Origin: Pseudomonas fluorescens
GTDB lineage: Bacteria > Pseudomonadota > Gammaproteobacteria > Pseudomonadales > Pseudomonadaceae
Length of the DNA stretch: 64,000 nt
Direction of reading: 5' to 3'
Assembly (NCBI RefSeq): GCF_001708445.1
Contig: NZ_CP015637.1
Location: forward strand, 1,923,001-1,987,000
Part shown: positions 1 to 64,000 of the stretch, in pieces
Numbering within the stretch: position 1 is the stretch's first letter
Layout: each line of letters starts with the position of its first letter
Notes under the pieces: model-generated
Database searches by the model: none
What the model was told of the DNA's origin: nothing
What the model saw: the letters and a program-made list of their open reading frames with translations, nothing else
Program-made: the position numbers and the translations under genes

Positions 1-864
1 TTTCACAGGCAACTCAATTCTTTCTGACTCTCCGGGCACCGTCGGCCAATCCCCTGCGGCCCAGCGCTGCCTGGCCTGCTCAATCCTGGCCGGGTCGCTC
101 GCGACAAAATTCCAGTTGATCCTTCGCGGCCCATCCAGCGGCGCGCCGCCAAACACCACCAGGTGGCAATCGCTCTCGACAGACAGCGTCATTTCCTGGC
201 CGGCTGGCAATACCACCAGGCTGTGCACCTCAAGTGGCTCACCGTCCAACTGAGCTTCACCCGCCAGCACGTACACCGCGCGTTCCTCGTGTTCATCCGG
301 GATCAGCAAGGTAGTGGCCGGCTGCATCTGCACCTCGGCATACAACGTGGGCGATAGCACCGGTACCGGCGATGTGAGGCAGAAGCCACTGCCGGCGATC
401 AAGCGGATCTGTACGCCCAGATTGTCACTCACTGGCAGGCTTGCCGCGGGGTGATGGCTGTAATGGCCAGGTCCGCTCTCATGATCCTTGGGCGAGGCCA
501 GCCACACTTGCAGGCCGTGCAGGTTGGATCCCTTGGTCTTGAGCGGCTCCGGCGTGCGTTCGATGTGGGCAATCGCGCTGCCGGCGGTCATCCAGCTGAC
601 ATCGCCAGCTTGCACCACCTGGTCCGACCCTAGGCTGTCCTTATGCTGCAATGCGCCGTCGAACAGGTAGGTGAGGGTGGACAGCCCGATATGCGGGTGC
701 TGGCGGACATTCATGCCGCTGCCCGGTGCATAGTGGGTGGGCAGCATATGGTCGAAGAACACAAAGGGCCCGACACTGCGGCATTCGCGCGACGGCAGCG
801 GGCGCAGGATGGGTTGGCCTTCGACATCTTCGGCGCGAGGGCGGATCACGGTGAGGGTGGTCAT
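1..864 (-). CDS. Pirin family protein (3' end cut by the window edge)
   Basis: Reading the minus strand from the ATG at 862-864 gives 288 open codons that run off the left edge, so the stop lies outside. The product is a bicupin of the pirin family: near residue 60 it has HPHIGLSTLTYLFDG, carrying the two N-terminal metal-binding histidines, and about 45 residues later HIER, giving the third histidine and the glutamate. Family members are cytoplasmic metal-binding proteins; some are quercetin dioxygenases and others redox-dependent regulators, so the precise role is open. Pirins are usually 280-300 residues long, so very little can be missing. It is followed, in the opposite sense of the coordinates, by nothing visible; its upstream neighbour is an OsmC gene on the same strand 64 bases away. 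Confidence 0.88.
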   Translation of the reverse strand, partial: MTTLTVIRPRAEDVEGQPILRPLPSRECRSVGPFVFFDHMLPTHYAPGSGMNVRQHPHIGLSTLTYLFDGALQHKDSLGSDQVVQAGDVSWMTAGSAIAHIERTPEPLKTKGSNLHGLQVWLASPKDHESGPGHYSHHPAASLPVSDNLGVQIRLIAGSGFCLTSPVPVLSPTLYAEVQMQPATTLLIPDEHEERAVYVLAGEAQLDGEPLEVHSLVVLPAGQEMTLSVESDCHLVVFGGAPLDGPRRINWNFVASDPARIEQARQRWAAGDWPTVPGESERIELPVK

Positions 865-928
865 GGTGCGTCCCAGTCTGAGCGGGTTAGATGATGCAGA
901 GCATAACCCGCTCGACGGGAGGTTGCTG

Positions 929-1345
929 CTATTGGCTGAAGGCGCCTTCGGACAATTGAGTCTCAATGGTGACTTCGGCGGTAGTCATCAGCTTGTGTAC
1001 CGGGCAACGGTCGGCAACACGGTGCAATTCGTTGCGCTGCTCGTCGGTGAGCACGCCCTTGAGGGTCAGCTTGACGTTGAGCTTGTACTTGCCCTTTTGC
1101 TCCTCGGTCGCATCGTGGGTGACTTCCACGGTGACGCCCGTCAGCGGGATGTCCTTTTTCTGTGCATAGAGCTTGACGGTCAAGGCCTTGCAGGACGCCA
1201 GTGCGGCATCGAAATAATCGTGGGGAGAGGGCGCTGAATCGTCGCCCCCAAGGCTTTTGGGCAGGTCGGTGAACAGCTCATGGTTATTGATATTGACGCT
1301 GTGACGAAAGTTATCGTGGTTCAGCGTGTTGACGGTAACAGGCAT
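929..1345 (-). CDS. OsmC family peroxiredoxin-like protein
   Basis: A 138-residue protein of the OsmC/Ohr superfamily. The two family cysteines are present, one in LASCKALTVKLYAQ near residue 55 and one in VADRCPVHKLM near residue 112; in characterised relatives this pair reduces organic hydroperoxides. The sequence is closer to the YhfA-like OsmC branch than to Ohr, so the substrate is uncertain. I start it at the internal ATG at 1343-1345 (MPVTVNTLNH) because GAGG lies seven bases upstream; an earlier ATG at 1357 would put four extra residues in front without a better ribosome site. It is co-directional with the pirin gene and may share its transcript, which would fit a stress-response pairing. 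Confidence 0.85.
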   Translation of the reverse strand: MPVTVNTLNHDNFRHSVNINNHELFTDLPKSLGGDDSAPSPHDYFDAALASCKALTVKLYAQKKDIPLTGVTVEVTHDATEEQKGKYKLNVKLTLKGVLTDEQRNELHRVADRCPVHKLMTTAEVTIETQLSEGAFSQ

Positions 1346-1484
1346 GGCAAACCTCACTAAGGGGGCAGGATGAAGGTCTTGCAGTTATAGAGCATGCTGG
1401 CACTTAGGTGTTCCGTGTTTTTCGTGATGAACCCGGATGTATCACCCAAGGTCTACCCGTATCAGCCCCTATCGAGGTGTTACC

Positions 1485-2498
1485 GTGCCCTGGACCCGCC
1501 TGAGTCTAGCCCTGTTGCTCGCTGCCAGCAGCCTTGCCGTACAGGCTCGCGATTATGCCTACAGCGATGCGCACCTGCATTACGTGGACTTCTTCCAGGA
1601 AACGGCGGGCATGGACAAGCTGCTCAAGGCGATGGCGGATAATCGCATTGAGCATGTGATGATTTCCGGCATCCCTGTGGCGAAGAAATGGCATGAAGAC
1701 GAACCCAAGCGCCCGCGCTACTACGCCGGCGATGACGCGGATGCCTACTGGTACAGCGCCACCGATGTCATCGTCGCGGCAGCGATCAATGCACTGACGC
1801 CGGAGCAACGCTCGCGCTTTCATCCGTTTCTTTCCGGCTTCAACCCCAACGACAAGAATTCCGCCGCCCATATCCAGCGTATGCTCGACCTCAACCCGGG
1901 GCTGTGGCAAGGCATTGGCGAAGTGTTTACCCGGCATGATGACCTGACCGCGCTGACTTCCGGTGATACACCGCGGGCCAATAACGAAGCCATGACGCGC
2001 ATCTATCACCTGGCCGCCGAAAATGACCTGCCGGTGATGTTGCATTCCAACATCACCTCCAAGCGCGAGCGCAACCCGCTGTACCTCGCTGAAGTCGAAC
2101 AACCGCTGCGTAATCATCCGCACACTCGGTTTATCTGGGCCCATGCCGGCACCAGCAAGGAAATCCATCGCCATCAGGTGCAGATGGATTTTTTGCTGCC
2201 CACGCTGAGCCGCCTGCTGGAGGCGTACCCCAATCTGTATATCGACCTGTCCTGGAGCATGCTCACGCCGTATTTGCTCGATGAGGCGGGTAAGCCCCGG
2301 CCGGAATGGGTTGCGCTGGTAGAGCGCTTCCCGGAGCGCTTTATGCTGGGGTCGGATGTGGTAGGGCGTTTCAACAAGCTGGGTAAGGAAATGCGGGGCT
2401 TTGATCCCTTCCTGAATGCGTTGCCTGAGAAGGTTGCGCACAAGGTGGCGCGGGATAACTTTCTGGCCATCCTGCCCAAGTCCCGTCGCGGCGGTTAG
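1485..2498 (+). CDS. Exported amidohydrolase family protein
   Basis: An amidohydrolase_2-type TIM barrel enzyme of about 337 residues. Metal-binding positions of the superfamily are visible in order: DAHLH near residue 32, MLHSNIT, FIWAHAGTSKE and the aspartate of LGSDVVG near the C-terminus. A signal peptide (LSLALLLAASSLAVQA) places it in the periplasm. The GTG at 1485-1487 is preferred as start because GAGG lies nearby and it puts the signal peptide at the N-terminus; an ATG at 1437 would add sixteen non-hydrophobic residues. The substrate cannot be told from the sequence; relatives act on C-N, C-O or C-C bonds. It is a single gene ended by the hairpin at 2553-2584. Confidence 0.8.
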   Translation: MPWTRLSLALLLAASSLAVQARDYAYSDAHLHYVDFFQETAGMDKLLKAMADNRIEHVMISGIPVAKKWHEDEPKRPRYYAGDDADAYWYSATDVIVAAAINALTPEQRSRFHPFLSGFNPNDKNSAAHIQRMLDLNPGLWQGIGEVFTRHDDLTALTSGDTPRANNEAMTRIYHLAAENDLPVMLHSNITSKRERNPLYLAEVEQPLRNHPHTRFIWAHAGTSKEIHRHQVQMDFLLPTLSRLLEAYPNLYIDLSWSMLTPYLLDEAGKPRPEWVALVERFPERFMLGSDVVGRFNKLGKEMRGFDPFLNALPEKVAHKVARDNFLAILPKSRRGG

Positions 2499-2552
2499 AT
2501 TGAGGCGGGCGTGCTCGCGATGCAGTCGACACCGTCTGAGATTTCATCAGCC

Positions 2553-2584
2553 AAAAAAAAGCCCCGAACCAGTCGGGGCTTTTT
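2553..2584. terminator. Bidirectional Rho-independent terminator
   Basis: The stem AAAAAGCCCCGA/TCGGGGCTTTTT with a five-base loop (accag) lies between the convergent amidohydrolase and fabB genes, with an A run on one side and a T run on the other, so it can serve both strands. Confidence 0.9.
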
Positions 2585-2605
2585 CATGTGATCAACCTGC
2601 GGGGC

Positions 2606-3826
2606 TTACTTGCCCAGCCAGCGTTTCAGCACCAGGGTGGCGTTAGTGCCACCGAAGCCGAAGCTGTTGCTCATCACGGTGTCGACTTTTACGTTTTCCA
2701 CGGTCTTGGTCAGGATCGGCATATCGGCCACGACCGGGTCGATCTCTTCGATATTGGCCGAACCGGCCATGAAGTTGCCTTCCATCATCAGCAGGCAGTA
2801 GATCGCTTCGTGAACGCCGGCGGCACCCAGGGAGTGACCGGACAGGCTCTTGGTCGAGCTGATGGCCGGGGCCTTGTCACCGAATACCGCACGTACGCCT
2901 TCCATTTCCTTGGCATCGCCGACCGGAGTCGAGGTGCCGTGGGTGTTCAGGTAGTCGATCGGGGTATCCACGGTTGCCATTGCCATCTGCATGCAGCGGA
3001 TGGCGCCTTCGCCGCTTGGCGCAACCATGTCGTAACCATCGGAAGTGGCGCCGTAGCCGACGATTTCCGCGTAGATCTTCGCACCACGGGCCAGGGCGTG
3101 TTCCAGCTCCTCGACTACGACCATGCCGCCGCCGCCGGCGATGACGAAACCGTCACGCTTGGCGTCATAGGCGCGGGAGGCTTTTTCCGGGGTGTCGTTG
3201 TACTGGGTGGACAGGGCGCCCATGGCGTCGAACAGGAACGACTGGCTCCAATGTTCTTCTTCACCGCCACCGGCGAACACGATGTCCTGCTTGCCCAGTT
3301 GGATCTGCTCGACGGCAGTACCGATGCAGTGAGCACTGGTCGCGCATGCGGAGGAGATCGAGTAGTTCACGCCCTTGATCTGGAACGGCGTGGCCAGGCA
3401 GGCGGAAACGGTGCTGCCCATGGTCCGCGTAACGCGGTACGGGCCAACGCGCTTCACGCCTTTTTCGCGCAGGATGTCCAGCGCTTCCATCTGGTTCAGG
3501 GTGGACGCGCCGCCGGAGCCGGCGATCAGGCCGGTGCGCACGTTCGAGACCTGGTCAGGGCTCAGGCCGGAGTCGGCGATCGCATCTTTCATGGCCAGGT
3601 AGGCGTAGGCGGCAGCGTGGCCGACGAAGCGGTAGATCTTGCGATCAATCAATTCTTCGAGGGGCAGGTCGATGGAGCCGGAAACCTGGCTACGCAGACC
3701 CATTTCGGCATATTCCGGGTTGAATCGGATGCCAGGGCGACTTGCACGCAGGTTAGCGGTGACGGTCTCTTTGTCATTGCCCAGGCAAGAAACGATGCCC
3801 AGACCAGTGATAACGACGCGGCGCAT
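2606..3826 (-). CDS. fabB: Beta-ketoacyl-ACP synthase I
   Basis: FabB, 406 residues, elongates acyl-ACP chains with malonyl-ACP in the cytoplasm and is needed to extend cis-unsaturated intermediates. The Cys-His-His triad and lysine are all present: Cys161 in [12 protein letters not shown], His296 in [11 protein letters not shown], Lys326 and His331 in [13 protein letters not shown]. Length and motifs match FabB rather than FabF. It lies 11 bases after fabA on the same strand; this fabA-fabB operon is the standard Pseudomonas arrangement for anaerobic-type unsaturated fatty acid synthesis. Transcription ends at the hairpin at 2553-2584. The start [10 protein letters not shown] is the family start. 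Confidence 0.98.
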
Positions 3827-3837
3827 GCGGATAACCC

Positions 3838-4353
3838 TTAAAAGTTGTCAGTGGAAGTGAATACGCCGACCCGAAGGCCTTCGGCAGTATAGATCTCGCG
3901 ACCGTCGACGCTCACCGAACCATCGGCGATGGCCAGGTTCAGCTTGCCCCGGAGGACGCGCTTGATCTGAATGTTGTAGGTGACTTTCTTGGCGGTCGGC
4001 AGGACCTGGCCAAAGAACTTCACTTCGCCCGAACCCAGGGCGCGACCGCGGCCCGGCAGACCTTGCCAGCCGAGGAAGAAACCGACCAGCTGCCACATGG
4101 CGTCAAGGCCCAGGCAGCCCGGCATGACAGGATCGCCTTCGAAATGGCAGGCGAAGAACCACAGGTCCGGGGTGATATCCAGCTCGGCGACCAATTCACC
4201 TTTGCCGTACTTGCCACCCTCTTCGCTGATATGGGTGATGCGATCCACCATCAGCATGTTCGGGGCGGGCAGTTGCGCGTTACCTGGGCCGAACAGCTCA
4301 CCGCGACTGCAGCGCAGCAGGTCTTCCCGAGTAAAGGCGTTTTGTTTGGTCAT
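3838..4353 (-). CDS. fabA: 3-hydroxydecanoyl-ACP dehydratase/isomerase
   Basis: FabA, 171 residues, dehydrates 3-hydroxydecanoyl-ACP and isomerises trans-2- to cis-3-decenoyl-ACP, the branch point to unsaturated fatty acids. The hot-dog active site is intact: His70 in [14 protein letters not shown] and Asp84 in [13 protein letters not shown], numbered as in the E. coli enzyme. It is the first gene of the fabA-fabB operon. A GAGG lies just upstream of the ATG at 4351-4353. About 130 bases further upstream sits a candidate DesT/FabR operator (4487-4504), consistent with control by acyl-CoA or acyl-ACP saturation state as known for P. aeruginosa fabAB. Confidence 0.98.
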
Positions 4354-4486
4354 GCGAGCTCCTCAATAATCCCATGCGGCAGGGTAGGGCAAATCTTCCC
4401 GAACCGACTGAAGCGTTCATGCCTCATCTCGGCAGCCTACACATAGACTATTGCGTTGTAGTGAAAGTCACAGCGTCAAGGCACTG

Positions 4487-4504
4487 AATGTACACTTGTT
4501 CACT
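4487..4504 (-). promoter_or_regulatory. Candidate DesT/FabR-type operator upstream of fabA
   Basis: The segment AATGTACACTTGTTCACT contains the partly palindromic core GTACACTTGTTC (G-ACA--TGT-C). It resembles the FabR and DesT operators described for fabA/fabB genes, and it lies in the 249-base region between fabA and the hybrid kinase gene. The match is from memory of the consensus, not from a matrix search. Confidence 0.5.
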
Positions 4505-4602
4505 GAAATTTTAAACCGGACCCGTTTATAGGCCCGTTCGGGTGCCTAAGACTGCCGCACTTTCGTGTTTCACGCCAGTCGGACTTGGCTGATGGCGCTG
4601 CG

Positions 4603-6504
4603 CTATTGCACCCAGCGCTGCAGGATTTGCTGCAAATCCGTGCGTTTGAACGGCTTGGCCAGGTAATCGTTCATTCCGGCAGCGAGGCAGGCTTCACGGT
4701 CGCCCTGCAAGGCATTGGCGGTGAGGGCGATTATCGGCAGGTCGGCGCAGCCCGGCAGTTGGCGAATCTGCCGGGTGGCCTCGTAGCCGTCGATCAGCGG
4801 CAGTCGGCAATCCATCAGGATCGCGGTGAATATGAGGCTCTCGGCGCTGCGGATCGCTTCGGCGCCGTCGGTGGCCAGGCTCACCTCAAATCCGAGGCTG
4901 CGCAGCATGGCTTCGACCACCGTGCGGTTGACCGGGTTGTCCTCTACCAGCAGCACGTGCCGGCCTTCGCCGGCGCCGGCTTTGCCTTCGGCATCCTGGG
5001 CAATGGCCGGCAGGCTGTGCTGGTCGATGGCCAGGGGGATTTCCAGGGTAAACACCGAGCCACGGCCTTCTTCGCTCTGGGCCCGCAGGGTGCCCCCCAT
5101 GCGTTCGGCCAGGGTCCGGGCGATTGGCAGGCCCAGGCCGGTGCCGCCGTAACGTCTTGAAATGGAACTGTCAGCCTGCTGGAACGCGTCGAACATCAAC
5201 TCCAGGCGCTCGGCAGAAATGCCGATGCCGCTGTCGCGCACGGTGCAGGTAAACCACAGCAGTTCATGGTCGAGGGTTTGCCATTGGGGTTCGACGCTGA
5301 CCGTGCCGTGCTCGGTGAACTTCAGGGCATTGCCGATCAGGTTCACCAGGATCTGGCGGATACGCGTGGGGTCGCCCAGCACCCGCAACGCCCCCATGCC
5401 TGGCGGAATCGGCAGGGTCAGGGCCAGCCCGCGCTGTTGGGCGCTGTGCTGGAAGGCCTGGGCACAGCTATTGATCAGGTCCGCCAGGTTGAATGGAATA
5501 TGTTCCAGCTCCAGGGCGGCGCGTTCGATGCGCGAGAAGTCGAGGATGTCATTGATGACCTTGAGCAAATGCTCGGTGGACTCGGACGCCAGCGCCGCGT
5601 ATTCGGTCTGCTCCTCGGTCATTTCGGTGGTTTCCAGCAGTTGCAGCATGCCCAGCACCCCGTTCATGGGCGTGCGCAGCTCATGGCTCATCATTGCCAG
5701 GAATTCCGACTTGGCGTTGTTTGCCCGTTCAGCTTCCTCCCGGGTCTGGATCAACTGGGCCATGGCCTGCTGCTGTTCGCGACTGGCCTGGTTGAGGCCT
5801 GCGGCCAGGTTGTTGATATGCCGCGACAGGTCGCCCAGCTCCGAATCATCCACAATCGGCAGCGGCGTCTTGTAGTCGCCTTGCTGGATGGCTTTTACCG
5901 CGTTGCCCATCGCGCTGATCGGTTGCGACAGGCTCGCCGCCAGGCGCCTGGCGAGCAGGAAGGTAAACAGCAGGGCGAAGAGGGCCAGGATGCCGGCCTT
6001 GAACAGGATCTCCTGCTGGCGCTGGCTGAAGGCGTCATTGGACATGCCGACGATCACCCGACCCAGGTAGTCGGCGCGGGGAGCCTTGGGTTCGTTGAGG
6101 TTGTCCTGGAAAAAGTCATTGCCCAGCTGGATATGTTGCAGGCGAATCGGTGCCTGGAACACTTTTACCGACAGCGAGCGGTCGTGTTTTTCCGAGGGTT
6201 GTTCGACGTACACCAGGATGTTCTCAGCGCTGTCCTGGATCTCCAGAAAGCGCACATGGGGGGTGGCCAGCGTCGCGCGCAGCAGGCTGTCGAGCACGTC
6301 GTTGTTGCCGGAGATCACCCCGTATTCGGTGGCGGGGGCCAGTTGGTTGGCGATCAATTGGCCGGTGTGGTCCAGTTCCTGGCGCAGGTCCTGGATACGC
6401 ACGAAGGTGAAGAAACTGATCAGCAGCAATGTCAGCAACAGCGCCGGGCCCAGGGTGATGAGCTGGGTGCGGGTGTTGATGTCCCAACGACGACGCAGAG
6501 TCAT
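4603..6504 (-). CDS. Hybrid sensor histidine kinase/response regulator
   Basis: A 633-residue inner-membrane hybrid kinase. Order of parts: TM1 about 18-37, a periplasmic sensor of about 130 residues, TM2 about 168-186, HAMP to about 240, HisKA with [12 protein letters not shown] (His274), HATPase with [16 protein letters not shown] and [10 protein letters not shown], and a C-terminal receiver (about 511-633) with VEDNPVNR, the phospho-acceptor in [10 protein letters not shown] and the lysine of LAKPF. There is no Hpt domain, so the phosphate must leave through a separate one. The start is the ATG at 6502-6504, which overlaps the preceding stop as ATGA; AGGAGA lies just upstream. Its position beside fabA recalls P. 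aeruginosa PA1611, a kinase reported to interact with RetS. It closes a receptor-binding protein-kinase operon. Confidence 0.9.
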
Positions 6505-7430
6505 GGGCGTTTTTCTCCTTCGGCCAGGCGGGCGGCGACGTTGGCTTCGTCGACCTGTTCGATGCCCAGTGAGCGTGCGACTTGCGGGTTGCCCACCACT
6601 TTGAAGTGTTCCGGGTACAGCGCGCGTGGCCAATTGGCCGGCGAATGGTCAAGCAGGCGGTCGAGCACGGCGAGCCAGTCGGCCTGGTCACTGTAGGTGC
6701 TGGACAGGCTGCCAGCCTTGACGAACCCGGCGTTGGGGCCCACCAGCGGCAATTGCCGGGCGTAGCTGCTCAGCAGCAGGTTCTTCGCGGTTTTCGGGTT
6801 ATACAGCTGCGGGTCGTCGAGGCCGAGCAGCACGTCACTGTTCTTGAACAGGTTCAACAACGGCCGGCTGTCATTAATGTTGTCCCACCGCTGCGGCACG
6901 ATCTCCAGGCCCAGGGGCGCTGCGTACTGGGTCAGCTCAGGGAGCAGGAATTCGCTGTCGGTGCCGTAGAGCACGCCGATGCGCCGCGCCTGAGGCAGGA
7001 TGCCGGTGATCAGGCGTAACTGACGATCCAGGGGCGGGTCGCTCCAGAGCAGGCTGATCCTGGCGGGCAGGTTGCTGCCCAGGCGTTGCCGGGCTTGCAG
7101 GCGGCTGATACGCAAGACCAGGGTCGGCGGGCCCTGGGTGTCCTGCAGGCGCCAGTCGAGGCCGGGCAGGTCCAGCAGGATCAGGCGGGTGCCGGCGGGC
7201 AAACGGTTTGGCGCCGGCAGGTCCTTGAGGGGAGTAAAGGTCACGTGGTCTTCGGGACGCTGGCGGGCCAGTGCCTGGGCGAAGGCCTGGACGCCCGCGC
7301 CGTCTTCGGCGGCGGTCAGCAGGATGTCGGCACCCCAGGCCGACCCGGTCAGCAGCAGGCATGCCAGCAGCACACAGCGCTGGCAAAACCTTGAGATAAA
7401 AAAGAGGGTCATCCTTGACTGATCGCCCAT
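6501..7430 (-). CDS. Periplasmic ABC-type substrate-binding protein (ABC_sub_bind-like)
   Basis: A 309-residue exported protein with a signal peptide ending near SAWGADI (residue 34). The second half has the pattern of the ABC_sub_bind family of two-lobed binding proteins: [12 protein letters not shown], then [10 protein letters not shown], then [14 protein letters not shown]. No permease or ATPase gene is nearby; instead it starts one base after the stop of a TonB-dependent receptor gene and overlaps the hybrid kinase start by four bases. I infer that it presents a ligand to the kinase rather than to a transporter. The ATG at 7428-7430 is chosen because of this coupling and the GAG seven bases upstream. 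The ligand is unknown. Confidence 0.78.
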
Positions 7431-7431
7431 G

Positions 7432-9606
7432 TCAGAACTCTAACTCCGCGCTGAAGTAGAGTACGTGGCGATGGTCATAATTGTTATCGGCCCAGGTGGT
7501 GGGCTGGTTGTCGAGGCGTGTTTGCAACATGCCGGCCAGCTCCACGTTGGCTTTGCCCAGGGCAAGGCGCTTGGCCACCCGCAGGTCGACCCGTTCGAAG
7601 CGATATTGGTTGAGTGCGTCGTCGCCATAGTAGAACAGCGCGCTGGACCAGCCTTGCCCCCATTCGCGCAGCCAGCCGGCCGAGCCGCTGTTGCGCGCGG
7701 TCTGTGCCTTGTCCCGCGGGTTGCTGGTGGTGGCGTCGACGTAAGCGTAGGTGAGCCGCAGGCGGTCGGCGTTGCTCATGCGCCAGTCGAACTGTGATTC
7801 GGCGCCGGTAAACCGCGAACTGTTGGCGTTGCTGGCAATGTATTGGTTATTGCGCAACGGCGAGCTGATCATGTCGGTGATTTCGTCGTAGAACAGTTTC
7901 ACGTCCATGTTCAGTCCGAGGTCGGCAAAAAAGCCGTTATAGCCCAGTTCCCGTGATTTCATCAGCTCTTTATCGAGGTTTCCGGGGCCGCGTGTCACTA
8001 CAAAGTATTGCCCGGAATTCTGCCCGTAGGTCGGGGAGCTGAGGTTGGTGACGCGGTAGCTCCAGTTGACGTTGTTCTCGAACATGTCCGGGGAACGGAT
8101 GGCTTCGGAGTACACCGCGCGCAGGCCGTGGCGCGGGTTGATCAGGTAGTTGACCGCCACCCGTGGCGTCAGCGAGTTGCCGCTCAGGTGGGTGTCTTCA
8201 TACATGGCACCGCCTTGCAGCAACCAGTGTTCGCTGGCGCGCCATTCCAGTTGGCCGAACAGGCGCCAGGTGGTGTCGTCCAGGGTGCCATTGAAATAGG
8301 TGTCGGAGTCGGCGCGGTCGTAGCGATAGTTCATGCCGCTGACCAGGCGCAGGCTGTCGGAGAGGCTCAGGGTGTCCTGGACCTCCAGGTCGTAGCGGCT
8401 TTCGCGGGTGCTCTGGTCGATATTGCCGCATACGCTCTGGTTGGCGCCGTTGCGCCACTGGTTCAGCACTTCGTTGGCCAAGGCTTGCTCGGCGGCGCTA
8501 CCGGGCGGAGCGGTGCCCTGGCTGTAGGTGTCCATGTGCCGGGCCAACTGTTCGGCGTAGTTGGGGTTCAGTTGCCACAGGCGGGTCAGCTCCGGGCTGA
8601 ACGACACCTTGGCGTCACAGGCTTTCCAGACCTGCCGGCGGTCCCATTGTTGCGCTGAGCCCTGGACGTAGAGGCTGTGCTCGGGGTTGAAATCGAAGTT
8701 CCAGCGCAGCGAGCCGGCATAGTCCTTGGCAGTGACGTCGGAGTTGTCACCGCCTTCGGTAATCCCGGCAAATACAGGTGTGTAGGTATAGGGACGCTGG
8801 TTGGTCCCTTCCTTGGCGTTCAGTTGCCAGTCGATACTCTGTTGCGCGTTCAATGTCTGGCTGACCGCCAGGCTGAAGCGGTTAAGACGCCGACCGTCAC
8901 GGCGGTCGGCGCCCACGGCATCGCTGTCGAAGCCATCGTCCTGCTGCCCGGACATGGACAGGCGCAAGTCACCGGTTTCCCAGCCCACGCCCTGGCTGGC
9001 ATAGAAATCGTTGATCCCCCGTTCGCCACGAACCACTTTCACCCGCGTGCCATGGCTATTGGCCGGCGCGCGCGTGAGGATATTGACCACGGCCATCAAC
9101 GCGTTGGCGCCGTAACTGACCGTATTGGGCCCACGGAACACTTCGATGCGCTCGATATCCTCCATGGCCACCGGGATATCGCTCCAGTCCACGGTTGCCA
9201 GGCCCGCGCGGTACACCGAGCGTCCGTCGATCAGCACTTGCATGCGTCGCGCATCGCTGGCGCTGGTGCCGTGGTAGTTCACTGCCGCCTGGTTACCGGT
9301 GGTGTAGCCCACCATCATCCCCGGCACCAGCCGCAGCAGCTCGGCGATGTCCCGCGCACCACTGGCCTTGATCAGCTCGCTGTCGATCACGGTCATGCTG
9401 CCGGGCACGGCGGCGGCCGATTGCTTGAGGCGCGTGGCGGTGAGGACCTGGGGCAGCGGCTGGCTGTCGAGGAACAGGTCGTCGGCACACACAGCGCCGC
9501 TGAACAGCAGCAACCACCACAGGGATGAACGGGGAGGAGGGCCCAAATACACGGCACGGCCTTGATAATTACGGATAGCCGCCCATGTTAACTGAGGCGG
9601 GGCCAT
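7432..9606 (-). CDS. TonB-dependent outer membrane receptor
   Basis: About 724 residues with the plug ([50 protein letters not shown]) followed by a beta barrel ending in the terminal phenylalanine of SAELEF. It has no STN domain. The start is uncertain: the ATG at 9606 puts about 28 residues before the hydrophobic signal core [12 protein letters not shown], while the GTG at 9550-9552, with AAGG eight bases before it, gives a normal signal peptide; I favour the GTG but report the longer frame. It is the first gene of an operon with a binding protein and a hybrid kinase. The ligand is not evident; the plug is of the general BtuB/CirA-like type. Confidence 0.85.
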
Positions 9607-9747
9607 TTGCCAGTCGCCACCCTTGCAATTACTTCACACAGGCATGGCATTTTCCGACAGGCGTGCGAATTGACACGGGGGCTGGCCGCAAGCGGGTCGG
9701 CCCGTATAATGCCGCCATCGCCACTGGTATGGATTAACGGATTGCAT

Positions 9748-10773
9748 ATGACTGAACAGCGCCCTATTGCGGTCCTGGGAGGCGGAAGTTTTGGTACCGC
9801 CGTGGCTAACCTGCTGGCTGAGAACGGTCACCCGGTGCGTCAGTGGATGCGTGATCCCGAGCAGGCCGAGGCCATTCGCGTGCATCGGGAAAACCCCCGT
9901 TACCTCAAAGGCATCAAGATTCATCCGGCGGTCGAGCCGGTGACCGACTTGCAGGCCACGCTGGAGGCGTGCGAGCTGTGCTTCGTCGCGCTGCCTTCCA
10001 GCGCCTTGCGTTCGGTGCTGGCGCCGCATGCCGAGCGCCTGGCGGGCAAGCTGCTGGTCAGCCTGACCAAGGGCATCGAAGCGCACACCTTCAAGCTGAT
10101 GAGCGAAATTCTCGAGGAGATCGCTCCGCAGGCGCGCATTGGCGTGTTGTCCGGGCCGAACCTGGCGCGGGAAGTGGCGGAGCACGCGCTGACCGCCACG
10201 GTGATCGCCAGTGAAGACGAAGCGCTCTGCGAGCGTGTCCAGGCGGTACTGCATGGCCGGACCTTCCGGGTCTATGCCAGTGGCGACCGCTTCGGTGTCG
10301 AACTGGGCGGTGCGCTGAAAAACGTCTACGCCATCATCGCCGGCATGGCGGTGGCCCTGGGCATGGGGGAAAACACCAAGAGCATGCTGATCACTCGCGC
10401 CCTGGCGGAAATGACCCGTTTTGCGGTGAACCAGGGGGCCAATCCGATGACCTTCCTGGGCCTGGCGGGCGTGGGCGACTTGATCGTCACCTGTTCGTCG
10501 CCCAAGAGCCGTAACTACCAGGTTGGCTTTGCGCTCGGCCAGGGTTTGAGCCTGGAAGACGCCGTCACACGCCTGGGTGAAGTGGCCGAAGGGGTCAATA
10601 CCCTCAAGGTGCTGAAGGCCAAGGCCCAGGAAGTCGGGGTGTATATGCCGCTGGTGGCCGGCTTGCATGCGATCCTGTTTGAGGGGCGCACCTTGAACCA
10701 GGTCATCGAGTTGCTGATGCGCGCCGAGCCGAAAACCGATGTCGACTTTATTTCCACCAGTGGTTTCAACTGA
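9748..10773 (+). CDS. gpsA: NAD(P)H-dependent glycerol-3-phosphate dehydrogenase
   Basis: GpsA, 341 residues, reduces dihydroxyacetone phosphate to sn-glycerol-3-phosphate, the backbone for phospholipids. The Rossmann motif [12 protein letters not shown] is at residues 9-20, the FLSGP-like segment [12 protein letters not shown] follows, and the catalytic Lys191 is in [10 protein letters not shown]. The ATG at 9748 is the family start; an upstream in-frame ATG at 9607 would add 47 residues of no similarity. It is divergent from the receptor operon and leads a run of same-strand genes (DUF4389, sixA). Confidence 0.97.
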
Positions 10774-10783
10774 GGAACGCGTC

Positions 10784-11131
10784 ATGAACGATCCGAAAGC
10801 AGCTCCCAAGTACGAATCCATTGCCTTGCGCATCCTGTGGATGCTGGTGTTTGCCCTGGTGTGGCAAGTGGCGCAGTTCCTGCTCGGCGCGCTGGTGGTG
10901 GTGCAGTTGGTTTACCGCCTGGTCTACGGCGCACCGAACCTGGGCCTGATGAACTTTGGCGATAGCCTCAGCCAGTTTCTCGCGCAGATCGGCCGCTTTG
11001 GCAGCTTCCACACCGAACAAAAGCCATGGCCGTTCGCCGATTGGCCAACCCCGCGCGCGCCGGAAGGTGAAGCCGCCCACAGCGTGCCGCCGGCACCGCA
11101 CCCGGTGCGCGACGAGGAGCCGAAGCTATGA
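10784..11131 (+). CDS. DUF4389 domain-containing membrane protein
   Basis: A 115-residue protein with the DUF4389 pattern: RILWMLVFALVWQVAQFLLG and VVVQLVYRLVYG form two adjacent hydrophobic segments, then NFGDSLSQFLAQIGRF and the ending TEQKPWPFADWP. The function of this family is unknown. GAGGAA lies seven bases before the ATG at 10784. It sits 10 bases after gpsA and overlaps sixA by four bases (ATGA), so the three are almost certainly co-transcribed. The C-terminal 25 residues are proline rich and probably unstructured. Confidence 0.85.
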   Translation: MNDPKAAPKYESIALRILWMLVFALVWQVAQFLLGALVVVQLVYRLVYGAPNLGLMNFGDSLSQFLAQIGRFGSFHTEQKPWPFADWPTPRAPEGEAAHSVPPAPHPVRDEEPKL

Positions 11132-11577
11132 AGTTGTGGGTGTTGCGTCACGGTGAGGCCGAGGGCCATGCCCGTACCGATGCCGAGCGCGAACTCACCG
11201 AGCATGGCCGTGCCGAGGTGTTGCGCAGTGCGGCGCACCTGATCGGCCAGCCTGTGGACGCGATCATTGCCAGCCCGTACGTGCGGGCGCAGCAAACTGC
11301 ACAGTTGGTGCGGCAGGCGTTGGGTTTTGAAGCGGACATCCGCACGGTGCCTTGGCTCACGCCGGAGGGCAATCCGCTGGAGGTTCTGAACAAGCTCGAC
11401 AGCGATGACAATGTGCTGCTGGTCAGCCATCAGCCCCTGGTCGGCAGCTTGATCAGCTTTCTGCAGCATGGTCATCAGCGTCAGCCGCAGCCCATGCACA
11501 CCGCCAGCCTGGCGGAGCTAGAGGGCGACTTCCCGTTGGCGGGGCTGATGAGCCTGGTCAGTGTGAAGAATCCGTAG
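11128..11577 (+). CDS. sixA: Phosphohistidine phosphatase SixA
   Basis: A 149-residue member of the histidine phosphatase superfamily. The catalytic RHGEAE is at residues 7-12 and the second histidine is in LLVSHQPLVG near residue 107; ASPYVRAQQTA carries the conserved arginine. In E. coli SixA removes phosphate from histidine residues of phosphorelay or PTS proteins; the target here is unknown. The ATG overlaps the DUF4389 stop as ATGA, so translation is coupled. It is shorter than cofactor-dependent phosphoglycerate mutases, as expected for SixA. Confidence 0.92.
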   Translation: MKLWVLRHGEAEGHARTDAERELTEHGRAEVLRSAAHLIGQPVDAIIASPYVRAQQTAQLVRQALGFEADIRTVPWLTPEGNPLEVLNKLDSDDNVLLVSHQPLVGSLISFLQHGHQRQPQPMHTASLAELEGDFPLAGLMSLVSVKNP

Positions 11578-11610
11578 GCTTTCTCGCGGCTTTGTGTGTG
11601 CTATATAGTC

Positions 11611-11630
11611 AACCAAGCAAGTGCTTGGTT
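11611..11630. promoter_or_regulatory. 20-bp palindrome upstream of the acyl-CoA synthetase gene
   Basis: AACCAAGCA-AG-TGCTTGGTT is a perfect inverted repeat with nine-base arms, 32 bases before the ATG of the AMP-binding gene and directly after the -10-like TATATAG at 11603-11609. Size and symmetry fit a TetR-family operator. No T tract follows, so a terminator for sixA is less likely. Confidence 0.6.
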
Positions 11631-11662
11631 GGCTATCGCCGGATCACAAAGGAGCGCGTCCC

Positions 11663-13318
11663 ATGCCTGTCGCTTTTCGTTTGCCGTTGCAAGTCTTCTA
11701 CGAACGTGAAGCGCGGCACCCGCGCCAACCTTTTCTTGTCCAGCCCATCGGGGGTGGTGCGGTACAGACCCTCACCTGGGGCGATGTCGGCCACCAGGCA
11801 CGCTGCGCTGCGCATTGGCTGCGCGCCAGGGAGCTGCCCCAGGGCTCGCATATCGCTCTGATCTCGAAAAACTGCGCGCACTGGATCATCGCTGACCTCG
11901 CGATATGGATGGCGGGGCATGTCTCGGTGCCGCTCTATCCCAACCTCACCGCCGATTCCGTTACCCATGTGCTGCAGCATTCCGAGGCCGTGCTGGTATT
12001 CATCGGCAAGCTCGATGACTGGCCGACCATGGCTCCCGGCGTGCCTGCCGGCATGCCCACCATCAGCCTGCCGCTTTGCCCGGCCGGCGCCTTTGATTAC
12101 CACTGGGCCGACCTGCAAGGCTGTTCACCGATCCAGGATGACCCGCTACCGCCGGCCTCGGCCCTCGCCACCATCATTTATACCTCCGGCACCACCGGCC
12201 TGCCCAAAGGCGTGATGCACAGCTTCGGCGCCCTGGGCTTTGCCGCTACGCACGGCACTGAGTTGTTTGGCCTGGGGGAGGGCGACCGGCTGTTGTCCTA
12301 CCTGCCGCTGTGCCATGTGGCGGAGCGGATGTTTGTGGAAATGGCTTCTATCTATACCGGGCAAACCGTTTATTTCGCTGAAAGCCTCGATACTTTTCTG
12401 ACGGATCTGCGTCGGGCGCGGCCCACGGCATTGTTTGGCGTACCGCGTATCTGGACCAAATTCCAGATGGGCGTCTATGCCAGGATCCCGGGAAAGCGCC
12501 TGGACAGGTTGTTGCGCCTGCCATTTATCGGTAAGCGCGTGGGCCATAAAGTCCTCGCCGGCCTGGGGCTCGACGCGCTGCGCATTGCACTCTCCGGCGC
12601 GGCGCCGGTGCCTGAGGCCCTGCTGCGCTGGTATCAGCGCCTGGGCCTGGATGTGCTGGAGGTGTATGGCATGACCGAGAACTGTGGCTACTCCCATGTG
12701 TGCCGCCCTGGCCAGCAGAAGATCGGCTGGATCGGCCTGCCTTGCCCCGGCGTTGAAGTGCGCATTGACCAGGCCGGTGAAGTGCAGGTGCGTAGTGGCG
12801 CGACCATGCTGGGCTACTTCAAGGACGCGCAAAGAACGGCTGAAGTGCTGACCGAAGATGGCTTCCTGCGCACTGGCGACAAGGGGGAGCAGGACGCCGA
12901 CGGCCGCCTGCGCCTGACCGGACGGCTCAAGGAAATCTTCAAAACCAGCAAAGGCAAATACGTAGCCCCGGCACCGATTGAAAACCGCCTGGCCGAACAT
13001 GCGCGCATCGAACAGGTATGTGTGGTCGGTGACGGCCTTACCGCGCCCATGGGCCTGTGCGTGCTGTCAACGGTGGGCCAGCCCGATGCGCGCCATGCCT
13101 TGCAGGACAGCCTCGAGCGTTGGCTGGAACAGGTCAACGCGGCCTTGGACAAACATGAGCGTTTGCGGCAACTGGTGGTGGTAAAAGACACCTGGGCGGT
13201 AGAAAACGGCTTTCTGACGCCGACCCTGAAGATCAAGCGCAACGTGATTGAATCGACTTACGGTCCACAGTTTCAGGTGTGGAGCGAGCGCAACGAAGTG
13301 ATTCTGTGGCAGGATTAG
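11663..13318 (+). CDS. AMP-binding acyl-CoA synthetase
   Basis: A 551-residue adenylate-forming enzyme, probably a long-chain fatty acyl-CoA ligase. Motifs in order: the ATP-binding P-loop TIIYTSGTTGLPKGVMHS near residue 172, VYGMTENCGYSH, LRTGDKGEQDADGRL, and the hinge region GRLKEIFKTSKGKYVAP, which is typical of the bacterial/eukaryotic long-chain (FAA1-like) branch. It is cytoplasmic or loosely membrane attached. The ATG at 11663 follows AAAGGAG by seven bases; an upstream in-frame ATG at 11621 overlaps the operator-like palindrome. It is followed after 30 bases by a hot-dog thioesterase, a natural partner acting on acyl-CoA. Confidence 0.9.
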   Translation: MPVAFRLPLQVFYEREARHPRQPFLVQPIGGGAVQTLTWGDVGHQARCAAHWLRARELPQGSHIALISKNCAHWIIADLAIWMAGHVSVPLYPNLTADSVTHVLQHSEAVLVFIGKLDDWPTMAPGVPAGMPTISLPLCPAGAFDYHWADLQGCSPIQDDPLPPASALATIIYTSGTTGLPKGVMHSFGALGFAATHGTELFGLGEGDRLLSYLPLCHVAERMFVEMASIYTGQTVYFAESLDTFLTDLRRARPTALFGVPRIWTKFQMGVYARIPGKRLDRLLRLPFIGKRVGHKVLAGLGLDALRIALSGAAPVPEALLRWYQRLGLDVLEVYGMTENCGYSHVCRPGQQKIGWIGLPCPGVEVRIDQAGEVQVRSGATMLGYFKDAQRTAEVLTEDGFLRTGDKGEQDADGRLRLTGRLKEIFKTSKGKYVAPAPIENRLAEHARIEQVCVVGDGLTAPMGLCVLSTVGQPDARHALQDSLERWLEQVNAALDKHERLRQLVVVKDTWAVENGFLTPTLKIKRNVIESTYGPQFQVWSERNEVILWQD

Positions 13319-13348
13319 GGCCATCATAAAACCAACAAGGACAACGGT

Positions 13349-13792
13349 ATGAGCCTGTGGCGCACCCAACCCAATATCGAGCAACTCAACGCGAGCCAGA
13401 AAAACACCATTGGTGAGTTGCTGGATATTCGTTTCGAAAGTTTCGACGACGAGTCCCTGACCGCCAGCATGGTGGTTGACCATCGCACCCACCAGCCCTA
13501 CGGCTTGCTGCACGGCGGGGCGTCGGTGGTGCTGGCCGAAAGTGTCGGCTCCATGGCCGCCTACCTGTGCATCGATGCCAGCAAGTTCTATTGCGTGGGC
13601 CTGGAGGTCAACGCCAACCACCTGCGCGGGGTGCGCAGCGGGCGGGTGACGGCGGTGGCCAAGGCGATTCATATCGGCCGCACCACGCAGGTGTGGGACA
13701 TCCGCCTGACCAACGATGAAGGCAAGACCAGTTGTGTCTCGCGCCTGACCATGGCCGTGGTGCCCCTGGGCGAGACCCCGCCGGCGCGATAG
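13349..13792 (+). CDS. Hot-dog fold acyl-CoA thioesterase (PaaI/YdiI type)
   Basis: A 147-residue single-domain hot-dog protein. The signature YGLLHGGASVVLAESVGSMAA near residue 55 contains the HGG turn and the catalytic glutamate of the PaaI/YdiI/EntH group, which hydrolyse aromatic or medium-chain acyl-CoA. It is cytoplasmic and normally tetrameric. AAGGA precedes the start. Placement directly after an acyl-CoA synthetase suggests that it trims or edits the same CoA pool. Confidence 0.9.
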   Translation: MSLWRTQPNIEQLNASQKNTIGELLDIRFESFDDESLTASMVVDHRTHQPYGLLHGGASVVLAESVGSMAAYLCIDASKFYCVGLEVNANHLRGVRSGRVTAVAKAIHIGRTTQVWDIRLTNDEGKTSCVSRLTMAVVPLGETPPAR

Positions 13793-13889
13793 GCGTGGCG
13801 TGAGTGTCATCATTCCTGGCGGTTACGGTCATTGCTGTCCGAGCCAGGCGTGGGACAATCAGTGTCTGTTTTTTGTCGATGGAACCGGT

Positions 13890-14693
13890 ATGTCGCAGCC
13901 TGTGTTTTTTGCCCACGCCAATGGCTTTCCTTCCGCTACCTACGGCAAGCTGTTTGCCGCCCTGGCGCCGGAATATGCCGTGGCCCATCTGCCGCAGCAC
14001 GGCCACGACCCCAGGTTCCCAGTGGACGATAACTGGCAGAACCTGGTGGACGAACTGATCCACCATCTGGAGCAACAGCCAGAACCGGTGTGGGGGGTAG
14101 GCCATTCCCTGGGCGGTGTACTGCATTTGCATGCGGCCATGCGCTGCCCGCAGCTGTATCGCGGCGTGGTGATGCTCGATTCGCCAGTGCTGACCCGCGC
14201 GGACCGTTGGGTGATCCGTGCCGCCAAGCGCTTTGGCTTTATCGATCGCCTCACGCCGGCCGGGCGTACCCTGGGTCGTCGCGAAGAGTTCACAGACCTG
14301 GAGGCCGCGCGCAGTTATTTCGCGGGCAAGACCCTGTTTCGCGGCTTCGACCCGGAATGCTTCGACGCCTATCTGCAACACGGCCTGCACCAGGTGGGTG
14401 ATCGCCTGCGCCTGCGCTTTGACCCCGCTACCGAAATCAGCATCTACCGAGGCGTGCCCCACACCAGCCCAGGTCAGGTGCGCCAGTTGAAAGTGCCCTT
14501 GGCAGTGGTGCGAGGTCGCCAGAGCCGGGTGGTGATGCGTCACCATGCCAGCGGCGTCGACCGCTTGCCCATGGGCGAAATGCTCACCATGCCGGGCGGC
14601 CACATGTTTCCCCTTGAACGCCCCCAGGACACTGCAACCTTGATCAAGAACCTGTTCACTCGTTGGCAGACCCGCGAGCGCAGTTGCGCATGA
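13890..14693 (+). CDS. Alpha/beta hydrolase
   Basis: A 267-residue alpha/beta hydrolase. The nucleophile elbow is GVGHSLGGVL (Ser about residue 73), the oxyanion loop is HANGFPS near residue 9, and the catalytic histidine is in PGGHMFPLERP near residue 236. No signal peptide, so cytoplasmic. The ATG at 13890 (MSQPVFF) is chosen because GGAA precedes it and the sequence immediately enters the first strand; an upstream GTG frame at 13800 would add 30 unrelated residues. It overlaps the next hydrolase gene by four bases. The substrate is unknown; the surroundings suggest esters or thioesters of fatty acids. Confidence 0.85.
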   Translation: MSQPVFFAHANGFPSATYGKLFAALAPEYAVAHLPQHGHDPRFPVDDNWQNLVDELIHHLEQQPEPVWGVGHSLGGVLHLHAAMRCPQLYRGVVMLDSPVLTRADRWVIRAAKRFGFIDRLTPAGRTLGRREEFTDLEAARSYFAGKTLFRGFDPECFDAYLQHGLHQVGDRLRLRFDPATEISIYRGVPHTSPGQVRQLKVPLAVVRGRQSRVVMRHHASGVDRLPMGEMLTMPGGHMFPLERPQDTATLIKNLFTRWQTRERSCA

Positions 14694-15544
14694 GTACGCC
14701 GGTCGAAGAGGTTCGCCTGGGCTTGCCGCATATCGAATTGGCGGCGCACCTGTTCGGCCCCGAGGATGGCGTGCCGGTGATCGCCCTGCATGGCTGGCTG
14801 GATAATGCCAACAGCTTTGCGCGGTTGGCGCCGAAGCTGCAGGGCTTGCGCATCGTCGCACTGGACATGGCCGGGCACGGGCATTCGGCGCATCGCCCTG
14901 TCGGAGCCGGTTATGCCTTGTGGGATTATGTCTTTGACGTGCTGCAAGTCGCCGAGCAACTGGGCTGGAAACGTTTTGCATTACTTGGCCACTCCCTAGG
15001 CGCCATCGTCTCGTTGGTACTGGCCGGCGCCTTGCCGGAGCGCGTGACGCACCTGGGGTTGATCGACGGCGTGATCCCGCCGACCGCCAGTGGCGAGAAT
15101 GCCGCTGAGCGCCTGGGCATGGCGTTGCAGGCGCAACTGAACCTGCGGGACAAGCGCAAACCGGTCTACAGCACCCTGGAGCGTGCGGTCGAGGCGCGCA
15201 TGAAAGGGGTGGTGGCTGTCAGCCGCGAAGCCGCGGAACTGCTGGCCCAGCGCGGTTTGATGCCGGTGCCGGGCGGTTACACGTGGCGTACCGACAGCCG
15301 CCTGACCCTGGCGTCGCCGATGCGTCTGACTGATGAGCAGGCGATGGCGTTCGTGCGCAGAGTGAGTTGCCCTACGCAATTGGTGGTCGCGGCTGACGGC
15401 ATGCTGGCGAAACATTCCGAATTGCTTTCTCAACTACCCTTTACGGTCACAACGCTGCCGGGAGGCCATCATTTACACCTGAATGATGAGCCGGGCGCGG
15501 TCCTTGTTGCAGACTGTTTCAATCGGTTCTTCCACGCGCCTTGA
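14690..15544 (+). CDS. Alpha/beta hydrolase
   Basis: A 284-residue alpha/beta hydrolase distinct from the preceding one. HGWLDNANSF forms the oxyanion region (residue 36), LLGHSLGAIVS the nucleophile elbow (Ser about 104) and PGGHHLHLND the catalytic histidine near residue 268. The start is the ATG at 14690-14692 within ATGA, overlapping the stop of the previous hydrolase. It belongs to the lineage of short-chain esterases and MhpC-like hydrolases; the lid region (about 130-200) is helical and lysine/arginine rich. Co-translation with its neighbour suggests sequential or partner activities. Confidence 0.85.
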   Translation: MSTPVEEVRLGLPHIELAAHLFGPEDGVPVIALHGWLDNANSFARLAPKLQGLRIVALDMAGHGHSAHRPVGAGYALWDYVFDVLQVAEQLGWKRFALLGHSLGAIVSLVLAGALPERVTHLGLIDGVIPPTASGENAAERLGMALQAQLNLRDKRKPVYSTLERAVEARMKGVVAVSREAAELLAQRGLMPVPGGYTWRTDSRLTLASPMRLTDEQAMAFVRRVSCPTQLVVAADGMLAKHSELLSQLPFTVTTLPGGHHLHLNDEPGAVLVADCFNRFFHAP

Positions 15545-15593
15545 CTTGGCGCGGGCAACTGCCGAGGCTGGGCGGATTGAAAGGGAGTCAACC

Positions 15594-15662
15594 ATGTACG
15601 ATCTCAACACCGATCTTGAAACTGCTGTGACCTCCGATGGCCAGGGCTTGCCGATCCGATGA
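15594..15662 (+). CDS. 22-codon ORF translationally coupled to the DUF4892 gene
   Basis: A tiny frame beginning MYDLNTDLET has a strong ribosome site, AAGGGAG six bases before its ATG, and ends TGA overlapping the ATG of the DUF4892 gene (ATGA). The DUF4892 gene itself has no Shine-Dalgarno outside this ORF, so translation of the small frame probably delivers ribosomes to it. It may be a leader peptide or the remains of a longer gene; no similarity is recognised. It contains no run of a single amino acid that would suggest classical attenuation. Confidence 0.5.
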   Translation: MYDLNTDLETAVTSDGQGLPIR

Positions 15663-16477
15663 GCCTGCGTAAAGGATGTATCCGTGCCCTCGGCCTGTGC
15701 TGTTTCAGCCCCTTGGTGTTCGCCGCCGATGTGCCGGGAAGCCAGGATTTACCTGCCGTGTCCCGCCAGGTTGATGCGCAAATCGTCGATTACCGCCCCG
15801 CTGAAGAAAAGGAACGCATCTACCCCATGGGCGCGATCCGCAAGATCAGCGGCCAACTGCGCTACGAAGGCCAGGCCACTGCCCGCGGGCGAACCACGGC
15901 GATCACCTATGAACTGCCCGCCGAACACACCTCCAGCGCCGCTTTCACTGCCACGCGCGAAGCCTTGCAGGCCAAGGGCGCGCAACTGCTGTTCTGGTGC
16001 CAGGCCCGCGATTGCGGCGAAAGCAGCCTGTGGGCCAATGAAGTGTTCGGCAATGCCAAGCTGGTCGGCGCCGACGGCCAGCAGGAGTACCTGCTCTTGC
16101 GCCTGGCCGCCCCGCAGGAAAACTCCCTCGTGGCGCTGTACGGCATCACCCGGGGCAATCGCCGGGCTTATCTGCATGTCGAGCAAATAGACGCCGGCGC
16201 ACCGCTCGGCGAGCTGCTGCCAACCTCCGCCACGCTGTTGCGAGAGCTGAAAAGCACCGGCGAACTGGACTTCCCGACCTTGGGCACAGACCCTGACGCC
16301 ACCTGGTTGACCTTGATATCCCGCGGGTTGAACCTCGACACCACCTTGCGTGTCAGTTTGACCGGCCCTACTGCCGAAGCGTGGCGCCAGGCCCTGGTTG
16401 ACAGCGGTGTGCGGGCTACGCGGCTGGAGACCGGCACGGATCAAGCCAAGGGTCTGCACCTGCATCTGATACGCTGA
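15659..16477 (+). CDS. DUF4892 domain-containing exported protein
   Basis: A 272-residue protein with a signal peptide (IRALGLCCFSPLVFA, cleavage before ADVPGS near residue 23). The bulk matches the DUF4892 pattern: the DYRPAEEKERIYPMG region, the paired cysteines of FWCQARDCGESSLWANEVFG near residue 118, then YLLLRLAA. Such proteins are known only as periplasmic conserved proteins of Pseudomonas; the last 70 residues look like an OmpA-like beta/alpha fold but without the full peptidoglycan motif. Its ATG overlaps the stop of a 22-codon ORF, implying coupled translation. The function is unknown. Confidence 0.8.
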   Translation: MSLRKGCIRALGLCCFSPLVFAADVPGSQDLPAVSRQVDAQIVDYRPAEEKERIYPMGAIRKISGQLRYEGQATARGRTTAITYELPAEHTSSAAFTATREALQAKGAQLLFWCQARDCGESSLWANEVFGNAKLVGADGQQEYLLLRLAAPQENSLVALYGITRGNRRAYLHVEQIDAGAPLGELLPTSATLLRELKSTGELDFPTLGTDPDATWLTLISRGLNLDTTLRVSLTGPTAEAWRQALVDSGVRATRLETGTDQAKGLHLHLIR

Positions 16478-16549
16478 CCGTAACAGGGCGAACGGACCCG
16501 TGCCGTTCGCCTAAGCTCTCCTCCTACAGCCTTTTGCTAGAGATACCCC

Positions 16550-17611
16550 ATGCTCAATAACGATCGCCTGCTGGTGCAAATCCTGCTGCTGGTGCTGTTC
16601 GGTGCCAGCTTCTGGGTGATGGCGCCGTTCTGGTCGGCGCTGTTCTGGGGCGCGGTGCTGGCGTTTGCCAGTTGGCCGCTGATGCGTCTGCTCACCCGTT
16701 GGCTCGGCGGTCGTGAATCCCTGGCCGCCGGCATCCTGACCCTGGGCTGGATGCTGCTGGTGGCGGTGCCATTGGTGTGGCTCGGGTTCAACCTGGCGGA
16801 CCATGTGCGTGATGCGGTGGCACTGATCAAGGATATTCAGGTCGACGGTTTGCCCGCGGCGCCGACCTGGCTGGGTTCGATCCCGTTTGTCGGCGAGCGG
16901 TTGGTGGCGATGTGGGACAGCATTGACCAGCAGGGCGCGGCGCTGATGGTCAGCCTCAAGCCGTACCTGGGGCAGGTCGGGAATTGGCTGCTGGCGCGCA
17001 GTGCGCAGATCGGCGGCGGCATTCTGGAGCTGACCCTGAGCCTGGTGTTCGTGTTCTTTTTCTATCGTGATGGGCCGCGCCTGGCGATGTTCGTGCACCG
17101 CTTGCTGGAGCGCCTGATTGGTGACCGTGCCGGTTATTACATCGAGTTGGTGGCTGGCACCGTGCAGCGCGTGGTCAACGGCGTAATCGGTACCGCCGCC
17201 GCCCAGGCGTTGCTGGCGCTGATCGGCTTCCTGATCGCCGGTGTGCCGGGCGCACTGGTATTGGGTATTGTCACCTTCCTGCTCAGCCTGATCCCCATGG
17301 GGCCACCGCTGGTGTGGATTCCGGCCACGGCCTGGCTGGCGTGGAAGGGCGATTACACGTATGCGGTGTTCCTCGGCGTGTGGGGCACGTTCATCATCAG
17401 CGGCGTGGACAACGTGCTCAAGCCGTACCTGATTAGCCGTGGCGGCAACCTGCCGCTGGTTATCGTGCTGCTTGGGGTGTTCGGCGGGTTGATCGCCTTT
17501 GGCTTTATCGGCCTGTTTATCGGCCCGACCCTGTTGGCGGTGGCGTACAGCCTCTTGATGGATTGGAGCGCGACCCAGGCCCAGGGGCGGCGTGATGACA
17601 AAACGCTGTAG
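16550..17611 (+). CDS. AI-2E family transporter
   Basis: A 353-residue inner-membrane protein with eight or so hydrophobic segments: a pair at residues 8-45, one at 57-85, and a cluster from about 150 to 345, separated by a long helical loop (about 90-145). The C-terminal block with GPPLVWIPATAWL and GFIGLFIGPTLLAV is characteristic of the AI-2E/PerM family. Members range from autoinducer export (TqsA) to Na+/H+ exchange, so the substrate cannot be assigned. The start follows TAGAGAT by about five bases. It converges on the sensor kinase gene at 17643. Confidence 0.88.
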   Translation: MLNNDRLLVQILLLVLFGASFWVMAPFWSALFWGAVLAFASWPLMRLLTRWLGGRESLAAGILTLGWMLLVAVPLVWLGFNLADHVRDAVALIKDIQVDGLPAAPTWLGSIPFVGERLVAMWDSIDQQGAALMVSLKPYLGQVGNWLLARSAQIGGGILELTLSLVFVFFFYRDGPRLAMFVHRLLERLIGDRAGYYIELVAGTVQRVVNGVIGTAAAQALLALIGFLIAGVPGALVLGIVTFLLSLIPMGPPLVWIPATAWLAWKGDYTYAVFLGVWGTFIISGVDNVLKPYLISRGGNLPLVIVLLGVFGGLIAFGFIGLFIGPTLLAVAYSLLMDWSATQAQGRRDDKTL

Positions 17612-17642
17612 AGGCTTGCAGTCGCTACGGCTTCAACTCCCC

Positions 17643-18677
17643 CTAGCGGCGGGGGAGCCACATGACGGCGGTGAGGCCGCCGCCCGGAGTGTCTTCCAGG
17701 CTCAGGCGGCCGCCGAGGCGCTCCACCGCGTCCTTGGCGATTGTCATCCCCAGGCCGACGCCGCCGGAGTTGCGGTTGCGTGAGCCTTCCAGCCGATAGA
17801 ACGGTTCGAACACCGCTTCGCGTTTATCCGCCGCAATCCCCGGCCCGTGGTCGATCACGCGGATAATCAGGGCCTCGCGGCTATCCTGCAGTTCCACACG
17901 CGCCGTGCCAGCGTAGCGCAGGGCGTTGTCGATCAGGTTGTTCAGGCAGGAGCGCAGCGCCATGGGCTGCACCTGCAAAGGCGCGCAGGTGCCGGCAAAC
18001 TGCACATCGGAACCTTGGTCCTGGGCGTTCTCGCTGAGGGACTCCACCAGTGCCTGGACGTCGAGCCAATGTCGGGTTTCGCTGGTGCGTTGTTCGTGCA
18101 GGTAGCTCAGGGTAGCGTCGAGCATGCCAATCATGTCGTCCAGGTCCTGGCGCATCTGGCCTTGCAGCTTGGTGTCTTCGATCTGCTCCAGGCGCAGCTT
18201 GAGGCGTGACAGCGGGGTGCGCAGGTCATGGGAGACCGCGCCGAGCATGCGTGCACGCTGGCTGACCTGCTCGCGAATGCGCTTTTGCATCAGGTTGAAG
18301 GTCGATGCCGCCTGTCGGGCTTCCCTGGGGCCGGATTCGTCGAGGGGCGGGCTGTCGAGGTCGAGGCTCAAGCGTTCGGCCGCCGCACTCAGGCGCTGGA
18401 TCGGTCGGCTCAACAGTTTGGCGCCGTACCAGGCCGCGATGATCAACGAGATGAACTGAAACGTCAGCGGTACCACCGGGCCACCAAACCACGGGCGACG
18501 ATGCTTGTGCAGGGGCTTCATCGTGCCATCGGGCTGCTGCACGAAGGTTTCTGCAGGCGGTGGCGGCGGCGGGCCGTAGTGGTGAAACCAAAAGAACGCC
18601 AGGCCATGGGCCAGCACAATCGCAATCAGCAACACGCCGAACAGCCTGCCGAACAGCGTGTTGAAGGTGTTGCGCAT
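17643..18677 (-). CDS. Two-component sensor histidine kinase (EnvZ-like)
   Basis: A 344-residue inner-membrane kinase: TM1 at about 10-31, a short periplasmic loop of about 45 residues with a run of prolines, TM2 at about 68-90, HAMP, then HisKA with GAVSHDLRTPLSRLKLRLEQ, and HATPase boxes NNLIDNALRYAG, DHGPGIAADKRE and GGVGLGMTIAKDA. The small periplasmic loop suggests sensing within the membrane or through a partner. Its ATG overlaps the regulator stop by one base (TGATG), so kinase and regulator are one operon. The stimulus is unknown. Confidence 0.93.
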   Translation of the reverse strand: MRNTFNTLFGRLFGVLLIAIVLAHGLAFFWFHHYGPPPPPPAETFVQQPDGTMKPLHKHRRPWFGGPVVPLTFQFISLIIAAWYGAKLLSRPIQRLSAAAERLSLDLDSPPLDESGPREARQAASTFNLMQKRIREQVSQRARMLGAVSHDLRTPLSRLKLRLEQIEDTKLQGQMRQDLDDMIGMLDATLSYLHEQRTSETRHWLDVQALVESLSENAQDQGSDVQFAGTCAPLQVQPMALRSCLNNLIDNALRYAGTARVELQDSREALIIRVIDHGPGIAADKREAVFEPFYRLEGSRNRNSGGVGLGMTIAKDAVERLGGRLSLEDTPGGGLTAVMWLPRR

Positions 18678-19441
18678 CAGCCGATATCCCGCGCGTCGAA
18701 CAGGTAGCCTTCACCGCGCACGGTCTTGATCAATTGCGGTGCCTTCGGGTCATCGCCCAGCTTCTGGCGCAGGCGTGAAACCAGCAAGTCGATGCTGCGA
18801 TCAAACGCCTCGATAGAGCGCCCACGGGCGGCATCCAGCAATTGTTCGCGGCTGAGCACCCGACGCGGCCGCTCGATAAATACCCACAGCAGGCGGAATT
18901 CGGCGTTGGACAGCGGTACCACCAGGCCATCGTCGGCCACCAGTTGGCGCAGCACACTGTTCAGGCGCCAACTGTCGAAGCGGATGTTGGCGCGCTGCTC
19001 AGTGCGGTCATCGCGTACCCGGCGCAGGATGGTCTGGATACGCGCGACCAGCTCACGGGGTTCGAACGGCTTGGACATATAGTCGTCGGCGCCCAGCTCC
19101 AGGCCGATGATGCGGTCAGTGGGTTCGCAGCGGGCGGTGAGCATCAGGATCGGGATATCCGATTCGGCGCGCAGCCAGCGGCACAGCGACAGGCCGTCTT
19201 CGCCCGGCAGCATCAGGTCGAGCACCACCACGTCGAACGTTTCCGCTTGCATGGCCACGCGCATCGCGGCGCCGTCGGTCACGCCGCTGGCGAGAATATT
19301 GAAACGCGCCAGATAGTCGATCAGCAGTTCTCGGATCGGCACATCGTCGTCTACGATCAGCGCTCGGGTATTCCAGCGCTTTTCATCGGCGATCACCGCG
19401 CTTTTTTGCTCGTCGTTCACAGAAGCCGAAGGGGTATGCAT
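18677..19441 (-). CDS. OmpR/PhoB-family response regulator
   Basis: A 254-residue regulator: receiver (about 26-138) with acidic IVDDD, phospho-acceptor Asp75 in VVVLDLMLPGEDG and the lysine of DDYMSKPFEPREL, then a winged-helix DNA-binding domain with LSREQLLDAARG and DRSIDLLVSRLRQKLGDDP. The ATG at 19439-19441 (MHTPSASVND) is chosen; a further in-frame ATG at 19582 would add 47 basic residues absent from the family. About 25 extra residues still precede the receiver. It is the first gene of the operon with the downstream kinase and is divergent from pyrF. Confidence 0.93.
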   Translation of the reverse strand: MHTPSASVNDEQKSAVIADEKRWNTRALIVDDDVPIRELLIDYLARFNILASGVTDGAAMRVAMQAETFDVVVLDLMLPGEDGLSLCRWLRAESDIPILMLTARCEPTDRIIGLELGADDYMSKPFEPRELVARIQTILRRVRDDRTEQRANIRFDSWRLNSVLRQLVADDGLVVPLSNAEFRLLWVFIERPRRVLSREQLLDAARGRSIEAFDRSIDLLVSRLRQKLGDDPKAPQLIKTVRGEGYLFDARDIG

Positions 19442-19701
19442 AGTGCGATCATCTGCCTGGTTGTAGCGGTCAGCATAGGCGCCCAGCCCCATGGCTGGAA
19501 GTGCTGCACGGTGGGTCGTGCGGGCGAGCCTAGCCTTGGGGCGTGTTGAGGGCATGTCGTGAATGTATCGGCTTTGAAACAATTCGCCGAAAAGGCCTGT
19601 CCGACGGCGCCTGGTCAGTATTTACCGATCATCGGATCCCGCAACGGCGCCGCTTGCGCTACAATCCGCGCCGATTTCGACTTGCCTGAGAGCCTATTCC
19701 A

Positions 19702-20400
19702 ATGTCCGTCTGCCAGACTCCTATCATCGTCGCCCTGGATTACCCCACCCGTGACGCCGCACTGAAGCTGGCTGATCAGTTGGACCCGAAGCTTTGCCGG
19801 GTCAAAGTCGGCAAGGAACTCTTCACCAGTTGCGCCGCGGAAATTGTCGGCACCCTGCGTGACAAAGGCTTCGAAGTGTTCCTCGACCTGAAATTCCACG
19901 ACATCCCCAACACCACTGCGATGGCGGTCAAGGCTGCGGCTGAAATGGGCGTGTGGATGGTCAACGTGCACTGCTCCGGCGGCCTGCGCATGATGACAGC
20001 CTGCCGCGAAGTGCTGGAACAGCGCAGCGGCCCCAAACCGTTGCTGATCGGTGTCACCGTGCTGACCAGCATGGAGCGTGAAGACCTGGCCGGCATCGGC
20101 CTGGACATCGAGCCTCAGGAACAAGTGCTGCGCCTGGCCGCCCTGGCCGACAAAGCCGGCCTGGATGGCCTGGTTTGCTCGGCGCTGGAAGCCCAGGCCC
20201 TGAAGACCGCTCACCCGTCGCTGCAACTGGTGACCCCGGGCATTCGCCCGGCGGGCAGTGCCCAGGATGACCAGCGTCGTATCCTGACGCCGCGTCAGGC
20301 ACTGGATGCAGGCTCTGATTACCTGGTGATCGGCCGTCCGATCAGCCAGGCAGCCGATCCGGCCAAAGCGTTGGCGGCGGTAGTGGCCGAGATCGCCTGA
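19702..20400 (+). CDS. pyrF: Orotidine-5'-phosphate decarboxylase
   Basis: PyrF, 232 residues, makes UMP from OMP in the last step of pyrimidine synthesis. The catalytic tetrad signature is present: Lys38 in VKVGKELF, and Asp62, Lys64 and Asp67 in [10 protein letters not shown], followed by the phosphate-binding VTPGIRP and VIGRPIS. Length and motifs are complete. It is transcribed alone and ends at the hairpin at 20416-20448. The region upstream, shared with the divergent regulator, contains no recognised operator. Confidence 0.98.
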
Positions 20401-20415
20401 TCAGTCACCGATCAA

Positions 20416-20448
20416 AAATATGGGAGGGGGCAAGCCCTTCCCATATTT
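20416..20448. terminator. Terminator hairpin with REP-like core between pyrF and the oxidoreductase
   Basis: AAATATGGGA...TCCCATATTT forms a long stem whose inner part (GGGAGGGGGCAAGCCC) resembles the REP elements elsewhere in the window. It lies between convergent genes and can serve both. Confidence 0.75.
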
Positions 20449-20462
20449 ACAGCGGTTGTCGA

Positions 20463-21470
20463 TCAGTCGACCTTGAGCACCAACTTGCCAAAGTTTTCCC
20501 CGTTGAACAGCTTCATCAGCGTCTCCGGGAATGTCTCCAGCCCCTCCACGATATCTTCCTTGCTCTTGAGCTTGCCCTGGGCCATCCAGCTGGCCATTTC
20601 CTGCCCGGCCGCCGCAAAGTTCGCCGCATGGTCCATCACCACGAAGCCTTCCATACGCGCGCGATTGACCAGCAATGACAGATAATTGGCCGGGCCTTTC
20701 ACGGCCTCCTTATTGTTGTACTGGCTGATGGCACCGCAAATCACCACGCGGGCTTTGAGTGCCAGGCGGCTGAGCACGGCGTCGAGAATATCGCCGCCGA
20801 CGTTATCGAAATACACATCCACGCCTTTGGGGCACTCGCGCTTGAGAGCGGCGGGCACGTCTTCGTTCTTGTAGTCGATGGCGGCGTCGAAGCCCAGCTC
20901 ATCCACCAGGAACTTGCACTTGTCGGCACCGCCGGCAATGCCTACCACGCGACAGCCTTTGATCTTGGCGATCTGCCCGGCAATGCTGCCGACCGCGCCG
21001 GCCGCGCCGGAGATCACCACCGTTTCGCCAGCCTTGGGCGCGCCGGTGTCCAGCAGGGCAAAGTAGGCGGTCATACCGGTCATGCCCAGCGCCGAGAGGT
21101 AGCGGGGCAGGGGCGCGAGTTGCGGGTCGACCTTATAGAAACCACGCGGCTCGCCCAGAAAGTAATCCTGCACGCCCAGGGCACCGTTTACGTAGTCCCC
21201 CACTGCAAAGTTCGGGTTGTTCGAGGCAATCACCTTGCCCACGCCCAGCGCACGCATGACTTCGCCGATACCGACGGGGGGAATGTAGGATTTGCCCTCA
21301 TTCATCCAGCCGCGCATGGCCGGGTCGAGGGACAGGTATTCGTTGTGCACCAGCACCTGCCCTTCCTGGGGCGTGCCCACGGGCACTTCCTGGTAGGTGA
21401 AGGTTTCCCGCGTGGCTGCGCCGACCGGGCGTTTGGCAAGCAGGAACTGGCGGTTGGTCTGGGCGGTCAT
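20463..21470 (-). CDS. MDR-family NADP-dependent oxidoreductase (CurA-like)
   Basis: A 335-residue zinc-independent medium-chain reductase. The N-terminal half includes YLSLDPAMRGWMNEGKSY, diagnostic of the leukotriene B4 dehydrogenase/curcumin reductase group; the Rossmann motif is VISGAAGAVGSIAGQIAKIKG and the NADP site VVGIAGGADKCKFL. Enzymes of this group reduce the C=C bond of enones with NADPH in the cytosol. The start MTAQTNRQ follows a GAGT-type weak site. It is transcribed alone towards pyrF; the natural substrate is unknown. Confidence 0.9.
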   Translation of the reverse strand: MTAQTNRQFLLAKRPVGAATRETFTYQEVPVGTPQEGQVLVHNEYLSLDPAMRGWMNEGKSYIPPVGIGEVMRALGVGKVIASNNPNFAVGDYVNGALGVQDYFLGEPRGFYKVDPQLAPLPRYLSALGMTGMTAYFALLDTGAPKAGETVVISGAAGAVGSIAGQIAKIKGCRVVGIAGGADKCKFLVDELGFDAAIDYKNEDVPAALKRECPKGVDVYFDNVGGDILDAVLSRLALKARVVICGAISQYNNKEAVKGPANYLSLLVNRARMEGFVVMDHAANFAAAGQEMASWMAQGKLKSKEDIVEGLETFPETLMKLFNGENFGKLVLKVD

Positions 21471-21515
21471 GGCAAGGACTCTTTAGAAATGAACCTGAGT
21501 GATAGACCCAAGATG

Positions 21516-21617
21516 GCCTGGAAGCAAGGTTGTCCGAGGCGGGCGAATGCCCTGTCTCTTATACACATCTCCGAGCCCACGCCTGGAAGCAAGGTTGTCC
21601 GAGGCGGGCGAATGCCC
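21516..21617. other. Sequencing-adapter artefact: Nextera adapter between 37-bp direct repeats
   Basis: Positions 21552-21581 read CTGTCTCTTATACACATCT followed by CCGAGCCCACG, which is the Illumina Nextera transposase mosaic end plus adapter. It is flanked by two identical 37-base copies of the same genomic segment (21516-21552 and 21581-21617). This is how an untrimmed read end appears when an assembler joins it to the true sequence. All frames through it give well-known contaminant peptides such as LLYTSPSPR and SLIHISEPT. The true genome probably has one repeat copy and about 65 fewer bases. Confidence 0.95.
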
Positions 21618-21762
21618 GCCGATAGGCCGTGATGATAGTGATCCACGACGCCTTATCACTGCGACGCATACAGCCTCAACCGGCCTTCTGATAGTGCTGA
21701 CGCGCCTATCCGGCTGTTGGCTAGACTCGTCCCACGGTAACTTTTCCCAAAGGACATCCTCC

Positions 21763-22524
21763 ATGAGCATGACGTTTTCCGGCCAGGTCGCCCTGGTCAC
21801 TGGCGCCGCCGCCGGTATCGGCCGCGCGACCGCCCTGGCATTCGCAGGTGAAGGCTTGAAGGTCGTGGTAGCCGACCTGGATGTGGCAGGGGGCGAGGGC
21901 ACCGTCGAGCTGATCCGGCAGGCCGGTGGTGAAGCGCTGTTTGTGCGTTGCAACGTCACGCTTGAAGCGGATGTGCAGCAACTGATGGCGCAGACTGTCG
22001 CCGTGTATGGCCGCCTGGACTATGCCTTCAACAATGCGGGCATCGAGATCGAGAAGGGCAAGCTGGCCGACGGCAGCCTGGATGAGTTCGACGCCATCAT
22101 GGGCGTCAACGTGAAAGGGGTTTGGCTGTGCATGAAGTACCAACTGCCGTTGCTGCTGGCCCAGGGCGGCGGTGCGATCGTCAATACCGCATCGGTGGCG
22201 GGGTTGGGCGCGGCGCCGAAGATGAGCATCTACGCGGCCTCCAAGCATGCGGTGATCGGCCTGACGAAGTCGGCGGCCATCGAATATGCGAAAAAGAAAA
22301 TTCGTGTCAACGCGGTATGCCCGGCGGTGATTGATACCGATATGTTCCGCCGTGCCTATGAAGCCGACCCGCGCAAAGCCGAATTTGCAGCGGCCATGCA
22401 TCCGGTAGGGCGCATCGGCAAGGTCGAGGAAATCGCCAGCGCCGTGTTGTACCTGTGCAGTGATGGGGCTGCCTTCACAACTGGCCATGCGCTCGCGGTG
22501 GACGGTGGCGCGACGGCAATCTAG
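21763..22524 (+). CDS. Short-chain dehydrogenase/reductase
   Basis: A 253-residue classical SDR. The cofactor motif TGAAAGIGRA is near residue 12, NNAG near 89, the catalytic serine in NTASVAG near 143 and the YAASK tetrad near 156; the acidic residue in VVADLDV points to NAD(H) preference. The ATG at 21763 has AAAGGA ten bases upstream and is the family start. The frame stays open upstream into the adapter artefact, so automatic annotation may extend it falsely to 21499. The substrate is unknown; the gene stands alone before a MocR regulator. Confidence 0.9.
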   Translation: MSMTFSGQVALVTGAAAGIGRATALAFAGEGLKVVVADLDVAGGEGTVELIRQAGGEALFVRCNVTLEADVQQLMAQTVAVYGRLDYAFNNAGIEIEKGKLADGSLDEFDAIMGVNVKGVWLCMKYQLPLLLAQGGGAIVNTASVAGLGAAPKMSIYAASKHAVIGLTKSAAIEYAKKKIRVNAVCPAVIDTDMFRRAYEADPRKAEFAAAMHPVGRIGKVEEIASAVLYLCSDGAAFTTGHALAVDGGATAI

Positions 22525-22684
22525 GACTCCGTGCAGCGCGCCATTCGAAAAGGCATGAGGCGCTGTGGGGCGTTTCCAGAGCTGGCAAAGCGCCGCGTGT
22601 GAATGTGTATCACCAGGTAAATAAGCTAATAAAATCAATACTTTAATAAAAGTTGTCGGCCGGTTTGGCTGGGCTTCTGTGCTT

Positions 22685-22715
22685 AACTGTTTGAGGTTGA
22701 ATAACAGACAGTTGA
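22685..22715. promoter_or_regulatory. Inverted repeat upstream of the MocR regulator gene
   Basis: AACTGT and ACAGTT occur as inverted arms about 18 bases apart, 13 to 43 bases before the ATG at 22728. This is a plausible autoregulatory operator for the MocR protein it precedes, but the short arms could be chance. Confidence 0.3.
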
Positions 22716-22727
22716 AGTGAGTGGCTC

Positions 22728-24140
22728 ATGGATTTAGGGATCGATCGACAAGCCCTTGTACCGGTGGTGCAGCAAATCGTCAGTGCGGTGGCGGAATGGA
22801 TTCGCAAGAGCGGGGTCAGCCCCGGTACCCGCTTGCCGTCCATCCGCCAGTTGGCCCTCGACAACTTGCTCAGCCAGTCCAGTGTCATCGAGGCATTCGA
22901 ACGCATGGTGGCCCAAGGGGTGCTGGCCTCGAAACAGGGGGCGGGGTTCGTGGTCGCGCGTCCTCCCACCGTCCACGAATACCACTGGTATGAAGGCGCG
23001 GAACGGGAATGGGGGGACTTTACCGATAGCCCATTGGGTGAACTGAAACTGGGGTGTGGCTGGTTGCCGGACGCCTGGCGCGAAAGTGATGACATCAGCT
23101 ATGCGATTCGCGAAATCTGTCGCACCGATACCGGCGGTTTGTTCAACTACAGTACGCCGCTGGGGTTGCCGGCGTTGCGCGAGCAGTTGCTCAAGCGCCT
23201 GACCCAGATCCGCGTGGCCACCAGCCTCGATCGCATTCTCACCACCCAGGGCGCCAGCCATGCCCAGGACCTGTTGATACGCACCTTGCTCAAGGCGGGC
23301 GACACCGTCGTGGTCGAGACCCCAGGCTATGGCAACCTCTATCGCCAATTGGCGCATCATGGCGTCACGTTGCTGGAAGTGCCTCGGACCCGTGGCGGCC
23401 CGGACATCCCGGCGCTGGAGGCGCTGCTGCAACGGCATCACCCCACGTGCCTGTTCATCAACAGCCTCTATCACAACCCCACCGGCACCAGCCTGTGCCG
23501 CGCGGTCGCCGAGCGTTTGCTCGAACTGGCACGCCGCGAGGATTTCCTGATCATCGAAGAGGATGTCTACGGCGACCTGCAACACGCCAGCTGCACGCGA
23601 CTGTCGGCGCTGCCCCATGATGACCGGGTCATCTATGTCTCGAGTTTTTCCAAGACCCTCAGTAGCGCCTTGCGGGTGGGCTACCTCAGCGCCAGCACCG
23701 CGCTCATTGCCCGCTTGGCTCACCTCAAGACCCTGACCGGCATCGGTACTTCGCGCTTTGCCGAGGCGGTGGTGGCCACGTTGCTGGCCAATGGTACCTA
23801 CCGCAAGTGGGTGCAGCGCCTGCGCAAACGCCTGGGCACGCAGATGACCGCCACCTTGCAGGTACTGGAGGATGAGGAATGGCAGGTGTTTGCCGTGCCG
23901 GCCGGCGGGATGTTCCTGTGGGTGCGGCCTGCCGTGGCGGATCGTTCGCGGCTGCAGGCATATGCGCGCAAGTTCGGCGTCTTGTTGTCACCGGGGGCGC
24001 TGTTCAACCCGACGGGTGAATCCAGTGAGTGGCTGCGCATCAATGTGGCCTATGCTGATGATCAACGGGCACTTGCGTTATTCCGCGCCTTGGGCCCTAC
24101 CAGATCGACCTCGACCATTCTGAAAACGACGAGCGTGTAG
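22728..24140 (+). CDS. MocR-type regulator (GntR HTH fused to class I aminotransferase)
   Basis: A 470-residue MocR-family protein. Residues 1-80 are a winged helix of the GntR type (GTRLPSIRQLALDNLLSQSSVIEAFERM); residues 105-460 are a fold-type I PLP domain with YHNPTGTSL, the EEDVYGDL aspartate and the PLP lysine Lys309 in YVSSFSKTLSS. Such proteins usually sense an amino compound or PLP and act as DNA-binding regulators rather than enzymes. The targets may be the gene itself or its neighbours: the SDR gene upstream or the chemoreceptor gene downstream. All key PLP residues seem intact. Confidence 0.92.
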   Translation: MDLGIDRQALVPVVQQIVSAVAEWIRKSGVSPGTRLPSIRQLALDNLLSQSSVIEAFERMVAQGVLASKQGAGFVVARPPTVHEYHWYEGAEREWGDFTDSPLGELKLGCGWLPDAWRESDDISYAIREICRTDTGGLFNYSTPLGLPALREQLLKRLTQIRVATSLDRILTTQGASHAQDLLIRTLLKAGDTVVVETPGYGNLYRQLAHHGVTLLEVPRTRGGPDIPALEALLQRHHPTCLFINSLYHNPTGTSLCRAVAERLLELARREDFLIIEEDVYGDLQHASCTRLSALPHDDRVIYVSSFSKTLSSALRVGYLSASTALIARLAHLKTLTGIGTSRFAEAVVATLLANGTYRKWVQRLRKRLGTQMTATLQVLEDEEWQVFAVPAGGMFLWVRPAVADRSRLQAYARKFGVLLSPGALFNPTGESSEWLRINVAYADDQRALALFRALGPTRSTSTILKTTSV

Positions 24141-24254
24141 CTTTTTGCCATTATTCCGGCGCCAACAGCTTGTGCTCAATGCCTTGGGGTTGCGAATCTC
24201 GCTTCTTGTAAACCGGGCTTATGGCATCTGCCATTGCAAGAGGATTCAAGTGCA

Positions 24255-26222
24255 ATGATTTCGGCCGTGCAACGACGTTTCGCCAACCTCGGTATGGCGA
24301 AAAAACTGGGCTTGGGCTTCCTTCTTGTCCTGCTGCTGACAGCTTTGGTGGCGGCCATCGGTGTGTGGTCCCTGCAAACCGTTGGCCAGCGTTTCGAAGG
24401 CCTCAAGGCAATGTCTTCGCTCAACAACGGCCTGTTCAAGGTGCGCTTGATCGAGCAGGACTACGCGCTGCACGCCGACCCCAAGGCTGTCGATGCCCTG
24501 CATGAGAGCGTCGACGCGTTGGCGGCGCTGGCGGCCAGGCTCAAGGCAGAGTCCGCCGCCAATGTGCCAGTGATGACCGATGTGGAGCAGGCCCTGGCGG
24601 CTTATCGCAAGGCATTCGATGAGTTTGTCGAGCTGACCCAAACCAAGGACCTGGCCCTGGAAATGGCCACTTGGTCGGTGTCCAGCGTGGCCAATAACCT
24701 CGACGTGTTGCAGGCCGGCCTGGCGGACGATGGCGCGTATGGTCTCAAGGAGAGCCAGGGCAAGGAAGGTGCCGAGTTTATCGAGCAGGCGGGGCAGGTC
24801 AGCCAGGTCTCGCGCCTGATGTTGCAAGCCATGAACGAAGCCCATGTGCGCCTCGACCAGAGCCGCAAGGCCGACGCCGATGACTCTCAGCAGGGCAAGA
24901 TCGAGCAGGCCGACCAGGCCCTGGCCCAGGTCGAACAACTGAAAACTTCGGTCAAGGACCCGGGTTACCAGACGGTGCTTAACGAAGTGTCCGGGCATAT
25001 TGCCTCGTTCAGTGAAAAGCTCGGTGAATACACCGGCCTGCTGGCCCAGGAAAAGGTGGTCTACAAGCAGTTGCATGACCGCGCCGATCAAGTGGTCAGC
25101 CGAGTCAACCAGGCCTACGCCACCGAAGACCAATCGATGCAGGCGCAACTGAAGGAAAGCGCGATGTTGATCGTTGGCTCGTCAGCCTTGGCATTGTTGG
25201 TGGGGCTGATCGCTGCCTGGGTGATCACCCGGTTGATCGTGGCGCCGCTGCGCAGTGTGATTGCGGTGGCCCAGCAGATTGCCGCCGGAGACCTGAGTGG
25301 GCGCATGGAGGTTGATCGCCGCGATGAGATCGGCCAACTGATGCAGGCCATGCAGCAGATGGGCAATGGCCTTAGCCACATGGTCAGCGGGTTGCAGGCG
25401 GGTATTGAGCAACTGGCCAGTTCGGCGCATACGTTATCCAGCGTGACTGAGCAGACCAACGTCGAGGTCAGCAGCCAGAAGGAAGAAACCGAGCAAGTGG
25501 CGACCGCGATGAACCAGATGACCGCCACGGTGCACGATGTGGCGCGCAACGCCGAGGAGGCTGCACAAGCGGCGCAGACGGCGGATGACAAGGTCGACAG
25601 TGGCCAGCAGGTGGTACGCCAGAGTTTGCAGCGCATAGAGTTGCTGGCCACCTCCAGCGCCCACGCCAGTGCCAGCATCGACAGCCTGAGTACGGAAATC
25701 CAGAACATCGGCACGGTGTTGAGCGTGATCAAAAGCGTGGCCGAACAGACCAACTTGCTCGCCTTGAATGCGGCAATCGAAGCGGCCCGAGCCGGCGAGC
25801 AAGGCCGTGGTTTTGCGGTGGTGGCCGATGAAGTGCGCGCGCTGGCCAAGCGCACCCAGCAGTCGACCGAGGAAATCGAGCGTCTGGTCAGCACTCTGCG
25901 TGCTGCGGCGCAGTCGTCGGTGCAGCAGATCCAGCAGAGTGGCGAGCTGGTGAAACTGGCGGTGAGCGATGCGCTGGAAACCGAAAGCGCCTTGGGCAGC
26001 ATTGCCGTCGCGGTGTCATTGATCCAGCAGATGAACCAACAGATCGCCGCCGCTGCCGAGCAGCAGAGCTCGGTGGCCGAAGAGATCAATCGCAGTGTCA
26101 CCAGCATCCGCGCGAGTGCCGATCAATCGGCATTGAGTATGCAAGGCAACGCCGCGTCGAGCATCCAGCTGGCGCAGTTGGGGGCGGAGCTGAAGGGGAT
26201 GGTGGGGCACTTCCGCCTTTGA
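24255..26222 (+). CDS. Methyl-accepting chemotaxis protein with long helical sensor
   Basis: A 655-residue chemoreceptor. TM1 is about 18-36, the periplasmic domain about 40-302 is all helical and of the size of a helical bimodular (HBM) domain as in P. putida McpS, TM2 is about 303-325, then HAMP and the cytoplasmic coiled coil. The signalling tip is [21 protein letters not shown] followed by [19 protein letters not shown] receptors known so far bind TCA-cycle acids or similar; the ligand here is unproven. The ATG at 24255 is preferred over a TTG at 24234 because of AGAGGA upstream. It signals to CheA/CheW encoded elsewhere. Confidence 0.92.
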
Positions 26223-26248
26223 TCGCCGCGTGCTGGCGGCGATCAAAG
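26217..26248. terminator. Perfect hairpin overlapping the chemoreceptor stop codon
   Basis: CTTTGATCGCCGC and its exact complement flank a six-base loop (gtgctg). The 13-bp stem includes the TGA of the chemoreceptor gene and lies between convergent genes. No clear T tract follows, so Rho-independent termination is probable but not certain. Confidence 0.55.
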
Positions 26249-26258
26249 GGCAGGGCAA

Positions 26259-27071
26259 TCAGGCGTGGTTGGCGAGGAAGGTCAGCAGGGCTTCATTGAC
26301 GAAGTCCGGATTCTCCCGGCTGGAGATATGCCCGGCGTTTGGGATCAGGGTCAGGCCGCAGCCAATCAACTTGGCCATGGCGTCGGACTCGGCGGGTGGG
26401 CGCGGTTTGTCCTGCTCGCCGCACATCACCAGGGTGGTGTCGGCATCCAGGCGTGGCAATTGCTCCAGCACATCCGAGCGGCTGAAGATCAGCCGGCCCA
26501 GGGGCACGATGCTGTGCAGCAGGCGTTCCCGGGAGAATGACTGCAGGGCCCTGCGATAGTCCTGGTACAGCGCGGATTCGCGGTCGATGCCGGGGCGGAA
26601 GAAGATCGGCGCGATGACATCCAGCAAGGGCTCGGGGATCGCGCCGGTGTCTTCGATCATCTTGAACAGCGAGAAATAGTACTGGCGCGTGGCTTCGGGC
26701 TCGGCGCCGAGGTAGGTGTCCATCAGCACCAGGCTGTTGACGCGCCCAGGTGCCTGCAACGCCAGGCGTGCGCCCCACATGCCGCCGACCGACAGGCCGA
26801 CCAGGTTGACCTGGGCAATTTCCAACTGGTCGAGCAGGGCCAGGGCCTGGCGCGCCAGGTCGTCGAGGGAGCGGGTTGACGCGGGCAGCGGGCCCGACTC
26901 GCCGTGCCCCCACAGTTCGGGGACGAGCACGCGGTACTGTTGCGACAGGGCTTCAATCTGCGGCGCCCACATATCGCGATCCCACAGGTAGCTTGAACCC
27001 AGGAGCACCGCTGGGCCGGTACCCAGGTCGAGATAGTGCAGCGGTTGTCCATCAATCACGGCGACAGGCAT
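26259..27071 (-). CDS. Alpha/beta hydrolase
   Basis: A 270-residue alpha/beta hydrolase. SSYLWDRDMW takes the place of the usual HG oxyanion loop near residue 26, the nucleophile elbow is LVGLSVGGMWG (Ser about residue 95) and the histidine is in IPNAGHISSRENP near residue 247. The pattern resembles 3-oxoadipate enol-lactonase and bromoperoxidase-like enzymes, but the substrate is not defined. No signal peptide, so cytoplasmic. The gene is convergent with the chemoreceptor gene and stands alone. Confidence 0.87.
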   Translation of the reverse strand: MPVAVIDGQPLHYLDLGTGPAVLLGSSYLWDRDMWAPQIEALSQQYRVLVPELWGHGESGPLPASTRSLDDLARQALALLDQLEIAQVNLVGLSVGGMWGARLALQAPGRVNSLVLMDTYLGAEPEATRQYYFSLFKMIEDTGAIPEPLLDVIAPIFFRPGIDRESALYQDYRRALQSFSRERLLHSIVPLGRLIFSRSDVLEQLPRLDADTTLVMCGEQDKPRPPAESDAMAKLIGCGLTLIPNAGHISSRENPDFVNEALLTFLANHA

Positions 27072-27150
27072 AGCAGGCCTCTAACTTCACGGAGTGAGGG
27101 GCACTTTTTTACGCTAGTCGAGAGCGGGGGGATAGGTACAAAGTGATGGC

Positions 27151-27174
27151 ATGTGGCGACGGCGGTCGCCACAT
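27151..27174. terminator. Hairpin after the 27186-27956 gene
   Basis: ATGTGGCGAC-ggcg-GTCGCCACAT has a perfect ten-base-pair stem, 12 bases past the stop of the minus-strand gene at 27186. It lacks a U-rich tail, so it may be a weak terminator or an RNA end structure. Confidence 0.45.
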
Positions 27175-27185
27175 GGCGGTGGGGA

Positions 27186-27956
27186 TCAGTCGTAGATGAC
27201 TTTCTTCTTCCACTCGGCGTCGGCGTCGACGACTTTCAGGCCTTCCGTCAGTTCGTTGACTTCGTCTTCGGCAGGCTTGCTGTTGGTCAGCACCGTGGAG
27301 TTGGCGCGGGCCAGCTGCGACTCCAGCAATTGCAGCTGCGCACTGTACAGCACCGGTTCGGGCTGTTTGCGCAGGTACTGTACGCCACGTTCGAAGGCCA
27401 GGCGTGCCTGGCCCGGCTGGCCTTGCTGCAAGGCATGCTGGCCGAGGTTATTGAAGAACTCGATATGCAGCAGCACCAGGATATGCCGAATTTCCTTTAT
27501 CCAGTGCTTGGCCTCGTTGGTCGGCAGGAAACCATCCTGGGCGGCGCGGGTCACCTGGCCGTGCAGGGCTTCCAGCAGGAAACGCACGTCCTTGGCCTTG
27601 GTTTCGGTCTGGATCGGGGCGGGCGGGTTGTTGACTGGAATCGACTCACCCTGGGCCACCAGGGCATTGAGCTCGGCGATCCGTGCCTTGACCGCGGCGT
27701 TGGTCCTATTGAGGTGCAACAGGCGTTGGTTGACGTTGAGTTCCAGGCGGGTCAGCAACAACTTGAGCGCCGGGGTCATCAACTGGCCAGGGAAAGTCTC
27801 GGTGATTTCACCGCAGCGACGCAGCCGATCATTGAGTTCGATCTCGGTGCGCTTCTTTTCCAGTTTGTTGTTTTCCACCACGTGGTTCATGTAGCCAATG
27901 GCGATCAGTATTACGATCCCGGCTATTACCAGCAGGGTGATCATGAGTGGTGTCAC
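27186..27956 (-). CDS. Conserved membrane-anchored protein of unknown function
   Basis: A 256-residue protein with one N-terminal membrane helix (TLLVIAGIVILIAIGYM, residues 8-24) and a long, mostly alpha-helical soluble part rich in Leu, Gln and Glu. It has no catalytic motif I recognise; the regular helix pattern at 145-215 (FFNNLGQHALQQGQPGQARL) resembles a TPR-like helical hairpin. The start is the GTG at 27954-27956, seven bases after AGAGGT; the ATG four codons later is too far from a ribosome site. It is transcribed alone and lies upstream of the tRNA-Glu/Gly operon. I cannot assign a function. Confidence 0.72.
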   Translation of the reverse strand: MTPLMITLLVIAGIVILIAIGYMNHVVENNKLEKKRTEIELNDRLRRCGEITETFPGQLMTPALKLLLTRLELNVNQRLLHLNRTNAAVKARIAELNALVAQGESIPVNNPPAPIQTETKAKDVRFLLEALHGQVTRAAQDGFLPTNEAKHWIKEIRHILVLLHIEFFNNLGQHALQQGQPGQARLAFERGVQYLRKQPEPVLYSAQLQLLESQLARANSTVLTNSKPAEDEVNELTEGLKVVDADAEWKKKVIYD

Positions 27957-28223
27957 CGGTGTGACCTCTTTATAGGGTTTGCTGTTGAGTGTAGTGACTG
28001 GAACAACCGACGGATAGGACTCTTCGACCAGTTGCCCAGGTAGTTTCTTCTATATAGGTCAGCGCTCCCTGCATGGATGCACATTGCCATCATTTGCTGG
28101 AGCGAACTATAGCGTCTTGTAGGGCGTCAGAATATAGGCGTCAAGGGGCGGACGGGCAGAATGCCTGAGCAGGCCGGTAAACGGGGGCGAAGTCATTGAT
28201 TTAAATAAATTTATCCTTGGGGG
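27957..28223. other. Intergenic region without a recognised gene
   Basis: No credible ORF, RNA or repeat is seen between the GTG start at 27956 and the tRNA promoter at 28224. The right part is AT rich (TTTAAATAAATTTAT at 28199-28213), which would suit an UP element for the strong tRNA promoter. Confidence 0.5.
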
Positions 28224-28252
28224 TTGACGACCTTTCAATCCATCCATAGAAT
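28224..28252 (+). promoter_or_regulatory. Sigma-70 promoter of the tRNA-Glu/Gly operon
   Basis: TTGACG and TAGAAT are separated by exactly 17 bases and followed by GCGCGCC, a GC-rich discriminator typical of stringently controlled stable-RNA promoters. The first tRNA begins 62 bases downstream of the -10 box. Confidence 0.85.
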
Positions 28253-28314
28253 GCGCGCCACTTACAGCGTAAAGCACACAGCGAAACGCGGTAGGGAGTG
28301 AATGTTGTACGTGT

Positions 28315-28390
28315 GTCCCCTTCGTCTAGTGGCCTAGGACACCGCCCTTTCACGGCGGTAACAGGGGTTCGAGTCCCCTAGGGGACGCCA
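28315..28390 (+). tRNA. tRNA-Glu (anticodon TTC), copy 1
   Basis: 76 bases with acceptor stem GTCCCCT/AGGGGAC, anticodon stem CCGCC/GGCGG around the loop CTTTCAC, T loop GGTTCGAGTCC and an encoded CCA. It is followed after three bases by tRNA-Gly. Confidence 0.98.
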
Positions 28391-28393
28391 TTT

Positions 28394-28469
<76 letters not shown>

Positions 28470-28574
28470 ATTTTTAAGCAGTGTTGCCCTCGGGCGGCAC
28501 TGAGTGAAACCAGGACCACATCTTCGGGTGAGGCCTCTGGGCACTGGAATACACACCATGTGTTTCAGTAGCGT

Positions 28575-28650
28575 GTCCCCTTCGTCTAGTGGCCTAGGAC
28601 ACCGCCCTTTCACGGCGGTAACAGGGGTTCGAGTCCCCTAGGGGACGCCA
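28575..28650 (+). tRNA. tRNA-Glu (anticodon TTC), copy 2
   Basis: Identical to the copy at 28315, shifted by 260 bases. The 105-base spacer between the two pairs is unrelated to either tRNA. Confidence 0.98.
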
Positions 28651-28653
28651 TTT

Positions 28654-28729
<76 letters not shown>

Positions 28730-28738
28730 TATTCAATG

Positions 28739-28770
28739 AAAACGCCGATCAGTGATGATCGGCGTTTTTG
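28739..28770 (+). terminator. Terminator of the tRNA-Glu/Gly operon
   Basis: AAAACGCCGATCA-gtga-TGATCGGCGTTTTT followed by further Ts; a textbook Rho-independent terminator ten bases after the last CCA. Confidence 0.93.
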
Positions 28771-28829
28771 TTTGCGTGGGATTTATGCCGGCCGAAAAAG
28801 CCCGCCATCGCGGCGGCCTCATTCGGCTA

Positions 28830-30566
28830 TCAGAGCTTCGGCAACTGCCCGATACGCCCCATCATTTCAGTAACGATCTGCAGATCCAGCAAGAACTGGT
28901 CGACCGTCTTGAACTCTTTATTGGTGTGGCCGGTGTACTTAACGTCGAGCCTGGCCAGGCCGAACTGCACGCCGTTGGGTAGGTCATGCACCGAGGTTGA
29001 GCCGGCAGAGGCGCCGAATTTTCGCGGCATGTCGAGGTTTTCGCTGGCTACGTCCAGCAAAGCCTTGACCCACTCACCCTCGGGGTCGCGGAACATCGGT
29101 TCGGTCATCAAGTAGTCCACGTCCATTGCAATGGCGTTCTTCGTGCTCCAGGCGCCCAACTTGTCGGCAATCTCGGCTTTCAGCACGTCCAAACGTTTTC
29201 CCTTTGGTACGCGTAGGTTGACCGTCAGCGTGAAGGTCTTTTCGTTCATTCCGATGAAGGTCAGTGATGTAGTCAGAGGCCCCATGAAAGTGTCCGAAAA
29301 GCCAATACCCAGTTTGCCTCCCAGGTAATCCAGCCCCCAGTTGTCGGCAGCGTAACGCGCGGCATCGGAAATATGGTTTTGCTTGAGTGCGATGTTCCCG
29401 TCCAGGCTGTGGATGAAGCCCAACATCCTGGAGACGGGGTTCACACCGGATTCGGGTTCTGATGAATGCGCGGACACGCCGGTAACGGTCAGTTGGACTT
29501 CCTTGCCGACGACTTGGGCGTTTACGTTGAAATTATCGCCATTGCGCCTCGCATATTCGTTACCCGCCTTTTGCAGGCGGGCTGCCAATTCAATCGGATT
29601 TTCCCCCAACAGTATGGCAACCGAGGTCAGCGGGATCTGGTTGGCGGCGAGACCTCCGGTCATGGAGATGATTTCGGCGCCGTCGCCTTGTGCGGTGCGT
29701 CGGGCAAAGTTCGCGGTGACAGTGCCATAGCCTTTCTCGGCAATGACCACCGGATAACCGCCATCCAGAGCCACGTTGTAGTGGGGCGTGGGGTTGCGTT
29801 CAAAGTAGTAGGCGATTGCATCGCCGGCGATTTCCTCAGTGGTATCGACCAGCAGCTTGAAGTTTCTCGCCAGCGGTAGCCGCTCCTCCTGGATGACCTT
29901 CATGGCGTAGAGCGCCACCACGATGCCATTCTTGTCGTCCTCCGTGCCTCGGCCATACAAGCGGTTGCCGACCTGGGAAACCTCGAATGGGTCGAGCCGG
30001 GTGCCGTTTTCCAATACCCAGTCCTGCGGATTGGCAGGCACGACGTCGGCATGCGCGTGAATGCCCACGACTTCATCGCCGGCGCCGTTGAGCGAGACCT
30101 CGAAAACGCGGTTGTCGATGTTGCGAAAGGAGAGGTTGAATGATTCTGCCAACGTCTTGAGTGTGTTGCCCATCTTGATGAATTCGGGGTTATCGTGCTG
30201 GGCAACCCCCTCCACACGAAATGTCGGAATGGCCACCAGTTCGCGCAGGGTGCCAATGGCGGCGTCCCCGTACTTCAATCGGGCATAGAGGCCAAGCAGG
30301 CGATGAATCTGGTTTTGCTGTGCGGTGGAAAGTGCCTTGCCGTCAAGGAAACCGCTGATTGCCGCGCCGAGGTCGCTTCTCATGGGTGGGGCGCTCACGC
30401 CCAGCTGTCTCAGGAACTCACGGAAGTCAGTGGGCAATGTTTCGCTGAAGTGCGTGAGGATGGCGCGGCTTTGTTGCGGGGAAATATTGGCCTGTACGGG
30501 CAGGGTGAATGCTGCAAGGGGGACTACCAGGGCAGCGATGAGCAGGTGCTTAAGTGATGACTTCAT
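28830..30566 (-). CDS. Exported M20 family dipeptidase
   Basis: A 578-residue metallopeptidase of the M20/PepV-like group. A signal peptide (LIAALVVPLAAFTLPVQA, cleavage near residue 26) targets the periplasm. Metal and catalytic motifs are intact: HAHADVVP, GRGTEDDKNG, TTEEIAGDA, then the dimerisation-domain segment GVSAHSSEPESGVNP and a C-terminal HDLPNG. M20 dipeptidases bind two zinc ions and cleave dipeptides. AGGAG lies ten bases before the ATG. The next gene upstream is a close paralogue (about two thirds identical by eye), separated by a terminator, so each has its own promoter. Confidence 0.9.
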   Translation of the reverse strand: MKSSLKHLLIAALVVPLAAFTLPVQANISPQQSRAILTHFSETLPTDFREFLRQLGVSAPPMRSDLGAAISGFLDGKALSTAQQNQIHRLLGLYARLKYGDAAIGTLRELVAIPTFRVEGVAQHDNPEFIKMGNTLKTLAESFNLSFRNIDNRVFEVSLNGAGDEVVGIHAHADVVPANPQDWVLENGTRLDPFEVSQVGNRLYGRGTEDDKNGIVVALYAMKVIQEERLPLARNFKLLVDTTEEIAGDAIAYYFERNPTPHYNVALDGGYPVVIAEKGYGTVTANFARRTAQGDGAEIISMTGGLAANQIPLTSVAILLGENPIELAARLQKAGNEYARRNGDNFNVNAQVVGKEVQLTVTGVSAHSSEPESGVNPVSRMLGFIHSLDGNIALKQNHISDAARYAADNWGLDYLGGKLGIGFSDTFMGPLTTSLTFIGMNEKTFTLTVNLRVPKGKRLDVLKAEIADKLGAWSTKNAIAMDVDYLMTEPMFRDPEGEWVKALLDVASENLDMPRKFGASAGSTSVHDLPNGVQFGLARLDVKYTGHTNKEFKTVDQFLLDLQIVTEMMGRIGQLPKL

Positions 30567-30686
30567 TGTTGTGGCACTCCTATCTTCGTAGGCAGTTGAG
30601 ATTGCCTGCCGAAGCTAACACCGTGAGGTAGAAGGACGGGTGCTCAAAACAAAATGAGATGTTTCCTACGAGCGTCTTACCCATGC

Positions 30687-30719
30687 AAAAACGCCGCTCG
30701 GTCAAGGGCGGCGTTTTTA
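30687..30719. terminator. Terminator between the tandem dipeptidase genes
   Basis: AAAAACGCCGC and GCGGCGTTTTT pair around the loop tcggtcaag(g). On the minus strand it follows the stop of the 30780 gene and ends in a U tract. Confidence 0.85.
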
Positions 30720-30779
30720 TTTGTGCGCAGCCAGGCAGCCAGCGCGATGGACCCGCCAGGACGGCGGATCCGAGGGGGG

Positions 30780-32519
30780 TCAGAGCTTCGGCAGTTGCCC
30801 GATGCGGCCCATCATTTCGGTAACGATCTGCAGGTCCAGCAAAAACTGGTCGACGGTCTTGAACTCGTTGTCGGTGTGCCCGGTGTATTTCACTTCCGGG
30901 CGCGCCAAGCCGAACTGCACGCCGTTCGGCAGCTCATGCACCGACGTCGCGCCGGCCGAGGTCCCGAACTTGTGTTCCATGCCCAGGTTTTCGGTGGCCA
31001 CCGCCAGCAGGGCCTTGACCCACTCGCCTTCGGGGTTGCGGTACATCGGTTCGGCGATTGAGTAGGTGAAGTCCACTTTGACTTTGGTTTTCTTGTCCCA
31101 GGCGCTCAGCTTGTCGGCAATCTCGGCTTTGAGTTTTTCCGGCGACTTGCCCTTCGGCACACGCAGGTTCACCGCCAGCTTGAAGGCTTTGTCATCCAGG
31201 CCGACAAACGTCAGCGAGGTGGTCAGCGGGCCCATGAAGTCATCGGCGAAACCTACGCCCAACTTGCCCCCCAGGTAATCCAGGCCCCAGTTATCCGAGG
31301 CATACCGCGCGGCGTCGGTGATGTGGTTGTGCTTGAGGGCGATCGTGCCGTCGACGCTGTGGATCAATTCCAGCATGCGCGCCACCGGGTTGACGCCGGA
31401 CTCCGGTTCGGACGAGTGCGCGGACACGCCGGTGACGGTCAACTTGACGTCTTTGCCGTCGACCTTGGCGGTGACCTCGAAATCGCCGCCGTTGCGCTTG
31501 GCGTATTCAGCCCCGGCCTTTTGCAGGCTGGCGGCCAATTCGGCCGGCTTGTCGCTGACCAGGGTGGCGACTGAAGCCGACGGAATCTGGTTGGTGGCCA
31601 TGCCGCCGGTCATCGAGATGATTTCCGCGCCTTTGCCTTCACCCTTGCGACGCGGGAAGGTGGCCATGACCGTGCCATAGCCTTTCTCGGCAATCACCAC
31701 CGGGTAACCGCCATCCAGTGCCAGGTTGTACTGCGGCGTCGGGTTGCGCTCGAAGTAATACGGGATCGCATCCCCCGACGTTTCCTCGGTGGTGTCCACC
31801 AGCAGCTTGAAATTGCGCGCCAGTGGCAGTTTCTCCTCCTTGATCACCTTCATCGCATACATCGCCACCACAATACCGTTCTTGTCATCCTCGGTGCCGC
31901 GGCCATACATGCGGTCGCCAATCAGCGTGACCTTGAACGGATCGAGCTTTGTGCCGTCCTTGAGTACCCAGTTTTCTGGCGTGACTGGCACGACGTCGGC
32001 GTGGGCATGAATGCCGACCACTTCATCGCCGCTGCCCTCCAGAGAGATTTCGTACACGCGGTTGTCGACATTGCGGAAGCTCAGGTTGAAGGCTTTCGCC
32101 AGGCCCTGGAGCTTGTCGGCGATCTTGAGGAATTGCGGGTTTTTGTACTGCGGCAGGCCATCCACGTTGAAGGTCGGGATTTCCACCAGCTCGCGCAGGG
32201 TTTCGAGGGCGGCCTTGCCGTACTTCACGCGGGTGTAGATACCCAGCAGGCGATGGATTTCGTTTTGCTGCTCGGCGGTGAGGGGCTTGTTGTCGAGAAA
32301 TGCACTGATGGCCGGGCCCACGTCGCTGGTTTTGCCCAGCTCGCCCTTGGCCAGGGTGCCGAGGAAACCACGAAAATCGGTGACGGAGGTTTCGCTGAAA
32401 CTCTTGAGAATCGCCGTGCTCTGTTGCGCGGTGATGTTGGCGAAGGCGGGCGAAGTAAAGGCCGAAAGACTGGCCGCGAACAGGGTCGCAACGGCCAATT
32501 GCTTAAGTGGAAAGTGCAT
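30780..32519 (-). CDS. Exported M20 family dipeptidase, tandem paralogue
   Basis: A 579-residue paralogue of the gene at 28830 with the same order of parts: signal peptide ending ...SPAFA near residue 29, HAHADVVP, GRGTEDDKNG, TTEETSGDA, GVSAHSSEPESGVNP, and the same C-terminus MMGRIGQLPKL. The main differences are in the first 120 residues and in the substrate-side loops. The ATG at 32517-32519 is chosen because it begins the signal peptide and has AAGGA twelve bases upstream; an earlier in-frame start at 32597 would add 26 residues. An 8+8-base palindrome lies at 32556-32579 upstream, absent from the other copy. Confidence 0.9.
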   Translation of the reverse strand: MHFPLKQLAVATLFAASLSAFTSPAFANITAQQSTAILKSFSETSVTDFRGFLGTLAKGELGKTSDVGPAISAFLDNKPLTAEQQNEIHRLLGIYTRVKYGKAALETLRELVEIPTFNVDGLPQYKNPQFLKIADKLQGLAKAFNLSFRNVDNRVYEISLEGSGDEVVGIHAHADVVPVTPENWVLKDGTKLDPFKVTLIGDRMYGRGTEDDKNGIVVAMYAMKVIKEEKLPLARNFKLLVDTTEETSGDAIPYYFERNPTPQYNLALDGGYPVVIAEKGYGTVMATFPRRKGEGKGAEIISMTGGMATNQIPSASVATLVSDKPAELAASLQKAGAEYAKRNGGDFEVTAKVDGKDVKLTVTGVSAHSSEPESGVNPVARMLELIHSVDGTIALKHNHITDAARYASDNWGLDYLGGKLGVGFADDFMGPLTTSLTFVGLDDKAFKLAVNLRVPKGKSPEKLKAEIADKLSAWDKKTKVKVDFTYSIAEPMYRNPEGEWVKALLAVATENLGMEHKFGTSAGATSVHELPNGVQFGLARPEVKYTGHTDNEFKTVDQFLLDLQIVTEMMGRIGQLPKL

Positions 32520-32555
32520 GGAGGGACGCATTCCTTTGCAGGTAGTGAGTAGGAC

Positions 32556-32579
32556 GTTTCTGATCGATCTGTCAGAAAC
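32556..32579. promoter_or_regulatory. Palindrome upstream of the second dipeptidase gene
   Basis: GTTTCTGA-N8-TCAGAAAC is a perfect inverted repeat about 37 bases before the start codon. It could be a regulator site; no matching regulator is encoded next to it. Confidence 0.45.
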
Positions 32580-32614
32580 ATTTCCACACACTACCATTAC
32601 TCAGGTGTCCCTGG

Positions 32615-33832
32615 TCAATGCTGGCCAGGATGGGGCGCCGGGTACTCATCGGTGACGTTCAAGGCTCTTGCGTAGGGCCCGTCCCACAGCTGCTCATGCA
32701 GATCCCCTATACGCCTGGCCATCATTTCACTGCGCATCACCACTTCCAGATTGCGCGAGTTATCCAGGTAGCCACCCAGCCAATTGCTGGTACCCACCCA
32801 CGCCACTTTCCCGTCGATCTCCAGGGTCTTGCTGTGGATGACCCGCGCGTAGGGAATAAACCCTTGCTTGGCCTCGGGCAGGGTGACGATCTTGATCTGC
32901 ACGTTGGGCAGTACCGCCAGGCTTTTCAGGTACGGCAGCTCCAGTGCGTCGGTGTTCCAGTTCGACACCATCAGCTTGATCGACACCCCCCGCGCGGCGG
33001 CCGCTCGCACGGCGTTGTCGATCACGGCGTAATACGGGCGGGTTTTATCCGGGCCGTAGGACAGCGGCGCGTAGTCGAGCAACTGCACGCGGACTTCGTG
33101 TTGTGCTTCGCTGAGCAGGCGTGGCAGTTCGAGTTGTGAATCACCCACGCCCGGCGGGTTGTAGCGTTGCGGGCTGGCCACCAGGTAGTTGCCGGTGCGC
33201 GCGGGTGCTGTACCGGCGGCCGGCAGGGGCACGGGTTGGTGCTCGGTGAGGGCGGCCTGCGCTCGCCAGTCCTGGTCAAAGATCGCCTGTACCTGGCTTA
33301 CCACCGGGGCGTCGGTGATCCGCAGTCCGGTTTCATGGATATGTTCCAAAGAACGCCAGTCGAAATTCTGGCTGCCGATAAACGCCTGTTTGCCATCGAC
33401 CACCATGTATTTGGCGTGGAGGATCCCGCCGCTCAGTTGTCCGTACGACAACACGCGTAAGCTCAGGTTGGGAATCGCGCGTAAGCGTTCCAGGGTGGAG
33501 GCTTCTGACAAGCGAATGCCTTTTTCCTCCAGCAGGAAGCGAATCTTCACGCCGCGTTTGCCAGCGGCTTCCAAGCGTTCGATGACGCTGTCCATCACCG
33601 AGCCGGGGTGATCCACCGCGTAGAACTGGCCGATATCGATCGTACTTTTGGCGCCGTCGAACAGCTCGATCCACACCGGGCCCGGCTGGCGCAGATCGGC
33701 GGTGCCCAACGCGGTATCCACCGGCACGGTGTGCACCAGTTCAAACCCCGGAATCGAAAAATCCGCCTGGACCAGCGGACTCATGAGCAAGCCGGCGAGG
33801 CCTGCGATGCGCACTTTCAAGGAGAGGGACAT
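32615..33832 (-). CDS. Exported phospholipase D family protein
   Basis: A 405-residue protein with two complete HKD motifs, HAKYMVVD near residue 140 and HSKTLEID near residue 335, each followed by the GSQNFDWRS or GTSNWLGGY segment of PLD superfamily enzymes. A signal peptide (IAGLAGLLMSPLVQA) directs it to the periplasm or outside. The family includes phospholipases, cardiolipin synthases and nucleases; this short two-motif form fits a phosphatidyltransferase or phospholipase, and the specificity is not visible. It lies downstream of exbB but behind a terminator, so it is probably a separate unit. Confidence 0.88.
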   Translation of the reverse strand: MSLSLKVRIAGLAGLLMSPLVQADFSIPGFELVHTVPVDTALGTADLRQPGPVWIELFDGAKSTIDIGQFYAVDHPGSVMDSVIERLEAAGKRGVKIRFLLEEKGIRLSEASTLERLRAIPNLSLRVLSYGQLSGGILHAKYMVVDGKQAFIGSQNFDWRSLEHIHETGLRITDAPVVSQVQAIFDQDWRAQAALTEHQPVPLPAAGTAPARTGNYLVASPQRYNPPGVGDSQLELPRLLSEAQHEVRVQLLDYAPLSYGPDKTRPYYAVIDNAVRAAAARGVSIKLMVSNWNTDALELPYLKSLAVLPNVQIKIVTLPEAKQGFIPYARVIHSKTLEIDGKVAWVGTSNWLGGYLDNSRNLEVVMRSEMMARRIGDLHEQLWDGPYARALNVTDEYPAPHPGQH

Positions 33833-33856
33833 AGCGGTCTCGAGTCAGAAAAAGAA

Positions 33857-33879
33857 GACGGGCGCATCACGCGCCCGTC
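33857..33879 (-). terminator. Terminator of the exbD-tonB-receptor-exbB operon
   Basis: GACGGGCGC and GCGCCCGTC pair around five bases eight bases after the exbB stop; on the minus strand TTCTTTTTC follows. Confidence 0.85.
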
Positions 33880-33886
33880 CCAACAC

Positions 33887-34540
33887 TTACGCAGTACGGC
33901 TGTGCAACGCCGCAGGCACCAGATGCGGCACTTCACCCTGCACACGGGCACCGGTGGCGGCGCGAATCAGCAGGATCTTCAACTGATCGTTGATGCGCTC
34001 CAGGCTGTCCTGGAAGAAGTTGTGGAAGACCACGCAGAACAGTGCAATGGCGATCCCCAAACCGGTGGCGAACAACGCGGTACCGATGCCACCGGAAATC
34101 TGCCCTGGGTCGGACACACCCGCCGAGGCCAGCGCCTTGAACGTGTCGATGATGCCGAGGATGGTGCCCAGCAAGCCCAGCAGCGGCGCGGCGGTGGTGA
34201 TGGTCTCGATGATCCACAGGCTGCGGGCGAGTGGCGCGCGGGTGGTCAGGTATTGGGTTTCGATCACGTCATCCAGGTCCTTGCGCGAACCGTGGGAGGC
34301 CTTCTGTGCCAGCACCGGCACCACCATGCTTAATGGCAGGCTGTCGCGACGCGTCAAGCTATCCGGCAAGTCGCGCTCGCTGTGCACCTGGGCGCCCAGT
34401 GCCGCGGTCAAGGCGCGTGCCTGGCGGCGGACGTAGGCGAAGTAGATGCCTCGTTCGATGGTGATGAAGATGGCGATGGCCATCGCGGCATACATCACAT
34501 AGAAGGTGATGTCGTGGAGCAGGTTCATGTCCATGTTCAC
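33887..34540 (-). CDS. exbB: MotA/TolQ/ExbB proton channel family protein
   Basis: A 217-residue ExbB-type subunit with three membrane segments: residues about 11-28, 115-140 and 152-175. The family block around SLWIIETITTAAPLLGLLGTILGIIDTFKAL and GIGTALFATGLGIAIAL is well kept. With ExbD it forms the proton-driven motor that energises TonB. It is the last gene of an operon with exbD, tonB and an outer membrane receptor, which is unusual in that the receptor gene lies between tonB and exbB. The dedicated set suggests an energising system private to this receptor. Confidence 0.93.
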   Translation of the reverse strand: MNMDMNLLHDITFYVMYAAMAIAIFITIERGIYFAYVRRQARALTAALGAQVHSERDLPDSLTRRDSLPLSMVVPVLAQKASHGSRKDLDDVIETQYLTTRAPLARSLWIIETITTAAPLLGLLGTILGIIDTFKALASAGVSDPGQISGGIGTALFATGLGIAIALFCVVFHNFFQDSLERINDQLKILLIRAATGARVQGEVPHLVPAALHSRTA

Positions 34541-34551
34541 TTACCTCGCAG

Positions 34552-36834
34552 TTAGAAATTGGCTTCCAGGGACACCGTCACGGTGCGTTCCAGGCCGACG
34601 ATGTAGGCCGGGTCGCCGTCGCGGAAACCACCGTAGGTGGCGGCGTTGGTCTTGGTGGTGTACACCCCGTCCAGGTACTTCTTGTCGAACAGGTTGTCGA
34701 CGTTCAGGCGCAGGGTCGCGTCCTTGACCACCTTCTTGTCCACCGGCAGGTAGATACCGGCGCCGGCGTTGAACACGGTGCGCCCGGAGATGGCTTCATC
34801 GTTGGTCAGGTCGCCGTAGAGCTTGCTGGTGTATTTGCCGCCGAAGGTTCCGTAGAAGCGCCCGTCGTCATACCCGATGTTGGCTGCCAGCATGTTTTTC
34901 GGCACGTTGGCGAACTGCTTGCCGCTGGTGGGCAACAGGATCGCTTTGCCGGCGTTGTAGACGGTCAGGTCATCCTGCTGCTCGGCCTTGGTGTAGGTGT
35001 AGGAGGTGTAATAGTTGAAGTGGTTGGGCAGCAGGCCGCTCCACTCCAGCTCCAGCCCGCTGTTGTTGACGGAGCCGGCGTTGATGTCGGCGAAGTCGCC
35101 GTTGATGTCCTTGGACGACACCTGGCGATCCTTGAACTGCATGTAGAACAAGGTGGCGGCCACGGTCATGTCGTCGCCGGTGAAGCGCCAGCCCAACTCA
35201 TGGTTCCAGCTGGTTTCCGGTTTGGAGTTGATCGAGTCCACGCCCTTGTCGTACAGCACGTAGTTCTGCGGGATACGCATGTTGCGCGACAGGCTGTAGA
35301 ACAGTTGGTCGCGTTCATCGAGCTGGTATTTGAGGCCAGCGTTGGGCAGCAGTTTGTTGTAGCTCTGGTTACGTTTTTCGGCTTGTTCGGTGAGGCTGCC
35401 GTGGTTGGTACCGTCACGCTTGACGTTCATGTACGCCAGGCCGGCCACCAGGGTCCAGTCGGGGGCGAAATACCAGGTGTCCTGTGCCCAGACTTTCTGC
35501 GCCGGCGTGACGGTGAAGCGGTCGCGACCCTGCACGGTATTGCCGTTGGCATCGACCACGGCGTCGCCGTCCGGCCAGGTGTCGGTGGGTTTGCCGTTGT
35601 TCTTGAGCGCAATGAACGGTTGGGTCTGGCTCTGCCGCGCGCGTTCGTACCAGTAGCCGAATTGCAGGCTGTGTTCTTCCAGGTCCCAGTTCAGCTTGGT
35701 GGTAATCCCTGGTCGCCACGTCTGCGTGCGCGAAGGGCGGTAGTACACGCCGGTGGTGGAGGAACCGTCGGCGTTGTATTGCGCTGCGGTAGGCAGGTTG
35801 CTCAGGTCGAATACGCCGCCAGCGTTCGAGCCACGGTTGAGTGCGTAGCTCGACGAGTTGACGCCGCTGCCGTTACCCCAGAAGTAATACGGGATCACCG
35901 ACAGGGCCAGGTTATCGGCCAGTTTGAACTGGGTGTTGAGCACGCCGGTAAAGGTCTGGAACGGGTTCTGCGCCAGGGCGTAGTAGCTATTGAGCTTACC
36001 GTTGCTACCCACGGTCGGCGTGGCGGGGTAGGGGTCGTACTTAGGGCCGTTCTGTTGGAATTGGGCCTTGGTCAACTGGCTATAACTGTTGTTGTCCTGC
36101 TCGTGGTACTTGAGGATCAGGTTGGCGGTGTTGCCGTTGCCCGCATCGAAGAAACTGTTCCACTCGACCTTGTCCGCCCGCACGGCACCTGAGCCACGCC
36201 ACATCTCGCCTTCGGTGTGGGACACCGATAGCCAGTTGCTCAGGCCATTGACCTCGCCGGTATTGAGACGGGCGAAGGTCTTGCGCGTGGCGTTGCTGCC
36301 CATGATCTGTTTGACGAACGCGCCGGTTTCCTTGGTCGGGCGAATGGTCACGATGCCGATATTGCCGCCGCTGGAACCGATGTGCGGGCCGTCGGATTCG
36401 GCCGAGCCCTGGGTGACGAAGATCTGGTCGATGTTTTCCGGGTCGCCCAGCAGGTTGGAATACAACGCGTAGTTGCCGGAATCGTTGATCGGCATACCGT
36501 CCACGGACATCCCCACCTGATCGGAGTTAAGCCCGCGCATGGTGAAGCGAAAGCCCGAGAGGCCGGTGTTGTCTTCACTGGAGATATTCAAGCCCGGGGT
36601 GTACTTGAGCTTGTCGATCGCATTGCCGGTGGCGGTCTGTTTATCCAGGGCCTCCTTGGTCACGGTGGAGCGAGCCTTGATGCTTTCTTCCTGCACCATA
36701 TAACCGCCACCGGCAGTGGCTTTGCCCTGAACCCCAATGGTCCCGACATCGCTGTCGCTGGTGTCGGCCATGGCCATGCCGTGGCCCATGCTTGCGGCAA
36801 CGAGTGCCAGATGAATCCGTGTGAACCTCATCAC
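34552..36834 (-). CDS. TonB-dependent receptor in a dedicated TonB operon
   Basis: A 760-residue outer membrane receptor: signal peptide ending AMAMADTSD (about residue 24), a putative TonB box in DVGTIGVQG, plug with KLKYTPGLNISSEDNTG, FTMRGLNSDQVGMSVDG and IDQIFVTQGSAESDGP, then a barrel ending in VSLEANF. The plug sequence is of the CirA/FepA-like general receptor class but lacks features that would fix the ligand. It lies 21 bases after tonB and 11 bases before exbB, so four genes make one transcript. No STN domain, so no surface signalling through it. No Fur box was found upstream of the operon. Confidence 0.9.
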   Translation of the reverse strand: MMRFTRIHLALVAASMGHGMAMADTSDSDVGTIGVQGKATAGGGYMVQEESIKARSTVTKEALDKQTATGNAIDKLKYTPGLNISSEDNTGLSGFRFTMRGLNSDQVGMSVDGMPINDSGNYALYSNLLGDPENIDQIFVTQGSAESDGPHIGSSGGNIGIVTIRPTKETGAFVKQIMGSNATRKTFARLNTGEVNGLSNWLSVSHTEGEMWRGSGAVRADKVEWNSFFDAGNGNTANLILKYHEQDNNSYSQLTKAQFQQNGPKYDPYPATPTVGSNGKLNSYYALAQNPFQTFTGVLNTQFKLADNLALSVIPYYFWGNGSGVNSSSYALNRGSNAGGVFDLSNLPTAAQYNADGSSTTGVYYRPSRTQTWRPGITTKLNWDLEEHSLQFGYWYERARQSQTQPFIALKNNGKPTDTWPDGDAVVDANGNTVQGRDRFTVTPAQKVWAQDTWYFAPDWTLVAGLAYMNVKRDGTNHGSLTEQAEKRNQSYNKLLPNAGLKYQLDERDQLFYSLSRNMRIPQNYVLYDKGVDSINSKPETSWNHELGWRFTGDDMTVAATLFYMQFKDRQVSSKDINGDFADINAGSVNNSGLELEWSGLLPNHFNYYTSYTYTKAEQQDDLTVYNAGKAILLPTSGKQFANVPKNMLAANIGYDDGRFYGTFGGKYTSKLYGDLTNDEAISGRTVFNAGAGIYLPVDKKVVKDATLRLNVDNLFDKKYLDGVYTTKTNAATYGGFRDGDPAYIVGLERTVTVSLEANF

Positions 36835-36855
36835 TGTCGTCCTGGTGTCGGGTGC

Positions 36856-37566
36856 TTATTGCACGCTGTAGTTGAAGGTGGCGGTGAAGCGCTGCTCATT
36901 GCGCCCCCCGAAGGCTTGCTCGGGGAATGGCTTGACTTGCTTGATACGACGCAAGCTGTTGGTGGCGGCCCGGTTGAGCAACATGCTCGAGGCCTGGGTT
37001 TGCAAGCCGGAGTCGAGTACCCGACCCTGGCGGTCTACCAGCAGCCAGATCACGACCTCGCCGGTGGGGCGTTCGAGGGAGGCCTGGCGTCCGGTGGGGT
37101 ATTGCTTGTAGGTGTCCAGCTCATTGCGCAAACCCTTGAGGTAACCGCCTTCCAGTGCCTGGCTGTCGACTTTCGGTGGCGCAGGCGGTGCGGGTGTCGG
37201 CGCCGCCGGGGCAACCACGGGTGGCGCCGGTTTGGCGGCGGCTACCGGTGGCGCGGTGGGCGCGGTTTTGGTGATCACCGGTTTGGGTTGCGGTTTTGGC
37301 TTGGGCTTGGGTTCCGGCTTGGGCGGTGGCGGTGGGGCCGGCGGGGCCTCTTCGTCCTCGATCACGGGGGGTGGCGGCTCTTGTTCCACCACCGGTTCCG
37401 GCACCACTTCGGGCTCCGGTTCGACCAATGCCAACTCGACCGCCGACTCGTCGTACACCGGCTCGACTTTCAACGTCTGGGACTGGATACCCAGTGCAAT
37501 CAGCACCAGGGCGATCAGGGCCGGCACACTGCCGAGCAGCTGACGCGCACGAAACAGGACGTACAT
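36856..37566 (-). CDS. tonB: Energy transducer TonB
   Basis: A 236-residue TonB. The N-terminal anchor (LLGSVPALIALVLIALGI, residues 9-26) is followed by a long periplasmic spacer of Pro-Glu then Pro-Lys repeats (about 45-135) and the TonB C-terminal domain (about 145-236) with YPTGRQASLERPTGEVVIWLLVDRQG and the terminal ATFNYSVQ. It passes energy from ExbB-ExbD to outer membrane receptors. It starts two bases after the exbD stop. The spacer is long enough to cross the periplasm, so the protein should work alone with its own motor and receptor. Confidence 0.95.
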   Translation of the reverse strand: MYVLFRARQLLGSVPALIALVLIALGIQSQTLKVEPVYDESAVELALVEPEPEVVPEPVVEQEPPPPVIEDEEAPPAPPPPPKPEPKPKPKPQPKPVITKTAPTAPPVAAAKPAPPVVAPAAPTPAPPAPPKVDSQALEGGYLKGLRNELDTYKQYPTGRQASLERPTGEVVIWLLVDRQGRVLDSGLQTQASSMLLNRAATNSLRRIKQVKPFPEQAFGGRNEQRFTATFNYSVQ

Positions 37567-37568
37567 GA

Positions 37569-37976
37569 TCAGGACTTACGCGTGGCAATGGACACGGAGG
37601 TAAAGCCACCCATACGCAGGGTGTCCATCACCTCGACCAGGCGCGACACTTCCACGCCCTTGTCGCTGTTGACGATGATCGTCGACTTGGTATCGGGCTT
37701 CTCTGCCGCCTTCAGCGCCGGTACCAGAGCGTCGACCGTAAGGTCTTTGCCGTCGAGTTGCAGTTGGCCTTCCAGGCCCAAGGTCAGGATGAATTTGTTC
37801 TGTGGCTTGAGCTGTTGTGAGCTGCTGGCGCTGGGCAACTGGGTCTTCATACCGAGCGCCGGAATCACGTTCAGGCTCACGAGTACGAAAAACACCAGGA
37901 GGAACATCATCACGTCGATCATCGGGATCAGTTCGATGTGTGCCTTGCGCTTCTTGGGTTCATCCCAGGTTCTCAT
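37569..37976 (-). CDS. exbD: Biopolymer transporter ExbD/TolR family
   Basis: A 135-residue ExbD: one membrane helix (about 18-40) containing the conserved proton-path aspartate in IELIPMIDVMMFLLVFFVL, followed by a periplasmic domain. It is the first gene of the exbD-tonB-receptor-exbB operon. An imperfect inverted repeat (38035-38050) about 60 bases upstream is a possible regulator site. The gene is shorter and more divergent than chromosomal exbD of the main tonB system, consistent with a secondary system. Confidence 0.93.
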   Translation of the reverse strand: MRTWDEPKKRKAHIELIPMIDVMMFLLVFFVLVSLNVIPALGMKTQLPSASSSQQLKPQNKFILTLGLEGQLQLDGKDLTVDALVPALKAAEKPDTKSTIIVNSDKGVEVSRLVEVMDTLRMGGFTSVSIATRKS

Positions 37977-38034
37977 TCCGCTACCCCGTTATTGAATTAG
38001 GGGCGACACGCTAGCAATGAAAAATGACCGAACG

Positions 38035-38050
38035 GTTAACTTTAGTTGAC
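38035..38050. promoter_or_regulatory. Imperfect inverted repeat upstream of exbD
   Basis: GTTAAC-ttta-GTTGAC is palindromic except for one base per arm, about 60 bases before the exbD start. It does not resemble a Fur box. Confidence 0.3.
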
Positions 38051-38166
38051 GTTTTGAGGGCTCTAGGACGCGTCTTACAGACGACTTACCGGTCATTTAC
38101 GGGGTGTAACCAAACTGACACTCACCGGGGGCATTCTCAAAAAATTTACATCGAGGCGCCCCTGGA

Positions 38167-38481
38167 ATGAGTAGCCAATTGCCACATCTCTCCACCTCGC
38201 GACTGCTGTTGCGAGCGCTGGAAAAAGCCCAGGCCGAGACGTTGTGCGCCCTTGCCAACGGGCCGAACGTTGCCGACAACACGGCCAGCATTCCGTCGCC
38301 GTACACGCTGGAAGACGCCCATGGTTTTATCGACGGCATGCAGGAAAAATTTCGTTCCCTGGGCTTGATTAGCCTGGGCATGCATCGGCGTGACATAGAC
38401 GCGTTGGTGGGCATCGTTAGCCTGCGCATCAACGCTACTCATCACTACGGGCACTTGGGTGGCTGGGAGTCTCGGTCATGA
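38167..38481 (+). pseudogene. Truncated GNAT N-acetyltransferase
   Basis: The 104-residue product starts like a RimJ/RimL-type acetyltransferase (LSTSRLLLRALEKAQAETL, then EDAHGFIDGM and LVGIVSLRINATHHYGHLG) but ends with GWESRS and a stop just where the family continues with the acetyl-CoA-binding motif. That motif and the whole C-terminal half are missing, so the product should be inactive. The stop overlaps the phoD start as ATGA, suggesting that a deletion joined the two genes. I call it a pseudogene, though it may still serve to lead ribosomes into phoD. Confidence 0.65.
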
Positions 38482-40052
38482 GCGGCGAGATTGATCTTGG
38501 CCGCCGCCGGGTACTTGCCGGGCTGGCGGTGGCTACCACGTTTTCGATTCTCAGCCCGTTCGCCCGCAGTGCGGGAGTCGACTATCCCTTCACCTTGGGC
38601 GTGGCGTCTGGCGATCCGCTGCCAGATGGCTTTGTGATCTGGACACGCCTGGCGCCGTTGTTCAATGCGGTCGATGGCCAGGGTGGCTTGAGGCGTGCGG
38701 TGCCGGTACGTTGGCGAGTGGCCAGCGATGCGGCGATGACACGTATTGTGCGCCAGGGCGAGGTGATGGCCACCGAGCGGTTTGCCCATTCGGTGCATGT
38801 GGAGGTCGCGGGGTTGGTGGCGGGCAGGCCGTATTGGTACCAGTTCGAGGGGCTGGGGGCGCAGAGCCCGGTGGGGCAGTCGCGTACGGCGCCGCCACGG
38901 GATGCGATGGCATCGGCACACGTGGGGTTTGTTTCGTGCTCGCACTGGGAGCGTGGTTATTTCAGCGCCTATCGCCACTTGGCGGCGGAGCAACCCGACC
39001 TGGTGTTCTTCCTCGGCGACTACATCTATGACAATTCCTATGCGGCCGATTCGGGCAAGATCATTCGTCCCCATGGCAGTGGCAATGCGGTGAGCCTGAC
39101 GGATTACCGCAACCGCTACGCCCTGTACAAAACCGATCCGGACCTGCAGGCGCTGCACGCCGCGGCCCCCAGCGTGGCCACCTGGGACGATCATGAGGTG
39201 CAGAACGACTACGCCAACCGCTGGTCCCAGGACCCCAGGATTCCAGTGGCACAATTTCTCCAGCAACGCGCAGCGGCCTACCAGGCGTTCTACGAACATA
39301 TGCCGCTGCGCGCCAGCAGCCTGCCCCACGGCTCGGACATGCGTATCTACCGACGCCTGGACTATGGACGATTGGCGCGTTTCCACGTACTCGACGGCCG
39401 CCAGTATCGCTCCGAACAACCGTGCATCCTCGCCAATGGCAGCCACCAGGGGCATGTAGCGGCCAATACTTGCGCCGACTTGCGTGACCCAGGGCGCACG
39501 ATGCTGGGGTGGCAGCAGGAGGCCTGGCTGGACCAGGGCTTCGCCCAGTCCAAGGCGCAGTGGAATGTGATCGCCCAGGACCTGCTGGTGGCACCGCTGA
39601 CCCAACGCGACCTGACCAGCCACATGCCTGGGCGCTGGACCGATGGGTGGGATGGCTATATGGCTAATCGTTCGCGGATGCTGGCGTCCATCGAGCGTCA
39701 TCGGGTCAAGAACCCGGTGTTCTGGGGCGGCGATATCCATTCGTTCTGGGTCACGGACCTGCATGCCGATGGCGATCGCCCGGATTCACCGGTCGTCGCC
39801 ACCGAGTTTGTCGGCACGTCGGTGACGTCCGACGGGCCGCCCTATGACGCCTTCACCCAGATCCTGCCGCTGAACCCCCATGTGAAGTTTTTCGACAGTC
39901 GCCAGCGGGGCTATGTGTCGGTGGCATTGGAGGCGCGAAAGATGCTGACGAACTTTCGGGTGATTACCGATCCTCGCGACCCGGCAGCCACCGTTTCGAC
40001 GCTCAAGTCGTTTGTAGTGGAGCCGGGGCGGGCAGGGGCGATCATGGTCTAG
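38478..40052 (+). CDS. phoD: PhoD-like alkaline phosphatase
   Basis: A 524-residue phosphatase of the PhoD family. A Tat signal with GRRRVLAGLAVATTFSIL at the N-terminus indicates export in folded form. Metal and active-site regions include VASGDPLPDGFVIWTR, FVSCSHWERG, FFLGDYIYDN, VATWDDHEVQNDY and the late WGGDIHSFW. PhoD enzymes hydrolyse phosphodiesters and monoesters and use Ca/Fe. GGGAG precedes the ATG at 38478 by eight bases. It may supply phosphate from phospholipid headgroups or teichoic-like polymers; no Pho box was found. Confidence 0.92.
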   Translation: MSGEIDLGRRRVLAGLAVATTFSILSPFARSAGVDYPFTLGVASGDPLPDGFVIWTRLAPLFNAVDGQGGLRRAVPVRWRVASDAAMTRIVRQGEVMATERFAHSVHVEVAGLVAGRPYWYQFEGLGAQSPVGQSRTAPPRDAMASAHVGFVSCSHWERGYFSAYRHLAAEQPDLVFFLGDYIYDNSYAADSGKIIRPHGSGNAVSLTDYRNRYALYKTDPDLQALHAAAPSVATWDDHEVQNDYANRWSQDPRIPVAQFLQQRAAAYQAFYEHMPLRASSLPHGSDMRIYRRLDYGRLARFHVLDGRQYRSEQPCILANGSHQGHVAANTCADLRDPGRTMLGWQQEAWLDQGFAQSKAQWNVIAQDLLVAPLTQRDLTSHMPGRWTDGWDGYMANRSRMLASIERHRVKNPVFWGGDIHSFWVTDLHADGDRPDSPVVATEFVGTSVTSDGPPYDAFTQILPLNPHVKFFDSRQRGYVSVALEARKMLTNFRVITDPRDPAATVSTLKSFVVEPGRAGAIMV

Positions 40053-40092
40053 GGCGTGCTTTTATCACTGAGTTTGCCGCTGATGGGTTGTG

Positions 40093-40719
40093 TCAGTTGA
40101 TTTCGTAGCGAACGGACAACGCGCCCTTTTTCTCCGACAGCGCCAGGATCGTCACCTGGCCCAGCTCGCTCAACGCTTGCACATGGGTACCGCCGCAGGC
40201 ATAGGCGGGCAGTTCGCCAAAGCCGACTTCCCGGGTGCCATCTTCCAGCGTCATATGGCGCGGGAAGTCGGCGGCGATCCATTGGTTGACCTGCTGCTGA
40301 ATGGCTTCGGCGTCCATGGTCTGGGCCTGTTCGCCACGAATAAACGTGATCTTGCCTTCGCCTGGCCAATGGTGCGCCTTGATCGGCATCCAGCCGAGTG
40401 TTTCGCCGACATTGCCGATCAAGTGGCCGGCGGAATGCAGGCGGGTATGCAGGGTGCGACGTTGCTCATCGACCCGCGCCGTGATCGGGCCCGGTTCCAC
40501 CGGCTGGTCGACATAGTGCACCACGCGATCGGCCTCTTGGGTGACCCGCACTACCTGACTGCCGCCAAGCCAGCCCGTGTCGAACGGTTGGCCACCGCCC
40601 TGGGGGTGGAAAATCGTCGATAGCAGGATGACGGCAAATTGCCCTGCGTGCGGCGTGCAGCTCAGCACTTCAAGCTCGGCTGTGAGGTGGTCGTGGGTGA
40701 AAAACAGGCGCTCGGTCAT
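40093..40719 (-). CDS. Alanyl-tRNA editing protein (AlaX-type)
   Basis: A 208-residue stand-alone editing domain homologous to the C-terminal part of AlaRS. The zinc site is intact: HTRLHSAGHLIG (HxxxH) near residue 92 and CGGTHVQ near residue 175. Such proteins hydrolyse Ser-tRNA-Ala or Gly-tRNA-Ala in the cytosol. The gene is divergent from the LysR gene with about 90 bases between starts, and convergent with phoD. Its length indicates the AlaX-S/M form without the glycine-rich linker. Confidence 0.9.
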   Translation of the reverse strand: MTERLFFTHDHLTAELEVLSCTPHAGQFAVILLSTIFHPQGGGQPFDTGWLGGSQVVRVTQEADRVVHYVDQPVEPGPITARVDEQRRTLHTRLHSAGHLIGNVGETLGWMPIKAHHWPGEGKITFIRGEQAQTMDAEAIQQQVNQWIAADFPRHMTLEDGTREVGFGELPAYACGGTHVQALSELGQVTILALSEKKGALSVRYEIN

Positions 40720-40808
40720 TCTCTACATCCGCATCAAGGTTCTGCGGGCAGTATAAATAGTGCGTGAATGAGTGATAATCCGCTGAATTATCAATGGACC
40801 TGTGCGTC

Positions 40809-41741
40809 ATGAGCATCAATCTTCCCTTGCCGCTGCTGGGTGAAATGGCGATCTTCGTCAAAGTGGTGGAAGCCGGCAGTTTCTCCGCAGCGGCGCGGCA
40901 ATTGAGTGTTTCGCCGTCGGCGGTGAGCCGGAGTATTTCGCGACTCGAACAGGCGCTGGCGACTCGCCTGTTGCAGCGCACCACGCGCAAGTTGCGTTTG
41001 AGCGAGGGCGGCGAAGAAGTGTTCAAGCGTTGCCAGGAGATGGTCAACGCGGCGCGCTCGGTGATGGAAATCAGCGGCCAGTTCACCCACGAGCCCGAGG
41101 GCCTGGTGCGGGTCAGCGTGCCCAAGGCGGTGGGGCGTTTTGTGGTGCATCCGCATATGCCGGAGTTTCTGCGGCGTTATCCCAAGGTGGATGTGCAACT
41201 GATCCTGGAGGATCGGCATGTGGACCTGATCGACGACAACGTCGACCTGAGCATCCGCATCACCGACAGCCCGCCGCCTGGGCTGGTGGGGCGGCAACTG
41301 CTGCCCATCGAGCACTTGCTGTGCGCGACACCCCAGTATCTGGCCGAGCACGGCACGCCTGGCCATCCCCAGGATTTGTTAGGACACAGTTGTATCTACC
41401 TGGGGGAAACCCCGGGGGATTCACGCTGGAAATTTCGCCAGGGCGGCAGGGCGGTGACGGTCGGCGTGCGTGGGCGTTATGCGGCAAACCACACGGGCGT
41501 GCGGCTCGATGCCGTGTTGCAGCATGTGGGGATTGGTAGTTTGCCGTATTTCACCGCGCGGCATGCCTTGGAGGAAGGGCGCTTGGTGCAGGTGTTGCCC
41601 GCGTGGGACTTTATTGCGTCCTACCATGGCCAGGCGTGGTTGCTGCATTCGCCAACGCGGTATCTGCCGCCGAAGTTGCGGGTGTTTATCGATTATCTGG
41701 TGGCGTGCATGGCGAAGGAGCCGACGTTGAGCCCCCGCTGA
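40809..41741 (+). CDS. LysR-type transcriptional regulator
   Basis: A 310-residue LTTR. The winged helix (residues 10-70) has the AEAGSFSAAARQLSVSPSAVSR type recognition segment; the effector-binding domain begins near residue 90. The first ATG in frame is at 40794, but the one at 40809 (MSINLPLPLL) has GGAC ten bases upstream, so I start there. It is divergent from the AlaX gene; LTTRs often control a divergent neighbour, so the AlaX gene is a plausible target. Its product is of the CrgA/DsdC-like group that responds to unknown ligands. Confidence 0.9.
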   Translation: MSINLPLPLLGEMAIFVKVVEAGSFSAAARQLSVSPSAVSRSISRLEQALATRLLQRTTRKLRLSEGGEEVFKRCQEMVNAARSVMEISGQFTHEPEGLVRVSVPKAVGRFVVHPHMPEFLRRYPKVDVQLILEDRHVDLIDDNVDLSIRITDSPPPGLVGRQLLPIEHLLCATPQYLAEHGTPGHPQDLLGHSCIYLGETPGDSRWKFRQGGRAVTVGVRGRYAANHTGVRLDAVLQHVGIGSLPYFTARHALEEGRLVQVLPAWDFIASYHGQAWLLHSPTRYLPPKLRVFIDYLVACMAKEPTLSPR

Positions 41742-41781
41742 ATCTCTGACGTAGCGCTGTCGCACAGCAAACTGGAAACCC

Positions 41782-42004
41782 TGTGGCGAGCGGGCCCGTT
41801 GTGGCAAGCAGGCCTGTTGTGGCGAGCGGGCTTGCCCCGCGTTGGGGCGCGTAGCGGCCCTAATACCAGTCTCCCGGTTCTACCAGAAGAAATGCGGTGG
41901 CCTTATTGGGGCTGCTTCGCAGCCCAACGCGGGGCAAGCCCGCTCGCCACAACGGGCCCGCTTGCCACAACAGGCCCGCTTGCCACAACAAGCCCGCTCG
42001 CCGT
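41782..42004. repeat. REP-like repeat cluster forming a long hairpin
   Basis: The left arm (41782-41850) has three units of about 18 bases such as GTGGCGAGCGGGCCCGTT and then GCTTGCCCCGCGTTGGGG; the right arm (about 41908-42004) has the complement followed by four units such as GGGCCCGCTTGCCACAAC. The two arms can pair over about 70 bases. Units vary at one to three positions. This is a tandem, inverted REP-type element (not a CRISPR: no spacers). It fills nearly all of the 368-base gap between the LysR gene and the small gene at 42110. Confidence 0.8.
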
Positions 42005-42109
42005 AAAAAAGCCGTCATTTAAGAGGATATTTTAATTCTTAATCATCAGTGACTTATTTGAGGGTTGAGGGGCTTGCTCCCACCTTCAGTTCAGCAGTGC
42101 CTTGAAGGA

Positions 42110-42517
42110 TCAGTGCTTGCTCTGGTCCTGTGGCATGGCCAGCAGTTGCTTTTCCTGGTTCCAGTCGAACGGTTCGTCGTTCTGTTCGGCTTCGAAGCGA
42201 CGTTCTTCCAGGGCCTGGTACAGGTCCAATTCTTCGTCGGGCATGAAGTGCAGGCAGTCGCCGCCAAAGAACCACAGCAGGTCGCGCGGCACCAGGTGGG
42301 CGATCTGCGGGTAGCGCAGGATGACCTGGCTCATCAGGTCCTGGCCCAGGTACTGGCTTTCGATCGGGTCGATCGGCAGCAGGGCGCGCAGTTCGTCAAA
42401 GCGTTCGAGAAACAGGGTGTGGCTTTCCTCGGGCACCTGTTCGGCTTCGCCGACGGCAACCAGGATACTGCGCAGGTGGTCGAGCAAGACGAGATGATCG
42501 GCAACGACGTTGGACAC
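42110..42517 (-). CDS. Conserved protein of unknown function next to fadE
   Basis: A 135-residue cytosolic protein without a known domain. It is acidic, rich in Leu, Asp and Glu, and contains YLGQDLMSQVILRYPQIAHLVPRDLLWFFGGDCLHFMPDEE. The start is the GTG at 42515-42517, with GAGGA eight bases upstream. It lies downstream of fadE behind a terminator-like hairpin, and a similar neighbour pair occurs in other pseudomonads as far as I recall. I cannot assign a role. Confidence 0.75.
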   Translation of the reverse strand: MSNVVADHLVLLDHLRSILVAVGEAEQVPEESHTLFLERFDELRALLPIDPIESQYLGQDLMSQVILRYPQIAHLVPRDLLWFFGGDCLHFMPDEELDLYQALEERRFEAEQNDEPFDWNQEKQLLAMPQDQSKH

Positions 42518-42535
42518 GAGATAAGTCCTCTAAAG

Positions 42536-42577
42536 CAAAAACGGGCGCAGGAGTATATAGCCCCAGCGCCCGTTTTT
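42536..42577 (-). terminator. Terminator after fadE
   Basis: AAAACGGGCGC and GCGCCCGTTTTT pair around a 17-base loop; it lies 16 bases past the fadE stop in its direction of transcription, with the run of Ts on the fadE (right) side as required for a plus-strand reading too. Confidence 0.7.
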
Positions 42578-42592
42578 ATATGACCGCTGGAC

Positions 42593-45046
42593 TCAGCGGA
42601 CCTTGCCCTCTGCCTGGGCCAGTTCTTCCTTGCTGAAATCATCCACGTCGATCACCTTGCGCCGTGCCGCCTCGGCGTCGCGCAGGGTCTGCGCTTCGGC
42701 CGGTTGCAGCACCCCGGCGTGCAGCGCCGCGTCGATGGCAGGCTCGCCGGCCGTTGGCTTGACCTGGCCGCTCTTGAGCGCAGCATGCAGTTTCTTTTGC
42801 AACGGATGACTGGCGCCGAGCAGGTCGTAGGCGTGTTGCAGGGCGCCTACGGGATCGTCCACCGATTGCGGGCGATAGCAGCCGGCCAGCAACTCCTCGA
42901 GCGTCGGGTCGCCCTTGGCGCGGCCGATGACCGCGGCCACCTCGGCATCCAGCGCATCGGATGGCCCCGTATGGCGACGGCCGAACGGGAATACGATCAC
43001 CCGCAGCAGGCAGCCAAGCACCTTGCTCGGGAAGTTGCTCAGCAGTTCATCCAGTGCGCGCTCCGACTCGCCGAGGCTTTCTTCCATGGCCCAGGTGAAC
43101 AGCGGTTCAAGGTGGTCCGGCGAATCCAGGTCGTGGTAACGCTTGAGCGCCGCCGAGGCCAGGTACATATGGCTCAGCACATCACCCAGGCGCGCCGACA
43201 GGCGTTCGCGGCGTTTCAATTCTCCGCCCAGCAGCATCATGCTCAGGTCGGCGAGCAGCGCGAACGCGGCGGCCTGGCGGTTCAGCGCACGGAAGTAGCG
43301 CTGGCTCAAACGGTTGCCCGGGGCTTTTTCGAAATGCCCGACACCGAGGTTGAGTACCAGGGTGCTGGCCGCGTTGCTCACGGCAAACCCGATGTGCTGC
43401 ATCAGCAGGCCGTCGAACTCCTTCAGGGCCTGGTCGTGGTCTTCGCGACCGGCCAGGGCCATTTCCTTGAGCACGAAGGGATGGCAGCGAATCGCGCCCT
43501 GGCCGAAGATCATCAGGTTGCGCGAGAGGATATTCGCGCCCTCCACGGTGATGAAGATCGGTGCCCCCTGCCAGCTGCGACCCAGGTAGTTGTTCGGGCC
43601 CATGATGATGCCCTTGCCACCGTGTACGTCCATGGCGTGGCTGATGCACTCGCGGCCGCGCTCGGTCAGGTGGTACTTGAGGATCGCCGACAGCACCGAG
43701 GGTTTTTCCCCGAGGTCGACGGCATTGGCGGTGAGCATCCGCGCACTGTCCATCAGCCACGCATTGCCGCCGATACGTGCCAGGGCTTCCTGGATACCTT
43801 CGAAGGCCGACAGCGGTACGTTGAACTGTTCGCGCACCTGGGCGTATTGGCCGGTGACCAGGCTGGTGAACTTGGCGGCGCCGGTGCCGACGGCGGGCAG
43901 GGAGATCGAGCGGCCTACCGACAGGCAGTTCATCAACATCATCCAGCCCTTGCCGAGCATTTCCTGGCCACCGATCAGGAATTCCAGGGGGATGAACACA
44001 TCCTTGCCCGAGTTGGGGCCATTCATGAATGCCGCGCCCAGGGGGAGGTGGCGGCGGCCGATGTTGACCCCGGGCGTATCGGTCGGGATCAGCGCCAGGC
44101 TGATGCCGAGGTCTTCTTCTTCACCCAGCAGGTGGTCCGGGTCATGGGCCTTGAAGGCCAGGCCGAGCAGGGTCGCGACAGGGCCGAGGGTGATGTAGCG
44201 TTTTTTCCAGTTCAGGCGCAGGCCCAGGGTTTCCTTGCCTTCCCATTCACCCTTGCAGATCACCCCGGTGTCGGGCATGGCGCCGGCGTCGGAGCCCGCC
44301 AGCGGGCCGGTGAGGGCGAAGCACGGAATATCGTCGCCACGGGCCAGGCGTGGCAGGTAGTGGTTGCGTTGTTCGTCGGTGCCGTAGTGCAGCAGCAGTT
44401 CGGCCGGGCCGAGGGAGTTGGGCACCATCACCGTGGAGGCCAGGTCGCCGCTGCGGGTGGCGAGCTTCATGGCCACCTGGGAGTGGGCGTAGGCGGAGAA
44501 ACCCTTGCCGCCATATTCCTTGGGGATGATCAGGGCGAAGAAACCGTGGGTCTTGATGTGCTCCCAGGCAGCGGGTGGCAGGTCCATGGCCTGGCCGATT
44601 TCCCAGTCGCTGACCATGGCGCAGAGGGCTTCGGTGGGGCCGTCGATAAAGGCCTGCTCTTCTTCGGTCAGTTGCGCCTTGGGGTAGGCCAGCAGTTTGT
44701 CCCAGTCGGGGCGACCACTGAACAGTTCGCCGTCCCACCACACGGTGCCCGCATCGATCGCGTCGCGCTCGGTCTCGGACATCGGCGGCAGGACTTTCTG
44801 GAACCAGCTGAACAGCGGCTTGGTGAAGTATTGGCGGCGCAGGTCTGGCAGCAGCAGCGGCGCGGCGACAAGGGCGATCAGCACCCAGAAGATCAGCAGC
44901 AGCCAACCCGGTGCGTGGCTCCAGGCGCCCATCGCCAGCAGGTAAACGGCGACCACGCCCAGGGCGGGCAGGGGCGCGGTGCGGCGGTGTGCCAGGTAGG
45001 CAATGCCGACCACCAGAACCAGTATCCACAACAACAGCATATTCAA
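42593..45046 (-). CDS. fadE: Acyl-CoA dehydrogenase FadE
   Basis: An 817-residue membrane-associated acyl-CoA dehydrogenase. Two N-terminal helices (about 3-20 and 30-60, MLLLWILVLVVGIAYLA) anchor it; the dehydrogenase core has FFALIIPKEYGGKGFSA, FALTGPLAGSDAG and the middle/C-terminal FAD-binding regions; a long C-terminal extension (about 530-817) is the DUF1974 domain of FadE. It oxidises fatty acyl-CoA in the first step of beta-oxidation, passing electrons via ETF or directly. It is transcribed alone, divergent from a transglutaminase-like gene. E. coli FadE has the same size and layout. Confidence 0.95.
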   Translation of the reverse strand: MNMLLLWILVLVVGIAYLAHRRTAPLPALGVVAVYLLAMGAWSHAPGWLLLIFWVLIALVAAPLLLPDLRRQYFTKPLFSWFQKVLPPMSETERDAIDAGTVWWDGELFSGRPDWDKLLAYPKAQLTEEEQAFIDGPTEALCAMVSDWEIGQAMDLPPAAWEHIKTHGFFALIIPKEYGGKGFSAYAHSQVAMKLATRSGDLASTVMVPNSLGPAELLLHYGTDEQRNHYLPRLARGDDIPCFALTGPLAGSDAGAMPDTGVICKGEWEGKETLGLRLNWKKRYITLGPVATLLGLAFKAHDPDHLLGEEEDLGISLALIPTDTPGVNIGRRHLPLGAAFMNGPNSGKDVFIPLEFLIGGQEMLGKGWMMLMNCLSVGRSISLPAVGTGAAKFTSLVTGQYAQVREQFNVPLSAFEGIQEALARIGGNAWLMDSARMLTANAVDLGEKPSVLSAILKYHLTERGRECISHAMDVHGGKGIIMGPNNYLGRSWQGAPIFITVEGANILSRNLMIFGQGAIRCHPFVLKEMALAGREDHDQALKEFDGLLMQHIGFAVSNAASTLVLNLGVGHFEKAPGNRLSQRYFRALNRQAAAFALLADLSMMLLGGELKRRERLSARLGDVLSHMYLASAALKRYHDLDSPDHLEPLFTWAMEESLGESERALDELLSNFPSKVLGCLLRVIVFPFGRRHTGPSDALDAEVAAVIGRAKGDPTLEELLAGCYRPQSVDDPVGALQHAYDLLGASHPLQKKLHAALKSGQVKPTAGEPAIDAALHAGVLQPAEAQTLRDAEAARRKVIDVDDFSKEELAQAEGKVR

Positions 45047-45241
45047 TCCTCCATGAAACCAGGGGCAAAACCACCATTGAGCTTAGTCGGCATCCGAGAA
45101 AGCGCGGTGATCAGGCGTTACGAGTGGTACTGGGAACACCGTGGGATCACCGATCACCAGGCGCCGACATTTGGCCGATTCGTCGTTATCTCCATGGCAC
45201 ACCTGTCGTTAAACTCCAGGCTTCCCTCGGAGATCAAGCTC

Positions 45242-45901
45242 ATGGATACGTACCTGAGTCCCAGCCGCTTCATCGATAGTGACCACCCTGCCGTGGTGGA
45301 GTTCGCCGAAAAACACCGCGGTACCCGCACGGTTTTAAGTGACCAGGCAGTCGCCCTGTATTACGCCGTACGGGAGGCGGTGCGCTACAACCCCTACACC
45401 TTCAGCCGCGACCCAGGCACCTTGAACGCCAGCTTCGCCCTGGCGGCTGGCGAAAGCTATTGCGTGCCCAAGGCCACCTTGCTCGCCGCCTGTGCGCGGC
45501 ACTGCGGCATTCCGGCGCGCATCGGCCTGGCGGACGTGCGCAATCACCTGTCGACGCCGCGCCTGATCGCGCTGCTCAAAAGTGATGTGTTCGCCATGCA
45601 CGGCTACACCGAGCTTTATTTGAACGGCCGCTGGGTCAAGGCGACGCCCGCGTTCAACCAGCAATTGTGTGAGCTGTTCGATGTGCCGCCGCTGGAGTTC
45701 GACGGGGTCAATGACAGTGTTTTCCATGCGTTCAACCGCCAGGGGCAACGCTCGATGGAGTACGTGGTGGATCATGGGCAATTTCCCGATGTGCCCGAGG
45801 CTTTCTTCTTCGCCCATCTCCAGCAGTGTTACCCGCACCTGTTTACCGACGACATGCCGAGCCTGCTGGGCGATCTGCGCAGTGATTTAAGCCGCGCGTG
45901 A
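45242..45901 (+). CDS. Transglutaminase-like domain protein
   Basis: A 219-residue protein with a transglutaminase-like cysteine peptidase fold: Cys in ESYCVPKATLLAACARHCGI near residue 79, His in AMHGYTELYLNGRW near residue 120, followed by VKATPAFN where the third residue of the triad (usually Asp) would be. In this subfamily KATPAFN is frequent, so the lack of Asp does not prove inactivity. No signal peptide. GGAG lies nine bases before the ATG at 45242. A long open frame of over 2.5 kb runs upstream in the same phase but is antisense to fadE and spurious. Confidence 0.85.
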   Translation: MDTYLSPSRFIDSDHPAVVEFAEKHRGTRTVLSDQAVALYYAVREAVRYNPYTFSRDPGTLNASFALAAGESYCVPKATLLAACARHCGIPARIGLADVRNHLSTPRLIALLKSDVFAMHGYTELYLNGRWVKATPAFNQQLCELFDVPPLEFDGVNDSVFHAFNRQGQRSMEYVVDHGQFPDVPEAFFFAHLQQCYPHLFTDDMPSLLGDLRSDLSRA

Positions 45902-45957
45902 AGCGGCGTATGCTGCTGCGTTCATCCAGCCATGTTCATTCACAATAAGGCACGGTC

Positions 45958-46575
45958 ATGCTGAAAATCTGGGGTCGTAAAAATTCATCAAACGTCAGGA
46001 AAGCACTGTGGTGCGCCGAGGAACTCGGCCTGGACTATGAGGCAATTGATGCGGGCGGGGCTTTTGGCGTGGTCGACACGCCGCAATACCGGGCGTTGAA
46101 CCCCAATGGCCGGGTGCCGGTGATCGAAGACGGCGATTTTGTCCTGTGGGAGTCCAACACCATCGTGCGTTACCTCTGCGCCAAGCAGGCATCCAGCTGG
46201 TACCCGAGCGACCTGAAGGCGCGGGCCAACGCGGAAAAATGGATGGATTGGACCACGTCGACCCTCGCCGAACCGTTCAAGAGCGTGTTCTGGGGCATTG
46301 TGCGCACGCCCGCTGACAAACAGAACTGGGACGCCATCCACGCCGGGCGCCAGGCCTGCATCGATGCGCTCAAAACCGTCGACCAGGCCCTTGCCACCCA
46401 ACCCTACCTGTCAGGTAATGAGATCGGCATGGGTGATATCCCTCTGGGCTGCTTTATCTACGCCTGGTTTGAAATGCCCATCGAACGCCCTTCGATGCCC
46501 CATCTAGAGGCCTGGTACCAGCGCCTGCAACAACGGCCGGCCTACCGCAAAGCGGTCATGACCGCGTTGACTTAA
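45958..46575 (+). CDS. Glutathione S-transferase
   Basis: A 205-residue cytosolic GST. The N-terminal thioredoxin-like domain has GRKNSSNVRKALW (active-site serine near residue 10) and the cis-proline GRVPVIEDGD, then LWESNTIVRYL binds the gamma-glutamyl group; residues 88-200 are the all-helical domain. It resembles the YfcF/YliJ-like theta-beta class of proteobacteria. AATAAGG stands a few bases before the start. The substrate is unknown; the gene may be co-transcribed with the upstream transglutaminase-like gene (56-base gap). Confidence 0.9.
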   Translation: MLKIWGRKNSSNVRKALWCAEELGLDYEAIDAGGAFGVVDTPQYRALNPNGRVPVIEDGDFVLWESNTIVRYLCAKQASSWYPSDLKARANAEKWMDWTTSTLAEPFKSVFWGIVRTPADKQNWDAIHAGRQACIDALKTVDQALATQPYLSGNEIGMGDIPLGCFIYAWFEMPIERPSMPHLEAWYQRLQQRPAYRKAVMTALT

Positions 46576-46709
46576 TACTGACTATTAATACAGGTGACTG
46601 TACTTGTGCGGCGCGGGCAAGCACCATGCTTGTCATGCGCCGCCGTTGAACTACGTGGGCTGCGCCCTCATCTATTGTTCCTATTCCCTTCTTTGGTGCG
46701 TATTCCGAT

Positions 46710-47642
46710 ATGAGTTCCGCTCTGTCCATCCGGCAGCTAACCAAAACCTACGGCAACGGTTTCCAGGCCCTGAGTGGTATCGATCTGGACGTTGCCGAAG
46801 GTGATTTCTTCGCCTTGCTTGGCCCCAACGGTGCCGGCAAATCCACCACCATCGGTATCCTTTCGACCCTGGTCAACAAGACCAGCGGCACGGTGAATAT
46901 TTTTGGCCATGACCTGGACCAATCCCCGGCGGCGCTCAAGCGTTGCATCGGTGTGGTGCCCCAGGAATTCAACTTCAACCAGTTTGAAAAGACCTTCGAC
47001 ATTGTCGTGACCCAGGCCGGTTACTACGGCATTCCGGCGAAAATCGCCAAGGAACGCGCCGAACAGTACCTGACCCAACTGGGCCTGTGGGACAAACGCG
47101 ACGTGCCTTCGCGTTCGCTCTCCGGCGGTATGAAGCGGCGCCTGATGATCGCCCGCGCGCTGGTGCACGAACCGCGCCTGTTGATCCTCGATGAGCCCAC
47201 CGCCGGGGTGGACATCGAACTGCGTCGCTCGATGTGGACCTTCCTCACCGAGCTGAACGAGAAAGGCATCACCATCATCCTCACCACCCACTACCTGGAA
47301 GAGGCCGAGCAGCTGTGCCGCAACATTGGCATCATCGACCACGGCACCATCGTCGAGAACACCAGCATGCGTAACCTGCTGAGCCAGTTGCATGTGGAGA
47401 CGTTCGTGCTCGACCTGAAAAACAACCTGTCGGTACCGCCGCAACTGGTCGGCTACCCGACTCGCCTGGTCGACGGCCACACCCTGGAAGTCCAGGTGGA
47501 CAAAGCCATGGGCATCACTGCGTTGTTCAGCCAATTGGCGACCCAGAACATCGAAGTGTTGAGCCTGCGTAACAAAACCAATCGCCTTGAGGAGTTGTTC
47601 GTGTCCCTGGTGGAAAAAAACCTGGCGAAGGTGGCGGTATGA
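46710..47642 (+). CDS. ABC transporter ATP-binding protein (YadG-like)
   Basis: A 310-residue ABC-2 ATPase. Walker A GPNGAGKSTT near residue 38, Q loop VVPQEFNFNQ, signature LSGGMKRRLMIA near 138 and Walker B LLILDEPTAGVD are intact, with the switch histidine in LTTHYLEEAE. The final 85 residues are a C-terminal extension of the YadG kind. It partners with the permease gene that overlaps its stop by four bases. Together they form an exporter of the YadGH family of unknown cargo. Confidence 0.93.
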   Translation: MSSALSIRQLTKTYGNGFQALSGIDLDVAEGDFFALLGPNGAGKSTTIGILSTLVNKTSGTVNIFGHDLDQSPAALKRCIGVVPQEFNFNQFEKTFDIVVTQAGYYGIPAKIAKERAEQYLTQLGLWDKRDVPSRSLSGGMKRRLMIARALVHEPRLLILDEPTAGVDIELRRSMWTFLTELNEKGITIILTTHYLEEAEQLCRNIGIIDHGTIVENTSMRNLLSQLHVETFVLDLKNNLSVPPQLVGYPTRLVDGHTLEVQVDKAMGITALFSQLATQNIEVLSLRNKTNRLEELFVSLVEKNLAKVAV

Positions 47643-48418
47643 GTTCTGAACTGCAACCCAACCTCGTCGCGCTGCAGACCATTGTCTATCGCGAAGTGAA
47701 GCGCTTCACCCGGATCTGGCCGCAGACCCTGCTGCCACCGGCGATCACCATGGTCCTGTACTTCGTGATCTTCGGTAACCTGATCGGCCGGCAGATCGGC
47801 GACATGGGTGGCTTCACCTATATGGAGTACATCGTGCCCGGCCTGATCATGATGTCGGTGATCACCAACTCCTACGGCAACGTGGTCTCCAGTTTCTTCG
47901 GCAGCAAATTCCAGCGTTCTATCGAAGAACTGATGGTCTCGCCGGTGTCGCCACACACCATCCTGATCGGCTACACACTGGGTGGCGTGCTGCGAGGCTT
48001 GATGGTCGGTGTGATCGTGACCTTGCTGTCGCTGTTCTTCACCCACCTGCAAGTGCACCACCTGGGGGTCACCCTGTTGGTGGTGGTGCTGACGGCGACG
48101 ATCTTCTCGTTGCTGGGCTTTATCAACGCAGTGTTTGCACGCAACTTCGACGATATCTCGATCATCCCGACGTTCGTGCTGACCCCACTGACCTACCTGG
48201 GCGGAGTGTTCTACTCCATCACCTTGCTGCCGCCGTTCTGGCAGACCGTGTCCCTGGCCAACCCGGTGCTGCACATGGTCAACGCGTTCCGCTACGGCAT
48301 CCTTGGGGTGTCGGACATCAAGATCAGCGTGGCGATCACCTTCATGATCGTGGCCACGGTGGTGTTGTATATCGGTTGCGCGAAGTTGCTGGTGAGCGGG
48401 CGCGGGATGCGTACCTGA
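47639..48418 (+). CDS. ABC-2 type permease (YadH-like)
   Basis: A 259-residue integral membrane protein with six hydrophobic segments and the ABC2_membrane signature LGGVFYSITLLPPFWQTVSLANPVLHMVNAFRYGI around residues 182-216. Its ATG overlaps the ATPase stop (ATGA), so the two subunits are made together and assemble in the inner membrane. The exported substrate is unknown. The gene is followed by a REP pair and a convergent TetR gene. Confidence 0.92.
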   Translation: MSSELQPNLVALQTIVYREVKRFTRIWPQTLLPPAITMVLYFVIFGNLIGRQIGDMGGFTYMEYIVPGLIMMSVITNSYGNVVSSFFGSKFQRSIEELMVSPVSPHTILIGYTLGGVLRGLMVGVIVTLLSLFFTHLQVHHLGVTLLVVVLTATIFSLLGFINAVFARNFDDISIIPTFVLTPLTYLGGVFYSITLLPPFWQTVSLANPVLHMVNAFRYGILGVSDIKISVAITFMIVATVVLYIGCAKLLVSGRGMRT

Positions 48419-48440
48419 GCACCGACCTGAACGTGGGGAA

Positions 48441-48537
48441 AAATGGGGGGAGGGGGCTTGCTCTCCGATAGCGGTGGATCAGTCAGTGCAAGGCTGACTG
48501 TCAGGCCGCTATCGGGAGCAAGCCCCCTCCCACATTT
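48441..48537. repeat. REP doublet (REPIN-like) between convergent genes
   Basis: Two inverted arms, GGGAGGGGGCTTGCTCTCC on the left and its near complement GGGAGCAAGCCCCCTCCC on the right, flank a further inverted pair GATAGCGG / CCGCTATC. This is a doublet of the common REP family, able to form a long hairpin and act as a transcription block for both genes. Confidence 0.8.
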
Positions 48538-48546
48538 AGATGTGTG

Positions 48547-49092
48547 TCAGGTCTGCAATGCCAGCTCGATCAGCTCGTGCAGTTCTTCAACCGTCAGCGG
48601 TGTGCTCGAGAACAGAATACGAAACACCGTCGGTGCCGCCAGCAGGTTGATCAGGTGATCCACGCTGGGCGGTGGCGGCGTGTCGTGCGGGTAGCGATCG
48701 ACAATCGCCTGGAACTGCCCGCTGAGGATGCTCACGCAGTACCCAGGCGTAGCCCGGCACTGCACATCGCGCATCATGTTGCGCCCCGGCTCCGAACTCA
48801 TTTCATCCAGGTATTGCTCGGCCCAGGCTTGCAGGTCGCCACGCAGGCTGCCGGTGTTGGCCGGCTCGCTGTCGGGGCGCATGCGGGCCAGGGCCACGTC
48901 CGCGAGCAACACGGAGAGGTCGCCCCAGCGTCGGTAGATGGTTGAGGGGGTGACGCGCGCGCGCGCGGCAATCATCGGCACGGTGACACTGGAACGCTCA
49001 TGGGTTTCCAGCAGTTCACGCACCGCCGAATGGACGGACTCTTGTACCCGGGCACTGCGGCCCCCCGGGCGGAGGCCTTCTTTTATCGCCAT
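48547..49092 (-). CDS. TetR family transcriptional regulator
   Basis: A 181-residue TetR regulator. The helix-turn-helix is at residues 35-58 with VTVPMIAARARVTPSTIYRRWGD; the C-terminal ligand domain (PF16859-like, ending ELHELIELALQT) is typical of repressors of drug exporters. It is divergent from an MFS transporter gene, with 91 bases between starts, and probably represses it; the inverted repeat at 49151-49169 is a candidate operator. AAGG precedes the ATG. Confidence 0.9.
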   Translation of the reverse strand: MAIKEGLRPGGRSARVQESVHSAVRELLETHERSSVTVPMIAARARVTPSTIYRRWGDLSVLLADVALARMRPDSEPANTGSLRGDLQAWAEQYLDEMSSEPGRNMMRDVQCRATPGYCVSILSGQFQAIVDRYPHDTPPPPSVDHLINLLAAPTVFRILFSSTPLTVEELHELIELALQT

Positions 49093-49150
49093 GGGTGTGA
49101 CCTTAACACAAAGAATTTGCTTTAAGCCCTGATCGGTCGCACACTGCGCA

Positions 49151-49169
49151 AAAGCAAAATATTAGCTTT
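49151..49169. promoter_or_regulatory. Candidate TetR operator between the divergent genes
   Basis: AAAGC and GCTTT flank nine A/T-rich bases (aaaatatta) directly upstream of the MFS gene start; arms and centre fit a TetR-type operator over a -10 region. Short arms make it tentative. Confidence 0.4.
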
Positions 49170-49183
49170 AGCGGAGCGTGCCC

Positions 49184-50377
49184 ATGTCCAACCTGACTTC
49201 ACACCGTTCCAGCCTGGTGTTCCTGGCGATCACTTTGCTGACGTTCCTGGCGGCTTCCAGTGCGCCGACGCCGTTGTATCACCTGTATCAGGAGGGCCTG
49301 CATTTTTCAGCGGGCATGCTGACCCTGATCTTCGGGGTATACGCTTTGAGCCTGCTGGTGGCGTTGCTGACCGTAGGTTCGCTGTCGGACCACCTGGGGC
49401 GCAAGCCGGTGATCTTCACCGCACTGCTCCTCGAGATGCTGGCGATGCTGCTGTTTATCCATGAAGACAGCGTGGCCTGGCTGATCGCCGCGCGGACCCT
49501 GCAAGGTTTCGCCACCGGCATGGCCACGGCGGTACTGGGTGCCGCGCTGCTCGATACCGACCGCCAGCACGGGCCGCTGATCAACAGCGTCGCGCCCTTG
49601 CTGGGGATGGCGTGTGGCGCCATGGGGTGCAGCCTGCTGGTGGAATTCGCGCCGTTTCCCACCACCTTGATCTACTGGACACTCTTGAGCCTGATGGTGT
49701 TGCAGGCCGTGTATGTGTGGCGCCTGCCGGAAACCGTCAGTCGGATCCCTGGCGCGTTGGCCTCGTTGTGGCCCACCTTGCATGTGCCGCTCCAGGCGCG
49801 CCGCGCGCTATGGATTGCGCTGCCGGTGGATATCGCCGTGTGGGCCATGGGCGGGTTCTATCTGTCCCTGGCGCCTTCGCTGGTGCGGGCGGCCACGGGG
49901 TCGACGTCCAATCTGATCGGCGGCGGGCTGGTAGCGGTGTTGACCTTGAGTGGTGCGCTGATGATTTTCAGCCTGCGCAATCGCCCGGCGGACAAGACCT
50001 TGCGCCTGGGCGCCGTGTTGCTGGCGGTGGGCGTCGCGCTGATCCTCAGTGCCGTGCACGCTGCCAGCCTGCCGTTGTTTTTCCTTGCGACGCTGATCGC
50101 CGGCAGTGGTTTTGGGGCCGGGTTCCTCGGCGCCTTGCGCAGCGTTGTACCATTGGCCTTGCCCCATGAGCGCGCCGGCTTGATGTCGGCGTTCTACGTC
50201 CTGAGTTACCTGGCGTTCTGTGTGCCATCGCTGTTGGCGGGCAACCTGACGCGCACCTTCGGGTTGATCGCGACCACCGATGCGTATGGCGTGTCGCTGA
50301 TCGTGCTGGCACTCAGTGCCTTGGCGGCGCTGCTGCTGCAGGATTACACCCGCACCAAGGCGACATCGAGCCCGTGA
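49184..50377 (+). CDS. MFS transporter
   Basis: A 397-residue major facilitator with twelve membrane segments. The loop 2-3 motif SDHLGRKPV near residue 70 and the arginine-rich motif C region identify it as a drug/H+ antiporter-like MFS, most likely DHA1. The ATG at 49184 is eight bases after GGAG; a GTG six bases earlier is too near that site. It is divergent from and probably controlled by the TetR gene at 48547. The substrate is unknown. Confidence 0.9.
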   Translation: MSNLTSHRSSLVFLAITLLTFLAASSAPTPLYHLYQEGLHFSAGMLTLIFGVYALSLLVALLTVGSLSDHLGRKPVIFTALLLEMLAMLLFIHEDSVAWLIAARTLQGFATGMATAVLGAALLDTDRQHGPLINSVAPLLGMACGAMGCSLLVEFAPFPTTLIYWTLLSLMVLQAVYVWRLPETVSRIPGALASLWPTLHVPLQARRALWIALPVDIAVWAMGGFYLSLAPSLVRAATGSTSNLIGGGLVAVLTLSGALMIFSLRNRPADKTLRLGAVLLAVGVALILSAVHAASLPLFFLATLIAGSGFGAGFLGALRSVVPLALPHERAGLMSAFYVLSYLAFCVPSLLAGNLTRTFGLIATTDAYGVSLIVLALSALAALLLQDYTRTKATSSP

Positions 50378-50420
50378 TGCGCTCATAATCGGCGATCTCC
50401 GACCGCCTTGAGATTCAAGC

Positions 50421-50732
50421 ATGAAGATCATCCGCAGCAAGGACTTCACCGGCAGCCGCGCCTGGGAGGCGCTGGATATCGCCAACATGAACGGCATCAC
50501 CACCCGTTTGCACTGGACCGACCAGCCGTACCGCTGGCACGTCAACGATGGTGAGGAAGTGTTCGTGGTGCTCGATGGCCGGGTGCATATGCACTACCGC
50601 GATGGCGGCATGGAGCAGGTGGCTGAGTTGGCCGTGGGCGATATTTTCTACGCCGGCGTCGGCACTGAACATGTGGCGCATCCCCAGGGCCCTGCGCGCA
50701 TCCTGGTGATCGAAAGCGAAGGCAGCGTTTGA
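50421..50732 (+). CDS. Cupin domain-containing protein
   Basis: A 103-residue single-domain cupin. The two cupin motifs are seen as HWTDQPYRWHVNDGEEVFVVLDGRV (His40, Glu46 and neighbours) and VGDIFYAGVGTEHVAHP with the last histidine near residue 84. Small cupins of this kind bind one metal ion; the reaction is unknown. It is cytoplasmic, transcribed with or just after the MFS gene (43-base gap). Confidence 0.85.
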   Translation: MKIIRSKDFTGSRAWEALDIANMNGITTRLHWTDQPYRWHVNDGEEVFVVLDGRVHMHYRDGGMEQVAELAVGDIFYAGVGTEHVAHPQGPARILVIESEGSV

Positions 50733-50839
50733 GTGCATATCGGTAAAACAGATAACAGTTAGAGATATTACCCGTTATATAGATATTCGATCAGGTTCTA
50801 CCATGGCCTCAACCTCATGCGAGGAAGAGGATTGCCATC

Positions 50840-51988
50840 ATGACCTGCTCGAATACCATCAGCTACAAGCCCTTCAGTCACCTGGCCCGTCCCCGGGAAG
50901 TGATTCGCCAGTTCACCCCCAACTGGTTTGCCGCGACCATGGGCACCGGCGTGCTTGCGCTGGCCCTGGCTCAATTACCGTTCGACCTGCCGGGTTTGCG
51001 CGCCATTGCCGAAGGGCTGTGGCTGTTCACCATAGGCTTGTTCCTGCTGTTCAGTGCCCTGTATGCGGCGCGTTGGGTGATGTTTTTCCACGAGGCCCGG
51101 CGGATTTTCGGGCACTCCACCGTCTCGATGTTCTTCGGCACTATCCCCATGGGCCTGGCGACCATCCTTAACGGATTGTTGTTGTTCGGCCTGCCACGCT
51201 GGGGGAGTGATGTGCTGCCCCTGGCCGAGCTGCTCTGGTGGCTGGATGTGGCCATGTCCCTGGCCTGCGGCGTGCTGATCCCGTTCATGATGTTCACCCG
51301 CCAGGAACACAGCATCGACCAGATGACCGCCGTATGGCTGTTGCCGGTGGTCGCGGCCGAAGTGGCGGCGGCCAGTGGTGGCCTGCTGGCGCCGCATCTG
51401 GTCGACGCCCATTCGCAACTGGTGATGCTGGTGACCAGCTACGTGCTGTGGGCGTTCTCCCTGCCGGTGGCGTTCAGTATCCTGACCATCCTGATGCTGC
51501 GCATGGCCTTGCATAAATTGCCTCACGCCAATATGGCCGCATCGAGCTGGCTGGCCCTCGGCCCCATCGGTACCGGTGCCCTGGGTATGTTGGTGCTGGG
51601 CGGCGATGCGCCGGCGATCTTTGCCGCCAATGGTTTGCCCGGCGTCGGTGAAATGGCCAACGGCCTGGGCCTGGTGGCGGGTATGACCCTGTGGGGCTTC
51701 GGCTTGTGGTGGATGCTGATCGCGGTGCTGATCACCCTGCGTTACCTGCGCGCCGGTATCCCGTTCAACCTGGGGTGGTGGGGTTTTACCTTCCCGCTGG
51801 GGGTATATGCCCTGGCCACGTTGAAGCTGTCGAGCCTGTTGCACCTGGGCTTCTTCAGCGCATTTGGCAGTGTGCTGGTGGGCGCGTTGACGCTGATGTG
51901 GCTGGTCGTTGCCAAGCGCACTGTGCAGGGCGCCTATAAAGGTGAGCTTTTTGTTTCGCCGTGTATTGCAGGACTAGGGAATAAGTAA
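50840..51988 (+). CDS. TDT family (TehA/SLAC1-type) transporter
   Basis: A 382-residue inner-membrane protein with about ten transmembrane helices; the first segment, NWFAATMGTGVLALALAQLPF, and the later FTFPLGVYALATLKLS are signatures of the tellurite-resistance/dicarboxylate transporter (TDT) family that includes SLAC1 anion channels and sulfite exporters. Anion or sulfite export is likely but not shown by the sequence. GAGGA lies eight bases before the ATG at 50840. It stands alone, followed by the hairpin at 52006-52031. Confidence 0.88.
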   Translation: MTCSNTISYKPFSHLARPREVIRQFTPNWFAATMGTGVLALALAQLPFDLPGLRAIAEGLWLFTIGLFLLFSALYAARWVMFFHEARRIFGHSTVSMFFGTIPMGLATILNGLLLFGLPRWGSDVLPLAELLWWLDVAMSLACGVLIPFMMFTRQEHSIDQMTAVWLLPVVAAEVAAASGGLLAPHLVDAHSQLVMLVTSYVLWAFSLPVAFSILTILMLRMALHKLPHANMAASSWLALGPIGTGALGMLVLGGDAPAIFAANGLPGVGEMANGLGLVAGMTLWGFGLWWMLIAVLITLRYLRAGIPFNLGWWGFTFPLGVYALATLKLSSLLHLGFFSAFGSVLVGALTLMWLVVAKRTVQGAYKGELFVSPCIAGLGNK

Positions 51989-52005
51989 GCGCGATTAGGT
52001 AAAGT

Positions 52006-52031
52006 CGTGGCCTGATCAATAACAGGCCACG
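52006..52031. repeat. Perfect 9-bp hairpin between the TDT gene and the MFS-acyltransferase gene
   Basis: CGTGGCCTG-N8-CAGGCCACG lies 18 bases after the TDT stop and 15 bases before the next ATG. There is no T tract. It may be a partial terminator or a regulator site for the gene at 52046. Confidence 0.5.
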
Positions 52032-52045
52032 CAGGAACACGGACG

Positions 52046-53914
52046 ATGAGCCACCCCTCACAATTCACCTTGCTGCGCACACGGCGTTTCCTGCCGTTTT
52101 TCATCACCCAGTTGCTGGGCGCCTTCAACGACAACATCTTCAAGCAATCGCTGATCCTGGCGATTCTCTACAAGCTCACCATCGACGGTGACCGCTCGAT
52201 CTGGGTCAACCTGTGCGCGCTGTTGTTCATCTTGCCCTTCTTCCTGTTCTCGGCGCTGGCCGGCCAGTTTGGCGAGAAATTCAACAAGGATGCGTTGATC
52301 CGCGCGATCAAGATTGGCGAGATTGTGATCATGGCCGTCGGCGCGACGGGCTTTCTGTTCAATCACCTGGAACTGATGCTGCTGGCGCTGTTCGCCATGG
52401 GCACGCACTCGGCGCTGTTCGGCCCGGTGAAGTATTCGATCATGCCCCAGGCCCTGCACGACGATGAATTGGTGGGCGGCAACGGTCTGGTGGAGATGGG
52501 CACGTTCCTGGCGATCCTGGCCGGCACCATTGGCGCAGGGATCATGATGTCTTCCACCCACTATGCGCCGGTGGTGTCGGCGGCGATCGTCGGCGTGGCG
52601 GTGCTGGGTTACCTGGCCAGCCGCAGCATTCCGCGCGCGGCGGCGTCCACCCCGCAACTGCGCCTGGACTGGAACATCTTCAGCCAATCCTGGGCGACTT
52701 TGCGCCTGGGCTTGGGCCAGACCCCGGCGGTGTCGCGCTCCATCGTCGGTAACTCATGGTTCTGGTTTGTCGGCGCGATCTACCTGACGCAAATCCCAGC
52801 CTATGCCAAGGAGTGGTTGTACGGCGACGAAACCGTGGTGACGCTGATCCTCACGGTGTTCTCGGTGGGCATCGCCCTGGGCTCGATGCTGTGCGAAAAA
52901 CTCTCCGGGCGGAAGGTGGAGATCGGCCTGGTGCCGTTTGGCTCCTTTGGCCTGACCGTGTTCGGCCTGCTGCTGTGGTGGCATTCGGGCGGCTTCCCGC
53001 AGAACGTCCAGGCCAATGACTGGCTGGCGGTGCTCAGCTACGGCCAGGCGTGGTGGGTGTTGTTGGATATCCTCGGCCTGGGGGTGTTTGGCGGGTTCTA
53101 TATCGTGCCGCTGTATGCACTGATCCAGTCGCGCACCGCCGAGCACGAACGAGCGCGGGTGATCGCCGCCAACAACATTCTCAACGCGCTGTTCATGGTG
53201 GTCTCGGCGATTGTCTCGATCCTGCTGCTGAGCGTGGCCAAGTTGTCGATTCCTGAGCTGTTCCTGGTGGTGTCGTTGCTCAACATCGCGGTCAACGCCT
53301 ACATCTTCAAGATCGTCCCCGAGTTCACCATGCGCTTCATGATCTGGCTGCTCAGCCACTCCATGTATCGCGTGGAGCATCGCAACCTTGAGCTGATCCC
53401 GGAGGAAGGTGCAGCGTTGCTGGTGTGTAACCACGTGTCGTTTGTCGATGCGCTGTTGATTGGTGGCGCGGTGCGTCGGCCGATTCGCTTCGTCATGTAC
53501 TACAAGATCTACCGCTTGCCGGTGCTGAATTTTATCTTCCGCACCGCGGGGGCGATCCCGATTGCCGGGCGCAATGAGGATATCCAGATCTACGAAAAAG
53601 CCTTCACGCGGATTGCCCAATACCTGAAGGACGGAGAGTTGGTGTGTATCTTCCCGGAAGGCAAGTTGACGGCTGACGGCGAGATGAACGAGTTCCGTGG
53701 TGGCGTGACGCGCATTCTTGAGGAGACCCCGGTGCCGGTGATCCCGATGGCGTTGCAGGGGTTGTGGGGGAGTTTCTTCAGTCGCGATCCGAACAAAGGC
53801 TTCCTCCATCGCATCTGGTCGCGCGTCGTGCTGGTGGCGGGTGAGCCGGTGGAGGGTCCGACGCCTGCCAGATTGCAGGAGGTCGTTGGCGCTTTGCGGG
53901 GGAGTGTCAGGTAG
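52046..53914 (+). CDS. MFS transporter fused to a 1-acyl-glycerol-3-phosphate acyltransferase (LplT-PlsC type)
   Basis: A 622-residue fusion. Residues 1-420 form twelve membrane helices with the LplT-like start FFITQLLGAFNDNIFKQSL; residues 430-622 are a PlsC-like acyltransferase with NHVSFVD (NHX4D), FPEGKLTADGE and IPMALQG. In E. coli, LplT flips lysophospholipids and Aas reacylates them; here the flippase and acyltransferase are fused, without the AMP-binding part of Aas. It should recycle lysophospholipids at the inner membrane. The acyl donor would then be acyl-ACP or acyl-CoA made elsewhere. Confidence 0.9.
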   Translation: MSHPSQFTLLRTRRFLPFFITQLLGAFNDNIFKQSLILAILYKLTIDGDRSIWVNLCALLFILPFFLFSALAGQFGEKFNKDALIRAIKIGEIVIMAVGATGFLFNHLELMLLALFAMGTHSALFGPVKYSIMPQALHDDELVGGNGLVEMGTFLAILAGTIGAGIMMSSTHYAPVVSAAIVGVAVLGYLASRSIPRAAASTPQLRLDWNIFSQSWATLRLGLGQTPAVSRSIVGNSWFWFVGAIYLTQIPAYAKEWLYGDETVVTLILTVFSVGIALGSMLCEKLSGRKVEIGLVPFGSFGLTVFGLLLWWHSGGFPQNVQANDWLAVLSYGQAWWVLLDILGLGVFGGFYIVPLYALIQSRTAEHERARVIAANNILNALFMVVSAIVSILLLSVAKLSIPELFLVVSLLNIAVNAYIFKIVPEFTMRFMIWLLSHSMYRVEHRNLELIPEEGAALLVCNHVSFVDALLIGGAVRRPIRFVMYYKIYRLPVLNFIFRTAGAIPIAGRNEDIQIYEKAFTRIAQYLKDGELVCIFPEGKLTADGEMNEFRGGVTRILEETPVPVIPMALQGLWGSFFSRDPNKGFLHRIWSRVVLVAGEPVEGPTPARLQEVVGALRGSVR

Positions 53915-53930
53915 TTCTGTGCTGGATGTA

Positions 53931-54043
53931 CCGGCCTCATCGGGGGCAAGCCCCCTCCCACATTTGATCACGTTGTTCTGACGATCGCGGTCTAGTGTGG
54001 GAGGCGGTGCGACGATTCGACTTGCCCCCGATGGTGGTAGTGG
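53931..54043. repeat. REP doublet (REPIN-like) between convergent genes
   Basis: Left arm GGGGGCAAGCCCCCTCCCAC and right arm GTGGGAGG...CTTGCCCCCGATG are inverted around about 40 bases. The right arm carries the insert CGGTGCGACGATTCGA found again at 55489-55505. It lies between the stop codons of the fusion gene and sugE. Confidence 0.8.
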
Positions 54044-54044
54044 C

Positions 54045-54359
54045 CTAAGCGCTGATCTTGAGCCCGACAAGCCCGCAAATGATCAACGCCACACTGGCCA
54101 GCCGGAACAACGCCATGGATTCCCCGAACAGAATAATCCCGGCAATCACCGTGCCCACCGCTCCCACGCCAGTCCAGATGGCATAGGCGGTGCCCAGCGG
54201 CAGCTCCTTCATGGCCAGGCCAAGCAGGCCGAGGCTGATGGCCATGGCGGCAATCGTCAGCGCCGTGGGCAGCGGCTTGCTGAAACCGTCGGTGTACTTC
54301 AGGCCGACGGCCCAGCCGACTTCAAACAAGCCGGCAAACAATAGAATGATCCAGGACAT
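54045..54359 (-). CDS. sugE: SMR family guanidinium exporter SugE (Gdx)
   Basis: A 104-residue small multidrug resistance protein with four membrane helices. The first helix, [23 protein letters not shown], has Glu13 and the [14 protein letters not shown] pattern of the SugE/Gdx branch, which exports guanidinium in exchange for protons as a dual-topology dimer. The 5' leader holds a guanidine-II (mini-ykkC) riboswitch, which fixes this reading: guanidine in the cell should turn on its own export. GGGAGG precedes the ATG at 54359. Confidence 0.93.
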
Positions 54360-54380
54360 GATGACCTCCCTTGCAAAAGC

Positions 54381-54430
54381 GGGGTCGTCCCCTGATGTGC
54401 GCTCGAGAGCGTCGCGAGGTCGTCCCCGCG
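54381..54430 (-). promoter_or_regulatory. Guanidine-II (mini-ykkC) riboswitch upstream of sugE
   Basis: In the sugE mRNA, two hairpins have stems closed around ACGA loops: CGCGGGG-ACGA-CCTCGCG (54413-54430) and GGGG-ACGA-CCCC (54381-54392), separated by 20 bases. Paired stem-loops with ACGR loops define the mini-ykkC class. The second hairpin lies 10 bases before the Shine-Dalgarno GGGAGG, so ligand binding likely controls translation. The neighbour sugE is its typical target. Confidence 0.92.
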
Positions 54431-54464
54431 AAGCTCGGTAGAGTGCCGAAAATGGATCAGGCGA

Positions 54465-55430
54465 TCAAGTTTGCGGGGTGTTTTCCAGCATGCGACGGTC
54501 TTCCTTCTCGCTCATGCGGCGGAAGTAGGTCGATAGCAACGCCCCGGAAATATTGTGCCAGACACTGAACAGCGCGCTCGGCACCGCCGCCAACGGAGAA
54601 AAGTGCGCGCTGGCCAATGCGGCGCCCAGCCCGGAGTTCTGCATGCCCACCTCCAGCGCCAGCGACTTGCGTTGGGCCAACGGCAGCTTGAACACGCGGC
54701 CGGTGAAGTAGCCCAGCAGGTAACCGAAGCTGTTATGCAGCATCACCACGGCCATGATCAGCAGGCCCGATTCGGCGATCTTCGCCTGGCTCGCCGCCAC
54801 TACTGCGGCGACGATGATCACGATGCTGACCACTGACACCAACGGCAGCACCTCCACCGCATGGTGCACCCGCTCGCCGAGCACGCGTTGCGCGACAACG
54901 CCGAGCACGATCGGCAGCAGCACCACTTGCAGGATCGACCAGAACAACTCCATGAACGACACCGGCAACCAGGCCGAGGCCAGCAGCCAGATCAGCGCCG
55001 GGGTGAGCAGCGGGGCGAGGAGGGTGGTGACGGCGGCGATGGCCACCGACAGCGCCAGGTCGCCACGGGCCAGCCAGGTCATCACGTTGGATGAGGTGCC
55101 GCTTGGGCAGCAGCCGACCAGGATCACCCCAACGGCAATTTCCGGCGGCAGGTGGAAGGCCTGGCACAGCAGCCAGGCCACGCCCGGCATGATCACGAAG
55201 TGTGCGACTACGCCCAGGGCCACGCGCCACGGGTGGCGAGCGACTTCGGCGAAGTCTTCAAGTTTGAGGGTCAGCCCCATGCCGAACATCACCAGGCCCA
55301 GCAGCGGGACGATGGCGCTTTTCAGGCCGATGAACCCGTTGGGTTCGAAGAAGGCCAGCACGGCAAATATCAACACCCAGTAGGCGAAGGTATTGCCGAC
55401 GAAGCGGCTCAAGGCGGCGAGTGCGCGCAT
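54465..55430 (-). CDS. BASS family (bile acid:sodium symporter-like) transporter
   Basis: A 321-residue inner-membrane protein with about ten helices. GVILVGCCPSGTSSNVMTWLARGD near residue 105 is the conserved binding-site stretch of the BASS family, with a second crossing region EVGMQNSGLGAALA near residue 265. Members carry organic acids such as pantoate, pyruvate or 2-keto acids with sodium; the substrate is unknown here. The ATG at 55428-55430 has AAGGA seven bases upstream and is preferred over an ATG at 55466. It is divergent from nothing close and lies between sugE and rdgC on the same strand. Confidence 0.9.
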   Translation of the reverse strand: MRALAALSRFVGNTFAYWVLIFAVLAFFEPNGFIGLKSAIVPLLGLVMFGMGLTLKLEDFAEVARHPWRVALGVVAHFVIMPGVAWLLCQAFHLPPEIAVGVILVGCCPSGTSSNVMTWLARGDLALSVAIAAVTTLLAPLLTPALIWLLASAWLPVSFMELFWSILQVVLLPIVLGVVAQRVLGERVHHAVEVLPLVSVVSIVIIVAAVVAASQAKIAESGLLIMAVVMLHNSFGYLLGYFTGRVFKLPLAQRKSLALEVGMQNSGLGAALASAHFSPLAAVPSALFSVWHNISGALLSTYFRRMSEKEDRRMLENTPQT

Positions 55431-55478
55431 GGGGGTGTCCTTTTTTATTCGATTTTTGAAATGCAAATGCGATCAAAT

Positions 55479-55520
55479 GTGGGAGGGGCGGTGCGACGAT
55501 TCGACTTGCCCCTCCCACAT
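55479..55520. repeat. Single REP hairpin between the BASS gene and rdgC
   Basis: TGTGGGAGGGG and CCCCTCCCACA pair around CGGTGCGACGATTCGACTTG, a variant REP; it lies just downstream of rdgC and may end its transcript. Confidence 0.7.
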
Positions 55521-55537
55521 TTTGATCTTCACACGGC

Positions 55538-56458
55538 TTAGATGCCCTGCGGGGTTTCTTCGCCGCCGAGGGCTTCGATCAACGCCGGCAGGAAGTCACC
55601 GAAGGTCAGCATCATCAGGGTGAAGCTGGCATCCAGTTGGCCCAGGGCTTCTTCACCACCGTCCTGTTCCGCCTGGTCTTGCAGCAGGTCTTCGAACTTC
55701 AGGCGCTTGACGGTCATCTTGTCGTCGAGCATGAAGGACAGCTTGTCCTGCCAGGCCAGGGACAGTTGGGTCACGACTTTGCCGGTGCTCAGGTGCAGCT
55801 GGATTTCTTCGCTGGTCAGGTCCTGGCGCTTGCAACGCACGATGCCGCCGTCTTCGTGGGTGTCGCGCAGTTCGCATTCGTCGAGGACGAAGAAGTCATC
55901 GGCCGGTTTCTGGGTAGTGACCCAGTCGGTCATGATGGCGGTTGGCGCGGTTTTCACGGTGAGTGGGCGCACCGGCAGGGTGCCGATCACTTCACGCAGG
56001 GTGGAGAGCAGGTCTTCGGCGCGTTTCGGGCTGGCCGAGTTCACCAGGATCAGGCCCTGTTTCGGCGCGATGGCGGCGAAGGTCGACGAGCGGCGAATAA
56101 AGGCACGCGGCAGGAACGCCTGGATGATTTCATCCTTGATCTGGTCCCGTTCCTTTTTATAGACCTTGCGCATTTGCTCGGCTTCGATTTCCTCGACTTT
56201 CTCTTTGAGGGCATCACGCACCACGCTACCCGGCAGGATGCGTTCTTCCTTGCGCGCGGCGATCAGCAGGAAGTCACCGCTGACGTGGACCAGGGGAGCG
56301 TCCTCGCCTTTACCGAAAGGCGCGACGAAACCGTAAGTGGTCAACTCCTGGCTTGCACATGGGCGCGCCAGTTTGGTGGCCATGGCCGCTTCCAACGCCT
56401 CGGCATCAACAGGCAGATCTTGGGTCAGGCGATAGATAAGCAGGTTCTTGAACCACAT
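55538..56458 (-). CDS. rdgC: Recombination-associated protein RdgC
   Basis: RdgC, 306 residues, the standard length. It begins [16 protein letters not shown] and keeps the family block [42 protein letters not shown] and [11 protein letters not shown]. RdgC forms a DNA-encircling dimer that binds duplex DNA and limits RecA-driven recombination. The ATG at 56456-56458 has AAGGAGA ten bases upstream; an earlier ATG at 56482 is not used in the family. It is transcribed towards the BASS gene, away from the tRNA-Val/Asp operon. Confidence 0.96.
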
Positions 56459-56568
56459 GGGGTGAGTCTCTCCTTTATACAAAGGGGGGCATTATTCTCT
56501 TGATAGCGGCTGAGGCCAACCCTGCCTAAGCCATTGGAAGCTATCAAAAAAAAGATTTAAGAAAGTGC

Positions 56569-56597
56569 TTGCCAGACCTGGGGTCGCTCCGTAGAAT
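56569..56597 (+). promoter_or_regulatory. Promoter of the first tRNA-Val/Asp pair
   Basis: TTGCCA and TAGAAT are 17 bases apart, followed by GCGCGCC; the same -10 and discriminator occur at the tRNA-Glu/Gly promoter (28247-28259). The tRNA begins 20 bases later. Confidence 0.8.
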
Positions 56598-56617
56598 GCG
56601 CGCCACACCGAAACGAA

Positions 56618-56693
56618 GGGTGATTAGCTCAGCTGGGAGAGCATCTGCCTTACAAGCAGAGGGTCGGCGGTTCGATCCCGTCATCACCCACCA
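56618..56693 (+). tRNA. tRNA-Val (anticodon TAC), copy 1
   Basis: 76 bases with acceptor GGGTGAT/ATCACCC, anticodon loop CTTACAA between TCTGC and GCAGA, T loop GGTTCGATCCC and an encoded CCA. Confidence 0.98.
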
Positions 56694-56712
56694 TTCGCTT
56701 CAAGTGTTACGC

Positions 56713-56789
56713 GCAGCGGTAGTTCAGTCGGTTAGAATACCGGCCTGTCACGCCGGGGGTCGCGGGTTCGAGTCCCGTCCGCTGCGCCA
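56713..56789 (+). tRNA. tRNA-Asp (anticodon GTC), copy 1
   Basis: 77 bases with acceptor GCAGCGG/CCGCTGC, anticodon loop CTGTCAC between CCGGC and GCCGG, and an encoded CCA. It is co-transcribed with tRNA-Val 19 bases upstream. Confidence 0.98.
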
Positions 56790-56830
56790 TATTCGGTCAC
56801 CTGGAACGCTGAACGCCAGGTACCACAGGA

Positions 56831-56857
56831 AGCCCGCTCATCGAGCGGGCTTTTTTT
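56831..56857 (+). terminator. Terminator of the first tRNA-Val/Asp pair
   Basis: AGCCCGCTC-atc-GAGCGGGCT followed by seven Ts. The same hairpin recurs at 59467-59491 and 63937-63961. Confidence 0.93.
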
Positions 56858-57057
56858 GTGCCCGGGATTCAGCGCCTTGGTGGCGTCAGGGCGACGACGG
56901 TCCATTCTGATCAGCCTGATCCACGAGATCGACAACCTGCGTTCGCTGTGTGGTGAGGTCGATCGGCGATACACTTTCGCGCACAATCTTCCGAATTAGC
57001 TTACTTCTCGCGCTTTTTCACGCGCGGTAGGGGACACCTCGAAGGCGGCAACATACG

Positions 57058-57987
57058 GTGAACATCGATACCCGCATCAAATTCCGCCACCTGGTGTGCT
57101 TTCTCGAAGTGGCGCGCCAGGGCAGTCTGGCGCGCGCCTCGGAAAAATTAGCGATCAGCCAGCCGGCGCTTTCCAAGACCCTCAAAGAACTCGAAACCCT
57201 GCTGACGGCCACTTTATTTATGCGCAGCAAAAGTGGCGCGGCGTTGACGGAAGCCGGAGTGGCTTTTTTGCGTTATGCCGGGCCGAGCGTACAAGCGCTG
57301 CGTGAAGGGGTGAACAGCCTGCGTTCCGGCGAGCACGAGCCCTTCACCGCCAGGCTCGGCGTGCTGTCCACTGTGGAAAGTTTGTTGGTGCCCGAGGTCG
57401 TCTGTCGTTTGCATGCCCGACATCCCGCGCTGATCGTGAGCGTGGTGACCGGGCCGAGCGCGTACCTGTTGTCGCAATTGCGGGTGGGGGAGCTGGACTT
57501 GGTGGTCGGACGCATGACGGACAGCCCGCAGATCCTTGGGCTGATTTTCGAGCATCTATACAGCGAATCCATGACCCTCGTGGTGCGTAACGGCCATCCG
57601 CTGTTGAGCGATCCACAGGCGCAGGAACATATCGAAGATTATCCGCTGGTGTTGCCGCAGGCAGGGACGACGATTCGCAAATTCGCCGACAGCTTGTTCG
57701 TGCAGCACAGTATCAATCCGCCGCGCCAGCGCCTGGAAACCCTATCGTTGATCTTGAGCCGGCGTTATGTGCAGTGCAGTCAGGCGATCTGGGTCGCGCC
57801 TTTCGATGCGGTCAGGCAGGACTTGAATCGAGGTGATCTGTTTGAGCTGGAGTTGGGAATTCGCGAACCGGGTGGTTCCGTGGGACTGTGCAGCAATCCT
57901 GCGTTGACGATGTCCTTGGCGGCTCAATGGTGCGTGGAGGTGCTGCGCGAGGTGGGCCAGGAATATCGCGAGGGTTTCTATCCATAA
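57058..57987 (+). CDS. pcaQ: LysR-type activator of protocatechuate genes
   Basis: A 309-residue LTTR. The DNA-binding helix is in LARASEKLAISQPALSKTLKEL (residues 24-46), and KFRHLVCFLEVARQGSLARASEK with the ending of the effector domain resembles PcaQ, the activator of pca genes in response to beta-carboxymuconate/protocatechuate pathway intermediates. The start is the GTG at 57058-57060 with GAAGG about 12 bases before it. pcaH follows on the same strand; a candidate PcaQ box overlaps the pcaQ stop. PcaQ is usually divergent from its targets, so the co-directional layout is unusual. Confidence 0.8.
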   Translation: MNIDTRIKFRHLVCFLEVARQGSLARASEKLAISQPALSKTLKELETLLTATLFMRSKSGAALTEAGVAFLRYAGPSVQALREGVNSLRSGEHEPFTARLGVLSTVESLLVPEVVCRLHARHPALIVSVVTGPSAYLLSQLRVGELDLVVGRMTDSPQILGLIFEHLYSESMTLVVRNGHPLLSDPQAQEHIEDYPLVLPQAGTTIRKFADSLFVQHSINPPRQRLETLSLILSRRYVQCSQAIWVAPFDAVRQDLNRGDLFELELGIREPGGSVGLCSNPALTMSLAAQWCVEVLREVGQEYREGFYP

Positions 57988-57999
57988 CCATTTGGATAT
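57984..57999 (+). promoter_or_regulatory. Candidate PcaQ binding site upstream of pcaH
   Basis: ATAACC-atTT-GGATAT is an inverted repeat with one mismatch, close to the published ATAACC-N4-GGTTAA PcaQ consensus. It overlaps the pcaQ stop codon and is about 118 bases before the pcaH ATG. Confidence 0.5.
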
Positions 58000-58116
58000 G
58001 GATAGGGTTGGTTTTTTCAATTTTGGATAGCGCCTCATCAAGGGACACTGGGTTGTTTATTGTTGTTTATACAATATTCATCCCTGATTTTTATCCATAA
58101 TAAAAAGGAAACCGAC

Positions 58117-58836
58117 ATGTCTGATGCGGACAACAGCCGTTTCGTCATTCGTGACCGCAATTGGCACCCCAAAGCCCTGACGCCTGACTACAAAACCTCA
58201 ATCCTGCGGTCCCCGCGCCAGGCCTTGGTGAGCATCCCGCAGTCCCAGTCGGAAGCCAGCGGCCCGGATTTTTCCCACTTGGAGATGGGGCATCACGATA
58301 ACGATCTGTTGCTGAACTTCAACCACGGCGGCTTGCCCATCGGCGAGCGCATCATCGTCGCCGGTCGGGTGTGTGACCAGTATGGGAAGCCGATTCCCCA
58401 TACCCTGGTGGAGATGTGGCAGGCCAACGCGGGGGGGCGCTATCGGCACAAGAAGGACAGCTATCTGGCGCCCATCGACCCTAACTTCGGTGGCGTCGGT
58501 CGTGCCTTGACCGACCGCGACGGCAACTACAGTTTCCGCACGGTCAAGCCTGGCCCGTATCCATGGCGCAATGGTCCCAACGACTGGCGTCCGGCGCATA
58601 TTCACTTCTCCATCAGCGGCCCATCGATTGCCACACGATTGATCACCCAGTTGTATTTCGAAGGTGACCCACTCATCCCGATGTGCCCGATCGTCAAGTC
58701 GATCGCCAATCCGGATGCAGTGCAGAGCCTGATCGCAAGGCTTGATATGAGCATGGCCAATCCCATGGATTGCCTGGCTTATCGCTTTGATATCGTTCTG
58801 CGCGGTCAGCGCAAGACTCACTTCGAAAACCGCTGA
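58117..58836 (+). CDS. pcaH: Protocatechuate 3,4-dioxygenase beta subunit
   Basis: PcaH, 239 residues, the iron-binding subunit that cleaves protocatechuate between the two hydroxyl carbons to give beta-carboxy-cis,cis-muconate. The four Fe(III) ligands are present: Tyr109 in GGRYRHKKD, Tyr148 in PGPYPWRNG, and His161 and His163 in WRPAHIHFS, with Arg158 next to them. The ATG at 58117 has AAGGA just upstream; an in-frame ATG at 58060 is not used in the family. It lies 12 bases before pcaG. Confidence 0.96.
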
Positions 58837-58848
58837 GGAGGCCCGATC

Positions 58849-59451
58849 ATGCCCGTTGAACTTCTACCTGAAACCCCGTCGCAAACCGCCGGTCCTTACG
58901 TGCATATCGGCCTGGCGCTGGAGGCGGCGGGCAACCCGCCCCGCGCGCAGGAAATCTGGAACGAAATGGCCAAGCCCGGTGCGTCGGGGGAGCACATCCT
59001 GTTGCTGGGCCATGTCTATGACGGCAACGGTCATCTGATCCGCGATGCGTTCCTGGAGTGTTGGCAGGCTGACCACGAAGGCGTTTACGACAGTGACTAC
59101 AACCTGGAAAAGCCCTTCAACAGTTTTGGCCGTACGGCGACCACGGATACCGGCGAGTGGCAGATCCATACCGTCAAGCCGGGCACCGTGAAGAATGCTG
59201 CGGGTGTGCCGATGGCGCCGCACGTCAATGTTTCGCTGTTCGCGCGGGGCATCAATATCCACTTGCAGACCCGTGTGTACTTCGACGATGAAGCCCAGGC
59301 CAATGCCGTCGATCCCGTGCTGAATCTGATCGAACAGCCTCAACGCCGGGAGACGCTGGTCGCCAAGCGTTGCACGGTCGATGGCAAGTTGGCTTATCGT
59401 TTCGATATCCGCATACAGGGCGAAGAAGAAACGGTGTTCTTCGACTTCTGA
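58849..59451 (+). CDS. pcaG: Protocatechuate 3,4-dioxygenase alpha subunit
   Basis: PcaG, 200 residues, the partner subunit that lacks the full iron site but shapes the active site at the interface. TAGPYVHIGLALEAAGNP and DAFLECWQADHEGVYDSDYNLEKPF are typical of the alpha chain. GAGGAGG stands before the ATG at 58849, twelve bases after pcaH. It ends before the terminator at 59467. No other pca gene (pcaB, C, D, IJ) is nearby, so the rest of the pathway must be elsewhere. Confidence 0.95.
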   Translation: MPVELLPETPSQTAGPYVHIGLALEAAGNPPRAQEIWNEMAKPGASGEHILLLGHVYDGNGHLIRDAFLECWQADHEGVYDSDYNLEKPFNSFGRTATTDTGEWQIHTVKPGTVKNAAGVPMAPHVNVSLFARGINIHLQTRVYFDDEAQANAVDPVLNLIEQPQRRETLVAKRCTVDGKLAYRFDIRIQGEEETVFFDF

Positions 59452-59466
59452 CGGGGCACACCCGTA

Positions 59467-59491
59467 AGCCCGCTCATTGAGCGGGCTTTTT
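59467..59491. terminator. Terminator after pcaG, same hairpin family as the tRNA terminators
   Basis: AGCCCGCTC-att-GAGCGGGCTTTTT followed by gctgtctgggg. The tail gctgtctgggg matches the one after the second tRNA pair (63961), not the first. It also lies at the end of the convergent receptor gene. Confidence 0.9.
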
Positions 59492-59503
59492 GCTGTCTGG
59501 GGG

Positions 59504-61936
59504 TTAGAAGTCCCAGCGTGTGGTGACCATGAAGTTACGTGGCTCACCGTAGGCTGCGGAGTTATAGAAACCGATGTTGGTGTAGTAGGACTTGTCGAAG
59601 AGGTTGTTCACGTTCAGCGTCGTCGACAGGTTCTTGGTCACCTGGTAGCGCGTCATCAGGTCGACCAGCCAATAGGCGTCCTGGGAGAACTCTTCATACT
59701 GTGTGTGAGGGGTGTTGTAGATGTCCTGCCAGCCCATGCTCTGCCAGCGCACGCCGCCGCCGACGGTCAACTTGTCGAGGTTGCCCTTGAGTTTATAGGT
59801 GGTGTACAGCTTGATCTGGTCTTCAGGCTCGAAGGTGGAAATCTTCACATCCTTGTCATCGCGCACCACCTTGTGGGTGTAGCCAGCCTGGAGTTGCCAG
59901 CCGGGCGCAATCTCGCCGGACATCTCCACTTCATAACCCTTGGTGACGGCCTTGCTGCTCTTGTACGCATAGTTATTCGGGATCGGCGTCTGGTTGTTGT
60001 ACTCATCATCCGAGAGCGCGCGATTGGATTCGTGGATTTCAAAGTAAGCCGCGCTGGCGTTTACGCGGCCGTCGAGGAAGTCCGCCTTCACGCCCAACTC
60101 CCAGTTCTGGCCTTCATCCGGTTCAAGCAGCTTGTTGTCGCGGTCGCGGTTGTAGTTTTCCTGCGGCATGAAGATATCGGTGTAGCTGGCGTAGACCGCA
60201 TAGGTGTCGTTGAGGTCGTACACCGCGCCGATGTACGGCACGAAACGTCCGGACTCGCGGTAGTTGGGGTTATAGCCTGTGACCTGATAGTTGACCACGC
60301 GCCCGCCCAGCAGCAGCTTGAGGTCATCGGCCAGATTCAGGCGCGTGGTCATGTAGGCGCCGGTCTGTCGCACGGTGTCGTCGGTCAGCGATTGGGCGGT
60401 GCCCCAGTCCGGTTCGCGGGCGTTGCCGTGCCAGTTATTGAAGTCGACGATATTGGGGGAGAGGTTCCAGTAGCCCTTGCCTTTCCATTCCGAGGCACTG
60501 ATCGAACCGCCCAGCACCAGCTCATGCTCGCGCCCGCCCAGGCTGAACGGGCCGCTCACATACAGGTCGGCGGAATCGCTGACCGTTTCCCCGGTGTACT
60601 TGCCCGAGGTGAGTTGCGCGGTGCCGTCGGGCTGTGGCTGGTCGCCCTGGATCGAGCCCATCAGCGCGTGGTAGCCATTGATCTTGTGGTCCAGTTGCAG
60701 TTTGCCAACCCAGCCGTTGCCCAGGTCATGTTCAAGCATGGCGAACACGGTGCGGGTGTATTGCTCCCAACTGCTCCAATCGGCGGCATTGTTGAACGAG
60801 CGCTTGACGCTGTTGCGCTCGCCGTTGGCGTTGATCAGTGGGAAGCTGCCGGACCACGACGAGGCGGTCGGCAGGCTGTCCTGGTAGTCGCCGCCGACGG
60901 TCAGCAGGGTGTCGGGTGACAGGTCGAATTCCATGATGCCGTAGTAGGTCGGGCTCTTGCGTGAGTAGCGGTCCATGAACGAGCGCTTGTCTTGATAGGC
61001 GGCGACTGCCCGGCCACGCACATTGCCGCTTTCGGTCATCGGGCCGCTGACGTCCAGCTCGCTGCGATAATTGTCCCAGGAGCCGGCGCCCAGGGTGGCA
61101 TGCCCCTGGAAATCCGCGGTGGGTTTCTTGCGCACCAGGTTGATCGTTGCGCCCAGTGAGCCGGCGCCGGTGAGCAGGCCGGTGGCACCCTTGAGCACTT
61201 CGACGCGGTCATAGATCGCCATGTCGCTCAGGGTGTTGCCTGCCGAATAGGCGACGTTGCGCGCGGTCGAGGGGATGCCATCGTACTGGAAGTTGTTGAT
61301 GGAAAAACCACGTGCGTAATAGTTGCTGCGCTCGGTGTCGAAGGCCGACACCGTGATGCCGGGGGTGTGGCGCATCACGTCGTCGACGTTGTTCAGGCCG
61401 AAATCGTCCATGTGCTTACGCGTGATGACGCTGACGGACTGCGGGGTTTCCTTGGGGGTCAACACCAGGCGAGTCGCGGTCGCAATGCTGCCGGGTGTGT
61501 AGGAGCTGCTGTCTTCGGTGACGTTGCCTAGTTGGTTGGCGGTGACCTGCGTCGGGCCCAATTCCATGACGCCATTGCTGCTAGTCGGCATGGGCTGCAG
61601 CGCATACACCTGGTCGCCCTTGACCGCGCGGTAGCCGCTGCCTTGCAGCAAGCGGTCAAAACCCTCCTGTGTGGCGTACTGCCCTTTCAGGCCGGGACCG
61701 TTGAGGCCTTCCAGTTCGTGAGACTGGAACACAATCGCCACGCCGGCCTGCTGGGCAAAGCGATTGAGTGAACTGCCCAGCGGTCCGGCGGGAATGTCAT
61801 AGGTCTGTGCCGCGACGTTAACCGTGTCCGCCTGGGCCAGGTTGGCGGTCATCGCGCTCGCGGCCAGCATGGCCAGGGAAAACGGGGCGCTTTTCAGCAG
61901 GCCAAAGCGCCCGCGTGGGGAGGAGGGGGTGTGCAT
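59504..61936 (-). CDS. TonB-dependent siderophore receptor with STN signalling domain
   Basis: An 810-residue receptor of the FecA/FpvA class. Signal peptide ending ...NLAQADTVNV (about residue 36); STN domain (about 45-110) with TYDIPAGPLGSSLNRFAQQAG; then plug with TPKETPQSVSVITRKHMDDFG, DVMRHTPGITVS and the VEVLKGATGLLTGAGS latch, and a barrel ending in TTRWDF. AAAGGA precedes the ATG. The STN domain interacts with FecR-type proteins, and fecR and a fecI-like gene lie just upstream on the same strand. The siderophore is unknown; sequence resembles hydroxamate receptors. A Fur-box-like site lies at 62001-62019. Confidence 0.92.
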   Translation of the reverse strand: MHTPSSPRGRFGLLKSAPFSLAMLAASAMTANLAQADTVNVAAQTYDIPAGPLGSSLNRFAQQAGVAIVFQSHELEGLNGPGLKGQYATQEGFDRLLQGSGYRAVKGDQVYALQPMPTSSNGVMELGPTQVTANQLGNVTEDSSSYTPGSIATATRLVLTPKETPQSVSVITRKHMDDFGLNNVDDVMRHTPGITVSAFDTERSNYYARGFSINNFQYDGIPSTARNVAYSAGNTLSDMAIYDRVEVLKGATGLLTGAGSLGATINLVRKKPTADFQGHATLGAGSWDNYRSELDVSGPMTESGNVRGRAVAAYQDKRSFMDRYSRKSPTYYGIMEFDLSPDTLLTVGGDYQDSLPTASSWSGSFPLINANGERNSVKRSFNNAADWSSWEQYTRTVFAMLEHDLGNGWVGKLQLDHKINGYHALMGSIQGDQPQPDGTAQLTSGKYTGETVSDSADLYVSGPFSLGGREHELVLGGSISASEWKGKGYWNLSPNIVDFNNWHGNAREPDWGTAQSLTDDTVRQTGAYMTTRLNLADDLKLLLGGRVVNYQVTGYNPNYRESGRFVPYIGAVYDLNDTYAVYASYTDIFMPQENYNRDRDNKLLEPDEGQNWELGVKADFLDGRVNASAAYFEIHESNRALSDDEYNNQTPIPNNYAYKSSKAVTKGYEVEMSGEIAPGWQLQAGYTHKVVRDDKDVKISTFEPEDQIKLYTTYKLKGNLDKLTVGGGVRWQSMGWQDIYNTPHTQYEEFSQDAYWLVDLMTRYQVTKNLSTTLNVNNLFDKSYYTNIGFYNSAAYGEPRNFMVTTRWDF

Positions 61937-62000
61937 GGTGGCGGCAATCCTTTACGTGTCGAATTACCTTGCTTGACGGGCAGCCTCGAAAAAACCGGAA

Positions 62001-62019
62001 GCAAATGCGAATAATTATT
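62001..62019. promoter_or_regulatory. Candidate Fur box upstream of the siderophore receptor
   Basis: The 19 bases starting GCAAATGCGAATAATTATT agree with the Fur consensus (GATAATGATAATCATTATC) at 13 of 19 positions. The site overlaps the fecR stop region and stands 65 bases before the receptor ATG. Confidence 0.55.
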
Positions 62020-62998
62020 TATTGGGCGTTTTGTCTAGGGCCACCCGGATCAGCCACGGCGTGTAGGTGTACACCTTGATCGGCAGGGTTTGTGCCAGTA
62101 ATTGCAGGGCATGGTCGCTGTCATCCAGGGGGATCACGGCCGACACACGCAGGTTTTGCAGCGCGGCCCGATCAAATTGCAGGTGGCCGGCGCGATGCCG
62201 TGCGATCTCATCGAGGACCTCGGGTAATGGTCGGTTTTCCACCACCAGTTGATGGCGGCGCCAGGCGTCGTTGATGCTGGCCGGGTCAATGCGGCCGGCC
62301 AGGCGTACGCTGTTGGCGCTGACCAGCGCCTGGGAGCCGGCGTCGACTTCCAGGGTCTGCTGGGCATTGGCACTCTGTGCGGCCACCCGCGATTCCAGCA
62401 TGCTGAGCACGGTGACATCGTCCTCACGCTTGACCACAAACCGTGTGCCCAGCGCCCGCAAGGTGCCTTGGGCCGTCTGCACGATAAACGGCCGCGCCGG
62501 GTCATGGGCCACCTCCACCAGGATTTCGCCTTGCAGCAGATCGATGCGTCGCTGGGTGGCATCGAAATGCAGGTTCGCCGCGCTGATACCGTTCAACGTC
62601 AGTGCCGAGCCGTCCGCCAAGTGCAAGGTTTGCCACTGGCCGGGACCGTTGCGCACGTCGGCCATCCACCGTTGTGGATAGGGACTGATCAGCAGCGCCG
62701 CTGCGGGAAGGGCCAAGCTGCAAGCGAGCAGCAGGGTGCGCATCGCGTGTTTATTGCGGCGCGATGGTTTATCGGCAAACGCCGCATCCAGGGCTGCCCG
62801 CGCCGGTGATTTTGTCTCGCGCAGGGCCTGCACCCTGACAATCACAGCCTCCATGCGCGCAGCGGCGGCGGCGTACCGCGGGCCTTGCTGTTTCCAGCTC
62901 TCGAACGCCAGGCGTTGGGCCTCGCTCAAGGGGCCTTCATGCAACTGCAGCTGCCATTCGGCGGCTTGTTCTTCGATGTGCTGTCGGGTATCGGGCAT
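62015..62998 (-). CDS. fecR: FecR family anti-sigma/sigma regulator
   Basis: A 327-residue single-pass protein: N-terminal cytoplasmic anti-sigma part (about 1-90) with ASAEWQLQLHEGPLSEAQRLAFESWKQQ, one membrane helix (about 88-106, LLLACSLALPAAALLI), then a periplasmic FecR domain and an STN-like C-terminus (GHLQFDRAALQNLRVSAVIPLDD). In FecIRA systems it relays the receptor signal to the sigma factor. It lies six bases after the fecI-like gene. Because that gene has a premature stop, the pathway may not work unless the sigma factor is restored. Confidence 0.9.
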   Translation of the reverse strand: MPDTRQHIEEQAAEWQLQLHEGPLSEAQRLAFESWKQQGPRYAAAAARMEAVIVRVQALRETKSPARAALDAAFADKPSRRNKHAMRTLLLACSLALPAAALLISPYPQRWMADVRNGPGQWQTLHLADGSALTLNGISAANLHFDATQRRIDLLQGEILVEVAHDPARPFIVQTAQGTLRALGTRFVVKREDDVTVLSMLESRVAAQSANAQQTLEVDAGSQALVSANSVRLAGRIDPASINDAWRRHQLVVENRPLPEVLDEIARHRAGHLQFDRAALQNLRVSAVIPLDDSDHALQLLAQTLPIKVYTYTPWLIRVALDKTPNK

Positions 62999-63004
62999 GG
63001 GCCG

Positions 63005-63523
63005 TCAGGTGTCCATGCTGTGGCCGCAATGCACCAGCGCCTGGATCAGGTACTTGCGCACGGTCCGTTCCGATAGCTTGAGTTGCGTTGCGATTTGCTG
63101 CTGGGTCAGTTCTTCGAGGTAGTACAGCACGAAGGCCTGGCGCGAATAGGCGTGCATGCCTTCGAGGATAAAGGCGATGTGCTCCAGGGCTTCGAGGGTG
63201 GTGTGGATCTGCTCCGGCGACTGGAACCCCTCCAGCGCATCCAGGGTCAGCGCCAGCTCTCGCAGGTAGGCCTGTTCGATTTGCCGGCGTCGGGCCTGGT
63301 CGATAATTAGGCGCCGGGCGGTGGTGCTCAGGTACGCCCTGGGTTCGCGAATGGTCGCCACGCATTCGCGGGTGTGCAGGATGCGTGCAAAGGTGTCCTG
63401 TGCCAGGTCAGCCGCGTTCTGCCGACAGCCCAGCTTGCGCCGGAGCCAGGTGAGCAGTCAGCCATGATGCTCGCTGTAGAGCTGGGTTATTTCCCGTTGG
63501 TATGGCGGTTCACCCACAGACAT
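63005..63523 (-). pseudogene. fecI: FecI-like ECF sigma factor with an in-frame TGA
   Basis: From the ATG at 63521-63523 the frame reads a full 172-codon FecI-type sigma factor except that codon 22 (63458-63460) is TGA. The context YSEHHG(stop)LLTWLRRKLG matches the family, where a tryptophan (TGG) stands at that place, so a single G-to-A change explains it. Region 2 and the region-4 helix-turn-helix (LTQQQIATQLKLSERTVRKYL) are otherwise intact. A GTG restart at 63361 would lack region 2. It may be a genuine pseudogene or a sequencing error. fecR starts six bases later. Confidence 0.85.
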
Positions 63524-63720
63524 AGGCGTGGCTCAAGGGTTATTGAGAATGGTTTTTAATTGTGCGGCCTGGGGTGGGGCAAATGCAATAGACTCGCGTT
63601 TGGCACGCAAGGCGCGTGTTTTCAGGGCTGGCGTGTCGGTCGAAAATTTATTTCAAATAAATTGCATTTAAATCAACACATTGCAGATTTTTCGTATATG
63701 ATGCGCCCCACACCGAAAGT
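63524..63720. other. Upstream region of fecI and of the second tRNA-Val/Asp pair
   Basis: The 200 bases hold the Fur-like site and, at the right end, a TATGAT -10 box (63697-63702) before GCGCCCC. No good -35 at 17 bases was found, unlike the first copy of the tRNA pair. No ORF is credible. Confidence 0.5.
63539..63557. promoter_or_regulatory. Candidate Fur box upstream of the fecI-like gene
   Basis: GTTATTGAGAATGGTTTTT matches the Fur consensus at 12 of 19 positions and lies 16 bases before the ATG of the sigma factor frame. Iron control is usual for such loci. Confidence 0.45.
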
Positions 63721-63723
63721 GAA

Positions 63724-63799
63724 GGGTGATTAGCTCAGCTGGGAGAGCATCTGCCTTACAAGCAGAGGGTCGGCGGTTCGATCCCGTCATCACCCACCA
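63724..63799 (+). tRNA. tRNA-Val (anticodon TAC), copy 2
   Basis: Identical in sequence to the tRNA-Val at 56618. Confidence 0.98.
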
Positions 63800-63818
63800 T
63801 TCGCTTCAAGTGTTACGC

Positions 63819-63895
63819 GCAGCGGTAGTTCAGTCGGTTAGAATACCGGCCTGTCACGCCGGGGGTCGCGGGTTCGAGTCCCGTCCGCTGCGCCA
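63819..63895 (+). tRNA. tRNA-Asp (anticodon GTC), copy 2
   Basis: Identical in sequence to the tRNA-Asp at 56713. Confidence 0.98.
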
Positions 63896-63936
63896 TATTC
63901 GGTCATCTGGAACGCTGAACGCCAGGTACCACAGGA

Positions 63937-63961
63937 AGCCCGCTCATCGAGCGGGCTTTTT
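63937..63961 (+). terminator. Terminator of the second tRNA-Val/Asp pair
   Basis: AGCCCGCTC-atc-GAGCGGGCT and five Ts, then gctgtctgggg as after pcaG. The remaining 39 bases to the window end show no feature. Confidence 0.92.
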
Positions 63962-64000
63962 GCTGTCTGGGGTTTGGCAAAGCGGCTGGAAGAGTTCGTC

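Follow-up and report, generated by a model that had tools for sequence, protein, structure and literature searches.

A Nextera adapter between two identical 37-base copies in a Pseudomonas fluorescens chromosome, very probably left by the joining of contigs

In a 64,000-nucleotide stretch of the Pseudomonas fluorescens chromosome (hereafter the window; positions 1923001-1987000 of a 6,641,144-base single contig, G000:C1), a fragment of a sequencing adapter lies between two identical copies of the adjoining genomic DNA. This copy-adapter-copy arrangement, found at window positions 21516-21617, is almost certainly an assembly artefact without biological content, created by an untrimmed adapter and the subsequent joining of contigs. 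The preliminary description had already read it as an assembly artefact, and this reading is supported by the match to the adapter, by the single copy found in relatives, and by the habit of the same adapter to occur at contig ends elsewhere. As such, the insert is an artefact of a familiar and ordinary kind.

The letters CTGTCTCTTATACACATCTCCGAGCCCACG can be read directly at 21552-21581 of the forward strand. They agree with 0 mismatches with the Nextera Read-2 transposase adapter in reverse complement, of whose 34 bases 30 are present. The Nextera mosaic end occupies the first 19 of these bases (21552-21570) and is followed by 11 bases, CCGAGCCCACG, that begin the Read-2 tail. The mosaic end had a single match in the window when up to 3 mismatches were allowed, and 0 of 100 shuffles contained it. 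The adapter stops at base 30 of 34, and the missing last four bases, AGAC, are present at a second site in the same genome. Among the matches listed elsewhere, 119 of the 126 at sequence ends in one scan, and 116 of 121 in another, also have them. A backwards control pattern gave 0 matches in the 6.64-Mb genome, against two mosaic ends, and an exact search of the genome for the TruSeq adapter AGATCGGAAGAGC likewise gave 0 matches.

On either side of the adapter lies a direct copy of the same 37 bases (21516-21552 and 21581-21617, both on the forward strand), 100% identical at a spacing of 65 bases. The C at 21552 is common to the end of the first copy and base 1 of the adapter, while the G at 21581 is common to the start of the second copy and base 30 of the adapter; depending on how these two edge bases are assigned, the repeat is 35-37 bases long. 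An adapter at 21552-21581 between two identical 37-base copies was what had been described beforehand, and both its letters and the exact repeat were confirmed. The sequence can fold into a small stem-loop, GGCGGGC-GAAT-GCCCGCC (21603-21620, forward strand), which is intact at the right copy and cut within its 3' arm at the left copy. The first copy would represent the end of a left contig, and the second copy, which runs on into native DNA, the start of a right contig.

Every fragment of a Nextera library has the mosaic end directly against its genomic DNA on both sides, and reads of short fragments continue into the mosaic end and the tail. The left edge of the insert (21551/21552), where genomic DNA meets the mosaic end and the tail points outward, is a tagmentation junction. 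At the right edge, adapter base 30 stands directly against genomic DNA. Reasoning from the Nextera design, this edge is not a tagmentation product, which argues that it is a computed join made in assembly.

From this anatomy, we infer the following history of reads and contigs. A short tagmented fragment would have ended at approximately 21551. Reads that continued past this point would have picked up Read-2 adapter sequence and stayed untrimmed, through which the left contig would have gained an adapter tail of 30 bases. The contig that follows would have started approximately 37 bases upstream of the fragment end. If the two contigs were then butted together without removal of the tail or merging of the overlap, the result would be the arrangement of copy, adapter, and copy. 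The orientation of the adapter, its truncation, and its occurrence at contig ends elsewhere fit such a read-through, followed by a contig overlap that was left unresolved.

The orthologous site was compared among related genomes. A 601-base query over the site matched 27 of the 38 genomes searched, its own included. In the two best matches, G017 and G004, both flanks were found on one contig, with 81-88% identity, and their left and right alignments overlapped on the same subject bases, an overlap seen in six relatives (L004, L005, L006, L010, L011, and L012). The segment 21420-21799 measures 380 bases in the window, or 315 when the 65 extra bases are subtracted. Loci were taken from 19 relatives, 17 of which had both anchors, some of these extrapolated from nearby alignments; the equivalent segment was 312-319 bases long in 12 of the 17, and outside the expected range in 5 (261, 324, 325, 337, and 355 bases). 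In a displayed alignment of seven sequences, the insert was present in the window only. The comparison with relatives that had been proposed as a check therefore came out as foreseen, with a single-copy, adapter-free site in the relatives examined, all of which are other species. Within the genus, the mosaic end was present in 3 of 398 genomes, including this one.

In two scans of public sequences, the listed matches of the same 30-mer lay almost exclusively at sequence ends. Among the matches listed in genome_contigs, 126 of 128 were located no more than 100 bases from a stretch end and pointed outward (119 stretches), as did 121 of 123 listed matches in viral stretches from IMG/VR (120 stretches). 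Pooled over both scans, 247 of the 251 listed matches were at ends, all 247 pointing outward, and 4 were internal; here, stretch ends were counted as contig ends, some of which may be storage boundaries. Inward-pointing adapters numbered 0 among the 251 listed matches. Of the four internal matches (L039, L059, L208, and L264), two were located close to an end, at distances of 160 and 153 bases, the adapter of L059 was followed by Ns, and no long flanking repeat was found within 400 bases of any of these four adapters. Untrimmed Nextera adapters at public contig ends share with the insert the same 30-mer, the outward direction, and the genomic DNA against the mosaic end. Whereas they sit at the ends of sequences, the tail in the window appears to have been buried when the next contig was joined in a closed chromosome.

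Two further mosaic ends were noted in genomes of the genus. At L144 (G255, C1:2788391-2788409), a mosaic end with a partial Read-2 tail is located inside a contig, and the neighbouring DNA is repeated beside it in inverted orientation; this locus looks like a fold-back chimera. At L145 (G108, C22:93962-93980), a mosaic end together with the Read-1 side of the Nextera adapter lies near the end of a stretch and adjoins a REP-like repeat.

Records of phages provided close parallels. The 30-mer matched 34 of the 50,697 phage records and 9 of the 72,556 plasmid records searched; it was absent from all 20,395 E. coli records. Five phage records were examined, namely those whose match lay far from either end among the 20 that were listed of the 34. 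In all five, the adapter was immediately preceded by one copy of a repeat and followed by another. The Escherichia phages MK327937, MK327945, MK327946, and MK373781 (repeat of 55 bases) and the Streptococcus phage MH000603 (461 bases) share this repeat-adapter-repeat arrangement with the window. Their adapter tails are longer, however, containing index bases in all five, and additionally P7 and an A-rich sequence in the four Escherichia phages, while the tail in the window is 30 bases long and its repeat 37 bases. In MK327945 (L291), the CDS of the hypothetical protein QBO65890.1 spans the adapter; of the three frames on that strand, the only one without stops includes the peptide VGSEMCIRD. 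In MK327946 (L292), two CDSs that are both named baseplate hub meet at the adapter, one of them ending inside it. In these records, adapter sequence does therefore enter the annotation, and the preliminary remark on adapter peptides in protein databases is borne out for at least one annotated record, MK327945.

Three other origins of the arrangement were weighed. The 19-base mosaic end derives from the ends of Tn5, and it might have been left in the chromosome by the genuine insertion of a transposon, either of the Tn5 type or from the laboratory. Tn5 generates a target duplication of 9 bases, however, while the flanking repeat is 37 bases long. In addition, only one end is found and the cargo is absent, the 11 bases that follow the mosaic end are a synthetic Read-2 tail, and the insert is absent from the relatives examined. 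A Tn5/IS50 insertion, which would show two ends and duplicate 9 bases of target, was rejected on the single mosaic end in the window and the length of the repeat, and we consider any such insertion to have practically no chance of being the explanation.

It is also conceivable that only the adapter is artefactual, and that the 37-base duplication is a genuine tandem repeat of this strain. The comparison covered other species only, the closest relatives here being no more than 81-88% identical, and by itself leaves room for a strain-specific duplication. Against this, the relatives are single-copy at the expected spacing, and the phage repeats also end exactly at the adapter, with an identical length of 55 bases in four of them, as a contig overlap would give; a genuine repeat is therefore very unlikely. 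The repeat might, finally, have formed in the library as a chimeric molecule, before any joining of contigs, for which the fold-back-like inverted copy beside the mosaic end of L144, in another genome of the genus, offers a precedent. The copies at the site in the window are direct, however, and the adapter ahead of the second copy is truncated and runs in the wrong direction for the start of a library insert, which leaves this origin similarly improbable. An untrimmed adapter tail, followed by the joining of contigs, remains the preferred reading.

The second mosaic end of the genome is located at 4,729,152, where the adapter is present with all of its 34 bases and one T (G000:C1:4729152-4729186; L002, L290). 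It stands at one end of a 272-kb block (4,729,187-5,001,255). In G017, the DNA that follows the left flank is equivalent to 4,998,585-5,001,199 of G000 on the opposite strand, while the DNA beside the right flank is equivalent to 5,001,445 onward, which indicates that the two ends of the block are exchanged with respect to G017. The flanks have the same relation in G004; the comparison of the block with relatives covers its ends. When G017 was used as query, and itself excluded, both pieces of the left neighbourhood were on one contig and one strand within 3 kb in 10 of 11 relatives, with the pieces on two contigs in G001. For the right neighbourhood, both pieces were on one contig and one strand within 17 kb in 9 of 13 relatives, a count that includes G004 on the basis of one continuous match barely reaching the second piece, and that may include some paralogues, as G017 itself has a paralogue of this piece. 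The exceptions were G018, G020, and G023, in which the pieces were far apart, and G022, in which they were on two contigs.

The last 28 bases before the second adapter are the reverse complement of 5,001,228-5,001,255, and the 77 bases from 4,729,187 are the reverse complement of 5,001,256-5,001,332 (the far end lies within L289, G000:C1:5001200-5001340). When the block is flipped, merging of these 28- and 77-base overlaps restores the flank order of G017. No direct repeat was found around the second adapter, the longest exact one being 8 bases, and the only repeat link there is the stretch of 28 bases shared with the far end of the flipped block. It is therefore likely that the 272-kb block is in the wrong orientation, as its end overlaps merge only if it is flipped. 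Three contigs would have been concatenated with the middle one backwards, leaving the two overlaps behind. A natural 272-kb inversion by recombination between inverted repeats was also considered. One end carries the 28 and then the 77 bases, however, and the other the reverse complement of the 28 and then that of the 77, which do not form a symmetric inverted repeat; this asymmetric layout is better explained by contig overlaps. A genuine inversion, together with a contig break that happened to fall at this site, is a possible alternative.

The overlaps amount to 37, 28, and 77 bases in this genome, and 55 in the four phages. A single k-mer length for all joins was discarded because the overlaps differ. 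SPAdes uses 55 and 77 among its default k values, but not 37 or 28, and no assembler or setting is claimed for this reason. At both genomic sites, the DNA to the left of the adapter ends in the 3' arm of a stem-loop, of which intact copies are found at 21603-21620 and 5,001,2xx; two cases are too few to name stem-loops as the cause of the breaks.

In the window, the insert sits between two divergent oxidoreductase genes. The gene on the reverse strand (20463-21470) encodes an NAD(P)-dependent oxidoreductase of 335 aa, whose best NCBIfam match, curcumin/dihydrocurcumin reductase, is below cut-off (403.1 bits versus 440); its ORF stops short of the insert. The gene on the forward strand (21763-22524, native start ATG 21763) encodes an SDR family oxidoreductase of 253 aa, matching NCBIfam NF004818 over residues 1-253 of 253. 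The peptides LLYTSPSPR and SLIHISEPT, which the preliminary description had listed among the false ORF extensions, are indeed both encoded there.

A false extension of the SDR gene to 21499 had also been claimed, and this claim was borne out with one qualification. The ORF that starts at GTG 21499 is 341 aa long, and includes a false N-terminal extension of 88 codons (21499-21762, forward strand) that contains LLYTSPSPR. When the 65 extra bases were removed in a script, this frame stopped after 22 codons, so that the 341-aa ORF depends on the insert. The own frame of the SDR gene is nevertheless partly open upstream without it: with the insert removed, it stays open over the 64 codons that precede ATG 21763, with a stop 65 codons upstream, and contains three possible start codons. 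An annotator could therefore mis-extend the SDR gene even in the absence of the insert. The intergenic region (21482-21762) also contains several TGATAG/TATCA-type motifs and a GCGAATGC box that are kept in the aligned relatives. These may be operators of the two divergent genes.

Adapters buried in closed genomes probably mark the places where contigs were joined, and the present site is useful as a flag for such joins in this assembly. At two sites or more, contigs appear to have been joined into the single contig with no check of their overlaps, and one of these joins probably inverted 272 kb. Both sites are best avoided in analyses of gene order, promoters, and N-termini of this genome, and ORFs containing adapter peptides should be discarded.

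One other pair of exact direct repeats of at least 24 bases within 400 bases was found in the window, a 157-base repeat at 28313-28469 and 28573-28729, in which a pair of tRNA-Glu (ttc) and tRNA-Gly (gcc) genes occurs twice. This repeat is not an adapter scar, and has the appearance of a natural duplication. An exact inverted repeat of 31 bases is present at 41816-41953, with its arms at 41816-41846 and 41923-41953.
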